Source of the DNA: Owenia fusiformis | Lineage: Eukaryota; Annelida; Polychaeta; Sabellida; Oweniidae | Direction of reading: 5' to 3' | Length of the DNA: 64,000 nt | Assembly: GCA_903813345.2 (NCBI GenBank) | Contig: CAIIXF020000010.1 | Location: 24,035,740-24,099,739, forward strand | In this document: positions 1-64,000 of the stretch, one piece after another | Layout of the letters: each line of letters begins with the position of its first letter | How positions within the stretch are numbered: position 1 is the first letter of the stretch | The notes under the pieces: model-generated | The model's database searches: none | The model's input: the letters and a program-made list of their open reading frames with translations, nothing else | Told to the model about the DNA's origin: nothing | Program-made: the position numbers and the translations under genes

Positions 1-599
1 ATAATCTTGATTTACATCATTAAAAATTCATACAAAATGATGTCATATTTGGAATCCACATGTAAAATTACATCTAGAAATATGGTTTTGAAAATTTAAT
101 TTTCCTTGAAAATATGACTTCTAGGTCGGGGAGATTCCTCATAGACCCCATGTTGTAAAATCACAAAAAGTTAAGTATTTATTCTTGTGTTAGGCAGATA
201 ATATTTTCTTTTACTGGACATATATTATTAAAATTTGTATAACTATCAGATACATAGACCTGAACGAGCCACCTAGTGGTGAAACTGGTAACTACCTACT
301 CGCATGTGCGTTATTGCTCAAGATATTAGCGTACCAAACTCAACCTGAATATCGAATAGTGGGAGATTTGAATTTTAACTTTAAAGCGACAACAAGGACT
401 GTGAAGAGAAAAATGGATAAATTTTACCTTTTCTGAGCTATCAGAGCTAAGTTTGGTCTAACATCTTCTTCCTTATTCCTATTTTATCAAAATGTATGCA
501 TATGGCAATATTCATCAACCAGTAGAACTGACAAATCGTTTAAAATCTTTAATTCTATACAAGGAGTCCCACTTATGGGATTTTTCAAATTCTTTCCAG

Positions 600-675
600 G
601 TCGATGTGGAAACACCTCGCAGATGAAATTGAAACTAATTTTCTGGCTGCTCGAGTCGATAAAAACTCTGATAGT
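600..675 (+). CDS. Candidate internal exon, unrecognised protein
   Basis: A 76-nt stretch lies between a pyrimidine-rich acceptor (ATTCTTTCCAG) and a consensus donor (GTGAGT at 676). After one leading base the frame reads 25 residues, starting SMWKHLADEIETNF and ending KNSDS. It ends in phase 0, which fits the exon candidate at 795. The residue mix (charged, few runs of I/F/Y/N) looks more coding than the AT-rich background. I recognise no family. No partner exon upstream was found with the required phase (two bases left over). Single short exons of this kind can arise by chance. Confidence 0.33.
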
Positions 676-794
676 GTGAGTCTTTTTATGAAAACGTTTC
701 TAATAGAAATCATTTGACGATTATTAGAAAGCATTAAAGTCAAATCCAAATCGGAATCTGACATAAAAGTGCAAAAATATTGCACGGACTTTAG

Positions 795-883
795 AGAACA
801 TACTTCCTGTTTAATAAAAATGGCGAAGATAAAGAAGACAAAGAATTAGAGGATATTCTTTTGCCATCATCAATCGATATAAA
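795..883 (+). CDS. Candidate exon following 600-675
   Basis: Acceptor ACGGACTTTAG is followed by a phase-0 frame of 29 codons, beginning RTYFLFNKNGEDKEDK and ending SSIDI, then donor GTATGT at 884. The phase agrees with the previous candidate exon across a 119-bp intron. A possible last exon is 959-977: acceptor TTTTACGATAG, completing a Lys codon, then PRIIG and a stop. The acidic/basic run GEDKEDKELED looks like a solvent-exposed linker. Function unknown; could be the C-terminus of a host gene or an old transposon gene. Confidence 0.33.
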
Positions 884-1037
884 GTATGTGTACAAATTGT
901 AGTTAATATATACATGTTTAAATGCTATAACACATTCAAAGCTTTCATTTTACGATAGGCCCAGGATCATTGGATAAGACTCGGCGCTGCTTGGTGCTGC
1001 TTTAACTAACAGTTCAATCAATACTGCACGTTCGATA

Positions 1038-1085
1038 CAATTGAAAACACATGAACTTCAGCAATTGAAAACACATGAACTTCAG
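1038..1085. repeat. Perfect 24-bp tandem duplication
   Basis: The unit starting CAATTGAAAACACATG occurs twice head to tail with no mismatch (1038-1061 and 1062-1085). Nothing else is seen around it; the following kilobase holds no recognisable gene or repeat. Confidence 0.9.
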
Positions 1086-2935
1086 TAGATTTAGATGTTA
1101 TAAATAATATACAATTTTACATAATTCTCCTCAATGTCTACAGAAATAACACCTTACAAATTTTGTTTGGTAGGATCATCTTTTCCAAAGTGAATTCCAC
1201 TAGATTTTGGCCTATCACTACATTTAGGGTAGATGCATCATGCTTCAAAGCTTGACCAATATTCCCAGCACAACCAAGAAGATGCAAATACCAAGAATCT
1301 AACTGGACAAATAGATCAAACCAATGTCAATATGGCATACACAGGGTTTACTTCAACTCTCAATTGAATGATTGATCTCCATCTAGGCAGGGCTTGAATG
1401 ACAGATCTAAAATTAGGTGCTGGATCAATTCATTGATTGACATATGGACTTAGTCAGTTGCATAACTCTTGCAATGAGGGAGGTATTATCCATCAACTGG
1501 TCAATAAAATCAGGGCTTCTGGGTTACTTATTACAAGATTACAAGGCTCCTGTTTGAATCTGAGAGGGATCAGTATCATCTGACTTGTGCCCCTCAAACT
1601 CTCTAAAAGACAGGAACATATCCAAAATAGACTCCTTAAAATCACCATTTTAAGTGTTCTGATATGAGATATTTATGTGCTTCTAAATATAGAGGAATCA
1701 TTTTGACATGTAATGATGTTAAATATTTATTGTGTTATACAATTAAAAAATAGAAATGTAAAGCAACAGATTAGAACTTTAATGGTGAAATATCAAACAG
1801 AAATATATTTCTAGGAAAAATTCAATCCCAAAAGTCAACTTCAGAGACCCACCATGTCTATCAGAATTACTTTTGTGGTGATAACCGATGGTATCTTCCT
1901 CCAATCTTTACGCAAATAACGTCACACATTCATCAATTAAAGAATAGAAAAGAATCCCATTTTATAGATTATTATAAAGGAATGCAAGGTATATTGACAG
2001 GCTGACACAATACACAAAAAACTAAGAGAAAAGGAATGTGTCAATTTATGACTGGGTAGAGATTTCAGAACAAATTATCAATAGTACAAGAAAACCTTCA
2101 TTATGATCTTATGAGAAGGAGACATACCTAATCACACTTGTCAGTATAATAGTAGCATCCAATAAAACTGAATATATGAAAATCATATCTTATAGAAACT
2201 CAATAAACCCTTACAGAGAATGAATGAAATCATATAGACAAAAACAAATAAAGATTACAATCGATTTTTCTAGGATAGCTTTACTTTTCCTGAGGGTGTT
2301 GTAATATGACCTTGAAAGCTGTTCTTCCACTGTCTTCATAATCATTGATTTATATACATAATTGCTTTTGGTTTCAGCAGAAATTTGTGCCAATGATACG
2401 GACTTCATCATAATCTCCTAACGGTAATCTGTAAAGGTGAAGGATTATAAGTTCTAGTGTGGTGGAGTGGTGGAAGGGAAATGAAAAAAACAATTAATGA
2501 CAATATACATCATGGAGAAGGCAGTGAGAATTATATATAACAGGGTGAGATATGAGCAAATACAGTAGAGAACTGAATAAATATGTTTTAGTATGGGTGA
2601 ACTCTTCAAACCACACAAGATAAACTGCAAGATCGCTTCTCCATTATAGCCATACCTATTCTAAATCAAGCCAATTTACTTATGAATGTGGTATCTCAAC
2701 TGCAGAAAGAGGTCTTTCAAAGAAACCTAAGTTGAAGCTAAGGAACATCCAAAAAGTGATCCCAAGTCAATTGAAAACAAACTACATGTAACTGTATAAC
2801 ATTCTTATATCAAACACACTAGTAAGTTGAATAACATATACTTCCAACTAGACAACAGCAATGCCAAAGCGTAGCAAATCCCATCGAACAGCCATGGCTG
2901 GCATTTTTAAAAACAAAGTATACAGCAAAAAAGGC

Positions 2936-3209
2936 AGCCATTTTTCAAAATGGCCAACTTCTACCAAAAGTGTCATTAGACAGTGTGCCATGCTTATAGT
3001 ATTCACATACCAAATATGAACAAAATCGCTCCACTACTTTTCGAGTTACAGCAAAAATCGTAAAATAACGAGTAAAGGCTGAGTAAAATACATTTAAATG
3101 GTGGCAATTTTTCAAAATGGCCACCTTCTACCAAAAGTGTCATTAGACAGTGTGACATGCTTATAGTATTCACATACCAAATATGAACAAAATCGCTCTA
3201 CTACTTGCT
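2936..3209. repeat. About 105-bp direct duplication, 167-bp offset
   Basis: Two copies (about 2936-3042 and 3103-3209) share TTTTTCAAAATGGCCA, then a CTACCAAAAGTGTCATT block and a CACATACCAAATATGAAC block. The motif caaaatggcc also occurs in the pearl-like cores at 21.8-25.5 kb and 39-40 kb, so this may be a distant relative or a fragment of such an element. From 3211 to 5340 I see no further supported feature. Confidence 0.75.
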
Positions 3210-5359
3210 AACATAACATATTGCTATTACAGTTTTACATATTCCACCTAAATTACTGTTAAATCGGCACTAAAATGGTCATCATTTTTAAATGAGCGGC
3301 CATGTATCAAATACATTAATTGTAGTAAACATTCTTGTTATAATAAATACACTAGCTGTACCAAACATATTCGTTGCATCACACACACTAATTGTACCAA
3401 ATATACTAGTTCTACTAAATAGAATGGTTGTATCATGTACTCTGTGTAAGTGCACATATTAAGATTATGGTTACAGTTATGGTTATGATAATTTCCGCCA
3501 AAGTGCGTCACTTGGACAGTTCATTTTTGAGTCCTTCAGGTCCTCTCAATTGTCGGGACAGGTCCTTGAAAGCACTGATTATGTACATAAAGATTTTTAG
3601 AGACAGCTTAATTTTCTCAATTCTCAAGGGATTTATATCAAAAGCAAAGTCTAATTATCATATCTTTAAGAGTCTTAGAACCCAAATGGGATTTTACTTA
3701 TGCATAGAGTCTTTGACAGCTTTTATATGCTATACATTGGCTAATTTAGTTGTCAGAATTTTTATTTCAGTTTTATTATGCATTACCCTTCACATTTGTT
3801 TGATTTGCTTCTTTAAAAATAGCTTCGTCTTCACTCTTTCAGTTTAAGAAAAACATCTGAACTCTGGACTGTCTTTTCTAGTTCTTAAGGAGAGGGGGTA
3901 AAAGCTTAATTGGAGGTCTTTATCAATATTTGGTTTGTGATAAGCATAAGTTCTTTCTCATCCAAAATAGGCAGTAGAAACCATACTGAATCAAAAATAT
4001 AAGACAGCGCAACATATTAACATTATCAAATAGAAAATCATGTTGCAATAGATAAAATACACATTTTGTTGTAGAATATTTCATGACCTCTTGCTGTGTG
4101 GCAATCTGAGGCATCTCAAGATTGAGAAGATGATGTGTTTTATCATTATGCAACAGATTCATACTGAACAGCAATTTGTTGGCTTCATTGAAACACACTT
4201 AGAAAAAGTTCCCACAAAGGACAGTGTCCTCCTATTTTATTTTAGTATATTCTATTGACATTATGTCACGTAAATCCAATAATTACAGCTCAAAGATATT
4301 ATCGCATCATGGATCATAGTGAGCACTTGTTTTAATATACACATAATATGCCTGGAGATACATAATCCCTGTAAATTAATGTAGATTGACGTGTAATTTA
4401 TAATGTAAATTCATATTAGGCAAGGTCTGGTTCCATTCACAAATTAGTTAAAACAGGAAGCTCACTGTGACTTGACCCATAAGCTATGATGGCTTTGTCG
4501 AGCTATATGTGAAGCTTAGGGAACTAAACACCTTTGCATCTTCTTTTTCATCAAGCTATTTTATATAAAAAGTATTTGACTACTTCTACCTTACTTAGTC
4601 TTAAGAAAATTCTGATACTTGCTAACCTCAAATCCTGAACTCAATTATATTAGGGAACCATGTTCAACAAAGTCTCCCAAAGCAGTATTCTCTATTAACA
4701 TTGAAGTCAATGAAGTTAATAGGCATCACAATACTCTTTTGAGCCATAGGTCAAACAATGAACTTTTCTAGCGAGCACGATATCATAACCAAAAAGCACT
4801 ATAACTCCAAAATTATCTTGAAAGCACTAACAAATCCAAATAAAGAATTAAGAAAACTAAACATTCAGATCTAAGTGCTTATAAGACATAACTATGTATT
4901 GAAGATTGCAAGCAATTTTACAGAAGACCTCTAAAGATGTCAGTGTTGAGAGCCTGCTCTCGAGGTCAAGAAAACATGACTGTGTTCTCACACTATACAG
5001 CCTTTGCTATAAGAAAATAACAAGTGGTGCGATATAATGTGCGCAAGGTATGGATATTTACTGTCATTTTTGAATTTGAATTTTCATATTTCATAAACAA
5101 AGGTATTCAGTTATATTCACCCATTTGTAGAGGACACCTTATAAAAGGGAAAGTCTATTGTTTCCTTCATTCTTTTACGACGCACTAAACATTCATCTTT
5201 TCTCTACAGCAAAAAATTTGAAATTGCAACTTTAATACATCGTTTACAGCCTTCATTCAGTATTGGTGATCGAGATAACCAATCGATATAAACCATTTTT
5301 ACATTTTGAAAGTCATGGACTTTGTGAATTTAAAAAAAAAAGAAAACTGTTATCGGATA

Positions 5360-5434
5360 TGTGCTACCTCTTAACAAGCGGATTAGATATCGTCACTTTA
5401 CGGATATCCGCACCGCTTGTTTAGAGGTAGCACA
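5360..5434. repeat. Hairpin with 22-bp arms
   Basis: Arms 5360-5381 and 5413-5434 (TGTGCTACCTCT...) are inverted copies with one mismatch, separated by 31 nt that itself contains two GATATC-type motifs. It could be a tiny foldback MITE. No target duplication is evident. Confidence 0.8.
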
Positions 5435-6384
5435 CTTTCAAAATGCAAGTACAATTTGTATTGATAGGTCATCTTGATCATCAATATAGAATGAATGCTG
5501 TTTACGCTATGTTACAGCTACAATTTCAAATTATATGCTTTGGAGAGAATATTATTGCTTGATGTGTCGCTATAAAATCAAGTACACAACTATTTACAAA
5601 ATTCCCTTTTTATTAGAGATCCTGTACACATGTCTTAATATAATTGAGAAACCTAACATGCCTTTGTTTGTGAAATATCACGAATTGAAATTGAAAAATG
5701 GCCATCAATATTTCCACCGCACGCACATGATATCCTAACCTCTTGTTTTCGTATAGCACAGTCTGTATAGGGTGGTTCTAGGCATTTAAAAATTGACATT
5801 TAACATTAAGCATTCGCAAATATAAGCTTAGTGTGCATTCGTTATATACCAAATTGGACCCGTCAGCTGAAATAATGATTACCCAATTAGCATTTGAATA
5901 GATTTTATTGCCCACTACTGAGAAGTCCGCTAGCCACCAACTATCGAGTGAGGGTCGACTTTTGACTCAACTATCGAGCTTGTCTGTTTACCCAATCTTT
6001 CAAATGAGGGTTATCATTCATAACATCAATAGGCTATCCTGGACCCTGTTGCTTTAATAGCTTTATTGCATGATAACTATCTCAAACTAACACCAAATGA
6101 CAACATGTTCGCTAGAAACTTCATAAAACAGGTTATATAATATCACTTCACCGCTAGTTGCGATATTTTCTAGCGAATACACACTTAGGCAGAATCATTT
6201 GTGACCTAGTGTGCTTGACCTTGAAATTAATCTTTTACCTTTCTTCACATTTTCACTTTATTTTGAGGCTAACCTGACCAATTTTAGAATTTAAAGAATC
6301 GATTTGAATTTTCTTTCAATTTGAAGTCCAATTGAAGGACAACTCCTAGCAATGATTAATACAATTCTTGACAATCTGTATTCC

Positions 6385-6815
6385 AAAAGATTGGTATCGA
6401 TATGGTGAACTTTTTGAACACTCGTTTCTCTTAAACCAGTCATCAAAAAATTCTAAAAATGTTATACATTGTCAATTTAATGGTCATCTTTTGAGTGGTA
6501 ACAATATATTACGATGTAATTTGAAAAAAATTTATATCCTTTTCTCTATATTTGTTTTAGAAAACACATCAGACACTTTTTTGTTCCTGGTATGATATGT
6601 TCGGAATGAATCTATCCGAACCTCATTGGAACAAAACGACATAAACACAACATGTTTAGGTCTCTCATTATTGTAATTGTACAAAGGAAAGTTTGGTTGA
6701 TTTTAAAAAAGTATCTTGTTTATGAAATAAAAAGTTTATCTTAATTTTCATCTATTTTTGTTTTTAAAATTTTTTGAATACCTTTTGTTAAATCAACCAA
6801 AATTTCCTTTGCACA
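6385..6815 (+). mobile_element. Half copy of MITE family A (5' half)
   Basis: From AAAAGATTGGTATCGATATG the sequence parallels the left half of the complete copy at 17593-18322, through the block CATAAACACAACATGTTT and the TTTGGTTGATTTTAAAAAAG segment. It stops just after the element's central inverted section (AATCAACCAAAATTTCCTTT). The right TIR half is missing, so this is a truncated copy. No coding capacity. Confidence 0.8.
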
Positions 6816-7140
6816 GTGATCAAAAAGTGACAAAATTTTGATCACCGCTACGAGCGCTGATCACGATCGCACTGTACGAAATGATGCCTCCAGATGCAGT
6901 ATATCAATGTACATCAATGGAGAAAGCTTGAGTCATTTATTTGGAGAATGTACACGGCTGTACGTATAAGTCCGCGCGATTGTGAAAGTCGTATGCTTTT
7001 AATGTACTTTCCAGTTTGCTACATTTTGTACGATTTGACATTGACATTTGATTTTTTATAGTCATATTTTCACCTTGGGAAATAAGTCAGCATGCTAAAG
7101 GTTAACCACTCAGATTAATTACCACTTATACAGTATGAAG

Positions 7141-7240
7141 AAGATCTGTCACTAGTATTCAAGTTATCTTCCGGACAGATGTGCGGACGGACTGACTGAC
7201 GGACAGGATTCACTATATCCCTACTGAACTTAGTTTGTTG
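7141..7240. repeat. Possible pearl-like 3' tail (ACGG tract)
   Basis: A stretch CTAGTATTCAAGTTATCTTC is followed by a degenerate GGACGGACTGACTGACGGAC tract. Order and wording resemble the 3' parts of the pearl-like elements elsewhere in the window. No complete core or terminal hairpin is visible, so this is a fragment at best. Confidence 0.3.
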
Positions 7241-7656
7241 GGATAATAAATGTATCTCTTCTGGAGTCTCTTCATTGAGTAGATCATCAAAATATAGCTA
7301 GTAAGTACAAGAAAAAATTGGAAGAAGAAATTTTGCTTATATTGAGCAGAGCTCTTTTCAGCATTTAAGAACAACGCACTGCTACATACGGTTAAAAAGT
7401 TGATTTATTTTCATTATGTATGTTTGTACTAAATAACTTTGACGGCAACGACAATGAGTGGTGAATTAGTCAGCCTGCATGGTCATATTTTATTGAGGAA
7501 AGTTGAATTAGAGTGGATTAAAGTAAGTCCTTCAAGGATCTATAGATCAACCCAAACTAATAAACCAACAATAAACAAGGATAAAAGGAGATTTCATTTT
7601 CCCAAAATATCTTTCCAGAGCAAAACATCACATCCTATAATTTTCTACAATAATGA

Positions 7657-8534
7657 GAAATGCGTCCAGTATTTTCGTCTGGTACAACTGGAAATACTGG
7701 ACGCAGACCTCCATTTTTAATCCAGAGAGAGATAGGTGTGATTTTACTCGGTAGCCTGTGATCATTTTACAGTGTTTCTAAAAACAGACTCATCAGATTC
7801 TCAGTACATTGAAGAACACACAATTCTTATAAAATGACAGTCATTCATCTAGATTCTTTGGGTTAAGTATGGAAATACTTTGATTTTTCCCAGGAAATAT
7901 ATGAATCGAGTCAGATTTCTTTTTATTTACCATTTCATTGACAAGATAAGTAATTTTCCTGTGTATGGAATAAGAATACAGCTTCCAGTCAGCAAATTTT
8001 AGGTTTGAAATGATCGAAAATAGAAAAATGACGAAATTTTAAAGAAATACTGGACAAAATGAAAAGGTACTGGACGCAAGCCATCCAGTATTAACAGGCT
8101 TACGTCCAGTACATTTTTTATTTGTCCAGTTTTTCTAGAATTTCGTCATTTTTCTTTTATCGATCATTCTTAAGCTAAAATTTGCAGATTGGAGGCTGTA
8201 TTGTTTGTTCATACACAAGAAAATTGCATATCTTGTCAATGAAATGGTAAATAAATAGAAATATAATTCGATTCGTGTATTTCCATGAAAAATATTTCTG
8301 TGCTTAACCCCACAATACAGAAAAACTAGATGGATAGCTGTCATTTTATAAGAATTAGATTAGATTAGTTCCCCAATGTACTGGGAATCTGATGAGCCTG
8401 TTTTTAGGTAAGGAAACACTGTAAAACAATCACAGGCTACCAAGTAAAATTACACCTACCTCTCTCTGGATCAAAAATGGAGATCTGCATCCAGTATTTC
8501 CAGTTGTACCAGACGGAAATACTGGACGCATTTC
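7657..8534. repeat. 878-bp near-perfect palindrome (foldback element)
   Basis: The left arm (from 7657, AAATGCGTCCAGTATTTTCG) is mirrored by the right arm ending at 8534 (AAATACTGGACGCATTTC). Arms are about 420 bp and remain alignable almost to the centre near 8090, where TACTGGACGC and GCGTCCAGTA repeat again. Each terminus also holds a small inner hairpin (CCAGTATTT...AAATACTGG). No open frame shared by both arms looks coding, and no target duplication was recognised. It fits a foldback transposon or a snap-back duplication. Confidence 0.85.
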
Positions 8535-9404
8535 TATCCCCTGAGGAAGGAAAATGTCAAGTTCAATAAGTTCAATTATTTGGTTCAAAACTACCTATTT
8601 CTAATTTCATCTTATTATGGATGTCTCATATGTGTCTCATGTGTCAGTCTTTCATTCCGTGGGGGCATCAATGATATTCTATATTAGGTGTTCATCTAAC
8701 AACACTTTTGTCCCTAAATACATCCTGTATACAAATGAAACAACAGTAAGCTGATCTTTAATTGTATCCTTCAGATTTTCTACTTTCTATTAATAAGGTA
8801 TACAAAAACAATCATTAAAATACCTTGACATCCCCAAAGCTACTGTCTAACAAATCATATTGGCTTTCAACAAGACTCACTTTATCCTACAACGTGACCA
8901 TGTTTTAAAAGGGATACAGGTGACAGTGTAGTTGCAAATGGAGGACGTGAGTTTATTTCTATATTTCTGAAGGTAAACTAGATTTTACATATCTTCCTTG
9001 TATTCTACTATCCATAGTATAGATTCATCGAACAGTTTGCAGTTTATTATTATCAGAAACCCCCTATAGACAAAATAGAGAATACTTGGCAAAGTAAAGT
9101 AAAGATTGAAGGGAATACAAGATACTTTTTAGTAATTCCATAATTGTACAGGGCTCTGGTCAGTTTATGTTACAAAATAGGGGAAAACAACCTACTTTTT
9201 CTCCAAAGAGATACAAATTGACAAAGTCCAAATTATAATATCTCAAATGTCAACCTTTTAAGATCGTGCAGTCCTAATCAAAAACTTCCCATTCGCTTAT
9301 ATGGTGAGAAAAATATCACACGAACGAAACATGTATCATTTACAGCGAGCATTGATTTTTAGGTCTGTAATAGGCATGTGGGATATGATAATGGCGGCGA
9401 TTAC

Positions 9405-10016
9405 TAGAGGTGTCACGCTGTCCCAATATTAGACCAAATTTTGGTCCAGATGCTTCGGTTCCGGAAATGGGACAGAAAGTGATAATATCGGTACGGTATT
9501 GGTACATACATTCCTTCCCTAGAATACATAAAAACGTGTATAAATAGTGAGGAACAACTCCGATTTCGTTCTGAAAAATTAAATATTTTCACATACCTCA
9601 TACCTAGATTACACTTGTTATTAACAGACCCGTGATTTCAGGTACATGGTAATGCTTGTTCGTAAATTTCTTTATCGTTGTTCGCAAATCGAGTGCATTA
9701 TCAGTATGCCGGATATAGAAAAGAAATTGAAATGTCGAGCCGTCATCTAAGTCGAAAAAAGTCAGCAGTTTGGAAGTATTTTGGGACTCCGATATCACAA
9801 GGTAAATGAATTGGTGACAGTACACTGTGCAGATTATATGAAATGCCGATCACATTCACAGCAGATGCATTATATTAGATTTTAATTGATGTTTTTTATT
9901 TCTGAATATGATTTTCAAAAGTGAAACTGGCATCATCAGACCTTGCATCATTTATTTAATGTTCTGTCCTGTCCCGAAAGTACCGTGTCCCGAGACCATT
10001 TGTACCGTTCTGACAT
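9405..10016 (+). mobile_element. hAT transposon remnant
   Basis: The left end reads TAGAGGTGTCACGCTGTCCC followed by ACCAAATTTTGGTCC and a CGGTACGGTATTGGTAC-rich subterminal block. This is the style of animal hAT ends (T/CAG..GGTG, then alternating GGTACC-like motifs). A matching block with GTACCGTGTCCCGAGACC lies at about 9975-10010 in inverted sense, but the terminal bases of that side are lost. No 8-bp duplication could be seen. It encloses a BED-finger-like exon (9732-9801), which supports the hAT call. Confidence 0.55.
9732..9801 (+). CDS. BED zinc-finger-like first exon of a hAT transposase
   Basis: ATG at 9732 opens MSSRHLSRKKSAVWKYFG, continuing TPISQ, and runs into a donor (CAAG then GTAAAT at 9802). 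The KSAVWKYFG string matches the start of BED zinc fingers (aromatic W..F pair preceded by S.V) found at the N-terminus of hAT transposases and ZBED proteins. The finger's later C..C..H..H residues would be in a following exon, which is not visible before the element ends; the rest has probably been deleted. Compare the independent exon at 45778, which carries KSAVWTYFGF. Confidence 0.5.
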
Positions 10017-10552
10017 TATTTCAAAACATTAATTGTCAGTACATGTAGACATGCTTAGTAATGCAATGGAAACCCTTCAGGAAGTGTTATCTAGCTCACA
10101 AACAGGCTTTTAGGAAATATGTGCTATATTACCATATGTATGTCCTTACTGTACTCATCTGGGAATTAAAATTATACCATTTACATTTGCCTGTTCACAA
10201 TCTCCCACTGCACATTTGTATAGAACACAATCGTATTTTTAGCTTTCAAGCCATCAATTATGGCCGCATATATCTACAGTTGCCTGGGCTAAAACACTAT
10301 TTTCTCAACAGTCAAACATCCTGTCTAATATATACCTTCAACAGGCCTTTGTAAAACAATGTTTAACTCATTTAACTTGTTTCAAAACCTAACATACTTT
10401 TACCTTTTCTAGATCCAAAGAAACTATCAACAAAGGTAGCTGATGTGATTTAAACCCATGATCTTAAGCAATGTAATTTGTTTCTCCCATTCATATGTGG
10501 GGGTTCATGGCCCGGTGTTAAGTCCACGGACCCAATCAGAATGCTCTGCTTC

Positions 10553-10676
10553 TTTGTGAGAGGTCACAAAACCAATCAGCTAATTTCGCCACATGACAAA
10601 ATATTGAAAATGTCTATACGCACTGAAAAAGTATCTCATCGTTGATTAGCTGATTGGTTTTGTGACGTCTCACAAA
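10553..10676. repeat. 32-bp inverted repeat around a 60-nt loop
   Basis: Arms 10553-10584 and 10645-10676 (TTTGTGAGAGGTCACAAAAC...) match with one mismatch. Each arm contains CCAATCAG or its complement. It may be the remains of a short MITE; no target duplication was identified. Confidence 0.8.
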
Positions 10677-10801
10677 ACTCTGCGGGCAACTGCCAGGAGG
10701 AGCAATATTGAGAGTGAACTCAGCTGGGGTTTATTTACACAATGGTTGGTTAAAACGGGCAGATTTATAAAGGTAAAGTAGGAACCTTGTGAATCAAGAT
10801 A

Positions 10802-11215
10802 CGAGGGGTGATCCAAAAGTCTTGGACGCCCCGCTCTAATTTTTCAGGTTTTTAATAAAATTACTTTAAACTTTCCAATAATAAAGACCAACAACCTAAC
10901 TACTTTGTGTATTAATTTCATGGAGAAATGATATATTTTATGTAGTTTTCTAGATAGTTTTTAATATAGGGACCCTGCCACCCGGAACGGTATTCTCACA
11001 TGGCAACTTTCAGCCTTAAATGTTGCCGCCATTTCACTTGTTTTCCAAGTCTTGACCACTATCTTTCTTTGAATTTTGAATGTTAAACCATGTTAGTTTA
11101 CTTCCTTTGTTACTAGGCAACCAATTAATTGTGTTTTAGTCATAATGTCACATATGACAATGGCCGTATATGTGAAATTCTAAGAAAATGACATCAGACA
11201 AGCAAGCCTCATTCT
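10802..11215 (+). mobile_element. mariner remnant, 5' part
   Basis: After a TA dinucleotide (10800-10801), CGAGGGGTGATCCAAAAGT closely resembles the 5' TIR of mariner-type elements (cgagggg-t-caaaagt). About 400 bp of AT-rich sequence follows. The element is then interrupted at 11216 by a 2.28-kb TIR element and resumes at 13499. The 3' TIR was not found. Confidence 0.6.
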
Positions 11216-13493
11216 CACTGGGGGGTATCGTGATGCAACAACACCGTGTTGTTGCATCAAGATGGCCAGACTTCCGGTGATAGATTTTCGTACGATGTTT
11301 TGTTTTCCCAATTTACACCCATTTCTAGGACGAGTTGCTCAATAATAATACACATGCAGTTAGCACATGATCTATATTTTTAAAAAACTGTCATTGGTAT
11401 ACATGTAGCATCATCAAGAAGCGATAAATTCGTGGTTTTAATTCCTCACTATTGATGCAACAACACCACTCTGTTTCTTATCGATGATGCAACAACACCA
11501 ATGTGCTGATGCAAAAACGCCAATATAATGTATCATTGAACAACAAGAGAAACTGTTTTATGTTCTGTTTACAGGTGTAGGTCGGGACATGAATAAAACG
11601 CGTGAGTCAGTGGACCATGAACGAAACGTATTTTGTTTGGTTTCTTTGTCTATATCAAAGTTAAAAGGATATACAAGGCAAACTAAATAAAGTACAGAAT
11701 CCCCGGGAGGCAATCTCATTGATATTGTATCTGAAAAATAAAGATTATACATTTTCTAGATTAAATGCCCTTGATTTACCGTATGGAAATGTTATGGACC
11801 TCGACCTTCGGTCTCTGTCAACAGTATTTTTCGGTTTACAGTCTCGGTATACAATTTTGCCGGTTGGCCTCTGGGGAGGTCAACAATTGTAAACTGTTGA
11901 CCACTACTAGGTACTGTTGACCCCTATTTTTGAAAAATTGTTTTTTTAATGTTGAAATTTTTTTAATTTTGAAAAAATAAGTTGTATAAAAAGTTACAAG
12001 TATTCGACGGTTTGGGGATTTTTTGCTAAAATGTGATACCTTTACTTATCAAATATGAACGTGATATTCGATTATATATTCGTCCAATTATTATATTATT
12101 TGGACTAACTGTTAACCTCTCTTTTCGGTCAACTGGCAAAAGTGTCCTCGACCTCTGGTCTTGATCAACAGTACTTTCAAGGTTTACAGTATCGGTATAC
12201 AATTTTGCCAGTTGACCTCAAGAGGGGTCTACAAAGTATGATGTCATATATCAAGTTGAAGAGTTGTATACACTGCTCAGGAGTTTACGCTATCCAGGAG
12301 TTGTACATCAAGTTGTACATCAAGAGTTGTATAGGATGAGTGTTGGTTTAATGATATTGCAGTTATACAATGCTATTATATAAAAGTTATTTACTGAGAG
12401 GGATTCAATATTGGTTTTATTTCGAGAGACAATATGATATTTCCCGAGGCCCCGGGATATCTGGGATAACTGTAATCCTATCAATTTACCTTTTTGGGCC
12501 CTAAATCTTATCACTTTTGTTTACCTTTTTACTCAGTCGGAGAGAAGGAATCCAAAGAGAGCAATAATTCTACATGTGCGTCGTGTAACTAAACGGCCTC
12601 TCTAATAAAGTCAATTAGACGTTTTTACACGTTGGCTCTCCAAATTGTAGGAAATAAAGAATCATGTCATATTATATCATAGATGAAGCAATCATCCCAT
12701 CAACATAAGCTCACGAATGTCACAGTTAAACTGTTTTAGTTATAATTTGATAAACAGTGGTAACGTACATCTACTAGTTTATCACTGTTCCACAGATGGA
12801 TGACAGATAATACCATGATAATATCCAATAGCTCATCATGTTTACCGAGAACGAAAGATGTTTGTCCACCATTTTTGAATGATACTAACTGGAGTCAGGG
12901 TCACCAAGCTATGGAACAGTGGTTTATGAAAATAGATTGGGTTACTAATGCTTGCCATGTTAAAGGCGATTGAACTATGTTATAGAATAACGTCCAGTAC
13001 ATTATAATATGTAAAAGTATAAATTTTTGAAAACACATATAAAGGATCTTCGCCCGCAGGACGTGTTTTTTGAATGCCTTGAGAAGAACGCAAATATGGG
13101 TAGGCTAATTGGTAACGGTATTGCAATAGTAGCATTTAAAAATCTGTTCCTCTCGAGATTTATGGTCTTCTGAAATTATACTATTAATTGGTGTTGCTGC
13201 ATCATTGCTCAAATCTAGAGGGGTGTTGTTGCATCTTCGGTTTGGTGTTGTTGCATCAATAGTGAGGAACTAAAACCGTGAACTTATTGCTTCTTGGTGA
13301 TGGTACATGTATACTAATGACAGTTTCTTTAAATATAGATCGTGCGCTAACTGCACGTGTATGGTTATTAAGCAACTCGTCCTAGAAATGGGTTTAATTG
13401 GGGAAACAAAATATCGTACGAAAATCTATCACCGGAAGTCTGGCCATCTTGATGCAACAACACGGTGTTGTTGCATCACGATACTCCCCAGTG
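11216..13493. mobile_element. 2.28-kb TIR element, CAC ends, 5-bp TSD
   Basis: The left end (CACTGGGGGGTATCGTGATG) and right end are inverted repeats about 300 bp long (11216-11530 and 13190-13493). They are flanked by identical ATTCT (11211-11215 and 13494-13498). Each TIR holds an inner perfect palindrome, GATGCAACAACAC around one base, and the motif GATGCAACAACACC recurs near both ends (11453, 11486, 13219 and 13240 regions). The 1.6-kb interior shows no convincing transposase, so it appears non-autonomous. It sits inside the mariner remnant. CAC ends with a 5-bp duplication recall Transib; the next bases (TGGG) do not fit that consensus, so the class is uncertain. Confidence 0.8.
11798..12240. 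repeat. About 90-bp direct repeats inside the 2.28-kb element
   Basis: Blocks near 11798-11890 and 12150-12240 share CTCGACCTTCGGTCT-like starts, CGGTATACAATTTTGCC and GTTGACCTC. They lie about 350 bp apart. Just after the second copy, GTTGTACATCAA is repeated in tandem (12299-12325). These are internal repeats; no protein reading was found. Confidence 0.65.
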
Positions 13494-13581
13494 ATTCTGG
13501 TATCATTTTTGCTGCAAGAAGGCTGCTGAAATGCAGAACATGAAAGAAATCTAAGTAAAACAAAGAATACTTCAGGATATT

Positions 13582-13700
13582 CTTACTATTATTGACCTTG
13601 AGCAGCTACCATATGCATGATACAGTCTAGATATTGCTCCATGTGATTTTCTTCCTTTTCTCCAGAAAAAAGGAGGGTTGAAAGCAATGGAGATATTAAA
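13582..13700 (+). pseudogene. mariner transposase fragment (catalytic segment)
   Basis: The frame reads DLEQLPYA, a stop, then YSLDIAPCDFLPF. This matches the conserved mariner segment 'QLPHPpYSPDLAPcDfhLF', whose aspartate (in the APCD part) belongs to the catalytic DDD/DDE triad. The internal stop, the missing HP residues and the loss of everything between the 5' UTR and this point mark a dead copy. It lies just 3' of the inserted 2.28-kb element, consistent with one mariner copy split in two. Confidence 0.7.
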
Positions 13701-13850
13701 TCGACGATTCTGTTGTCTTCTGAACTTTTTGTTCACAAACATATACATTTTCTTAGACATATGATACTGACACACATTTGTGATAAAATGTTGTTGGAAT
13801 TCTGCCTACAGCTTGTAAAATGAGGAAAAAAGATAAATCGTACATTTGAG
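13693..13850. repeat. Repeat family C, copy 1
   Basis: From TTAAATCGACGATTCTGTTG through TACATTTTCTTA and GGAATTCTGCCT to AAATCGTAC this matches 52411-52555 (same strand) and 43630-43780 (opposite strand). Family C copies elsewhere adjoin a palindrome built on ACATAAACGGTTT; here that part is absent and the mariner fragment abuts instead. Confidence 0.75.
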
Positions 13851-14034
13851 GCTCTGATATTTTGTTACCGAAACTATCCTTTTCTGTAACAACGTAATCG
13901 AGTAGAGTACCAGTGTTCATGTAATATATGTTTTTGAAACTTAAAACTGCTCATAATGATAACCAAAACATTTAAAATCATTTGAATAATATATGAATTG
14001 ATAATATAACATTAAATTACTCAAACATGCCAAA

Positions 14035-14160
14035 GGATGAGTCGTCCAGGGGATGAGTCATCCAGGGGATGAGTTGTCTAGGGGATGAATTGTCTAGGGG
14101 ATGAGTTGTCCAGGGAATGAGTTGTCTAAGGGATGAGTTGTCTAGGGATGAGTTGTCTGG
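14035..14160. repeat. 16-bp minisatellite, eight units
   Basis: Units of GGATGAGTTGTCTAGG repeat about eight times with a few C/T and A/G differences; one unit is 15 bp. The array directly abuts the pearl-like element that follows. Confidence 0.95.
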
Positions 14161-14478
14161 TTACCATAAAAAGTATTATCGCTCGCTGACTTTCCTTAAA
14201 ACATCCAAAATGGCTGCCATGACTGAGCCAACATGACCAAAACCTAATCAGACATAAAATGAAGTGAGTTGCACAAGATTTTAAAGTTTTAAAAGTAACT
14301 GTGAAGTTGTTTTTCTTAAAGTTTCCAGACAAGGATTTTAGCATTGGACTTCAAAATGGCCGACAGGAAGTAGGCATCGAGTCGAAATTTTTTCTACCGG
14401 ATCTGTATATACTCATAAGTTATCCCTGAAAATTTGAAGGTGATACCTGTTGCGGTTTTTGAGAATACTGTTGGACAT

Positions 14479-14540
<62 letters not shown>

Positions 14541-14592
14541 GGACACACCTAGGCCGACAATATGGCCCCACACTATGTGGTGCGGACATAAC
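14161..14592 (+). mobile_element. Pearl/HINE-like element with ACAG microsatellite
   Basis: A single core-like unit (AAAATGGCTGCC, then CCAAAACCTAATCAGAC) is followed by AAATTTGAAGGTGATACC, an ACAG tract (14478-14540, about 15 units) and a terminal hairpin CCGACAATATGG...GTGGTGCGG. The same order (core, tetranucleotide tract, CGACAATAT hairpin) ends the elements at 23.2 and 25.5 kb. Known analogues are non-autonomous Helentron-type elements of bivalves. The 5' end is not defined, and the minisatellite at 14035 may be part of it. Confidence 0.55.
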
Positions 14593-14619
14593 AAAAACTG
14601 TGAAGGAAAGTATCATTGT

Positions 14620-17373
14620 ACATGAATGTCATGCATGGGATGTGTTATTTTGACAATCCTCATAAATTGCAATTGAAAGGTGGGGAAGTGAGAATTTACC
14701 AATTGATGATTCGTATTACAGGGTTTGGCAAGTAGTATTCAAGTTCACAAGTCACTTATTGCTCCCTACCAATGTTTTGAATTTTCTTTATACACAAAAT
14801 AATTCAAGAAGACTGCTTCATAATTGAGAAAGCTATTCATTCCAAAACTAGAGTGTAATGTTTTTTTCTGGTTGTCCTGTATATGGAAGCATGATGACAC
14901 GCATACTAATTAATATTGTCTGACTGTGAATCCATCCCTGCTTGTCTACACTGAGAGCAGAGAATGATAATGAAATGTGACAAGGTGCATATGAGATAAG
15001 TACTCCCCCATCCAGGGTTGCGAACAATGTTTCATAGTGCCAGCCATATAACATTAGCAATGCAATCCCGGCTTCTCTACAGCATTAGATGCACTCACCT
15101 AGAGATGATGTAAATGACTTTCAAATGTAACAGAACACTGATCTATAACACTGAAACTAATAATTATAATGTCTATCCATGACTGGAGATTATAAAGAAA
15201 TTTAATCTGATTTTTTACTCAATTTATTGAGGAGGCCCTGTTGGATGCCACTGGAAGCATTCACCCCTCAGGGGCAGAAGGGGGGTAAGCTTACATCAAA
15301 TATAATGCTTCATCCGTGATCATCCATGCTCTTTGAAAAATCAAGGTAATTATTCATGTCTGGTAATAAAGTTTTATTGATCATTTAAAGTTGTAATTCT
15401 ACAATAAATGAACAGTTTTATTAAAATGAAAAATGCTGCTTTTAATAATTGATCTGAATAAATGCCAACACAAAGAATTCATGTTTCAACTGGTTTGATA
15501 CCATCCATCATGAACATCATCATGTTTTATACCACCTAAATCACAGCTTACATGATTCAATTTGAAGAGAATAGCTAGAATTAGACACCACTAAATGGGA
15601 AGATAGTCCCTCGCATCTGAGCCGTAAGATTTCCCCAATGCTGTATTTTTCTTCATTATTATTATGTATTCATGGATCAGAACATTATTAAAGCTAGAGC
15701 CTAGCAAAGGACACTATGACACAGGTTGTTTGCAGTTGGATAATAGTAATATTCTATTATACCTAAGACTCCAAATACAACATAAAATGATAATCTCAGT
15801 TCTACCAAAATGCTTAAGAACAATCAAGAGAGCATATAAAGTAATAAAAATTGCTATGGAGAAAACCATTGCAAGTTGGTCCATAAATATCTTTATACCT
15901 CCTCAAGGAAAGGAAATTAGAGTATATTTTCTCAATAATTTTTGAAGTAAAATGAAATGTGTAGAAGTCTGTGCCTTAAACACACTAGTTTTCTGCATGA
16001 AAAAAATCAAAATTCTACAAAACATTCTGCAGGAAAATTCTGCAAGGGAAAAACCGAAATTGTGCACAAATGTTCAAAAAGAACAAAATTCTGCAATTTT
16101 TAAAATGATGATTCAATCAATTTTCTTCATGAATTAAATTTAAAATCCCATATCAAAACCAGAAGTAGAAATCCAACAACTAGTTTCTAGGAAAGAACTG
16201 CCAATCGCTTTAGCTATATATACAGATTACATTACTTCATAATGGTAAGAGTATTGCAGGAGTTTGTAAAAATTCTTGTAATTCAGCTGGATTTTCATGA
16301 AAATAAGAGATTGTGCAAAACTAAAGTTTTGAAGAATTCTGTCCGTGGCGTGGAATTACGTGGAATTACATAGTTTCTATGCTTATATGACTTGTGTACA
16401 TATTACTGTATGAGTTTAAATCTTAACAAGGCAAATAATTTATTTTACAAATTCAAAGAGTTTTTAGGCAGATTTATGTGACTAAAGGAAGGAAGTTGTG
16501 GCAAAAATCTTTACCATGCAATTATCAAAGTATAACAGACACAATGTTTGAACAAACACTGCTTCATAATATTGAATTCTCCCAACCTTAAAACCATGTT
16601 CTTGAGAACTGTCAGGACAATAAATATTAATTTCTAGTTACAACCCTCAAAATTGACACAAGTCAAATACATATAAACATAAGCACAAGGGTGAAATATT
16701 GGAAATTATCAATAGGATTTGGTTATCATCCAACCCCTTTAATGTTCCCTATCATATTACCCCCCCCCCCCTCTCCATTCACTCCCGCCGCTCTGTTAAA
16801 TATTAATTTTTTTCGATTATTTTTTGTACAACGCATAGAAACTAACTTTAAAAAGCGAGCAATGTCATTAGTGTTGTGATAATAATGTCCCTTATAGCTA
16901 TTTATTACAGGTCGTGTAGACTAATGTTGCCTGATCACACCCTAACAATTGTAATTCTAATTTTATTTGAAAACAGTCTGTATCTGGTATTTTCAATTCA
17001 TCAATTTTCATCAATCCCATTGACTTAAAACAGGGATATCATCAAGTCATTTTTTGAGATTTCAAAGCGGCATTGAAATGCATATTGAAAATTGACAAAG
17101 ATAATGTTGAAAATATAAGATTTGACCTAGATAATGACTTTTGAACTGGATACAGTATCTTAATTGACCATATAGTTGTCTAAATTGTGAACTTTATGGT
17201 TGTCAAGAAAAGGCTTCCAGTATAATAACAGAGAAAAATAATAAAGAAAAATGACGAAAATAATAATTTCGTCTGGAGTCTAATAAGAAGAACAGGCAAA
17301 AGTCTAATAAGTATATCTTGTAACATGCAATACAATCTGTAAGGCTTAAATGTCAGGGCTCTCCCTACGCTTA
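14620..17373. other. No gene or repeat recognised
   Basis: Apart from a run of C (16760-16772) I see nothing supported in these 2.7 kb. Short open frames here have the I/K/N/Y-rich composition expected of AT-rich noncoding DNA. Confidence 0.5.
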
Positions 17374-17400
17374 TAGAGTGTGGCGGGGCGCCACACTCTA
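17374..17400. repeat. Perfect 11-bp hairpin
   Basis: TAGAGTGTGGC and its complement flank GGGGC. It is the most GC-rich short stem in its neighbourhood. There is no following T run that would suggest a terminator-like RNA. Confidence 0.8.
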
Positions 17401-17592
17401 ATTGAGTGCCGCCACAACCTATCTACCATAGAAGGTAGTAACCACAGTCTAATCTGAAGTACCGCTACTGCGCAAAAATAATTGTGCAAGGAGCTAGCCT
17501 ATACACACGATGTTAAATGCATTATAAACCCGGGAATTTCTTTCAAAGTTTCCTTTTGTTTTGCGCGACATATACTCTAGTTGGGTTTCTGT

Positions 17593-18322
17593 AAAGGAGT
17601 GGTATCGATATGGAGACATTTTTTAACACACGTTTCTCTTAAACCAGTCATAAAAAAATCTAAAAATTTAACACAGCGTCAATTTAATGGTCATCTTTTG
17701 AATGGTAACAATATAATTTGAAAAATATATATACTATCTATATTGTTTTAGAAAACACATCAAACACTTGTTTTGTTCTTGGTATCACGTTTTCAGAGTG
17801 AAATGAAACATCTTTCCGAACCTCATTGGAACAAAACGACATAAACACAACATGTTTAGGTCTTTCAAAATTGTAATTGTACAAAGGAAAGTTTGGTTGA
17901 TTTTAAAAAAGTATCTTGTTAATGAAATAAAAAGGTTTAACTTGATTTTTATCTATTTTGGGGGGATTTTGTTTTAATTTTTTGAATACTTTTTTATAAT
18001 CAACCAAATATTCTTTTGTGTTATTATAATATTGAGAGGTCTAAAAATATGTTGTATATGCTATTTTGTTCCAACAAGGTTCGGAAAGACATTTTATTTC
18101 ATTCTCAAGAATTGGTAGAAAGGAGCAAAAACAATTGCACTATAAAAACAAAAAATGTTAACAAAAACAGTTATATAAAATATTTCTAAATAATTTTCGC
18201 ATTAAATTGTTGTCAATCAGTCAACATTACATAAAAAAACGTTTTTTACAGAATGTTTTCAATGACTGGTTTAAGAGAAAAACATTGTTGAATTCAGTTC
18301 TCCATATCGATACCACTCCTTT
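17593..18322 (+). mobile_element. MITE family A, complete copy (730 bp)
   Basis: The ends are inverted: AAAGGAGTGGTATCGATATG at the left and CCATATCGATACCACTCCTTT at the right. Much of the element is a diverged palindrome, including an inner pair TTTGGTTGATT...AATCAACCAAA. Flanks share TGTAAA-like sequence but the duplication is not clear-cut. A 739-bp copy in opposite orientation lies at 52845-53583 and a half copy at 6385. No coding frame is conserved. Confidence 0.85.
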
Positions 18323-18435
18323 GTAAAATATCTTTGATTATTTAATTTTAAAGCATCAATGCCAGGCAGTGCTCCCAAAAAGAGCAGTTATGCTACATGG
18401 TCCGTCGTTTGGAACAAAGACAACCCTGTAGTAAA

Positions 18436-19003
18436 TATTTGGTGCAGCAGAAATGAGCGTTTGGTGCAGATGCAACAGTCATTTTTGAATTTAAATTTGG
18501 GATATTCCTAGAACTAAACCATTTTTGGACTTCAAATATACCCATATATGTGTAGTTGACACCGAGTATCAATAAAATTGTGAAAATAATAGTGTAATTC
18601 ATTCTATAGCGATGTGGTATGCATTAAACCTATCCCGAGCTATATATTTTGAAATTGTCATTTTATACAGCATACCCAACATTCATAAAATATGGTGTTC
18701 AAGATACACTCTACGTACAAATCATTTTTGCATCTTGGAAGGTAGACAGTATCTGAGTGATTTTATAAAAATGAGGAAATGTTCATGATTTCATGTTTTT
18801 CACGTTTTCATGTTTGTGCCAAAAAGCATGTTAAAGTGATATTTAATATATACTGCATCGCTATAGAATGAATTATACTAGTATTTTCACAATTTTATTG
18901 ATATTAGGTATCAACTACACATATATGAGTATATTTGAAGTCCCAAAATAGCTATTCAAATTAAAAATGACCGTTGCATCTGCACCAATCTTTCATTTCT
19001 ACT
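18436..19003. repeat. Foldback repeat, about 150-bp arms
   Basis: The left arm (about 18436-18614) and right arm (18858-19003) are inverted copies; the inner ends read CATTCTATAGCGATG and CATCGCTATAGAATG. The right arm is cut at 19003 by the 2.15-kb element and resumes at 21161 (AAACAATTCC), where it again matches the left arm's CACCAAATATTT. The frame MNYTIIFTILLILGVNYTYM in one arm has a near copy in the other; this is explained by the DNA duplication and is not evidence of a gene. Confidence 0.85.
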
Positions 19004-19008
19004 GTACC

Positions 19009-21155
19009 CACGGAGCGATAGCCAAACTGCTTGCCTACTATGCACGCAGTTTGAAAGACTGACAAACTGCGCGCCTATCAACATTGCATCATACAAGTTG
19101 GAGTCTGTGTTTTCAAACGTCATTTTAAGACATTTATTCTGAATTGTTTTATAGTTTCACACGTCCATTCGGTGGCGATTATATGATTCAGCCATGTGAT
19201 AGCGAAATGTATGTCCAGATGAACGTTGGTTTAAAAATATAAGCAGATTAATACAAAAAATTGGCATCGATTTTTGGATTATCGATACAAAAGTTGATAT
19301 CGCACGTTTCACAGAAATAGAAAACACTTGGGTTTTGATTCACAGGTAAATCTCAACCCAGTTCTCCCGTACAATACAAAATATTTCGTATTAAAACAGA
19401 TGAACATGACAGAAAGAAGTAATAAAACACAAACTGCGCGCCTATTTTAGCCAGAAATCACAAACTGCGTGCATACTCTTCCAAACTGCGTGCATATTAT
19501 TGATACAGGCCTATGTGATTTCATGGGAGTACGTAAGTAAGCTGCTGGTAGAGATTGAAAAAGTTGAAAAAAATCAAAAACTAAAATTGGGTTGATGGTT
19601 GACAACCATTTGAAATGTACATATTTATATATTTTATTTTGTTCTTGTCTATATGATTTTATAAAAATATGGCGCAATGATTCGACTTCATCATATAGAG
19701 TTGAGTTCAAAAATCTCATGAAAATGGTTTTATTCTATTGGGGTCCTTCTAAAAGACACACAGGAGGCCCCCGCCTGGTCCCAATTGAAGTGCCGAACTT
19801 GCCTATATTATTACTTTATTTCAAACTAACACTATTTCATGCATGGTGCAACATAAATAAATACGTTCATAAAAATTGTGTAAATATATATATTGAATCC
19901 TTTTTTATTTAGATTTTTGATTGATGCAGTCCAAAAAGCCATTTCTTAGAATTCAATGAATTCCTCATTATAAAATACTATATCAATTTACAGTTTTAGG
20001 AACATATAAGTAAGAAAATGATATTTACAACAATCTCACTCTTTCGACTTGAAACTTTGTTTATTACCCACGTTACCATAAATAAGTGACCACGCATGCA
20101 TAACGAGCAAAATTCAGTAATTCAAAACTTTTTCACTTAAATCTTTGAATTTTTGGGGATACAATCGTTTCGAGTCTATTCTATAGCATCTGCCAAAGGA
20201 AGTAATACTTGAATGTTCCGACTGCAGTACATGTATATTATACGAGCCTGATAAATCGGTAATTTCAAGGGGGATTGAATTTGTTGAGATGAGGGTAAGG
20301 AAATTGAGGAAGGGTTGACACAATGTACTATTTCTTTTAAGGTTTGAGAGGACATCGGGCAAGAGGTTTTCACAGTCTTTTAATTTCAAAATGAGTCACT
20401 GGTACCTTTAAATAATCGCCCCTTTAGTTTCTTGATTGGTTTCATTTTCTTCATTGGTGCGTGTGGAAATAACATCTTGTTTAATTCTGGTTTCATGGTT
20501 TTTGAAGATGCGCTGTTGTTATCTACATCTTTGTTAGGGACAGACTTTGTTTTTTTTTATATATGGACAGGTTTAGTGAGAGGGGTTTACGTTTTCTGAA
20601 AATACACAACAAACTTGCACACAGCTTGCAAATTAGGCGCGCAGTTTGAAAATATAGGCGCGCAGTTTGTAAGTATTAGGCACGCAGTTTGTGAAATCCA
20701 CGTGAAAGTATGCACGCAGTTTGACAGCGAAAAAAATAAAATCACGTTAATGGCTTGTCACTGTTTAACACACAAACCCTATATTACTTAAACCATTAGC
20801 AGCAATCCTATATCTTTCAGTATATGCAAACATGAGGGCTGAATAAACGTCAAACTACGAAAAACAGACATTATATGACGCAACACTGTATAATTTGAAC
20901 ACGAAAGCTCATTGGGAACCTTATTTTGAGATAACTAGATATTCATCGGGAAAAAAATCGAGTGCTACGTATAAAGTAACTTAGTCTCCACATCTTGGTA
21001 CTGTCTGATAACCAAAATTGACTTTGTATTGTCAGTAATTTCCATCCTCTTGGGAGTCGTGTCCTCCCTGTCTGCCATTTTGTGAATAGGCGCGCAGTTT
21101 GTCAATGTTCCAAACTGCGTGCATAGTAGGCGCGCAGTTTGCCTACCGCTCCGTG
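19009..21155. mobile_element. 2.15-kb TIR element, CAC ends, GTACC 5-bp TSD
   Basis: The 69-bp TIRs (19009-19077 and 21087-21155) begin CACGGAGCG and match at about nine in ten positions. Identical GTACC flanks both ends. The uninterrupted mirror arm of the palindrome at 18436 provides the empty site (TGCACCAAA), confirming the insertion point. The motif AAACTGCGCGCCTA or AAACTGCGTGCATA occurs many times near each end (19029, 19043, 19064, 19430, 19461, 19482; 20634, 20654, 20676, 20709, 21087, 21109, 21128 regions) in both orientations. This looks like an array of transposase-binding sites. The interior holds only a possible broken frame (20176-20553). Confidence 0.85.
20176..20553 (-). pseudogene. 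Possible decayed ORF inside the 2.15-kb element
   Basis: One minus-strand frame reads KTKSVPNKDVDNNSASSKTM and a Lys-rich continuation ending KGTSDSF. After two close stops the same frame resumes with KTSCPMSSQTLKEIVHC and runs to LPLADAIE. The composition (polar linker, Lys/Arg cluster) is protein-like and the frame survives across the stops. A donor-like AAAG/GTACCAG precedes the stops. I recognise no transposase signature. It could be a broken transposase or chance. Confidence 0.22.
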
Positions 21156-21758
21156 GTACCAAACAATTCCCACAAGCTCCGTTTGCAATAGGGTGTATCT
21201 GTGTTGTTATTGTTTCGTTATTTTAATGTTCAGGGTGAGCCAAAAAAGGCAACCCAAACAAATTGAAACATGTTCAATGTTCTTTCATTCTACTAAGTTT
21301 CAATAGTCAATTTCCAGTAGTCATGATTTTATGGTCATTTTACAAATCATTCTCCAAATGCCGTTTACATAAACAAAAACAAATTCCTTCTTAAGTAGAT
21401 TTCTATGTCAATAAAGCATAACCTTATATATTTAGAACCAAATCTATCAACAGGTATTTGAAATATCAAAGATTATATTTTTTAACCTAAATGGAGCCCT
21501 GAATTTTGAATCGAGTGACCATATTGGGAATTCATTGTTGATCAGAGGTCCTTTGACCCAAGGGTCAAGAGTTATTAAAAGTTATGAAAATTATTAAAAG
21601 TTCAATTTTTTCATGAAAAAATGGCAGCTATTTTAAATGAGCATCCATATCAAAAATGTCTCATTGAGCATAGGTCTTTTGCCAAGAAGACTTTAACCTA
21701 AAAATTTAGACCAGATTCTATTAACGGTATCTAAGTTTTGAAAAATCAAATTTTTATG

Positions 21759-23243
21759 AACAAGACACACAGTGATAAATATCGCACTTTGAAGAGCAAA
21801 CTGGCCACCATGCAATTTACCCAGCATGGCCAAAACCTAATCAGACCTTGGCACTAGTCTGCTCTTGCATCTGTAAACATTTCAAGTTGACAAGGTTAGC
21901 GGTTTTCCTGCAATTTTGATGACAAGAATTTATTTGTAGTCTTGAACTTTGGGAAAATTTAGATAACATTGTTTGTGACCTAATTTGATGACCTTCGACC
22001 TTGAAAATTTCACTTTTTCAGACCTCAGTAGGTCTTTTGTAATTAGCTGACCTAAATTTAAATCCAAAATATCAATTTAGAAAATCAAATTTTTGACCTT
22101 TTCAAGGCCACTGAAGGTCAACAAAAGGTCAAATCTGAAATCTAAGGTCAGATTTGAACTTCTGAGAACTTGTAGATGTTTTTAAAAAAAATTTGGTCAA
22201 TTTGGAGCAAGTTGAAAAATTCAAAATGGCCGCCAAATTGAAAAATTCAAAATGGCCACCATGTAATTCAGCCAGCATACCCAAAACCTAATCAGATCTT
22301 GGCAATAGTCTGTTATTGCATCTGTAAAAATTTCAAGTTGAACGGATAAGTGGTTTTCCTGGAATTTTGATGACAAGATTTGTTGAAAAATTCAAAATGG
22401 CCACCACGTAGTTTACCCAGCATGCCCTTAACCTAATCAGATCTTGGCACTAGTCTGCTATTGCATGTGTAAAAATTTCAAGTTGAACAGGTTAGCGGTT
22501 TTCTTGGAATTTTGATGACAAGAATTGATTTGTAGTCTCAAACTTTGAGAAACTTGGATAACATCATTTGTGACCTAGTTTAATGACCTTGACTTTCGAC
22601 CTTGAAAATTTCACTTTTTCAGACCTCAGTAGGTGTTTTGTAATTAAGCTGACCTAAATTTAAATCCAAAATATCAATTTAGAAAATCAACTTTTTTGAC
22701 CTTTTCAAGGTCACTGAAGGTGAATGAAAGGTCAAATCTGAAATCTAAGGTCAGATTTGAACTTCTGAGAACTTGTAGATGTTTTTAAAAAAAAAAATTT
22801 GGTCAATTTAGAGCAAGTTGAAAAATTCAAAATGGCCACCAAATTCAAAAATTCAAAATGGCCACCATGTAATTCAGCCAGCATACCCAAAACCTAATCA
22901 GATCTTGGCAATAGTCTGCTCTTGCATCTGTAAAAATTTCAAGTTGAAAGGATAAGTGGTTTTCCTGGAATTTTGATGACAAGATTTGTTGAAAAATTCA
23001 AAATGGCCGCCACATAGTTTACCCAGCATGCCCTTAACCTAATCAGATCTTGGTACTAGTCTTCTCTTGCATCTGTAAAAATTTCAAGTTGAACAGGTAA
23101 GCAGTTATCCTGGAAATTTGATGACAAGATTTGGTTTATGTCCCGTCCGCCCGCACGCCCAAATGCCCGCACGCCCAAACGCCCGCACACCCGCCCAACA
23201 GCACAAGACGACGACAATATAGCACTTTTTCAAAGTGCGATTA
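21759..23243 (+). mobile_element. Pearl/HINE-like element, copy 1 (long form)
   Basis: It starts AACAAGACACACAGTG and TATCGCACTTTGAA and ends with the hairpin GCACTTTTTCAAAGTGC. The 5' motif is the inverse of the 3' arm. The core consists of 145-bp monomers (CAAAATGGCC...CCTAATCAGA...TTTTGATGACAAG) arranged in pairs, alternating with a ~310-bp spacer (TTGTGACCT, GACCTCAGTAGGT, AAGGTCAAATCTG). The A-B-spacer unit recurs every 606 bp (22287 and 22893). A CCCGCACG tract (23145-23190) precedes CGACGACAATATAGCAC. No coding capacity; it fits non-autonomous Helentron-type elements. Confidence 0.75.
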
Positions 23244-23920
23244 TAAAAATGGCAGCTATCTTGAATTTGAAATGTTCTTCCTGAGCTTAGCTCCTATGTC
23301 CATAAGGCATCTACAAATAAAATTTGAACCAAATCAGTCTATTTGGTATTTGAGCTATTGTCAGGACAAAAGAACAAACAACGAACAAACAGAAGAACGA
23401 ATGGACAAATGGTATCCCTATATCCATAGTTATCAAAGATTACATTTTTAACAGGAAGAAATAATGATTAGATTCAATGTTTGAATATTCGTAATATTTT
23501 CAGTTCTTCAAACAGGAAATTAATGTTTGATTATATATACAGTATATATATTCTCTTCAATCATATCTGTTGGTGAAGAGATCATTTTTATATTCAAACA
23601 TGTATTAATTTATCTATTATAATGACAGACAAACATATTCTCAAGCCAAACTATAATCTTTAATTTTCATGTGTTCTTCCTTTGCCTTAAGAACCAAAAA
23701 TAAACTAGATAACAGCAGCACCTAGGCCTATATTAGCCCATTGAACTTCTAAAATCTAAAACCATGAACTGGTATTTGAGTTATTGCCTGAACAGAAGAA
23801 CAGAGAGGGGAATAGACAGATGGCATCTCTATATGTATACCAAACATTGTTGGTAGGATAACCATATAAATATCACCACCTGATTTCAATATACATTTAC
23901 ATACTGGAATATATATAAAG

Positions 23921-24061
23921 GATATCCTATGATGTTTGAAGGATACCATTTTTATCCATGAGTGGATATCGGTCATCTCCACGAGTGAGCGCGGCGAATG
24001 AGTGTAGTTCGGCGATATCCAAGAGTGGATAAAGATGATAGCCGAGAAAATCATTGGATAT
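23921..24061. repeat. Palindrome 1 with GAGCG/GCGAA core
   Basis: Arms of about 50 bp (GATATCCTATGAT...TGGATATCG and its inverse) surround a short centre, GAGTGAGCGCGGCGAATGAG. The right end of the composite (26400-26547) is an inverted relative. Confidence 0.8.
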
Positions 24062-24439
24062 CATATTTATCCGATGGTCGCTATTTTTGTATGGACTTCA
24101 AATAATTTGACCTAAAGTTGTTGTTTTCTAATTCTATTCTATTTTTTAATTTTATTTTCTGTGACCTTATTTCTATAAAATGATTGCATGAAAAAATGTA
24201 ACTCATTTTTACTGAGCATATAACCTTGGAACTTTTCAATTTTTGTCCCAAATATTTTTTCTATTTTTTTTATCCCTATAATCCTTATTTTCAGTTTTTT
24301 TTCAGATTAATTTTCAATTTTTTTCAATTTTTTTTCCAATTTTTTCAAAGCTTTTTTCCAATTTGTTTTTCAAAATTTAAAATCTTTCAAATATTTTTTT
24401 CAAAATATTTTTTGAAATAGTATCTGTCGGATACTATCA

Positions 24440-24587
24440 GGTTATATAATGGTTCTTTCTGTATATCGTGTTTATACTCGAGTGGGTATATGATGTATTC
24501 ACAAGTGAGCGTAGCGAACGAGTGAATATATTATATTCTCACAAGAGTATAAAATGCACGATATACAGAATGAACCATTATATAATC
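24440..24587. repeat. Palindrome 2 with GAGCG/GCGAA core
   Basis: Arms 24440-24501 and 24522-24587 start GGTTATATAATGGTTC and surround AAGTGAGCGTAGCGAACGAG. The arm sequence differs from palindrome 1, but the central 20 nt are nearly the same. Confidence 0.85.
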
Positions 24588-24642
24588 TTATTATGCCACT
24601 CTAAGTTCAATTACAGTTGGTTCGAACACAATCATAACAATT

Positions 24643-25505
24643 AACAAGACACACAGTGATAAATATCGCACTTTGAAGAGCAAACTGGCCACCATGCAAT
24701 TTACCCAGCATGCCAAAAACCTAATCAGACCTTGGCACTAGTCTGCTCTTGCATCTGTAAACATTTCAAGTTGACAAGGTTAGCAGTTTTCCTGCAATTT
24801 TGATGACAAGAATTTATTTGTAGTCTCGAACTTTGGGAAAATTTAGATAACATTGTTTGTGACCTAATTTGATGACCTTCGACCTTGAAAATTTCACTTT
24901 TTCAGACCTCAGTAGGTGTTTTGTAATTAAGCTGACCTAAATTTAAATCCAAAATATCAATTTAGAAAATCAACTTTTTTTACCTTTTCAAGGTCACTGA
25001 AGGTGAATGAAAGGTCAAATCTGAAATCTAAGGTCAGGTTTGAACTTCTGAGAACTTGTAGATGTTTTTTAAAAAAAAAATTGGTCAATTTGGAGCAAGT
25101 TGAAAAATTCAAAATGGCCGCCAAATTGAAAAATTCAAAATGGCCACCATGTAATTCAGCCAGCATACCCAAAACCTAATCAGATCTTGGCAATAGTCTG
25201 CTCTTGCATCTGTAAAAATTTCAAGTTGAACGGATAAGTGGTTTTCCTGGAATTTTGATGACAAGATTTGTTGAAAAATTCAAAATGGCCACCACGTAGT
25301 TTACCCAGCATGCCCTTAACCTAATCAGATCTTGGTACTAGTCTGCTCTTGCATCTGTAAAAATTTCAAGTTGAACAGGTAAGCAGTTATCCTGGAAATT
25401 TGATGACAAGATTTGGTTTATGTGCCGCCCGCCCGCCCGCCCGCACGCCCGCCCGCCCAACAGCACAAGACGACGACAATATAGCACTTTTTCAAAGTGC
25501 GATAA
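24643..25505 (+). mobile_element. Pearl/HINE-like element, copy 2 (short form)
   Basis: Both ends are the same as in copy 1 (AACAAGACACACAGTG start, GCACTTTTTCAAAGTGC hairpin end). It has one fewer 606-bp higher-order unit: monomers at 24720, 25175 and 25320. The CCCG tract is longer (25426-25460). It is inserted between palindromes of the composite element. Just outside its ends, CCACTCTAAGTTCAATTACA (24597) and its inverse (25776) are paired. Confidence 0.75.
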
Positions 25506-25555
25506 AAACCATAAAAATATCCCATAGCCAACTCAATAATGCTGATGTTGATCTC

Positions 25556-25637
25556 GAACCATTTATGACGTGGCTTGATTCTAGCAAATCATGCCGGAAC
25601 CATTTATGACGTCACTTGGTTCTAGGAAATCATGAAA
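25556..25637. repeat. About 40-bp tandem duplication with CRE-like site
   Basis: GAACCATTTATGACGT...TCTAG.AAATCATG occurs twice (25556-25595, 25599-25637) with a few differences. The second copy contains TGACGTCA. It is followed by the palindrome TCATGAAAATTTTCATGA (25631-25648). Confidence 0.8.
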
Positions 25638-26006
25638 ATTTTCATGATTTTTTTTATTCATTAGTTCCCAGAATGCACTTCTACAGTGGTATACGCTGGA
25701 GTGTATATGGAGGAGTTGTATACGATGACAATATACCACTCTCCACTGTATATCGTTGTATAAACCCATGTTATACAACTGTAATTGGACTTAGAGTGGT
25801 ATAAAATTGGATATCAAGTCATATGGATCGGATACGATTTTAGTGGCATATACGAAAATTATCTTGTGTTGGTTTCCCCATATATATTTAGTGACGATAT
25901 ACTCCGCTTGTTGATTTCCTGCCAAATTGACTCTATTTGGCATGGAATTTATTTTCAATGATATCATACATTTAGTACACTACTAGGAAGTGTAGGATAA
26001 TAAGAA

Positions 26007-26144
26007 CATCCTATGATTTTTTCAGAATATCATTTTAATCTACACGGAGATATTGATATATGCAGTCGTTCGCTTTGCTCTCTCGTGCAGATATCAATAT
26101 CACCTCGTAGATAAAAATAATATTCCTCAAAATCATAGGATATC
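26007..26144. repeat. Palindrome 3 with GAGCG/GCGAA-like core
   Basis: Arms 26007-26059 and 26091-26144 (CATCCTATGATTTTTTCAG...) flank a centre whose complement reads GAGAGCAAAGCGAACGAC. The outer arm resembles palindrome 1; the inner part differs. Confidence 0.8.
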
Positions 26145-26184
26145 CTATAATTATCCTATATGAGGTTCAGGATATTGGGATTAT

Positions 26185-26250
26185 CTCGAGGCTTATATAA
26201 TATATTTGCCCGAGGGCCGCAGGTACCGGGGGAAAATATATTATATTTGC
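26185..26250. repeat. Palindrome 4, GC-rich centre
   Basis: AATATATTTGCCCGAGG and CCGGGGGAAAATATATT flank GCCGCAGGTA. It has the same design as palindromes 1-3: AT-rich arms and a short GC-rich asymmetric centre. Confidence 0.7.
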
Positions 26251-27044
26251 CAAGGGACTTATTGAAAAAAAATTTTAAAAATTAAATTTTGAAAAAAAAT
26301 TGAAAATTAATCTGAAAAAAAATTGAAAATAAAATTATAGGAATAAAAAAACAAGAAAAAAACAACAACTTTATGTCAAATTATTTGAAGTCCATACATT
26401 GACCATCGGATAAATATGATATCCTATGATTTTCTCGGCTATCATTTTCATCCACTCTTGGATATCGCCGATCTCCACTCATTTGTGGAGATGAGCGATA
26501 TCCACTCATGGATAAAAATGGTATCCCTCAAAAATCATGGGATATCCTCTATATATATATATCAGTGTTTTCAGTAGGTTTGTCCAAGAGTGCGTCCCTT
26601 GGACATATCGATCCAAAGTGCGTCATCCACCCTAAAAATGCTTCCCTTGAAAAAAGGTTTCCAGGAATTCAAAGTCAGATTTTTACATTGGACAAAATAA
26701 AATTATTGAAAATATCGTTTTTGTTGTTTATCAGCCTACTTGCAAATAACAAGTAAATTAGCGTTCTACACACGTCGAGTAGGTCATTGAATGACACAGA
26801 TACCATCACGCGTAAGAGAAAACTTAACTAATATTCAACCATTAAATAACTTTTTCTTTGCGTATTTCTAAGCAATTGCCATTGATTTTGATAGCATGGA
26901 AAAATCTTGTCTTAAACTAATGATCACATGATCACGCTTGACCAATAGAAAATGGTTTAAATCAGCTCTTCAGCTAAGGGCCAATCATAAGACGCGTACT
27001 GTAACGCTTGGATATTAAGTACTGTAGCAACTAATTGTTCTATC

Positions 27045-27285
27045 ACATGCCTCGCACTGTTTTGATTGAAAATCGACTTCTTTGAACTCAATAAAAAAAA
27101 ATTCTTTTAGAAAGAGAATAACCTTCAACTATTTAGGGGATTTTGACGAAAATAAATGGACTGAAGGTCTTTATCAATACATCCATCATTCTATGGGAGC
27201 AGTGATTTTCTATTTCAGAGTCCATCAATATTATTTGTGTTTTTGTAATGTTGGGACGGCGTTGTTGAAAACATAGTCTTATAAG
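27045..27285. repeat. Repeat family D, copy 1
   Basis: From TCACATGCCTCGCACTGTTT through TTCTTTTAGAAAGAGAATA and GACTGAAGG to GACGGCGTTGTTGAAAACA this matches 43905-44195. Both copies keep an acceptor-like TTCTTTTAG. The 44-kb copy has a donor-like AAGGTAAGAT at the corresponding place. The shared frame reads about SFRKRITFNYLGDFDE, which could be an old transposon exon. Confidence 0.65.
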
Positions 27286-28003
27286 TTATTGAATGATTTG
27301 AAGTGTTATAAAGGATATATTGGGCTTGAGAAATTCTGTATTGGCACGAGAAGAAGTCGTGTGATCTTAGGCCAATATATATTACTTAGGAAATAATTCC
27401 TTGGAAATATATTACGAGTACATTCTCTGCATTACTTCTGAGATTGTCCACTTCATACCAATATTTTCTGTATTGCAACGAAGATGATCAATGGGGCCAA
27501 TCTCAGTAGTAAAACAGATTGGCACAGCACAAGAACTGACCAATCAGAGGGCTTCATTTTACAGATCATACAATAAATATTTATATTGTATATCGAAAGC
27601 AGATAACAATAAGAAATCAAATGTATAATGACTTTTACTGATACTTTCTCTGAATGCCGACCAAATGCTATATTACCGGTAATTAAATTAAAATTAAAAA
27701 ATGCAGTGACTATAATAATATGTCAGCATTTCTCATTGATATACAATGATTCATTAGAAGCATTATTGGCACTCCTAGTGCCTATAAACAATGAAAGATA
27801 ATGCTGTTTCTGAGTAGAAAATGGACAATCTTATATGTTCTGCATAAGGATGTCAACTTCTAGTGCCATAGATCTTCATTAGCCTGATGACATTTAGCCT
27901 TAGTCCTAATGAGAGCTCTCTTCATTAACAATGCATAGGACATTGTTGCTGAATATTTAGAATCTATCCACTACCATAAAAATGTGAAGGGAAAGCCAAG
28001 TAT

Positions 28004-29051
28004 CAGGGTGTCAGATAAGGATTTTTTTCTGCTAGCCATTTTGGCCACTAGATTTCAGATACCACTGGCCAAACAGATTTGGCACTAGCCAGTATAAAAT
28101 TACGCTAACATCGCAAATTCTTACGAAAACCATTTATTATATCTAAAAAGTAAAGAATCAGCAATTTGTCAAACTTGTGCATCCAACTATATCAAAGTAT
28201 CATTTAATTGCCTAATAATAACACTATGATATGATGATGATTAAAAATGTATCATGGACATGGAGAGGGGGGATGGTTGCATTCCCTCTCCAGAAAATAA
28301 TTGATATAATTTAGAACCCATCTTGTGCAAACTGAGCATTATATTCCTCATAAAAGTCAAGTTTTAGGCCCTACATATAGATCTACACAGAAAAATTAAT
28401 GAAGAACAAAAAATGCATGTGGCTTAATAACAGTAATCGCCGTTTTTAGCGCTGACCCCCTTATAACCATTCACCCCGCTTCACAAAGTTCATGAAATAT
28501 CAAGGAATAACCAAGTATTATTACAGATACACAGAAAAAAAAAAATTCGAAAGAAGTCAGCGGGCGATAATAGAGTACTTCATCATAACTTACACTAAGA
28601 TGCAGAAAAAGTGGCGCATTTTGTAATTCAATGCATCATCACGATAAATATCTATCGTTTGATGCGATCCACATTATAGTAAACCAATATTTTGATGAAT
28701 TAAGAAGGAAATGTCCGAGTTAAAAAGTTTTTTTCGGCGATAGCTTCTGCGCAGTTTTTATGCGCATCTGATCTCTTCGACCAATCAGAACTCTTGAATA
28801 AAGAAATCCAGAGCATGGCCAATCAGAATCCAAGATAGAAAACGTTTTCGGGATCGATCAAGAAGGAATATCCGGATGTTCTGGATTTTCGATCTCGATG
28901 AGTTTCTTGGCAGAAATATGCAATTATCTCCGGGTTTTCGAGTCTGATTTGATCCCAGATCACCAATATGGCAAGTGCTCCATAAAAACTGTTCGCCAGA
29001 TGTATTTTCTGATGGCATTTGACGAATGGCGACCGCTTATCCGACACACTG
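28004..29051. mobile_element. 1.05-kb TIR element, 5-bp TSD
   Basis: The ends CAGGGTGTCAGATAAG and (inverted) CAGTGTGTCGGATAAG match at 14 of 16 positions. AGTAT flanks both sides (27999-28003, 29052-29056). The left subterminal region repeats TGGCC/GCCA motifs (CTAGCCATTTTGGCCACTAG). A minus-strand frame from the right TIR (MSDKRSPFVKCHQKIHLANS...) is open for about 75 codons to 28823 and might be a transposase start, but no domain is recognisable. hAT-like ends with a 5-bp duplication are unusual; 8 bp is usual. Confidence 0.65.
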
Positions 29052-29183
29052 AGTATGCATATTACATATAAATTGACATGTCTATGTTCAAAATGGGTAT
29101 ATTCACCAATGTTACATTCAATAAAATGGAAGAAATTTGGGATAGGTCGCTCACATGAGAAGCCAAGTCCAACGTCTAATATA

Positions 29184-29346
29184 CAGGGGTTTCATTAGCA
29201 GCAGGCAATATGCGATTTTCACCAGTTGTTTTCACAAAATCACGTTGTTTTGAGGGACTTTTCCATGTTAAATTTATATGATTTCCATTAATTTTGCCTG
29301 TTGTTTTCATTTTAGCCTGTTGTGAGAAATTCTAGTGAAACCCCTG
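29184..29346. mobile_element. 163-bp MITE
   Basis: The ends CAGGGGTTTCATTAG and (inverted) CAGGGGTTTCACTAG match at 14 of 15 positions. Flanks are AATATA and AATATG. The interior repeats CCTGTTGTTTTCA-like motifs. CAG ends are hAT-like. Confidence 0.75.
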
Positions 29347-29349
29347 AAT

Positions 29350-32300
29350 ATGTGTCACTTTACTTATCCTACACCTAGTGTACTAAATATATAATAACAT
29401 TAAAAAATAAATTTGATATCTACTAGCAAAATCAATATTGCTTGACTATTGAATATTCAACATATATCCTAGTCCTATTGATATTGATAACGTATCAACA
29501 CAAGAACTATATGAAGGTGGGGGCTCAAAATATCATAAAAATAATTAAAGCATCAGTGTGAGGCACATATATTATTAGGTTTTGGCACCTTTTCCAAAAA
29601 ATGGATCTATTTTGTTTTTATTCACTAATATAACAAACAATACAAGAGAGTTTAAACTCACCCCCCCCTCAAATATCTATCTGATGTAAAAGTTGATGTA
29701 AAATATGGTTATAACTGAAAGATGTAGGATATGTATCATGATTACAAACATGCTGATTTAGTATATAATTCCACTTTCGAATACTTAGATGCTTCTATTA
29801 TTATTAATGTCTAGACATGGTGTGACTTATGATCTGATGCAATATAATCTACAACCTACACATTTACTATTTGATTTACACATCTATAGTATTACCTTAA
29901 AACCAAGTAAAAAGATTGAAAATATTGTTTAATCATCTGAATATTATTGAAATTAAAAGATAAGTTTTACACATTATCTTTTGTTGGGGTTTGAGTTGGG
30001 GTTTAAGCCAGAATTTCTCATTTTTACAGAAATTTCAGAAGGTTGGATGGTTGGAGATCTCAAAAATTTAAATAGATATCTTGAACACTGTTTTGATAAC
30101 ACTAGGTAAAATGACAATATTATTAGTAGAGTTTCATGTTACAAGATTTACATAATAAAATTATAGCTAATGTGCAGAACAATAAATGAAGTATGATGAG
30201 CAGCATTTTCACATTCAGTCATCTCATAACTTTCACAACCTTAGTCTATCTGGTCAATAGTTCAGAAATATCAATAGAGGAATGGGTGATTTAGAGGGCT
30301 TTTTCTTTTCATGTGCAAATCTGGTTGTGCTGGACATGCAGGAAAGAATCTCCAATCAATATAATACTTACAGAGAAAGTACTTAGCTACATTGAGTAGT
30401 TTACAATATGAGGTGGTTTAAGCAAGGGTGAATGCAATGCCTTGTGATGCAAATACAGAAGAAAATTCAAATGGTGACTGGACTGTAAAAATAAACAGAT
30501 ATGATCAAAGTTTCAAATACTCTACTAGTCTCAGCATTTGAATTCATGGTTGCATCACGATGCCAAATCTGAGTTGTTTTTTCATTGGTTAAGCTAATTG
30601 ACTAACAGACTGATTGCCAGCTTCTGAAGCCTGTCAACCATATTTTCTAACTTCAGTATTAGAACTTTATCCCCCACAATGATTGATGGAGAGAATACAG
30701 GAGTTACATGCTTTCAATGATGACTCCCGCTCATAGAAAAGACCCGATTCTGATTGAAGGACTCAAAAAGAAGACAGACTTTGGCATTAATTAATTAATA
30801 ATTAATTGGCATTAATCATTACCATAGCTGTGACTATCTTACTAATATGTCCACACATACAAACGAATGCAGTATTATACATATGTATTATTATTTTTTT
30901 TATTTCAAAGAGAAATTGATCTAAATTTATCCTTAAGTTTCATTTTGATAGGCGATACTAGAGTTAACATAGTCAAATCATTCACTTCACTCCCAAAGTA
31001 CTGACTCAATATCGTCAAAATTAATCACAATGAATGAATTATTTCCGATAACCTAGATGCCAGTTTCAACACCAGGTGGCTAACCTGGGTCAGCTTACAT
31101 GGCAGATATAGTAGAAAGTTCCCTTATCCCTTATCTTCCCGAGACACGCTTTAAAATGTGGTCAGCTACAACCTCCTGTATAGATTCGGAGACATTGAGT
31201 TTAACTAACTATTTACTGATTCCATGATTCCATCATGTTAGCACTCCATTTCCGCTTTGAAAAATAAAATAAAAAAGATAAATTTTCTTGCAACTAAAGC
31301 TGTTTATATGACCACAATGGTAAATTGATAGAAAAATGGTGGTTCAGAAGAAACTAAAGCACATTTGGAACAGTTGAAGTATGACACATGGAGATGATAG
31401 CGAAGAAACAAGGTGAAATGTATGTTTGAATTGGTCATCTCTATCAATTTAAAGATCTAATAGCAAAGGTTTTGCAAAAATAAATCAATGTAGTATAAAA
31501 CAAATGTATGTATTATGAAGAAATAAATATACAATGAAAAAAATAGATATGTGTTTGTAATATTGGTATAAACTTAAGATTAAAAAGTGTCACTATCTCT
31601 TTCATTTTTCAACAAATATAGGCTCACGTGACATGTGACGCGGGGCAGTCAATTTTGATCTATCGTAGACCATATCAGTATCAAATTACTGATATTTCAA
31701 CCTCGTCTTGCGAGGCCATTTTGATTTGAAACATCTTGAATTTGGTGTCAAAATGAAGCTGGTCACGCCCACTTTCAGAGTTATCAATGAATCATTTACT
31801 ACGACTACTATATTCATTTAGGAGGCGTGTAAAGTTAACCAATCAGAAAGACAATTGTTCCATATATGGCAGTTCATTAACATATTCAGTGTTTACTACT
31901 GCTTTTCACGTCATGACAACACGAGTAGTAACCAATCAAGATGCCGTATTTTATCACGTGAGTTCAGAGTGACACGCACGCGACATGTTGTCTGGGGTGA
32001 TCGCGATGTTGAACAATTTCTTCTCGGAATTTGTCCAGAGAAATCAGCGATTCTAAATTAAGGTAGGATCTGCCATTTTTTCCTGTACAAGTTATAACTT
32101 ATCTCTATCGAATCCTAAAGTTTTGGAAGAAGATATGAAGCGTAGGTTTAAAAACGAAGCGATTAATTTGACGATCTGATTTTGCAATTTGCAATGGCCA
32201 ATTTACTGCAAGTCCAGTGCATGTATTTGACAAGAGATAGCGCCAAGTCTGGTATCTAAATGCTTTTTAAGCCACTCAAAAACAAGATCCATATCTTCTA

Positions 32301-33230
32301 AATTTGATAACTTTGCAGAAAACCTGTTTTCATAATCTGTTTTCCGCGTCTAGATTCAAACTGAGTATGATAATAGGATCGCTGGAATCAACAGTCGCAA
32401 CGGGTCTTCATTCCAGAACTCACATTTTTAGTTAATTCTCCGTCATAGTTCTTGTTTAAAGTCCCCATACCTGCTCTCTTACTGCCATACTTGCACACAT
32501 TTCCCCTCCTTAAATTGTCTTCATTCAAATTACACCCTCTCGCCGATTTATATAGTCATTTCCCAGAACCCGGGAATCAGAATCGCTGATGTTTGCCATA
32601 TAATATTGAACATATTATATGTACTGTAATATCTGTACATTGACTGCTACGCATAATGGTCACGTGACTAGCGCGATAGAGGAAAAATGGGGAATTTCGA
32701 AACAACAATTTTTGGGCACTTTTATTGCAAATTTCAGGTATTTATAAAGTGTTTGTGGTATAAAATATAATCCACAGACATAAATGAACATCCAAACTAC
32801 ATATTTCATTAAGTTTTGGAGCCTTTTTTGCTCTTAAATCAACATCTTTAAAATTTTAAAAAATGAAAAGCAATTATTTCAACTTTGATTTTAAGCTTTC
32901 AGAAAAATTGCACTTTTCTACCATTTTAATCAGGAGGATAAGGGTTAAACATAGATATTCATCAAATAAAGTGGATGAATTTTCATATTACCATCATGTG
33001 TCTGAAACATTTTGCATCATGTTTCCAAACAAGCAAAAATTAAGACTAAATAGACTATGCAGTGAATAAAAAATATGATTTTCATGCGACCAACTTTTTT
33101 AAATAGGAATTGTTGAGAATTGTTGGAGAGAAAGAAGAACTCTGCAAACCTGGATATGAGCAAGTAATGACTTCGTTCTTCCTGAATCAATATTATTCCA
33201 GCTCACATATTATATCTCTATACAAATTAT
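29350..33230. other. Largely featureless AT-rich stretch
   Basis: No repeat family or convincing exon was found. The part 31620-32075 is slightly unlike the rest: it has two CACGTG sites (31624, 31955), two CCAATCA boxes (31838, 31930), several CG dinucleotides and a donor-like AAGGTAGGA at 32060. This would suit a promoter and untranslated first exon on the plus strand, but without RNA data it is only a possibility. Confidence 0.25.
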
Positions 33231-33232
33231 GG

Positions 33233-33888
33233 AAAGGTCCATGTGCAGTATGGCAAGTGATTTTAGACAGTCATATCTTTCACCATGAGTACTTTCTGGG
33301 CATAAATACAGTGGTTTTTATTAAAATAATATGTTTTCTTTCAAGTTAAGTGCCCATGATGATAAAAATATCAATCAAACAATTCGAAAAATTATGATTT
33401 TTATTGCATGAAAAGATTATTCAAAAAGGGGTCTAAAACTTCTTCAAAAGTAGAATGGTATTGAAAGTCTAGTTTTAGAGACATCAATTTTCGATTACCA
33501 AAATTATGCTGAAAACAATGGAAAGCACGAGTTTTTCCTAGGGGAAAATAATATGGGATATGTGGTTTTTAACTTAAACACATTTCAATACCAATCTCCT
33601 TTTCAGAAGTTGTTAATATAATGTAGAAGAAACTTTCGGTATGGTTAAATTGAGAAAAACAAGATCCTCTTTTTAGAAAATAAGCCTAACATTTTTTAGA
33701 AAGTGCCAAGGTGGGGTCCTTTTAAACCATAATTTTTCAGAGAGTTGGATTGATATTTTATTATCATGGGGACTTCACTTGAAAGAAAACATATAGTTTT
33801 AATAAAAACCACTGTATTAATAGCCAGAAAATACTCATGTTGAAAGATATGATGTCTAAAATCACTTGCCATAGCGCACATGAACCTT
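33233..33888. repeat. Inverted repeat, about 180-bp arms
   Basis: Arms 33233-33415 and 33706-33888 share GGCAAGTGATTTTAGACA, ATACAGTGGTTTTTATTAAA and TTTTCTTTCAAGT, with roughly one difference in ten. The loop is 290 nt. The similar short frames in the two arms follow from the duplication. No termini with a target duplication were found. Confidence 0.8.
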
Positions 33889-34659
33889 TATATATTTCTT
33901 TACGGTTCTACTGCTTTATTTTTCAAGCAATATTTTGATTGAATACATTATTATATATATTATATATTTTGTAAGGGGTGTTTGTGGCAGATAAAAGTTG
34001 TCTTGAATAACACTATTTCACTTTTCTAGGCAGGTAATATTTTTCACAATTTCTCAACACCATCATAAAACATGATTATATTCCAATTAGCGCAAGAAGT
34101 GAAAATAATAAATCCTGTCCATGAAGTGCATATATGTAACATATTCTTAGCAATTGAAGAAAGTAGATAATTAATGCATTATGTCTTATCTTACCCTTTC
34201 TAAGAGCTCAAATTCATCTACACATTTCAAATCAGATATAATCGGATCTAGCCTTATATCCAATCAAAATATCTAGTAAGAAAATCATGACAATAGTATA
34301 CTTTTGATAAATAACTAGATAACATTAATGGACATTAGATCATGAGATCATCTGTGATACAGTGGTAAGATGACAGTCTTACTATTTTATGCACTAACTA
34401 AGTTATTCTATTTAACCGAAATACAGGCATTAAGCTTTGATACTAAACACGTGTGCGAGCCTTGGGAGCCTCTCAAGCGTGAAAACACCCTTACCTGGTG
34501 TTAAACCTAAAATTACAGCTAATATCCTGAATCGGTTAAAGGTGGGGTCTGAATACCCGCCCCACCTGCGATACCTAAAGGTGCCCGTCCGGGTACCTGA
34601 GACCTGAAAAAAGGTAAAAAGAGGGAGGAAGAACAGGGGAGGAGGAGGGAAAATAAAAT

Positions 34660-34905
34660 CACTCTTACCTCTAAATTTATGCTGAAAAGCGATGAAAATA
34701 ATGGAAAACTTGCTTCTAATAAATCAGTCAGGATCAAGCAGAAGAATGGCGGAAAATCTGAGGTGACGCTATCTGTGATTGGCTGAAGCTGGTCACGTGA
34801 CTTCTTACGTATGCAACACCTCGTAATCTTATTGGAGGAGAATGATGTCATCCTAACTTGGGAAAGCTGAACAAGGTGGAAGCACAAGAGGTAACTCCCC
34901 AGAAA
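34660..34905 (-). promoter_or_regulatory. Possible minus-strand promoter and 5' exon
   Basis: Read on the minus strand this holds a TGACATCAT CRE/AP1-like site (34838-34846), TCACGTGACC (34793-34802), GCCAATCACAG (34773-34783) and then, at 34667, a consensus donor (TTTAGAG then GTAAGAG). No ATG lies between the boxes and the donor, so the exon would be untranslated. CG dinucleotides are more frequent than in the surroundings. All of this is motif evidence only. Confidence 0.25.
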
Positions 34906-36429
34906 CACACACAAGAGAGACTCCCTTAGCTGTTCATAAATACAATTATTTTGCTCATAATTGTGGTTAAAGGGAACCAGGGTATCTCATTTATAAACAG
35001 CCCCCTTTCATTCCAACTTCAGCTGCAACAGTATTATGAAAAGTACATGATATAAATAAATTATCGCAAACCTATTATAAAAATTCCCCATGACATTTGG
35101 TAATACGATAATGCTACTACTAAATAGAGGTCTGTCTAGGGGCTTGCTCGCTTATAGAATAACACATTACTGGATATTGCAAGCCAAAATCTTATTATGA
35201 AATCATACCCTGCATACTCATACTCACATGTATCAATTTGATTCAACCATTAAATAAATTTTATACCTTGTGAATTTAAAGTTGTACTCAAACCATTTTA
35301 CTCAATTGAGATATATTTATGTTATCTTACTGTATGAAGGCAATTCCAAAAGTTCATTTTATCATGATATCAGGGATATAAAATCAGCACGTGTCTGTTT
35401 TCGTGGCAAAACTGACTTAATTTCAGAGCAGAAATTTTACGTCAAGTGACATGACGTGTGTGGTTGAAACAATTTTAACCTTTTTAACCTCAATTTAATA
35501 CTGTAAGGCCAAAAACTATTGGGTTAACATTTTCAGTTATCGATATACTGTTTAACAAATGTATTTCAATCAATAATGAATAATATTGCAGTGCTCTTTC
35601 CACAAGAATTTCTTTTTGTGAAGTTCAATCAATTAAAAATATATTTGGCTATTGGAATGCATGCGAATGTGAAACTAAAGTATATTTCTACTTTGGTTCA
35701 GCCTTCGTTGTAGTTTGCAACAACAACATTTCGATTTAGCGCCTGAATAACTTGGCACATGGTACATCAAAATTCTCATGGTCAGTTGACCTCAAAAAGT
35801 ATGCAAAAATAACAACATTTCAGAGGTTGACAGTTTTATCTTTAATAAATCGTGTTGTGTGGGGAAATATCACAAGCTTTGTAATAGTCAAAATAACAAA
35901 AGGGATGTTATTTTTGCTAAATACAAGATACCGTATTAAGATATTTTGAAATAGCTTTTAGTACAACTTTAAGATGGCAAATTCAAAAAAAGGGAAAAGG
36001 TGAACAGCATCATAACTAACAATCAAAAACGTTAAAGGAAGAGGGGAAGTATCGCAACAGCTTTTGGACAGTCATATGTTGAATTTTGGCTATTTTCTGA
36101 GGATTTAAACAGGTGCATATGTTAGATCAATGCATTACCAGGCCCGTAAGACACTTTTCTCCAAAGGGGGTGCGGTTTTTAATAAAGAGAAAATAAAATT
36201 GTCATTTTTCCGCTTAAATCAAATCAAGTAAGTCAGAGGGGGGGGGGGGTCAGTCACTCTCTATATTAAGGCCACTCAGCCTATTTTGTAGTATTCTATT
36301 GTTTTTATATTGTTTTTAGACTAAATATTGTATGAGCAATTTGGAGAAACATTGGAATAGGGAGGGTGTGCTAGAGGGCAATAGAATCAACTTAAAGAAA
36401 TTCTGATTTTTTAATCATTTTTGTCTTAG

Positions 36430-38830
36430 AGGAGCGAGTGGGCAGCACAGGAAAATTTTACTAATTCAACATGCTGTCGGTTAATTCTGAGCATTTCTAA
36501 TGTGTTTGAGTAAATGAGTGCCTTAGCTTTTGTAATGCGGTGTCAGAATTATTTATGATTTCATTATGTCACTTGGTGATTTCTGGGGGGGGGTGAGGAG
36601 TGTCCCCCCTAGAAAATTTTACACTTTTGAGATGCTATTTAGTGCTTTCTGGGCACTTTCGAAGTGTATGAGTCAATAAAAAAAAGTGTTTCAATTTTTT
36701 GGGGAGTGTCAAAGAGGATAAAAGGGTGAGGTGGGGTGGGGATGCACCAGAAACATTGACCATTTCAAGGTGCTATTTGATGGTGTCTGGGCACTTTAAA
36801 AGTGACTCTGAGATAATACATGAAATTCATATTTTTTCAATTGTTTTGTGGGGGATGTGATGGGTAACCCACTCTCCAAGAAAATTTTACAATTTTAAGA
36901 TGATATTTGGTGCTTTCTGGGCACTTTTTAAGTGTACACATGAGTCAATAAAAAATGAACAACAATCACAATTTTTTCAAATTTTGGGGGTGTCAAAGGG
37001 GGGGGGGGTGCCAAAGGGGAGGTAAGGTTGGGGTTCCAGAGGGGGGAGCAAGTGTTTGTCCCCCATAACTGTCCCCAGAAACATTGACCATATAAAGGTG
37101 CTATATGATGAAGTCTGTGCACCTAAAATGTGTCTGAGACAATACATGAAATAAATTCAGAATTTTTGTCAATCGTTTTGTGGGGGATGTGAGGGGTGGC
37201 CTACTTTAGGGTGTTTCATTTTTCAAGAATGTTCTCAGATTACAACGGCCCTTTAACACCTTTAACACGGGGTTACAAATGGTGCTGGTAGTTCACTGAT
37301 TTTTTTTCAACAAAATCGGATAACGTTAAAACTGGTCCGTCGGCCATTCTTTCCGTCCCATTGAATTACATTGTGGGCGACGCCCATTTTTAAATGGAAA
37401 ACAATGTTTCCCACTTCTTTGCTGCTCATTTACCAGAAATGGTTAGAACCAATTTTTCTGATATAAGACTTTGAGAATACATCAAAACACTTTCAATTGA
37501 TGTAAACTAGACTGTTCTAGCACTTTTTATCGCAAAGATATTGCAGATCTACTGGTCCAGGGGTCAAACAAATAAAAAATGCATATATTAGGCAGTTAAA
37601 TTCACAAATGTTTTTCTTTTCTGTGAACAATTTGAATATTTGAGAAAATTTTTATCATAAAATAACAAAATATCCCCTTGTAAATCTAATAAAACATGTT
37701 TTAAGAATAAAAGTGGCAGAAATCAATTTTTATTTTTGACCCCCTCCCCCGGTAGACTACAGGTTAGTAGACTGGCAATATCTCAGCGACAAAAAGTGCT
37801 AGAACAATCTAGTTTGCATCAATTGAAAGTGGTTTGATGTATATCCAAATGCTTATAACAGGAAAACATTTTCCAATCATTTACGGCAAATGATAAGCAA
37901 AGAAGTGCGAAATAATGTTTTCCATTGAAAAGTAGGCGTCGCCCACAATGCAATCCAATGGGACGGAAAGAATGGCCGACGGACCAGTTTTAACGTTATC
38001 CGATTTTGTTGAAAAAAATCAGTGAACTACTGGTACCGTTTGTAACCCCATGTTAAAGGGCCGTTGTGATCTGAGAGCATTCTTGAAAAATGAAACACCC
38101 TAGCCTACTTCCTTAGAAAATTTTACAATTTTAAGTTGCTACTTGGTGCTTTCTGGGCACTTTTAAAGTGTATGAGTCAATAAAAAAGATTAAATCATAT
38201 TTTTCTACTTTTCTTTTTTGGGGGTGTCCAAGGGGGTGCCCGAGGGGGAGGTGGGGTGAGGATGCCAGAGGGGGAGCATATGTTAGTCCCCAAGAAACAT
38301 TGACTATATCAAGGAGCTATTTGATGATGTCTGGGCACTTTAAAAGTGTCTGAGACAATACATAAAATAAATTTAGAACTTTTCAATTGTTTTGTGGGGA
38401 TGTGCGGGGTGGCCCACTCCCCCTAGAAAATTTTTCAATTTTAAGATGCTATTTGGTGCTTTCTGGACACTTTCAAAGAATATCATTATTTTTTTTCAAT
38501 TTTTTGAGGGGGTGTCCAAGGGGGGCGGGGGTGCCCGAGCCCGAGGGGGAGGTGGGGTGAGGATGCCAGAGGGGGAGCAAGTGTTAGTCCCCAAGAAACA
38601 TTGACTATATCAAGGAGCTATTTGATGATGTCTTGAGGCACTTTAAAAGTGTCTGAGACAATACATAAAATAAATTCACAACGTTTCAATTGTTTTGTGG
38701 GGATGTGAGGGGTGGCCCACTCCCCCTAGAAAAGTTTACAATTTAAAGATGCTATTGGGTGCTTTCTGGGCAAAGTGTATGAGTCAAAAATTCCCCAAAT
38801 TTTTTTCAGGGGTGTCAGACTGCCTAAAAA
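36430..38830. repeat. Dimeric satellite array, about 300-bp units
   Basis: About five units repeat every 260-340 bp. Each unit is two diverged ~150-bp halves: A (GAAAATTTTACAATTTTAAG, then GGTGCTTTCTGGGCACTT and GTATGAGTCAATA) and B (GAAACATTGACCATAT, then GATGTCTGGGCACTTT and GTCTGAGACAATA). G-rich spacers (GGGGGAGGTGGGGTGAGG) separate them. The first copy (36440-36530) is degenerate. The array is interrupted at 37207 by a transposon and passes at 38815 into the 162-bp repeat. Confidence 0.85.
37207..38102. mobile_element. 896-bp hAT-like palindromic element, 8-bp TSD
   Basis: The left end TAGGGTGTTTCATTTTTCAA is mirrored at the right end, and arms of about 370 bp remain alignable (GGCCATTCTTTCCGTCCCAT, TCTAGCACTTTT blocks). 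GCCTACTT flanks both sides (37199-37206, 38103-38110), and removing the element restores the satellite unit (GTGGCC-ACT-CC-TAGAAAATTTT). TAG ends plus 8 bp fit hAT. There is no coding capacity. Confidence 0.9.
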
Positions 38831-40312
38831 CTAATCAGTTCTAAACTTTCCATAGAAACATCTTTAAAATTTTAGGATGAATCCATGAAACCTGTAAACA
38901 TCCTCAAGAGACACGTTTTAAGGTATTACTTCACAGTGTATCAGCTTTTTTTCTACAATTCAGATTTTCCTGAAAAAAAATCCTGGTAAAAGATATACTG
39001 ATGTATTACAAAATATGTGAAAATTGGAAAGATTGACCGTTTAGTTATTTCTAAAAAAATGTTTTAATTTAATTTAACATTGCTCTCAATGGGAAATTCT
39101 TTTTTATTTTTTAAAACAAGCCTTCACAGACACGATTTTAGGACGAAAAATCCAAAATGGCCACCTTAACATTTACCAAGAATGCCGAAAAACTAATCAG
39201 TTCTAAACTTTCATAGGTAGAAACATCCCTGAGAATTCCAAATGAATACCTCAAATGGTTTGGGTGGAAACCTGTAGACAAGCCTTGACAGACAAGATTT
39301 TAAGACAGAAAATCCAAAATGGCCGTCTTAACATTTATCCAGAATGTCGAAAAACTTATCAGTTCAAAACTTTCATAGGTAGAAACATCCCTGAGAATTT
39401 CAAATGAATCCCTCAAACAGTTTGGCTGGAAACCTGTAGACAAACCTTGACAGCGAAGATTTTAGGACGGAAAATCCAAAATGGCCGCCTTAACATTTAC
39501 CCAGAATGCCGAAAAACTAATCAGTTCTAAACTTTCATAGGTAGAAACATCCCTGAGAATTTCAAATGAATCCCTCAAACGGTTTGGCTGGAAACCTGTA
39601 AACAAGCCTTGACAGACAAGATTTTAGGACGGAAAATCCAAAATGGCCGTCTTAACATTTATCCAGAATGTAGAAAAACTAATCAGTTCTAAACTTTCAT
39701 AGGTAGAAACATCCCTGAGAATTTCAAATGAATCCCTCAAACGGTTTGGCTGGAAACCTGTAGACAAGCCTTGACAGACAAGATTTTAGGACGGAAAATC
39801 CAAAATGGCCGCCTTTACATTTACCCAGAATGCCGGAAAACTAATCAGTTCTAAACTTTCATAGGTAGAAACATCCTTGAGAATTTCAAATGAATCCCTC
39901 AAACGTTTTGGCTGGAAACCTGTAGACTAGCTTTGACAGACAAGATTTTAGGACGGAAATCCAAAATGGCCACCTTTACATTTACCCAGAATGCCGAAAA
40001 ACTAATCAGTTCTAAACTTTCATAGGTAGAAACATCCCTGAGAATTTCAAATGAATCCCTCAAAGGTTTGGCTGGAAACCTGTAGACAAGCCTTGACAGA
40101 CAAGATTTTAGGATGGAAAATCCAAAATGGCCGCCTTAACATTTACCCAGAATGCCGAAAAACTAATCAGTTCTAAACTTTCATAGGTAGAATCATCCCT
40201 GAGAATTTCAAATGAATCTCTCAAACGGTTTGGCTGGAAACCTGTAGACAAGATTATTCGGGACGCCCGCCCAAAACCGCCAAGCAAACTGATTACAATA
40301 TAGCACCTTAGG
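38815..40312 (+). mobile_element. Pearl/HINE-like element with seven 162-bp repeats
   Basis: TCCAAAATGGCC recurs at 39151, 39313, 39475, 39637, 39799, 39960 and 40121, a period of 161-162 bp. Each unit has GCCGAAAAACTAATCAGTTC, ATAGGTAGAAACATCC and GGCTGGAAACCTGTAGAC. A degenerate unit starts at about 38820. The 3' tail is GACGCCCGCCC, then ACAATATAGCACC and GGTTGCGATAAAA, the same layout as the tails at 23.2 and 25.5 kb. A ~160-bp core recalls the BIV160/DTC84 repeats of bivalves (known family trait; identity not tested). Confidence 0.75.
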
Positions 40313-40930
40313 TTGCGATAAAAAACAAGTGGGTGGGTTATTTGCATCTTCCTGCTTTTCCTGGAGGTAATATATTGATGTAACATATGCATCTGCTTAA
40401 ATCCGCAGAAAATAGCCAAAATCCAATATAGGACTGTCCGAAATCTGTTGCGGTACTTTCCCTCGTCCTTTACTCAGTTATTGACTCTCGTGAGTCTCTG
40501 AAAATCTTAAACCAAAGTCGAACAGTACTGATGAAAATATTGTTCCTTTATAAGCATGATAAAAAAAATGCAAATTCAGAATTATATGGATGTAAATAGA
40601 ATTCCATTATGTAAATTCTACACATAATGTCAGTATCACATCTTGATTTTAGCATATATTTCATACATCTGTTCTTTATGTTAATTATCTTCCTTGTTTT
40701 AATGGAGTAGTGGGTGACATATTCTCCAAACAGTCAAGTCAATATAACATGCTTAGCATAACTATGTATGAAATGGAAGCTACAGTTGTATAAACAAGTT
40801 GAATGATGATGTTTATAATTTCACCCTACTTGAATCTAGGATGTCACTTTTTTAATCATCCTGAGTATTTAGTAGTAAGATCCTATTTCTAAAACCTGAG
40901 TCTACATAAAAAGTAACTCCTATGATCTAC

Positions 40931-41471
40931 ACCCTTTCCATATGATCACAGCCGTGGTGCTGATTACCACGGAACATAACTGATCATTTCGGTAAAAATG
41001 ATGACCTTACCCCTCGGAAATGGAGATTGTGTTCCACAGCTAGTTTTGCGTGCCATGCGACAGCGCCCAGTCTCTAGGAAATTGATTTTACTTTCTATAG
41101 GTACTAATCGTATACTTGTGGATAGAGTGGTTATAAAGCCTTAGCGACCCAGCCTCCTTTGTTTACATTAGCAAAACCATGAAAAAACTAGAAAAATTGT
41201 CAATACTTTTGAAAAACTCAATAAATGAAACCAATTTCACTTGTCAGTATGGGTATTTTAGTTCTACATGAACTGAGCAGGTCAATGCCGTTCATAATAT
41301 CTTCAAATGAACTATTTCTGTAGTTGAAGACATACAATCAAAGACCACGTGTTACACCGGAATGATCATGCATAACGTATTAAGACGAGATGATTTTTAC
41401 TGAAATGATCAGTTATATTCCGTACTAATGTAAACACCTACAGTGTCACAGCTGTGATCATATGGAAGGGT
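40931..41471. mobile_element. 541-bp TIR element
   Basis: The ends ACCCTTTCCATATGATCACA and the inverse of CTGTGATCATATGGAAGGGT match over about 20 bp. A further matched block, ATAACTGATCATTTC, lies about 50 bp inside. The target duplication is not clear. The element ends only 30 bp before the next one. Confidence 0.7.
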
Positions 41472-41501
41472 TGTGTACATGCACATACAAAACATTTTAA
41501 A

Positions 41502-42847
41502 GGTAAAGATTAAAAGCTGGATTGGATCGAGTGGATTGGATTCATGTAAAGGGAATCTTTGGAATCTTCAAAATATAGAATTTCTTTTTTTTCTTTTGAT
41601 CTCCTCTTAGAGGATCGTTGCTCTCCTTACATCCACAATGTCAAATAACAGATGTAATATTATTTTGCCTGGGTGGGCTAGAAGGGTGACCTGGTGCCTG
41701 CTTTTTGATACACGATCTTATTCATTCCAAGAGTAATTTTAGGCAATTCATAAATCATAAGGCTGTAAGGCAGACTGCTTTGAAGATCCATATCATCTGT
41801 TTTCAATCCAAACAGAACATAGCAAAAATGTTTTGGGGAACACCCATATATCAATTCTCCTATACGCGATAAAGCTTAGTTTAGTTCAGTTTAGTTACCG
41901 CCCGTTTGAAGAGCTCTCATGCATGGTACAACTTCGTCTATATTCGGGTTCTTTCCCAAAGGATTACACATGGGTCCGATTTTCAATGATGCACTGCAGC
42001 TTTATTAAACATTTATGAAGTGTTGCATTTGCACAAACGATATATATGCATGTAATTAAGATATACAACAAGGGTTTTTAAACTACAATCCCCAAATCCG
42101 AAGAAATCTGTAGTTGAAAATGCCGTCTAATTCCAGTGACGTCACTGATTTCCCAGTAATTGCTCAGACGCCATTGAAGATCGAAAAAATATAAGTAATG
42201 TAACTGAATTTCCCATTATTTTTCTGATTATTGAATAAATTGGATCGTATAACTATGCATGAGGGCTGATGGGAGATTGGGAGGTGAGAAACTGTCATTT
42301 TGTCAAGATTCTCACTAGTTTTATCAGAATTTGTTGACATTTTGTTCGAGTAATCATCCGCCATTTTGATGCTATACATACGCTATGATGTAGTCATCGA
42401 CCAATGAAATTAGCAGATTGTGACCTTTGACTTTGCATCTGCGGACGTTTCATTCAGAGTAATCAATTCGTTTGGCGGGCTGATGACAATGTGTCCCTTC
42501 CAACGTGATGCATCATGGGAGATATTTACGTAAATTACCACCTGAACTCTTATTGCGAATTGGAGTATTTGAATGACAGATTTTATCTACAGATCTATGT
42601 CTTTGCCTTACAAAGGTTGAATTACAAGGGAAGCAGTTAAATATTTAGAGTATCCATCAACTAATTGTTATATTTGTTTATTTGTTGTTGTTTTGTTCCG
42701 ATTCCTCACAAAATCACAAAATACTTTGTGGAATGGAAATTTTTCTTAAAATCTTAAAAGAAATTCCATAATTTGAAGATTCCCGATCTAATCCACCTTT
42801 TACAAGAATCCAATCCACTAGATCCAATCCACTTTTTAATCTTTACC
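41502..42847. mobile_element. 1.35-kb TIR element, 8-bp TSD
   Basis: The ends GGTAAAGATTAAAA are inverted, and the match runs about 90 bp through GGATTGGATC.AGTGGATTGG and GGAATCTTCAAA. ATTTTAAA flanks both ends (41494-41501, 42848-42855). The interior contains a perfect palindrome CAGTGACGTCACTG (42134-42147, CRE) and a minus-strand frame at 42164-42364. An 8-bp duplication suggests hAT or a related group, but the GGTAAAG end is not typical. Confidence 0.85.
42164..42364 (-). CDS. Short hypothetical frame inside the 1.35-kb element
   Basis: ATG at 42364 has a strong start context (AAAATGGCG) and reads MADDYSNKMSTNSDKTSENL and on for 67 codons. The first 40 residues are polar and protein-like; the rest is low-quality. 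No domain is recognised. It could be the first exon of the element's lost transposase. Confidence 0.22.
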   Translation of the reverse strand: MADDYSNKMSTNSDKTSENLDKMTVSHLPISHQPSCIVIRSNLFNNQKNNGKFSYITYIFSIFNGV

Positions 42848-43204
42848 ATTTTAAATCATGCTCTTAAAATGGGACAGGGAAAACAGGAAGAAAGTTAGAA
42901 TTTGATATCAAAGCAGTATGTATAATGAGATCTCTGCTTGATTGTAGAACAAATCTAGATTGTGCCAGATACATGGAGATAAAATCAAACCAAGATGCCA
43001 TAATCCAGTAATATCAGGCATTGATTTCTGAAGGACAATTTATCAATAGGGCAGATGGAAAAGACAGCCAGGAATCTACTAATGTAAAACTTATTTTGTC
43101 TTAATGCATAGACTCAATAAATGCATTCACCTGTGGTTGTTTCATAATAAATAATAATTTTGTGGGGCTGTATGTTAGATAGTGTGTGAATTGACTTTCC
43201 TTAT

Positions 43205-44843
43205 GAGGGCGTCAAATAAGTCTGTTCTCCCCCCCCTTAACTTTTTCAATTTATATATTACATAGAATTACTATACATTGTATATCATCTTAAGGGAATA
43301 ATTTGCTGATCACACACTAAATTTCAGAGTGGTTGGTTAAAATCTTTTTAAAAACGTTTAAGAACATTTTTAGTGATATTCATAATTCACTTCTTTAATA
43401 ATCCGTATGTTTCCCTCCAGCACCTTGGACGGCCTTACTTATACAAGGATATGATTCCAAAATGTTTACAAACAGCAATTCTGCACTTTCCTATAGAATT
43501 TATTTTGTATCAAAATTGGACATTACATGATCTATGGGAAAAAATCAAACTACATGATCACTGGTGATCCACTCGATTCCGCTGGTTACCAAAACGATTC
43601 GTTTTGGAAACAAAATGTTGGAACATCGAAGGTACGATTTTTCTCTTTTCCTCATTTCACGCGTTGTAGGCAGAATTCCCAAGACATTTTTTAACACAAA
43701 CGTGTATCAGTATCAAATGTTTAAGAAAATGTACATATTTGCGAACAAATAGTTCAGAAGACAACAGAATTGTCGATTTAATTCCTCACTTAAGTTACAT
43801 AAACGGTTTTTCGAAAAACAGTTAAGATCTGCACTTTTAACCCAAACCGTTTATGTAACTTAAGTGAGGAATTAAATCGAGTATTGGATAACTTTTTGTC
43901 CTGTCACATGCCTTGTACTATTTCGATCAGAAATCAACTTCCGGGAAGGAAACTTCGAAAGAAAATTTTATTTCTTTTAGAAATAGAATCTCCTTCAATT
44001 ATTTAGTGGATTCTGATGAAATAAAGAGACTGAAGGTAAGATCTTTATCAAATCATTCATCCAAAGTTGATTGTATGCATATGGCTTGCACTGCGTCCAA
44101 AAAATGCAATTCATTTTTATTTCCGGGTCCAAGGGATATATTTTGCGTGTATATAATGTAAAGACGGCGTTATTGAAAACACAGATGTAATGACATGTCG
44201 ACTACAAGCTTACAAGAAAATATTGTAGGAATTTTATGAAGAAGATTTCATTATTGATTTTTTGGACGGTGATCAGCAATTTCTTCAAGTTTTAAAATGA
44301 TATATGGGAAGGTATGATAACTTGAAAGTCTGATCTTTATGTAAAACGCAATCGTGAGTTGTTCCGATGTCCCCGATGATATTTTGAGCTAAATTGAGAG
44401 GACATACACTGATGAACAATTGGGGCAAAGAATTTGCACATATACTCATGATAAAGGCGTCCTTATCACGATTGTTTCTTCCATTGCTTCGATGTTCGCC
44501 GGCTGTCTGATTTCTTGGAAATCATCATCGCCTAAAAATATCACGTGATTTGTACATTAAAGCCGTTTGGATGAGTAGCGTTGATTGACCTCTCTCTGTA
44601 TATTTGCCCCATGTGGTCTAGGGGAAAAATGCTCGTTTCCTGCGTGGTCATACCATGTTGTGCTTTTATTCTGCACTGGAAATACCGTTATTAACGATGT
44701 CATTTTAATATATAGGCATTCATAATCTTGTCAGTTGTCGAATTTATAAAAATAAAAATACATCCAAAAATTGTGTTTTACATAAAGATCAGACTTTAAA
44801 AATAAAAAAGTTAAGGCGGAGAACAGATTTATTTGACGCCCTG
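43205..44843. mobile_element. 1.64-kb TIR element
   Basis: The ends GAGGGCGTCAAATAAGTC and (inverted) CAGGGCGTCAAATAAATC continue to match through CTGTTCTCC and CCTTAACTTTTT, about 40 bp. The flanks TTCCTTAT and TGGATTAT agree at 5 of 8 positions, at best an eroded duplication. Inside are family C and family D sequences and a large palindrome. An inner inverted pair AGTCTGATCTTTATGTAAAA (near 44328 and 44768) is also present. Confidence 0.65.
43774..43879. repeat. Perfect 36-bp inverted repeat, family C
   Basis: Arms 43774-43809 and 43844-43879 (CGATTTAATTCCTCACTTAA...) have no mismatch; the loop is 34 nt. A decayed copy is at about 52335-52420. Perfect arms imply recent formation or gene conversion. 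Confidence 0.9.
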
Positions 44844-45305
44844 TGGATTATGACAAATATTTTGATACTATACATGTTCTATAATTCAATACCTTCTTTA
44901 TATTGCAGTGACCTAATAGTGAACAAAGTACCATTTAGTTTCAAATAAACAAGTAAATGTAAGTTTCCATCTTTATACTTACTTAATTCATATTGACCAT
45001 GATTTACATGATCAATTATTTCAGCAAATAATTACTCAGATTGCAATACTTTATGTGTATCAAGAGTCCACAGTCTCTGATATATGCATAATATCTGTAA
45101 ATACTTTGTACACGAGGGTGCCTTTACCGTGATTTCTCCAGGATTTTTCTCAAGTGGGTGCAAAATTCTCATTTTCACAATTCAAACCGAAATTGGTCAA
45201 AATCATAATTTTTGTCATTTTCAAGTGGGTGCAAATAGATTTTCAGGTGGGTGCAAGCCTGTTTTTAAAATCTCAGGTGGGTGCTATGCTCACTTGCTTT
45301 AATGC

Positions 45306-46019
45306 TAGGGGTGGGACGGATAACCGAAATACCGAAAAACCGCGGTTCATAGCCTTCGGATCGGTTTTCGGATCACGGCCCTACTTTCGGATCAGCTTTT
45401 CGGATCGTTTTCGGATTAATATTTCATTGGTCAAGTATCAATAAAACAGTTAAAAACACTGTTTTACAGCAACATTTTTGATATTCCTAGTCCCTACCTT
45501 GTCTGTCTTGTCTGTTGCTAGCTCACTCGTTTACTAGATTCGTTTCGTATCCGCGTATTCGTATCCCTCGGTAATCAATCATGTGGTCCCTGGTACTATA
45601 TTCTTTAGTCGTGTATTCTAAATAATGTGTATTGTTCATGAAATACTACAACATAAAATTCCATCTATAAAATATTGTTATAACGTGGCATAATTGATAC
45701 AAAGATTTGCGCAAATTTATATTTGCGCAGGTTCGATATAGGGTATTATTTTGTGCGCACCCACAATACATTCAAATATGGCGTCTGGATCTCAAATTCC
45801 CGTTTTCCCAAAAGAAATGAAGATTATTGCAGCCCCCACAAAGCTAAAATCAGCCGTTTGGACGTACTTTGGGTTTGCAGAAGTCGATGGGAAGTTGCTA
45901 ATCATGTCAATCAATACAAATCCTTAAAATGAATGAACCGAACCGAAAAAAACCGAACCGACGGCTGATGATCCGAAAAACCGAACCGAACCGAACCGAA
46001 GCGAACCGTCCCATCCCTA
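45306..46019 (+). mobile_element. hAT element, 714 bp, internally deleted
   Basis: TAGGGGTGGGACGG and the inverse of CCGTCCCATCCCTA match at 13 of 14 positions. TTTAATGC is duplicated exactly (45298-45305, 46020-46027). Subterminal ACCGAA/TTCGGAT repeats are typical of hAT ends. The interior keeps only the first exon of a transposase (45778-45927), so this is a deletion derivative of an autonomous hAT. Confidence 0.93.
45778..45927 (+). CDS. BED zinc-finger fragment of a hAT transposase
   Basis: ATG at 45778 reads MASGSQIPVFPKEMKIIAAP, then TKLKSAVWTYFGFAEVDGKL, and stops after 49 residues. KSAVWTYFGF..VDGK is the first half of a BED finger (S.VW..FGF); the CxxC and HxxxH metal ligands should follow but are cut off by the deletion that removes the rest of the gene. 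The start is chosen because it is the only Met before the finger. BED fingers bind DNA at the element ends in hAT transposases (family knowledge). This fragment cannot be catalytic. Confidence 0.7.
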   Translation: MASGSQIPVFPKEMKIIAAPTKLKSAVWTYFGFAEVDGKLLIMSINTNP

Positions 46020-46359
46020 TTTAATGCTGGGGAGATCACTGCTGTATATACATAATGTACATGTATAACCTTACATTTGTCAATATTTGCAACTGTGATA
46101 TCACAGTTTACAAAGGTCAATAAATCAATATTATTAGAATCATGGCGTAGGAAATAAAGTACTCTTTAGTTAATAACATGTGGTGTATACTGACAATCTA
46201 ACTTTGTATCGACACCTTCACATATTATTCTAATGAGTTTTCAATTTTTCATTTGAATACTGATGTGTGCCATCATACTGTTTGATGCCTCTATTCTATA
46301 ATACCCATGATTTTTATAATAATGATGAGATTATACATGTACAGTCAGTGTATGTACTC

Positions 46360-46808
46360 TAGTGTTGTCGCGATGTGCCATAATCGTACATCGATACATT
46401 GGCAATTTTCAGTAGTAAACATCGATGCACATCGCGATGTACATCGAGAAAAAGTCCGAGAAAAGTGCACTGAAATACCGAATGCTAATGTACTAAAATA
46501 CAGAACGCTGGTTCATCCGGGAACTTCTAGTAACGATGAAATGAAAGTAAAGTAAATTTTTTTTAGATTAATGGTTCATTTCGACTAGCTAAGACAGTTT
46601 TAAAGCGAAATAATATCAGAAAACATTGGGAAATGAAATAAGACATGAGAAAGTTAAGCGATTTGCGTCGAAATAAGATAAAAGGGTGATTTTTAGCAAA
46701 TGAATTTTTTTTAAAAAACATCGATGTTTTGTTTCAGACATCAATGCATCGCCAGAATCAGCTTTGGCGATGTATATCGCGATGTATCGATTAATCGCGA
46801 CAACACTA
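46360..46808. mobile_element. 449-bp hAT MITE, 8-bp TSD
   Basis: TAGTGTTGTCGCGAT is perfectly inverted at the two ends, and ATGTACTC is duplicated exactly (46352-46359, 46809-46816). Subterminal ACATCGATG/CATCGCGATGTA motifs are dense. No coding capacity. Confidence 0.93.
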
Positions 46809-46953
46809 ATGTACTCCAGGTACTCCTTTTCATTTAAAAATGTTTTAGCTAAAGCACCAAACCAGCACTTTCCATGTTGATACATTGCAACTTCAGAGTC
46901 ATAATTATATTAGTATGAAAAATACAATGCATGTGACTGCAATTACAATTATT

Positions 46954-47277
46954 TACCCTTTGCATTCGTTTGACTTGACTTCTATAAGAGAGTTTCATCT
47001 TCACTCGAAGTTACAATACATCTCCGAACTCGCCGAGCCACTCAGATTTCGTCATCGAAATAGGGACGACATTCTATATATGGTCATTTCCTCTGACTTC
47101 ATTGCATAGTTAATGAGCATTTAGCATGTGCTCCTTTCGACTCGCTTATTGGTTAAAAGATTAACACGGTAGTTTTGCAATGAGCTAGGCCCTAGGCTGT
47201 CACTTGGAGCTGGTAAACTGTATTATAGACTATACTAGGCAGAAGGTAGTTTATAATTAAACTTTGCATGCAGGGTA
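46954..47277. mobile_element. TIR element family E, 324 bp
   Basis: It runs from TACCCTTTGCATTCGTTTGA to CTTTGCATGCAGGGTA; the termini are inverted TACCCT..GCAT. A 95-bp deletion derivative in the opposite orientation lies at 62051-62145. A frame across the left part continues into it, but nothing recognisable is encoded. Confidence 0.65.
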
Positions 47278-47368
47278 GTAAATATGTTGACTGAATTGAT
47301 GGGATATCCATGAATCATTTGCATATGTAAACAAATCTATGAAATTCAAGAATGAAGATGCAACTTAC

Positions 47369-47398
47369 CAGCTCCTCCTGTTAGTCTGGCTTTTTTAA
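47369..47398 (-). CDS. Candidate 30-nt micro-exon
   Basis: On the minus strand, acceptor CTTTTCATTTCAG is followed by 30 nt and then a consensus donor GTAAGT. Entered in phase 1, as the exon at 48706 requires, it reads through VKKARLTGGA and leaves in phase 1. A length of 30 keeps the frame. No downstream exon was found in the window. Alone this is weak; the phase match to the upstream exon raises it. Confidence 0.33.
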
Positions 47399-48705
47399 CT
47401 GAAATGAAAAGAAAACATTATCATTAAAAGGAGCGGATGCAATCATATGTGCTTCGTTGCAAAACATGTTCAATTTAAAATGTTTTGTAGGCCTACAGAT
47501 CCAAGTTTTCTGAAAAAAACACATATTTTTTCAAAACACAGCAGACAATATTCTCTAACTCACCCGATACGCATAACAGCGAAACGGTATCTTCTCCAGT
47601 CGTATCTGTTGATGTCATCTTTAACTACATAACTACTGAATATGTCTACGTATGGTGGAAAAAACACAATTTATGTATGGAACTCGACAACCACTTGTTT
47701 CATTAGCAGCCATATTGGATATTTACATGACGTCACAACTTTCCCAGGAATAAGCCACGCCTACTCGACCTGGTCATTTTGTAAACTTGGCATCACGTTG
47801 GGCAACATTTAAGAAATAAACATACGGAAATTCCAATATTCCAATCAACCATGGGGTAATTAGATATGAAGCGATATAGAATTAGATGACTGAGCTGTAT
47901 ACACAGCTCGATATCGACATATGATATGCCATACTATAGGCCTAATACTGATGATCACAGTGAGCACTATCAATCTTCATTATTATTAGATATAGATAGA
48001 TGGTGCTGACTGTGATAATGGATACATTATGCTACTCCCGGGTGGTATGCCTTATAATGCCTATAATAGGGCCTAAAGGTGAAGTGGAACTGGCCCCGAG
48101 TTTCACAGTCCATGTCCGAACTTGTGTGCACCCAGGGCACAATGATCTACTTAGTAGAACTGAGCAGTGCCGGGCTTTGAAAGCCCATGGTAGTAGTAAC
48201 ATGATGGAGTCCTTAGACCCCCGATAGTAAGGATATGCGTGACCATCTCCCTCGGTGGGTCACCTCGTCACTGAGTTTCTCATTCTGAAATGAATGGCTT
48301 GTTGAGGGCCGTTGATGATGAAGTTGTTATGCAGTTAGCCTATACTACTACTAGTCAAACCATGTGCTTTTAACTAAATTGAAAGCCCGTGGTCAAACCA
48401 ATGACAATAATTCTGTCATTAGTTATCCCCCAAAATCATGCACATACTATATAACCATGGGCTTTCATGATATAACAAACAGGAAAAGCTATCCGACCCC
48501 TATAAATTACTGATATCAGCGGGACTTCTAAATCCGACATTCCGATGATATTCATGATGTCACGACCATTTTTTTGGAACAGTGAACTTGGTATAAAAGG
48601 CTATGCGTAAGCGACTTCCATTTCCGAATTAAAAATTAGAAAACGGGTCGGATCATTACTATCATCATTGTTGGTAAATTAATAGGTCGAAACCATAATA
48701 CTTAC

Positions 48706-48730
48706 CGCGTACAGACATCATCATGTTCAT
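48706..48730 (-). CDS. Candidate first coding exon
   Basis: On the minus strand ATG at 48730 reads MNMMMSVR plus one base and meets a consensus donor (GCG then GTAAGT). Upstream (48735-48790) are three CRE-type sites, which suit a promoter. Joined to 47369-47398 the protein would begin MNMMMSVRVKKARLTGGA. I do not recognise it. Confidence 0.33.
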
Positions 48731-48734
48731 TTAC

Positions 48735-48790
48735 GTAGTTATTCGGACGTTAGACGTCATGCGACGTCACAACGTCATCTTGTATCAAAT
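48735..48790 (-). promoter_or_regulatory. Cluster of CRE-like sites
   Basis: Minus-strand order: GATGACGTTGTGACGTC, GCATGACGTC and TAACGTCCG, i.e. TGACGT three times in about 40 bp. CREB/ATF proteins bind TGACGTCA (known). The cluster lies within 60 bp of the candidate start codon at 48730. Confidence 0.4.
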
Positions 48791-49660
48791 GGTTGTCTAT
48801 CTTTTAAGTTCAGTATCCATTGTTTTGGGCGTCTTTTATATACTCCATAAAATGATAAAATTGGTTAATAAATTTCACTGTTAAGTATTTGAAGCAACAT
48901 CCAATAATGAAGTACTGCACATTTACAATTATAGTCGATATATTGACTAAATGTAACATTCAAGTTCGAAATACACAGCTCCAAAATTCCTTTATATCTG
49001 ATGATGATGTATAGTTTCTCACACTGAGATTGCCACTAAAATCCAATATTCACGCTCAGGCTCTCTGAGACATATAAAGGGATACTTATGCATAGATTTT
49101 GGTGGAAGCCAGAAGGCTTGGCTCACTGGAAGCCAATAACAATTCAATTATAGACAATTCCGCTATTCATCAATTATTGATGGCCCTGTTATATGATTGT
49201 TCCAAGAATGCAAGAACAAAACGTACTTGATCGTACTGGACGTACTGCTCTCACGATAACAAAACGGTGAGAAAACACAACGCACTGGGGGCGACCCGGT
49301 GCGTTAAGTACGATCATGGACGCGAGTATTGACTTTAGATTTTCTACGTTTCGTGTTTAGATGAGAACGAACCTTTGTATCCTTCGGTTTGCAATAAATA
49401 AATTAGCTAGTGATGGTCAGCCTACATGGTGAAAAAAGATGAAAAACCTTCAAAGGCAAAATTAAGATGTTTTGATATTTTCATAACGTACAAAAGATTT
49501 ATGTTTTGCGAACAGAAGGGTAGCTTACAACTTAAAACTTACCCTAGTATGTAAAACCTCTGAGCCAGTTCAGATCAAATGGTGGTTAATCTTCATAATC
49601 ATAATTTATTTAACACCAGGGATTTTCATTACAGAAAGTATGTATCTAGGTGGCCTTACA
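48790..49660. other. No gene recognised; one GC hairpin
   Basis: Only AACGCACTGGG...CCCGGTGCGTT (49278-49305) stands out, nested within a second pairing of GATCGTAC with GTACGATC. Upstream, GAAAGCCCATGG and its inverse occur three times between 48178 and 48472. Confidence 0.4.
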
Positions 49661-49850
49661 GTGGCGAATTCCAGAAATTAACAAGAGGGGGGGGGCGCAA
49701 ATTTTGAGTCTGGTAAAAAAAAGTTTCGGCCCGTCAAGTTAAGCAAAAAATTGGGCTTAAATTTTGAAAAATTAAGGCCCATTTTTGAAAATTGGCCCCA
49801 AAAAGGCCTAAAAGGCCAAATTATGCCCAAAATAGCCAAATTTTGGAAAC
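49660..49850 (+). mobile_element. Possible end of a CAGTGGCG-type MITE
   Basis: CAGTGGCGAATTCCAG, then a G run, then repeated GGCCAAA/TTTTGG motifs. The same wording is found in the complete 231-bp element at 59285-59515. The opposite end was not found. Confidence 0.45.
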
Positions 49851-50249
49851 GACAAAATTCTGAACGCCAAGACGTCTTGGCCGTTAAAACGTTTTCCAAA
49901 GCGAGTGTAAATGAATTGGCTTTGGCTAAGCATCAGTTCAACATCATACTTTCAAAACTACGGTAATACTATTGAAGTTGCTCGATCCAAACTTTCAGAG
50001 AATACTCATAAAACACAAGCGAACATTGAGAGCACCATTTCAATGGCAAACGAGGCCTGTTTATAAAATTGGTTATCGAACGTGCCAATATGAAAGGTGA
50101 TCTTTGGGAAATCTCTCCGTCCTGGACCAGGATATGGACCTTTCAATTCATTTGTCGCAGCATCCTTGGTCCAAGGGTATTTCAATTCTTTCCATTGAAT
50201 TAAAGCACAAATTAAGTCCTTTGAAGGAGGATGTTGTCGCAGCTTTAAC

Positions 50250-50280
50250 CAGAGACATATAAAACATTTATATGTCTCTG
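50250..50280. repeat. Perfect 14-bp hairpin with 3-nt loop
   Basis: CAGAGACATATAAA and its inverse surround ACA. It lies inside a 102-codon minus-strand frame (50314-50006) that contains SKDLICALIQWKELKYPWTK; I do not recognise that frame as a gene. Confidence 0.85.
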
Positions 50281-50528
50281 TTTTAACACTGCTCTCTCTA
50301 GGAACCCAATGCATTCTTTAACAAGTAGTAAAGACACTCTACTATACCTTGCATTTGGTGTTCATGGGCAACCAACTTGGCTTATTAGTAACAAGTAGTC
50401 ACAGACTGGTATCGAAAGATTTGTCCGCTGTGCCGGAGCATGCTATTTTTCATAAAAACACTAAGAATGCTTCACAATTTATTTTTTAACTCATATGTTT
50501 CGTTAGATCAAAGAAAATTACTTACTCC

Positions 50529-50690
50529 CACGCCCGGTGATCGTACAAAATGGATGGAGGGGGGATTAGGCGATTTCTGCAAGAAAACTCAACAAATTTG
50601 GAAGATTTATTTTTTCAAGAGAAAATTTACAACTGAATTGCCAAATGAATAGGCGCAGTGCATGGCAAAATATATTAGGTCATCTAGTAT
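50529..50690 (+). mobile_element. Family B, left end only
   Basis: CACGCCCGGTGATCGTACAA followed by GGATTAGGCGATTTCTGCAA and CAACAAATTTGGAAG matches 52673-52835 almost base for base. The right end was not located. A small hairpin element built on AATATTGGATGGAGGGG lies just downstream (50918-51141). Confidence 0.75.
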
Positions 50691-50917
50691 TTTTTTTGAA
50701 CTGATACCCTTCTAAGATATGAGATCTATTAAAAAAGGCGCATTATCACCAACGTTCAAAAGTCAATGTTTTTGCTATCAATCGGGCAACAATGGTCTAC
50801 ACGACCTGTAATAAATAGGTATAAGGGGCATTATTATCACAATACTAATGACATTGCTCACTTTTTAAAGTTTTTTTCTATGCGTTATACAAAAAATAAT
50901 CTAAATAAATTAATATT

Positions 50918-51141
50918 GGATGGAGGGGGGATTTATATGTCTTTAAGATGGAACAAATTCACAAGAACTCGTGTATTTGAAAAAACAAACTCAGTACCCC
51001 AGTAAGAAACTGGGTATTATATCTCTGGAGAATGAAAAATGGGAAAATTTGGAATCATAAGAATAAATTCAAGTAGCATGTCTTATCATGTCTTACATAC
51101 ACGTGATCCCCCCTCCATCCAATCCCCCTCCATCCAATATT
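50918..51141. mobile_element. 224-bp hairpin MITE, GGATGGAGGGG ends
   Basis: AATATTGGATGGAGGGGGGA at the left pairs with TCCCCCTCCATCCAATATT at the right; the right side has the block twice. Its G-rich ends resemble the GATGGAGGGGGG stretch inside family B TIRs. Confidence 0.6.
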
Positions 51142-51608
51142 TATTTATTCTATATCACAGGCTGGTATCGATGAAAAAAATGGAAAAACTAATCCGTTGA
51201 TTTACCTGTTTTATTACATTTTTCGAATCGCTATATCTATTTCTATTGTTAAAACCTAATTTCGTTGAGATTGAAAATGGTCGATTTTTTCGAAGGTTAC
51301 AATGGTATATCGTTGAGTAACTTATGTGTTCAAAAGGAAGAGGTGCGATCATTGGCAAATATCCCTATGGTCAAAATGAATAATTCTTAGGTGTAACATG
51401 AAGAATAGCATGTCATATAATACTTTGAAAAATATCAAAGTGCTTGGGCACACATAAGCTGAGATAGGGGTCATTTCCTTCAGTAAGGTTGTATTGACTT
51501 ACATGGGGCTGTACACCATTGACTTAACATGAGGATATCAGCAGATCCCAATAGAGTCAATAGAGGCCATTGGTTTCCATTGATTATCAAAGAATACCAA
51601 AAATACAC

Positions 51609-51711
51609 TATGACCTGAATCGATTGCAAACTTAATAATTTCACAATATGACACAAATGATTCATCTCATCAAATGTGCAAATATGAAGTTTGCAATCGA
51701 TTCAGGTCATA
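51609..51711. repeat. Perfect 25-bp inverted repeat
   Basis: TATGACCTGAATCGATTGCA... is perfectly inverted at 51687-51711; the loop is 53 nt. Nothing else is recognised nearby. Confidence 0.9.
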
Positions 51712-52329
51712 CTTTAAATTAAAAGATTGTACATTTTTTCATCATTTTTCCCCTACAAAATGGCTATAGAAAAATGTTCCAAAAACATATTTTACACTTT
51801 GCAAAACCAAAGATTATAATATTATATTTCATTATTTAGTATCATATTTGGATGAGATATAGGGATGCGTAGGATGCAAATGGATTTTGATAGACACAAA
51901 AATACTTCCTGGTTTGGAATCTACACCTCTACACTTCATGATTGAATTATGAGCCTAATAAGTGGCCAATACATCAATACAGTGCTGAATATAGGTCAAC
52001 AAGATACTAGTGTGCATATAAATGTAAAAATAAAACCAGTATACTCATTTTGAAAAATCAGATGAATTAATTTTTTTCATGGGGAGATCACAATGGCAAG
52101 CGCATTACTTCCTTTACAGTGTAAAATTATTTCTATGTTTTTTTAATCGTCATTTGCCGTTTATTCAGCCATTGTGTCTGTGTATGCTAGAATATTAAGG
52201 ATCACCCCATCTTATCAAAGCAGCATACATTAGGCATAGTTAACATTTTTCGTCAAACTGCGCGCCTGGCACATGTTCACTCCCCTCCATAAGTTTGGCA
52301 ACCTTTGCTCCCCCATTGGAGTTTTGGAA

Positions 52330-52575
52330 ACTTAATTTACATAAACGGTTTGGGTTAAAAGTGCAGATCTTAACTGTTTTTCGAAAAACCGTTTTGTAAC
52401 TTAAGTGAGGAATTAAATCGACGATTCTGTTGTCTTCTGAACTATTTGTTCGCAAATATGTACATTTTCTTAAACATACTGATACACATTTGTGTTAAAA
52501 ATGTCGTAGGAATTCTGCCTGACAACGTGTGAAATAAGTAGAAAAGAAAAATCGTACCTTCGAAAATGCCATTAA
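52330..52575. repeat. Repeat family C, copy 3
   Basis: Contains the decayed palindrome (TTACATAAACGGTTT...AAACCGTTTTGTAA) followed by AAATCGACGATTCTGTTGTC and the rest of the block seen at 13693. About 60 bp upstream, AAACTGCGCGCC (52257) matches the subterminal motif of the 2.15-kb element at 19009. Confidence 0.75.
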
Positions 52576-52672
52576 TCTAGGCTACTTATGTTTAAAACTT
52601 AATCCATTTGTACATAGTTTTTGCTAGTATTTGCAAAACTCGTCCGCCACAGAAACGCATTAGGCCTAACAA

Positions 52673-53650
52673 CACGCCCGGTGATCGTACAAAAATGATG
52701 GAGGGGGGGGGGATTAGGCGATTTCTGCAAGAAAACTCAACAAATTTGGAAGATTTATTTTTTCAAGAGACAATTTACAACTGAATTGCCAAATGAATAT
52801 GCGCAGTGCATGGCAAAATATGTTAGGTCGTCTAGTAATCTTCCAAAGGATAGGTATCGATATGGAGAACTGAATTCAACAATGTTTTTCTCTCAAACCA
52901 ATCATTGAAAACATTCTGTAAAAAAGCATGGTATTTTATGTAATGTTGACTGATTGACAACAATTTAATGCGAAAATTATTTAGAAATATTTCATACAAC
53001 TGTTTTTGTTAACATTTTTTGTTTTTTAGTGCAATTGTTTTTGCTCCTTTCTACCAATTCTTGAGAATGAAATAAAATGTCTTTTCCGAACCTTGTTGGA
53101 ACAAAATAGCATATACAACATGTTTTTAGACCTCTCAATATTAAAGTTATACAAAGGAATTTTTGGTTGATTTTAAAAAAGTATCCCAAAAAATTAAAAC
53201 AAAATCCCCCAAAAATAGATAAAAATCAAGAGAAACCTTTTATTTCATTAACAAGATACTTTTTTAAAATCAACCAAAATTTGCTTTGTACATTTACAAT
53301 ATTGAGAGACCTAAACATGTTGTGTTTATGTCGTTTTGTTCCAATGAGGTTCGGAAAGATGTTTCATTTCACTCTGGAAACATGATACCAAGAACAAAAC
53401 AAGTGTTTGATGTGTTTCTTAAAACAATATAGATGAAAGTATGAATATCTATTTCAAATTATATTGTTACCATTCAAAAGATGGCCATTAAATTGACAAT
53501 GTGTAAGATTTTCAGAAATTTTTGATGACTGGTTTAAGAGAAATGTGTGTTCAAAAAGTTCGCCATATCGATACCCATTCTTTGTCGAGTTTTCTTGCAG
53601 AAATCGCCTAATCCCCCCCCTCCATCATTTTTGTACGATCACCGGGCGTG
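52673..53650. mobile_element. Family B TIR element with nested insertion
   Basis: TIRs of about 66 bp begin CACGCCCGGTGATCGTAC and differ by little more than the length of a G run. Flanks AACAA (52668-52672) and AATAA (53651-53655) agree at 4 of 5. Subtracting the inner MITE (52845-53583) leaves about 240 bp. It again shows CAC ends with a probable 5-bp duplication. Confidence 0.85.
52845..53583 (-). mobile_element. MITE family A, nested copy
   Basis: In opposite orientation to 17593-18322, with ends AAAGGATAGGTATCGATATG and CATATCGATACCCATTCTTT. It is inserted within family B, since B's left part stops at 52844 and its right TIR resumes at 53584. Confidence 0.9.
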
Positions 53651-53742
53651 AATAAGAAAACAATGCAGGATAAATGCCCGGGATAAATATCTTAAAATTA
53701 CGTTTCATAATCCAGACTCCCAACTTGAATGATGCATTGTTG

Positions 53743-53783
53743 TTAGGAACACAGTTTGTGATCGAAACAAACTGCGTGCCTAA
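53743..53783. repeat. Inverted pair of the AAACTGCG motif
   Basis: TTAGGAACACAGTTTG (53743-53758) and CAAACTGCGTGCCTAA (53768-53783) form an imperfect inverted pair. The motif is the one clustered at the ends of the 19009-21155 element, so this may be a remnant of that family. Confidence 0.5.
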
Positions 53784-53819
53784 TACTATAAGTGGACATG
53801 GACGTACAGTACTGATCAT

Positions 53820-53985
53820 GCCTGAAATCACACCGACACGCGCCTAGGCGCGAGCGATCGGCACACCGAGATGTCGCCGGTAGGCTCGCCGATCGGCATG
53901 CCTTTCGGCTCGCTGAGTGCCCATCGACGCGTCTATCGGCGTTTAATTTGAATTCCCAGTCGGAGGGATCGATCGGCACACACTG
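53820..53985. other. GC- and CpG-rich patch with CGATCGGC repeats
   Basis: GAGCGATCGGCACACC, GCTCGCCGATCGGCATGC, GTCTATCGGCG and GATCGATCGGCACAC occur within 165 bp. CG dinucleotides are very dense compared with either side. It may be a degenerate tandem repeat or a small CpG-rich regulatory patch. Confidence 0.6.
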
Positions 53986-54813
53986 CACACACTGTACTGT
54001 ACAACGTAAAAACACTTTCATCGGTATGAGTGATAAATAAAATAATAAACAAACTGATGGTCTATGTCATTTTTGTTATTTTCATCTGCATGTGTTATCG
54101 GACATTATTAGGTTATGATTAAAAACGTATAATATTAATATTCATCGTCGAAATGTGTTTTGGAATAAAAAGATTTGATGGTGCTAATTTATTTTTATAT
54201 TGGAATGTATCCGGGGGCTGGGGGGGATAGCAAGGGCCAAAATTTGACGAAGTAAGTTTTCAGTCGTATATTTTTTAAAAGAAAATGAACAATTCAGTCT
54301 CTCCGCAATCTGTTTTCAAATACGAGTTAAATAAAACAGTATCGCGGCTGTGGTCGAAATATTTGTCACCTGCGGGGAGCATGTTATTTTTCTTAAAAAA
54401 CACACAAATTATATAATCTATAACTCATATATTTGTTATACGAAAAAACAACCTTTCGATCACAAAACCAGTGAGTACAATATTGATATTTTCAGATCTG
54501 ATGCAATGATCGTACACAAATTGTGATTCAAGTCAGTTATTTTAAAAGCAGAAAAGAGATGAGAAATTGTATCAAGCATGACTTCCTTACCAATATTATT
54601 TTTTAATTGAGGATAAGGTCTCCGCCTAATCAACAATCTGACTTTGATGGCTCGAAATCTGTAAATCTGTAAATCGAGAGCCATGTAGCAGTTAAAAGAG
54701 AAAAGCCCATTAGCACGGTGTCCGATACTACCCAACGTAAATCGTTCCGGACTTGTTTTTCATAACCATTTGGACTTGATTTCGTAGGAGAATGAGATGA
54801 GACATTTATCAGA

Positions 54814-54826
54814 ATGGCTCAAAAAG
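54814..54826 (+). CDS. Transposon gene, exon 1
   Basis: ATG at 54814 in strong context (AGAATGG) reads MAQK plus one base and meets a donor (AAAAAG then GTAATA). It begins 31 bp after the left TIR. Its phase fits the acceptor at 55358 across a 531-bp intron, giving MAQKVPRNKCHEC. An alternative upstream frame (ENEMRHLSEWLKK) overlaps the same stretch in another phase. Confidence 0.45.
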
Positions 54827-55357
54827 GTAATATAATTCAATCGTTTAGAAAAATACATACACTAACTTCTACCTGAAACATTCTTTTTCATTCCCACATA
54901 TCTATTTTGGCGATCGTGCCACCATAGTTCATATTTATCGGCATTAAATAACAAAAATGCCAGAAATATGCTCTAAATCTGCATTCAGAGTGTCATTTAA
55001 CTATGTTTAAACAAAAAATCACTTTACAACGTGGAACAATATTCACTACATTAAAGATTGTGTTAATATTTTAACTATCTGTACCTTCAAATTTCCATAA
55101 ATGACCGTAATGTTAAAGTTGGAGTTAACGACGGCGAATTGTCGTTATTCTGACACGGTCTTGTCTTATAATCACTAGGTGAACGACTGCGAATTGTACA
55201 CAACGTGATACAAACAACGATTGGGAATTGTCTTGTAATGGTATTTATACGTTTCGTTGCTTGATGAATTGTCTATGCTTCTGGAAAAATTGCACTTAGT
55301 ATGATTATGTTTTAGAGGAGTTCTGGTACTAAATATTCACACATTTTGTAATTTCAG

Positions 55358-55615
55358 TTCCCAGAAACAAGTGCCACGAATGCACTTTTAAAAGTGCAGA
55401 TAAAAATATATTATTTGAACACTTCAAGAGGGACCGCCCCTCCGATTTATTCAGGCTTGACGTCCCTTTTCGTGATAAAGGCATATGGCGTTACAAAACA
55501 CAGGATTATGGATTCCGGATGTGTGATAAATTAGGCTCAAAGCTGTCATTTGATGATGGTACCTCCATAAAGGAGGAAGAATACGTTGAACCAAGTCCTC
55601 TTCAGATTTTTAACA
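55358..55615 (+). CDS. Transposon gene, exon 2 (C..C..H finger-like)
   Basis: Acceptor TTTTGTAATTTCAG opens an 85-codon frame: PRNKCHECTFKSADKNIL, then FEHFKRDRPSDLFRLDVPF and later YVEPSPLQIFN. C-x2-C followed after 12 residues by H (CHECTFKSADKNILFEH) looks like part of a zinc finger. The exon ends at a donor (AACA then GTAAAT); reading on instead reaches a stop two codons later. Composition is clearly protein-like (many D/E/K/R, balanced hydrophobics), unlike chance frames in this window. Family not recognised. Confidence 0.6.
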
Positions 55616-55762
55616 GTAAATAACGATTAAAACTAATTATTTCTTCTCAACTTTCACTTAACTTCTTGCTTAGCATTAATATAAGCATGGAAGTCAGTTT
55701 AAAGCCAATAAAGGCGTTTTAAAGTCTTATTTGAGGCAAACTTATGCTCACATTTTTCATAG

Positions 55763-55870
55763 GCAAATTAAAAATAGCGACGAGTGAAGTCCTTAAAAAA
55801 GCGAAGAGGCAAAACACAAGAAAAAGTAAAAATCAACTTTTCTCTCTACATGCATTCTTGCCCCTTGAAA
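55763..55870 (+). CDS. Transposon gene, exon 3 (basic)
   Basis: Acceptor CATTTTTCATAG completes a Ser codon with exon 2 and reads KLKIATSEVLKKAKRQNTRK, then SKNQLFSLHAFLPLE. The Lys/Arg cluster would suit DNA binding or nuclear import. Donor choices are GTATCA at 55871 or GTAAAG at 55878; each has a phase-matched acceptor (55962 or 55966). Confidence 0.5.
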
Positions 55871-55961
55871 GTATCAAGTAAAGAACATGTATCTGTAATG
55901 ATTCCCTAATTCAACCTTGACAAATATCTCTTAATACGTTTAATTAATGATGATCATTTAG

Positions 55962-56140
55962 ATAGTATCATTCAGACAACTTCTTCCACTGTCCTCATCC
56001 ACTCAGATGATGATTTGTTGGAAATCTATAAAGTTTATGGAGCTGTTCCACACTTAAAAATGGTTCATTGTGTTCTACAAGTCAGAAACGTTCCAATAAC
56101 ACAAGTCAGAAACGTTCCAATAACAAGTCAACGTCATTAA
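55962..56140 (+). CDS. Transposon gene, exon 4 (to stop)
   Basis: Following acceptor TGATCATTTAG the frame reads SIIQTTSSTVLIHSDDDLLE, IYKVYGAVPHLKMVHCVLQ, then two in-frame copies of VRNVPITQ-like sequence from a 24-bp tandem duplication (56077-56124), and stops at 56138. The intron would be only 91 bp. Further protein-like stretches follow in other frames to about 56320 (NDISTIATHLNH; YGYFHYESVYSLDTRQAG, ending at a GTGAAA donor). The true gene may therefore extend further or be frame-shifted after the duplication. Confidence 0.42.
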
Positions 56141-56970
56141 CTGGAATATTTAGGTCAAGTCCAAATGGTTAAATCTAAAAAATGATATTTCGACAATTGC
56201 TACTCATTTAAACCATTTTAAATCATGATTTTCGTTCACAATATGGCTACTTTCATTATGAATCGGTGTATTCATTGGATACAAGGCAGGCTGGTGATTA
56301 TCAGCAAAATAGGTGAAAACACTGGCAGAATCGCTCACATCCCGAAATAACAAGACTATAGCAAACGGTTCGTACAAAAAAGGCGTTTGCGGGTGCCTGA
56401 ATATAGGGTATATAGTATGGTATGTTATCTAATTGTATTATATTTACATAAAGTCAAGTGAAAGCAATTTCATAACCAAATTTACAAACCTACCTCTACT
56501 TCTTTCCATAAATCAAGTCCCAATGGTTATGAAAAACAAGTCCGGAACGATTTACGTTGGGTAGTATCGGACACCGTGATTAGAGTTGAATAATAAATAC
56601 ATATCAATGAATTATCTGTTCATAATAGTTTTAATATATTTATTCTAATAGGCTAATTGACACTTAAACATGCATTTAATTAATGCGTTGTGTTTGGGAT
56701 TCATAACATTACTAAATACAGTATCTAAAATTGATTATATGAAGTGCCCCTGTTATTTTACATTAAAGATGATCTGTTTTATTAGTCGCAACAAAACTTT
56801 TTTAAGTACATGTAGTATATCGTACATCAGTGAAGAAGCTACGGCTACCCGTTTTACGTGCAGTATGGCAATTCTTGAAATACTTGTATTTATTATTAAT
56901 TACATTATTAGTCCAAAATACACATTTCGTTCAATAAGAAACACATAAAAACGTTCAATACATTATCTAT

Positions 56971-57096
56971 CACGCCCAGCGATCGGACAAAATGAACGGA
57001 GGAGGGAGGTCAGCCCATTTTTGATAGAAAATTCAACAAATCTTCACCAACCCCACCCCCTCCGATCCGTTCATATTTTCCGATCACCAAGTGCGT
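56971..57096. mobile_element. Family B-like 126-bp hairpin MITE
   Basis: CACGCCCAGCGATCGGACAA and GGAGG at the left pair with CCTCCGATCCGTTC and CGATCACCAAGTGCG at the right. It is a short relative of the 52673 element with diverged ends. Confidence 0.65.
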
Positions 57097-57412
57097 CTAC
57101 AGGTGAATAAAAACAACATTTAGCAAAAAACCGTATTGTTATATTAAGATCTAGGAGTATTATAAGTGTTCGAACGCGGGATTTCTAAACTGCCACCAGA
57201 CTACTGACTCTATAAAATACGCTTTACTACTAATTGTTGAGCCGTTCAGTGAACCAGATTTGGAATCAATAGTTGTCATTAGTTAAGCAAAGATTAGAGC
57301 ACCAACGTATATTTTAGTCAAATTCCAATGCTTCAACGCACCATACATTATCGTAATAGTGATTTTATGACCGAGAATCCAGTCTTAAAAATGATGACAT
57401 TCTCATATTCAA

Positions 57413-58258
57413 GAAACGCTCCGATCTGATTAACACAGTGAACTGGAAACGCTCCGGTAGTCTAGATCTGTTTAGGAAATATATAGCTTGCCTTTCCTTT
57501 TCAGGAAGAGAAAGAAAAGATCTATTATACCCCTTGGCATCAAAAGAAGAGAGATTAATTCACATATAAATTTTCGTTTTTTCTATAGTTTTATGATTTA
57601 GCACACATGTAGGCATGACATCATATAATGTAGGCTTAAATCAGCTAGTTGCACACGTTTAGCACCACCAGGTTCAGATGTTTCAATTTGCCTAACAAGT
57701 ACAACACGTTTGTGAGAGAAAGATTCGATTCGGAACTCTTCTCTAATAGAATCTGAAAATGATATCAAAACAAAATGGTAAGAGCGTTTCTAAAACTGTG
57801 TTCTAAATCGACGGAGCGTTTCGAGGAAAACAAGCGATTTCTTGAGAACAAGTAATGGATTTGGACTGGGATTTTAGGAAATGAGAATATACGAGTTTGT
57901 GATCTACTACTTTAACAGAAAGATTAACGTTTCATAGAAATACTAGTTTAATTCGTAATTTGTGGTCAAATCGTCATCTTCAGATTCGTTCGATCTACAT
58001 TACGGAGCTTTGATCAAGCAAATAACAGTTTACCACCAGAAGTTGAAAAAATAAGATCTTTGCTCACGGTATTGTTCATCGAATGGTACATAATATAATA
58101 CTTCACCATAACATATGATATGTAAGAGAAACGAGAGAAACAATACTGACGGTTATAGTGGAATCTTCATAAGCCGCCATTTTATTTTGCTCCGGAGCGT
58201 TTCCGCGTAAATGAAACGCTCCGTCGTGCATGTAGGAGCGTTTGGGTTATACACCGTG
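57413..58258. mobile_element. Possible CAC-end element with ACGCTCC motif clusters
   Basis: GAAACGCTCCG occurs in both orientations near 57413, 57446, 57782, 57812, 58192, 58211 and 58236. The right edge, read inward, is CACGGTGTATAACCCAAACG, sharing CACGGTGT with the 54714 element. On the left CACAGTGAACTGGAAACG (57435) is a candidate end, but the flanks do not match, so the left boundary is unproven. Confidence 0.45.
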
Positions 58259-58497
58259 GTTGTAGTCTGTGATAAAATGAACTTGATACTTGTTACTTGA
58301 ATTTCTATCAACTCATTTTTATGATCAGAGATGGTCAAACGCTATATTCTATTGACAACGTAACATTCATTTGTCATCGTGACCTGCAGGTCATGACAAC
58401 CATCAACATGCAATGGTGTATGTTTACAAAAAACTTGAAACCAGGAGTTTTATTTAGACGGGACTTCCCCTTTTTATGTCACCACCAAAAGTGGTCA

Positions 58498-58575
58498 CAT
58501 ATTGTTAAAGTCTCCAACTTTTTTGTGTACGGTGTTTAGCCGCTAAACAAAAAAGTTGGAGACTTTAACAATATG
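58498..58575. repeat. Perfect 28-bp hairpin, 22-nt loop
   Basis: CATATTGTTAAAGTCTCCAA... is perfectly inverted at 58548-58575. The loop holds a smaller stem, GTTTAGC/GCTAAAC. Just upstream are ACCACCAAAAGTGGT (58481-58495) and GACCTGCAGGTC (58381-58392). Confidence 0.93.
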
Positions 58576-58755
58576 AACCAGATTTGGAATCAATAGTATG
58601 GGGTACGGTCTGGGGTCGGCGTTCAGCGTCTGTAACAAATGGCGGGTAGTGACATTTTTAATGTTTATGCCTTGTTTAATATTTAAGGCTCCAAATGAAA
58701 TGTGATATCTGATATCATCATGATGTTATTCTTATTATATTATTCTGTTTTGCAG

Positions 58756-58811
58756 GTGCCAATGAGTATGACACACAAGCAGTGACAATTGAGATTTCAA
58801 GTCCAGTTTGA
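58756..58811 (+). CDS. Candidate last exon of an unidentified gene
   Basis: A strong acceptor (TTATTCTGTTTTGCAG, preceded by a T-rich tract) opens a frame that, after two bases, reads ANEYDTQAVTIEISSPV and stops. The exon is short but the sequence is protein-like. No AATAAA follows within 300 bp. The preceding exon (ending in phase 1) was not identified. A hairpin built on GAAGAACAATACGCCGTTCTTC straddles the stop. Confidence 0.35.
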
Positions 58812-58952
58812 AGAACAATACGCCGTTCTTCAAGTTATAGCCCAGGGAGTTCAAGTTTATGCATCTTGCCTCAAGTAAAATGTTAGCATACATTGAGATA
58901 GAATAATGTTTAAAAAATGTTAAAGATTTAACTCTTTAAAGACTGGGTCCGG

Positions 58953-59045
58953 ACCACAGAGAGCTTTTTAGATGGTTAAAATGTGTAAAAATGTATATTT
59001 AGTTAAATATACATTTTTACCATGTAAAAAGCTCTCTGTGGTCAG
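58953..59045. repeat. Hairpin, about 42-bp arms
   Basis: ACCACAGAGAGCTTTTTAGA... and the inverse ending AAAAAGCTCTCTGTGGT enclose TAAATATACATTTTTAC-type arms around a very short loop. If the exon at 58756 is real this lies in its 3' UTR or just beyond. Confidence 0.85.
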
Positions 59046-59284
59046 GACCCACGTACGTGGGTAAGAGGGTGCGTGGGTAGGAGTTTTTTTTATACAAAGC
59101 CGAACTCACTCTCTTGATACATTCTGACAGTGGGCCTGAAAGGTTTATCCCATGTATAATAGCCTAATATGTGTCCATCAGTGCTGTGAATCATTCTAAA
59201 CAGCGGCTAGAACACGTTAAGCTTCACATTAGTGCATGTTCATGTATTGTATTTTTCAATCGTCGTACATTCACAGTCATACTC

Positions 59285-59515
59285 CACTGGCGGATTAGGG
59301 GGGGGGGAGGGGCTTGAGCCAAAAAAGGCCTTCAGGCTCCAAAAACTGGGCCTTTTTGATCATTACTGGGCCTCTTAAGGCCTTATTTTTTAATTTCAGG
59401 CCAAATTTTGAAGAAAATGAGCCTAAAAATTTCAAAATTTGGGCCCACTTTTGGGTTTTAGGGGCCCAAAAATTTTTGAGCCCCCCCCCCTTGTTGGTTT
59501 CCGGATCCGCCCCTG
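59285..59515. mobile_element. 231-bp MITE, 5-bp TSD
   Basis: CACTGGCGGATTAGG at the left and (inverted) CAGGGGCGGATCCGG at the right. TACTC flanks both ends (59280-59284, 59516-59520). The interior is built of GGCCTT/AAGGCC and GGGCCCA motifs between G and C runs. A related end is at 49660. Confidence 0.75.
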
Positions 59516-59981
59516 TACTCTAAAATATATTAATTTATATATAAGTCAAGAAATTCTCTCAACAAGTCTTGATTCAGCAGATACATTTGGGGGAACTGAT
59601 GTTCAAATTATTCTTCCTTGAAAATGATCGGTCCCTTGCCGGAAGTAAATTAGGCCACGTAAGGATGACATCATACTAGGAAAAGCATAATGCTTGAATA
59701 TTTGAAAGATATTGTAAATCATTAACGTCCAAATATGAGATCGAATGTTACTCTCATTGAAGGCCCTTATGCTTAATAAACAATCGGAAAACATCAAAAA
59801 CGAAGTATAATTTGATTTGTATGTATTTTCCTTTTAAATATTATTTCAGCAAAAGTCTTGTACTGAAAAACGTAAACATTCAGATGGTCAGACTAAAAGC
59901 AGCGCTGTACTTTCAAAGAATTGAGGTATTACAGATCATGAATCGCATTTACATGTGATTAAGGGGAGCCATGCGATAAGG

Positions 59982-60115
59982 ATGCATGCTATCAAGCTGG
60001 GTGGTTGGCTAGTGTCTGTAGCGACATTGCTTGCTGCGAATAGTGGAGGAACAGACCCTTCAGGCCCAGTTCCGCCATCTTGTCCAAGCAGCAAATCTGA
60101 CGAAACTTCATCCAG
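59982..60115 (+). CDS. Candidate first exon with signal peptide
   Basis: ATG at 59982 (A at -3) reads MHAIKLGGWLVSVATLLAA, then NSGGTDPSGPVPPSCPSSKS and DETSS, meeting a consensus donor (CCAG then GTAAGG at 60116) in phase 2. A short basic start, a hydrophobic core and small residues fit a secretory signal peptide, followed by a Ser/Pro-rich extracellular-type stretch. The frame is open upstream to 59925 without another Met. The next exon was not identified; a 2.4-kb palindrome begins 70 bp downstream. Confidence 0.42.
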
Positions 60116-60221
60116 GTAAGGCCCACGGATCTCCTCTGTGTCTAGGCTCAATAAATATACTCAAGGACAAGACACGAGATCTTCGGAAAATTTATTTGAG
60201 ACCCTATCTGTTGCAAGACTA

Positions 60222-60990
60222 CTACTTTTTTCAAGGCCTGACTGCGTCGCTAACATGCTAAATATAAGAGTTACCTGACGTTTGGGAGTCTGACTTACCT
60301 TCTAAAGGTTAGAACCCGAATCTTAATGAAACCATATCACCTTTGTTGCGTCGATGATGATGCATAAACATAGCATTTGATAGAAATTAGCGTAAATGCT
60401 TTTCCGACTTTTTCATTTTTCATCAATGTTGACTTCCGGGAAGGCGTTGTAGTTATCACGAAATAACGCATTGACCCTTGAACTTTACTTTGTTGACGTG
60501 TCAACCAAGCATGTCTGGTGTGAAAATTAAAAGAATATTAAGCAATGTTCTACATCCGCCAAGCTAAGTGAAGTAGTCAATATTTAAAATTACCAATTTC
60601 AAGTGAAGTACGTAGAAATATGAGCGTCTGCTGTATTAGTCGATTAATAGAGTAAGACCTGTTGGTGATGCTTTATAATTTAGACCAAAACATTGAAGAA
60701 CAAACGAACCTGTAAATCGTGAAAACAACGAACAAATATTCGGTTTTCACATATGTTCGGTAATTTTTCGTATTGAAACTTCCGGAACTTACAAGGAAAT
60801 CATTCATTTTCTCGATCCATGATTTACCTCTTGGATGTTGTGGCAAATGCTCCATGGTTGACGGAACAAAGGTGATATGGTTTCATTAAGATTCGGGTTC
60901 TAACCTTTAGAAGGTAAGTCAGACTCCCAAACGTCAGCTAACTCTTATATTTAGCATGTTAGCGACGCAGTCAGGCCTTGAAAAAAGTAG
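60222..60990 (+). mobile_element. TIR element P (769 bp), TA target
   Basis: Ends CTACTTTTTTCAAGGCCTGA with TIRs of about 130 bp (GCTAACATGCTAAATATAAG, TTTGGGAGTCTGACTTACCT). A TA precedes it; the right side has lost one T relative to the empty site in the mirror arm. No transposase frame. A TA target suggests the Tc1/mariner superfamily. Confidence 0.85.
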
Positions 60991-61036
60991 AAACGCCTGG
61001 CGTAACCGTCACCATGTTATTCAGTGTTTTTAAGTA

Positions 61037-61585
61037 CTACTTTTTTCAAGGCCTGACTTCGTCGCTAACATGCTAAATATAAGAGTTAGCTGACGTTTGG
61101 GAGTCTGACTTACCTTCTAAAGGTTAGAACCCAAATCTTAATGAAACCATATCACCTTTGTTCCGTCAACCATGGAGCATTTGCCACAACATCCAAGAGG
61201 TAAATCATGGATCGAGAAAATGAATGATTTCCTTGTAAGTTCCGGAAGTTTCAATACGAAAAAGCTTAATATTCTTTTAATTTTCACACCAGACATGCTT
61301 GGTTGACACGTCAACAAAGTAAAGTTCAAGGGTCAATGCGTTATTTCGTGATAACTACAACGCCTTCCCGGAAGTCAACATTGATGAAAAATGAAAAAGT
61401 CGGAAAAGCATTTACGCTAATTTCTATCAAATGCTATGTTTATGCATCATCATCGACGCAACAAAGGTGATATGATTTCATTAAAATTCGGGTTCTAACC
61501 TTTAGAAGGTAAGTCAGACTCCCAAACGTCAGCTAACTCTTATATTTAGCATGTTAGCAACGCAGTCAGGCCTTGAAAAAAGTAG
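61037..61585 (-). mobile_element. TIR element Q (549 bp), TA target
   Basis: Same family as P in opposite orientation, lacking about 210 bp that P has in its middle. TA flanks both ends (61035-61036, 61586-61587). The empty site TTTTTAAGTAGCGCAAGG survives, inverted, in the palindrome's right arm near 62475-62495. Confidence 0.9.
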
Positions 61586-61663
61586 TAGCGCAAGGATCCT
61601 GCCATGACCGTGGTAATGTTATCGTGAAAGCCTGGTATAACAGCGACAATGCTGTATTATATT

Positions 61664-61982
61664 GCAATGCCTGCCATGACCGTGACAATGTAATATAGTA
61701 CTGCAAGGCCTTGCATGACCATGACAATATCATATATTGTTCTGCAAGGCCTGGCATGACCGTGACAATGTTATATAGTACTGCAAGGCCTGGCATGACC
61801 GTGACAATGTAATATAGTACTGCAAGGCCTGGCATGACCGTGACAATATTATATATTGTTCTGCAAGGCCTGGCATGACCGTGGCAATGTAATATAGTAC
61901 TGCAAGGCCTGGCATGGCCGTGACAATGTTATATAGTATTGCAAGGCTTGGTATGACCGCCGTGGCAATGTGATATAGTATT
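61664..61982. repeat. 39-bp minisatellite, eight units
   Basis: Units of GCAAGGCCTGGCATGACCGT plus GACAATGTTATATAGTACT, 39-42 bp long, with a degenerate ninth to about 62028. Single related units occur in the right arm of the palindrome (62340-62480). Confidence 0.93.
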
Positions 61983-62050
61983 CCAAGTTCAGGTATGAGG
62001 GTGGTAATGTAGAAATTTAGGCTTAGTCCTACTATGACCGTTATAATGTA

Positions 62051-62145
62051 TACCCTGCGTGCAGAGTCTAGTTAAACTACTATCTTCTTCTAGTTGAAGA
62101 CGAAGCTCTCTTTTAAGAAGTGAAGTCAAACGAATGCAAAGGGTA
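62051..62145. mobile_element. 95-bp MITE, family E, 9-bp TSD
   Basis: TACCCTGCGTGCAGAGT to GAATGCAAAGGGTA is a deletion derivative of 46954-47277. TATAATGTA flanks both ends (62042-62050, 62146-62154). Nine bases suits Mutator-type elements (known trait); eight is also possible. Confidence 0.75.
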
Positions 62146-62627
62146 TATAATGTATTGCAATGACTAGTAAATATGTATGACATTAATGAATATCCTTAAC
62201 AATTTTAAGTGATCGTCATGACAATTAAACAGTTTAATACTATGATCATGGTGTTTAACTACCTTAATCATGTCAAAATCAAAATTACTACTATACATTA
62301 ATATTTACATTCGCTTATAAACCACAATAAAGGCTACGGTCGCGCCAGGCTTCCACGATAACACTTCCAGGGTCATGACAGGCCTTGCAATATAATACAG
62401 CATTGTCAGGGTTATACCAGCCTGTCACGGTTATACCAGGCTTACAAGATAACACTACCACGGTCATGGCAGGATCCTTGCGCTACTTAAAAACACTAAT
62501 TAACATGGCGATGGTTGTGGTAGGTGTAAGTCTTGCAATAGATAGCATGTGATTTATTTTTCCTTGATTTTGGAGTCAGTTTATCAATAAAAATCACATG
62601 TCATACAAACGATGTGTACTGTTGTAA

Positions 62628-63551
62628 GGGTTTACGGAAAAGACCAACCCCACCGACCAGTCGGTGTTTTCCACTGGTAGCCTCAAAACAGGGTTTGAAG
62701 AAAATGTGTAAAAGACCGACCATATCATGTAAAAGACCGAACATATTTGTAGCCTTAGAATATTAATAATTTGATTTTGAATGTCAATCGTTGGACTAGG
62801 CAACGTTTTTTACCGATTTTGTACCTTGCAACGAATGGCAAGCAAACAAATTGGTCATGACCGTCTCCTCTCGATTAATTGTCCTGCCTTAGGTCCTAAC
62901 CTATCATTAACCAACCTATCATTTCTACGGGAATCTATCCTAATTTTTTACTGAAATTTAACAATTTCGAAACAAAAATGATTTGTTATCGTCATAGCCT
63001 ACTGAATACTGAACACGATATAAGGTTACATGCGTTCTCTTATCGGGATTAAAAGTGACTTACCATTTCAGTACACCATTATAAAGCTTTTTTTTGTCAT
63101 ATCAAATGTAGTTTTTACCAGTTGACGTTTAACAACTGAGAAATCAAACATAATGTTACAATGTCAACATCGACGATGTTTGTGTGTTTTTGTTATTGCG
63201 TTTCATATGAATGAAGAATGAACTTAATGCAATGTTACGTGCGTTTTTTTTCCAAAGTGACTTACCAGGATGAAATTGGTCTTCTAACAACTGAAACATC
63301 ACTTAAAAATATGACATTACACACCACGACGATGTAACGTTTTCATCGTGATTTGAAATGATAATTATACGTTTTTAAATCACGACCTAGTAAAGGTACT
63401 ATAGTCATTGGATTCCCAGTTTTAGTTTTACTTCTAATTTTGCATTTTTTCATCTTTATGTAAAAGACCGTCAGCCGACCACCGACCACATGTACCCAAC
63501 TGTGGAGAGTGACTGGTCGGTGGTCGGCGGTCGGTGTTTTACGTAAACCCC
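62628..63551. mobile_element. 924-bp TIR element, 8-bp TSD
   Basis: GGGTTTACGGAAAAGACC at the left and (inverted) GGGGTTTACGTAAAACACC at the right. TGTTGTAA flanks both sides (62620-62627, 63552-63559). Subterminal regions are full of ACCGACC/GGTCGGT motifs. The length of the duplication and the (CAG)GGGTTTACG end suit hAT. No coding capacity was recognised. Confidence 0.85.
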
Positions 63552-63588
63552 TGTTGTAAGCACGGATAGTGGGAAGTCCTTCATCTAG

Positions 63589-63730
63589 GGGGGGGGGGGG
63601 GGTGTATAGAGGGTCTTGGAAATGCATATACAATATTTTTCAGCTCTCTTATACCATATACAATATTTTTTCACCCCTTTTATACCATATACAATATTTT
63701 TCACAGCTCTTATACCATATACGATATTTT
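63589..63730. repeat. G14 run and 30-bp tandem repeat
   Basis: A run of about 14 G (63589-63602) is followed by three and a half units of ATATACAATATTTTTCA plus CTCTTATACC (63625-63730). Confidence 0.85.
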
Positions 63731-64000
63731 AGGTGAAATACAATATACGATAATTTTGAAACTGCTTTTGATTAAAGTTTGGATATTTATAAGGAAATAA
63801 TATTAGGAGAGAATCCTTGTACTAAAGTAAATGTATTATTATAAGGGAAATAGACTCCACATACATACCACAATGATTTCATTTATTACATTATGAATAA
63901 GACACCATTCGGGTACATCCGCATGTTCAGAAAAGCTGTGACCACATTTTATTTTCAGGTAAACAAGTTGATTTAAAACACATTTATGATATAAGATTCA

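Follow-up and report, generated by a model that had tools for sequence, protein, structure and literature searches.

The question raised by this locus is what kind of gene a short, spliced, zinc-finger-like reading frame represents when it lies within a recently moved transposon. The element occupies positions 54714-56578 of the window, the whole 64,000-nucleotide stretch of Owenia fusiformis DNA that was analysed, and is an 1865 bp DNA transposon with terminal inverted repeats (TIRs). A sequence-only reading of the window had left two possibilities, either the N-terminus of an undescribed transposase preserved in a deletion derivative or a cargo or accessory gene. The comparisons described below make the former very probable: the window element would be a non-autonomous, internally deleted transposon, and the piece of gene that it has kept would come from the beginning of a large transposase, its zinc finger, in whose full form a YqaJ nuclease is joined to a DDE-type core.

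The 5' TIR (54714..54782, plus strand, first letters CACGGTGTCCGATACTACCC) and the 3' TIR (56510..56578, minus strand), each 69 nt long, match at 68/69 positions (99% complementary) and are flanked on the left (54709..54713) and on the right (56579..56583) by the target site duplication (TSD) ATTAG; both the repeats and the duplication were reproduced as first described. In the 498-Mb assembly the outermost 20 bp, CACGGTSTCCGATACTACCC, are matched exactly at 59 sites, versus 0 for the reversed control. The 1.86-kb form is present in at least six copies including the window's, with pairwise identities of 98.1-99.0% that bear out the earlier description of the element as young, and many longer relatives are found in the assembly besides; copy counts for this family are lower bounds, as the best 40 of 305 candidates were scored. 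Among 21 copies with both ends, the TSD is an exact 5-bp duplication in 16, of 6 bp in three, of 4 bp in one and absent in one. The window element thus has the TIRs, the TSDs and the dispersed copies of a non-autonomous TIR transposon; it is mobile and has recently multiplied. An Rfam scan of 54000-57500 gave 0 matches.

The gene piece begins with a 13-nucleotide exon 1 (54814..54826, plus strand; ATG GCT CAA AAA G, encoding MAQK and the first base of V) next to the donor GTAATA. A phase-1 intron (54827..55357, plus strand) ends in TTTCAG and is followed by exon 2 (55358..55605, plus strand), whose translation is V-PRNKCHECTFKS. Shortened as it is, exon 2 would encode the N-terminus of a transposase, a C2H2 finger of the form CxxCx12Hx4H and a segment that extends up to SPLQ. 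In the window copy the codon for the last zinc-ligand His is changed to Arg by a substitution at 55436 (plus strand), unique to this copy among six; the finger is complete in 9/10 aligned sequences, the exception being the window copy. A Pfam scan of exon 2 returned zf-H2C2_5 with an E of 0.014, below the cut-off, and no THAP match; for the finger exon, the scan agrees with the earlier statement that no resemblance to Transib, hAT or mariner transposases is seen. The predicted fold of exon 2 alone consists of strands only (pLDDT 54) and is uninformative.

The same start is found in other families. A sister family comprises L021, L022, L023 and L026 (TIR CACGGTGACCAAGAG, the outermost bases of L022 not being cleanly recovered). 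The arrangement ATG-N9-G/GTA, with the slash marking the end of exon 1, is positioned 99-103 nt inside the element in 5/7 elements compared: the window's, L021, L023 and L026 of the sister family, and a distant element, L028. It is missing from L041, and in L043 the one such arrangement, at 132, is dissimilar. Placed side by side, the start peptides read MAQK-V-PRNKC in the window and MDNK-G-PRYKC in L028. Exon 2 protein identity to the window copy is 65-70% in the sister family and 30-38% in L027, L028 and L029. At codon positions 1/2/3, exon 2 differs by 21/15/51% from L021 and by 23/16/50% from L023, and intron 1 differs by ~25% between the window element and the sister family, a lower value than at the third codon positions of exon 2; with L026 the figures are 38/38/49% over a match that spans only ~40 residues. 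Between the window copy and L021-L023, dS is saturated and dN is 0.17-0.20. This coding-like pattern of divergence indicates that exon 2 is under purifying selection in the lineages separating the families. Judging by the recurrence of both the start and the splice position in related families, the spliced beginning proposed in the sequence-only reading, exon 1 and exon 2 joined across a phase-1 intron, is genuine.

The remainder of the proposed four-exon, ~190-codon gene did not survive comparison. In two longer relatives, L010 and L019, an extra ~375-400 bases separate SPLQ from what is its immediate continuation in the window, which places an internal deletion junction at 55605..55606. Beyond the junction the frame reads through IFNSK to a TAA stop at 55621-55623 (55606..55623, plus strand), and because the window copy is cut after 55605 its reading frame comprises ~92 codons (MAQKV, 82 further codons and IFNSK) instead of ~190. 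The segments taken here to be the proposed exon 3 (55765..55828, plus strand) and exon 4 (55961..56140, plus strand) are interrupted by frame-breaking gaps in the sister family, and among the six window-type copies by single-base gaps, in L003a for the former and in L002 for the latter. A gene continuing beyond exon 2 was rejected on these indels, and both segments are best read as noncoding 3' sequence; what stands of the earlier gene model is the pair of exons whose splice is shared across families.

A search of the assembly with exon 2, followed by a search with the long open reading frame adjoining one match as query, led to an intact relative. L028 (C5:4840270-4851071) is a 10,802 bp element with 47-bp TIRs, CAC ends and the TSD ATGTA; its TIRs begin CACGAGGGGAAAGAG at the 5' end and CACGGGGGGAAAGAG at the 3' end. 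It opens with an exon-1/exon-2 start as in the window, continues into a 1467-aa exon that encodes the YqaJ and DDE-type domains, and carries on the opposite strand an additional gene with C2H2 fingers (PF00096). The TIRs of L028 and of the window element are different beyond CAC. What links the window element with L028 is the common exon start, the ends and the TSD.

L028 has its own deletion derivatives. In L029, a 1687 bp member of the L028 family, the first 909 bases are 93% identical to the first 877 of L028 and the last 771 bases are 96.5% identical to its last 768, while the intervening 9.2 kb are absent. About 40 copies of the L029 type were recovered from the best 40 of 314 candidates scored, and those listed comprise 32 full-length copies, one without two bases, and broken ones. 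L029 retains the exon-1/exon-2 start, with one additional base in exon 1. Two further families, represented by L041 and L043, combine CAC ends and 5-bp TSDs with a finger exon, and no YqaJ-DDE frame was found in either. Retention of the ends and the finger exon, with the remainder deleted, is thus the design of L029 beside an intact L028 of the same family, and it is the design of the window element. This pair, together with the shared exon start, supports reading the window gene as a transposase N-terminus left behind by internal deletion, at the level of probability given above.

At least eight loci of the assembly encode the YqaJ-DDE core (13/13 candidates scored in one search, the best 32 of 124 in another). 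In L032 the finger, the YqaJ domain and the core up to DxxH lie in one 1438-aa frame and the final E falls in another; this locus adds to L028 and L029 in favour of the transposase reading. No convincing TIR pair was found in the stretches examined around L032, L033, L034 and L027+31, and for this reason these loci may be old or domesticated. None of the eight core-encoding loci is an autonomous copy with the CACGGTGTCCGATAC ends of the window family, in an assembly that may be incomplete or masked. Three larger copies were considered as autonomous parents and rejected. Among the window-family copies seen with TIRs at both ends, the longest, at C9:2955402-2965903 (10.5 kb), contains a large nested insert with ~1-kb direct repeats, LTR-like, and no match to the L028 or L031 proteins; L007 and L003b (4.0- and 4.3-kb copies) likewise lack an L028/L031 protein match. 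A survey of viral contigs gave one pattern match and no relative.

The protein encoded by the L028 kind has a recognizable nuclease domain. YqaJ (PF09588) is matched by residues 426-571 of the 1467-aa exon of L028 (E 9e-6) and in L032 with an E of 1.3e-8, and between the finger and YqaJ lies a conserved segment that reads FLDVVEWHS...FMKG in L028. Over eight related loci, some of them partial, the YqaJ Asp and ExK motifs are each present in 8/8. The motifs of the DDE-type core, counted where the column is filled, are conserved in 6/8 for the first Asp (D1), 7/7 for the second (D2, in DGQ), 5/5 for DxxH, a count that leaves out L049 because it is gapped there, and 7/7 for the E; the presumed D1 is replaced by E in L033 and by N in L052. 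Between D2 and E, CxxC was found in 0/5 proteins, and no pair of His is conserved across those five.

The affiliation of this core is less clear-cut. PF21787 (P-type RNase H) is matched in L034 with an E of 0.0022, below the cut-off, and in the same scan an unrelated FlgH match reached 0.0044. Alignment of the core to P elements with hhalign in local mode gave a probability of 17.7 and an E of 0.0014, with DxxH through E aligned, versus probabilities of 0.4 for the whole protein and 0.1 for the core in global mode. The assignment of the core to the P type is accordingly a weak one. No hAT family appeared in the proteins of the relatives scanned up to E 1, hmmscan of the relatives' open reading frames gave neither a RAG1 nor a THAP match, and a PDB sequence search with the 1467-aa frame of L028 returned 0 matches. 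The profile check proposed earlier for longer relatives thus brought up neither RAG1 nor hAT, and instead YqaJ with a weak affinity to P elements.

Features of the ends suggest how such elements may be recognized. A 17-mer in the inner TIR, TAACCATTTGGACTTGA (54763..54779, plus strand), is a candidate binding site for the transposase; it has an internal inverted copy matching at 17/17 positions (56155..56171, minus strand) that starts 423 nt before the 3' end. In 6/6 elements of two sister families, the window's and the CACGGTGACCAAGAG family, each family's own 17-mer is repeated internally with 0-1 mismatch, and the internal copy starts 423-425 nt before the 3' end in all six, although the 17-mer itself differs in sequence between the two. 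The 5' TIR departs from the motif by 2 mismatches in L021 and by 4 in L010; shuffled window elements contain 0.12 matches at up to 4 mismatches. This pattern supports sequence-specific recognition of the ends.

These observations have led us to propose a model in which the parent was a CAC-ended DNA transposon making 5-bp, and sometimes 6-bp, duplications, and its protein would have consisted of an N-terminal C2H2-type finger, the conserved segment, the YqaJ nuclease and a C-terminal DDE-type core with DxxH. The window element would retain ~0.9 kb of the parent's 5' end, including exon 1 and part of exon 2 of the transposase gene, and ~1 kb of its 3' end. A transposase of the L028 type would move it in trans by cut-and-paste with a 5-bp stagger, the finger or a variable segment of exon 2 binding the family-specific 17-bp site in both TIRs and at the one internal position, and the fused YqaJ nuclease may process DNA ends or gaps. 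The shortened protein of the window copy would be at most an incidental product.

The alternative that fares best, though we consider it improbable, is that selection has preserved the finger exon for a small repressor protein, which would occupy transposase sites and damp transposition. The precedent is KP, an internally deleted Drosophila P element whose product can repress and whose logic, according to excerpts of PMC12393704, is that of a DNA-binding domain without the catalytic core. Shortened elements of five families retain the finger exon, and the 21 L029-type copies compared show 16 synonymous, 25 replacement and 2 stop changes in exon 2 versus 9.7, 31.4 and 1.8 expected, a weak synonymous excess (p 0.02) in which shared mutations are counted repeatedly and are not independent. 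The same copies, however, include those 2 stops and have gaps in exon 2 in 6/21, their divergence there is 0.95% versus 0.83% in noncoding sequence, and L029 itself carries the extra base in exon 1. Across the six window-type copies, 3 of the changes in exon 2 are synonymous, 12 replace a residue and 2 create a stop; L005 also has a 13-base gap there, and alignment next to this gap may account for as many as three of its changes. Exon 2 has diverged by 1.29% per copy in this set, versus 0.63% for noncoding sequence, and the window copy has moreover lost a zinc ligand. Retention of the finger would be expected regardless if transposition requires the 5' end in cis. Change in the derivatives looks close to neutral, with no convincing sign that a functional repressor is being maintained in them.

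It is highly unlikely that the window element is a non-autonomous relative of Transib or of RAG-like (ProtoRAG) transposons, a reading to which its ends invite. Excerpts of PMC7204232 name CAC termini and 5-bp TSDs among the recognition marks of Transib and RAG-like transposons; the elements of the window, L028, L041 and L043 share both, and CACGGTG resembles the heptamer of a recombination signal sequence. The YqaJ-DDE proteins of the relatives, however, carry DxxH and lack CxxC between D2 and E (5/5); for the CMCT group, to which Transib/EnSpm would belong, excerpts of PMC12730594 describe a C(2)C and an H(3-4)H in the interval from the second D to the last E. The ends of the five families have only CAC in common, and a search of the genome with PF12940 (RAG1) gave no match, with the control likewise silent. 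Least credible of all is cargo, whether captured from the host or an accessory gene in its own right. In its favour it can be said that the sole Pfam signal of the exon is a sub-threshold zinc finger. Against it, the YqaJ-DDE exon of L028 comes after the same exon start, L032 has a similar finger in one frame with YqaJ-DDE, exon 1 and the splice position are common to the window and L028, and exon 2 shows no convincing constraint in two derivative families.

With the window gene read as the start of a YqaJ-DDE transposase, its closest points of comparison lie with known systems that share some features. P elements make TSDs of ~8 bp, whereas elements of the window and L028 kind have CAC ends with 5-bp TSDs and 0/21 window-family copies show an 8-bp duplication. 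Relatives share with P elements and THAP9 the DxxH between D2 and E, and to this are added the sub-threshold PF21787 match in one relative and the low-probability hhalign result in local mode, which extends as far as the last E. They differ in having a C2H2-type finger where P elements and THAP9 have a THAP domain at the N-terminus, a YqaJ domain N-terminal to the core, and ~450 residues between D2 and DxxH in L028. As in KP, which excerpts of PMC12393704 place among deletion derivatives keeping an N-terminal DNA-binding domain, a deleted element has kept its finger, presumed here to bind DNA, in the window exon 2 (one ligand short), L029, L041 and L043.

A DDE transposon carrying a YqaJ nuclease has been described in ISL2EU (PHIS), but there, in the excerpts of PMC4482050 and PMC9179366, YqaJ occupies a second open reading frame and the TSD is AT, in contrast to the one protein and 5-bp TSD of the L028 kind. 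In scallops, excerpts of the literature count a large YqaJ gene family among transposon-type genes. Within the Owenia genome itself, L051, a 2358-aa P-like protein on contig C331, combines YqaJ and a match to P-type RNase H in a single frame; in this case YqaJ follows the core with a CCHC knuckle between them, and the core, included in a P profile, gave only a weak alignment with the L028 family. No description of a fusion of zinc finger, YqaJ nuclease and DDE core was found in the excerpts consulted of the literature on YqaJ and transposons, and a Repbase entry is possible.

As a deletion derivative, the window copy is unremarkable. Its significance lies in the elements to which it leads, where CAC ends and 5-bp duplications belong to finger-YqaJ-DDE transposons; these marks may perhaps have been acquired independently of Transib and RAG, a possibility we raise tentatively, in which case the signature would not by itself be diagnostic of RAG ancestry. 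Taken alone, it can mislead searches for RAG precursors. The fusion in turn raises the question of whether these transposases carry their own end-processing nuclease.

The intact 10.8-kb relative on contig C5 (C5:4840270-4851071), whose main gene joins a finger, a YqaJ nuclease and a DDE-type core, is accompanied in the same genome by a separate 2358-aa open frame at 327-7400 of locus L051 (G000:C331:8500-15900). This frame matches the P-type RNase H (PF21787, E 2.4e-6) and the YqaJ nuclease (E 4e-13) and also contains a CCHC knuckle; by these matches it is a second P-like/YqaJ fusion. Further PF21787 matches lie in long frames on C486, at C3:16791275 and at C10:18316698.

On the strand opposite to its main gene, the C5 element carries a multi-C2H2 gene (C5:4841765-4842421), possibly a second gene of intact elements. 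Multi-C2H2 ORFs were also located in L039 (3900-4886) and L042 (4315-4773); no element ends were found around these two, so their place inside elements is a candidate one.

At L003 (C12:11700253-11706835), 44 bp separate two members of the window transposon's family, and at L014 a short remnant with a TIR lies directly outside the element. The family member at C9:2955402-2965903 owes its length of 10.5 kb to a nested insert carrying direct repeats of ~1 kb, flanked by the target-site duplication CTTTA. The window transposon itself contains a perfect 24-bp tandem duplication (56077-56124).

The 17-mer inner-TIR motif of the window element (54763-54779) recurs internally at 56155-56171, with equivalents in the longer relatives L007 and L010 and in the sister family (L021, L023 and L026); across all six, the family TIR and the internal copy change in step. 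Between the window element and the sister family, the noncoding parts (intron 1, 54827-55357, and the 3' part) differ by ~24-32%, while the third codon positions of exon 2 (55358-55605) differ by ~50%. Because noncoding divergence is the lower of the two, the noncoding parts of both families may be conserved for cis functions.
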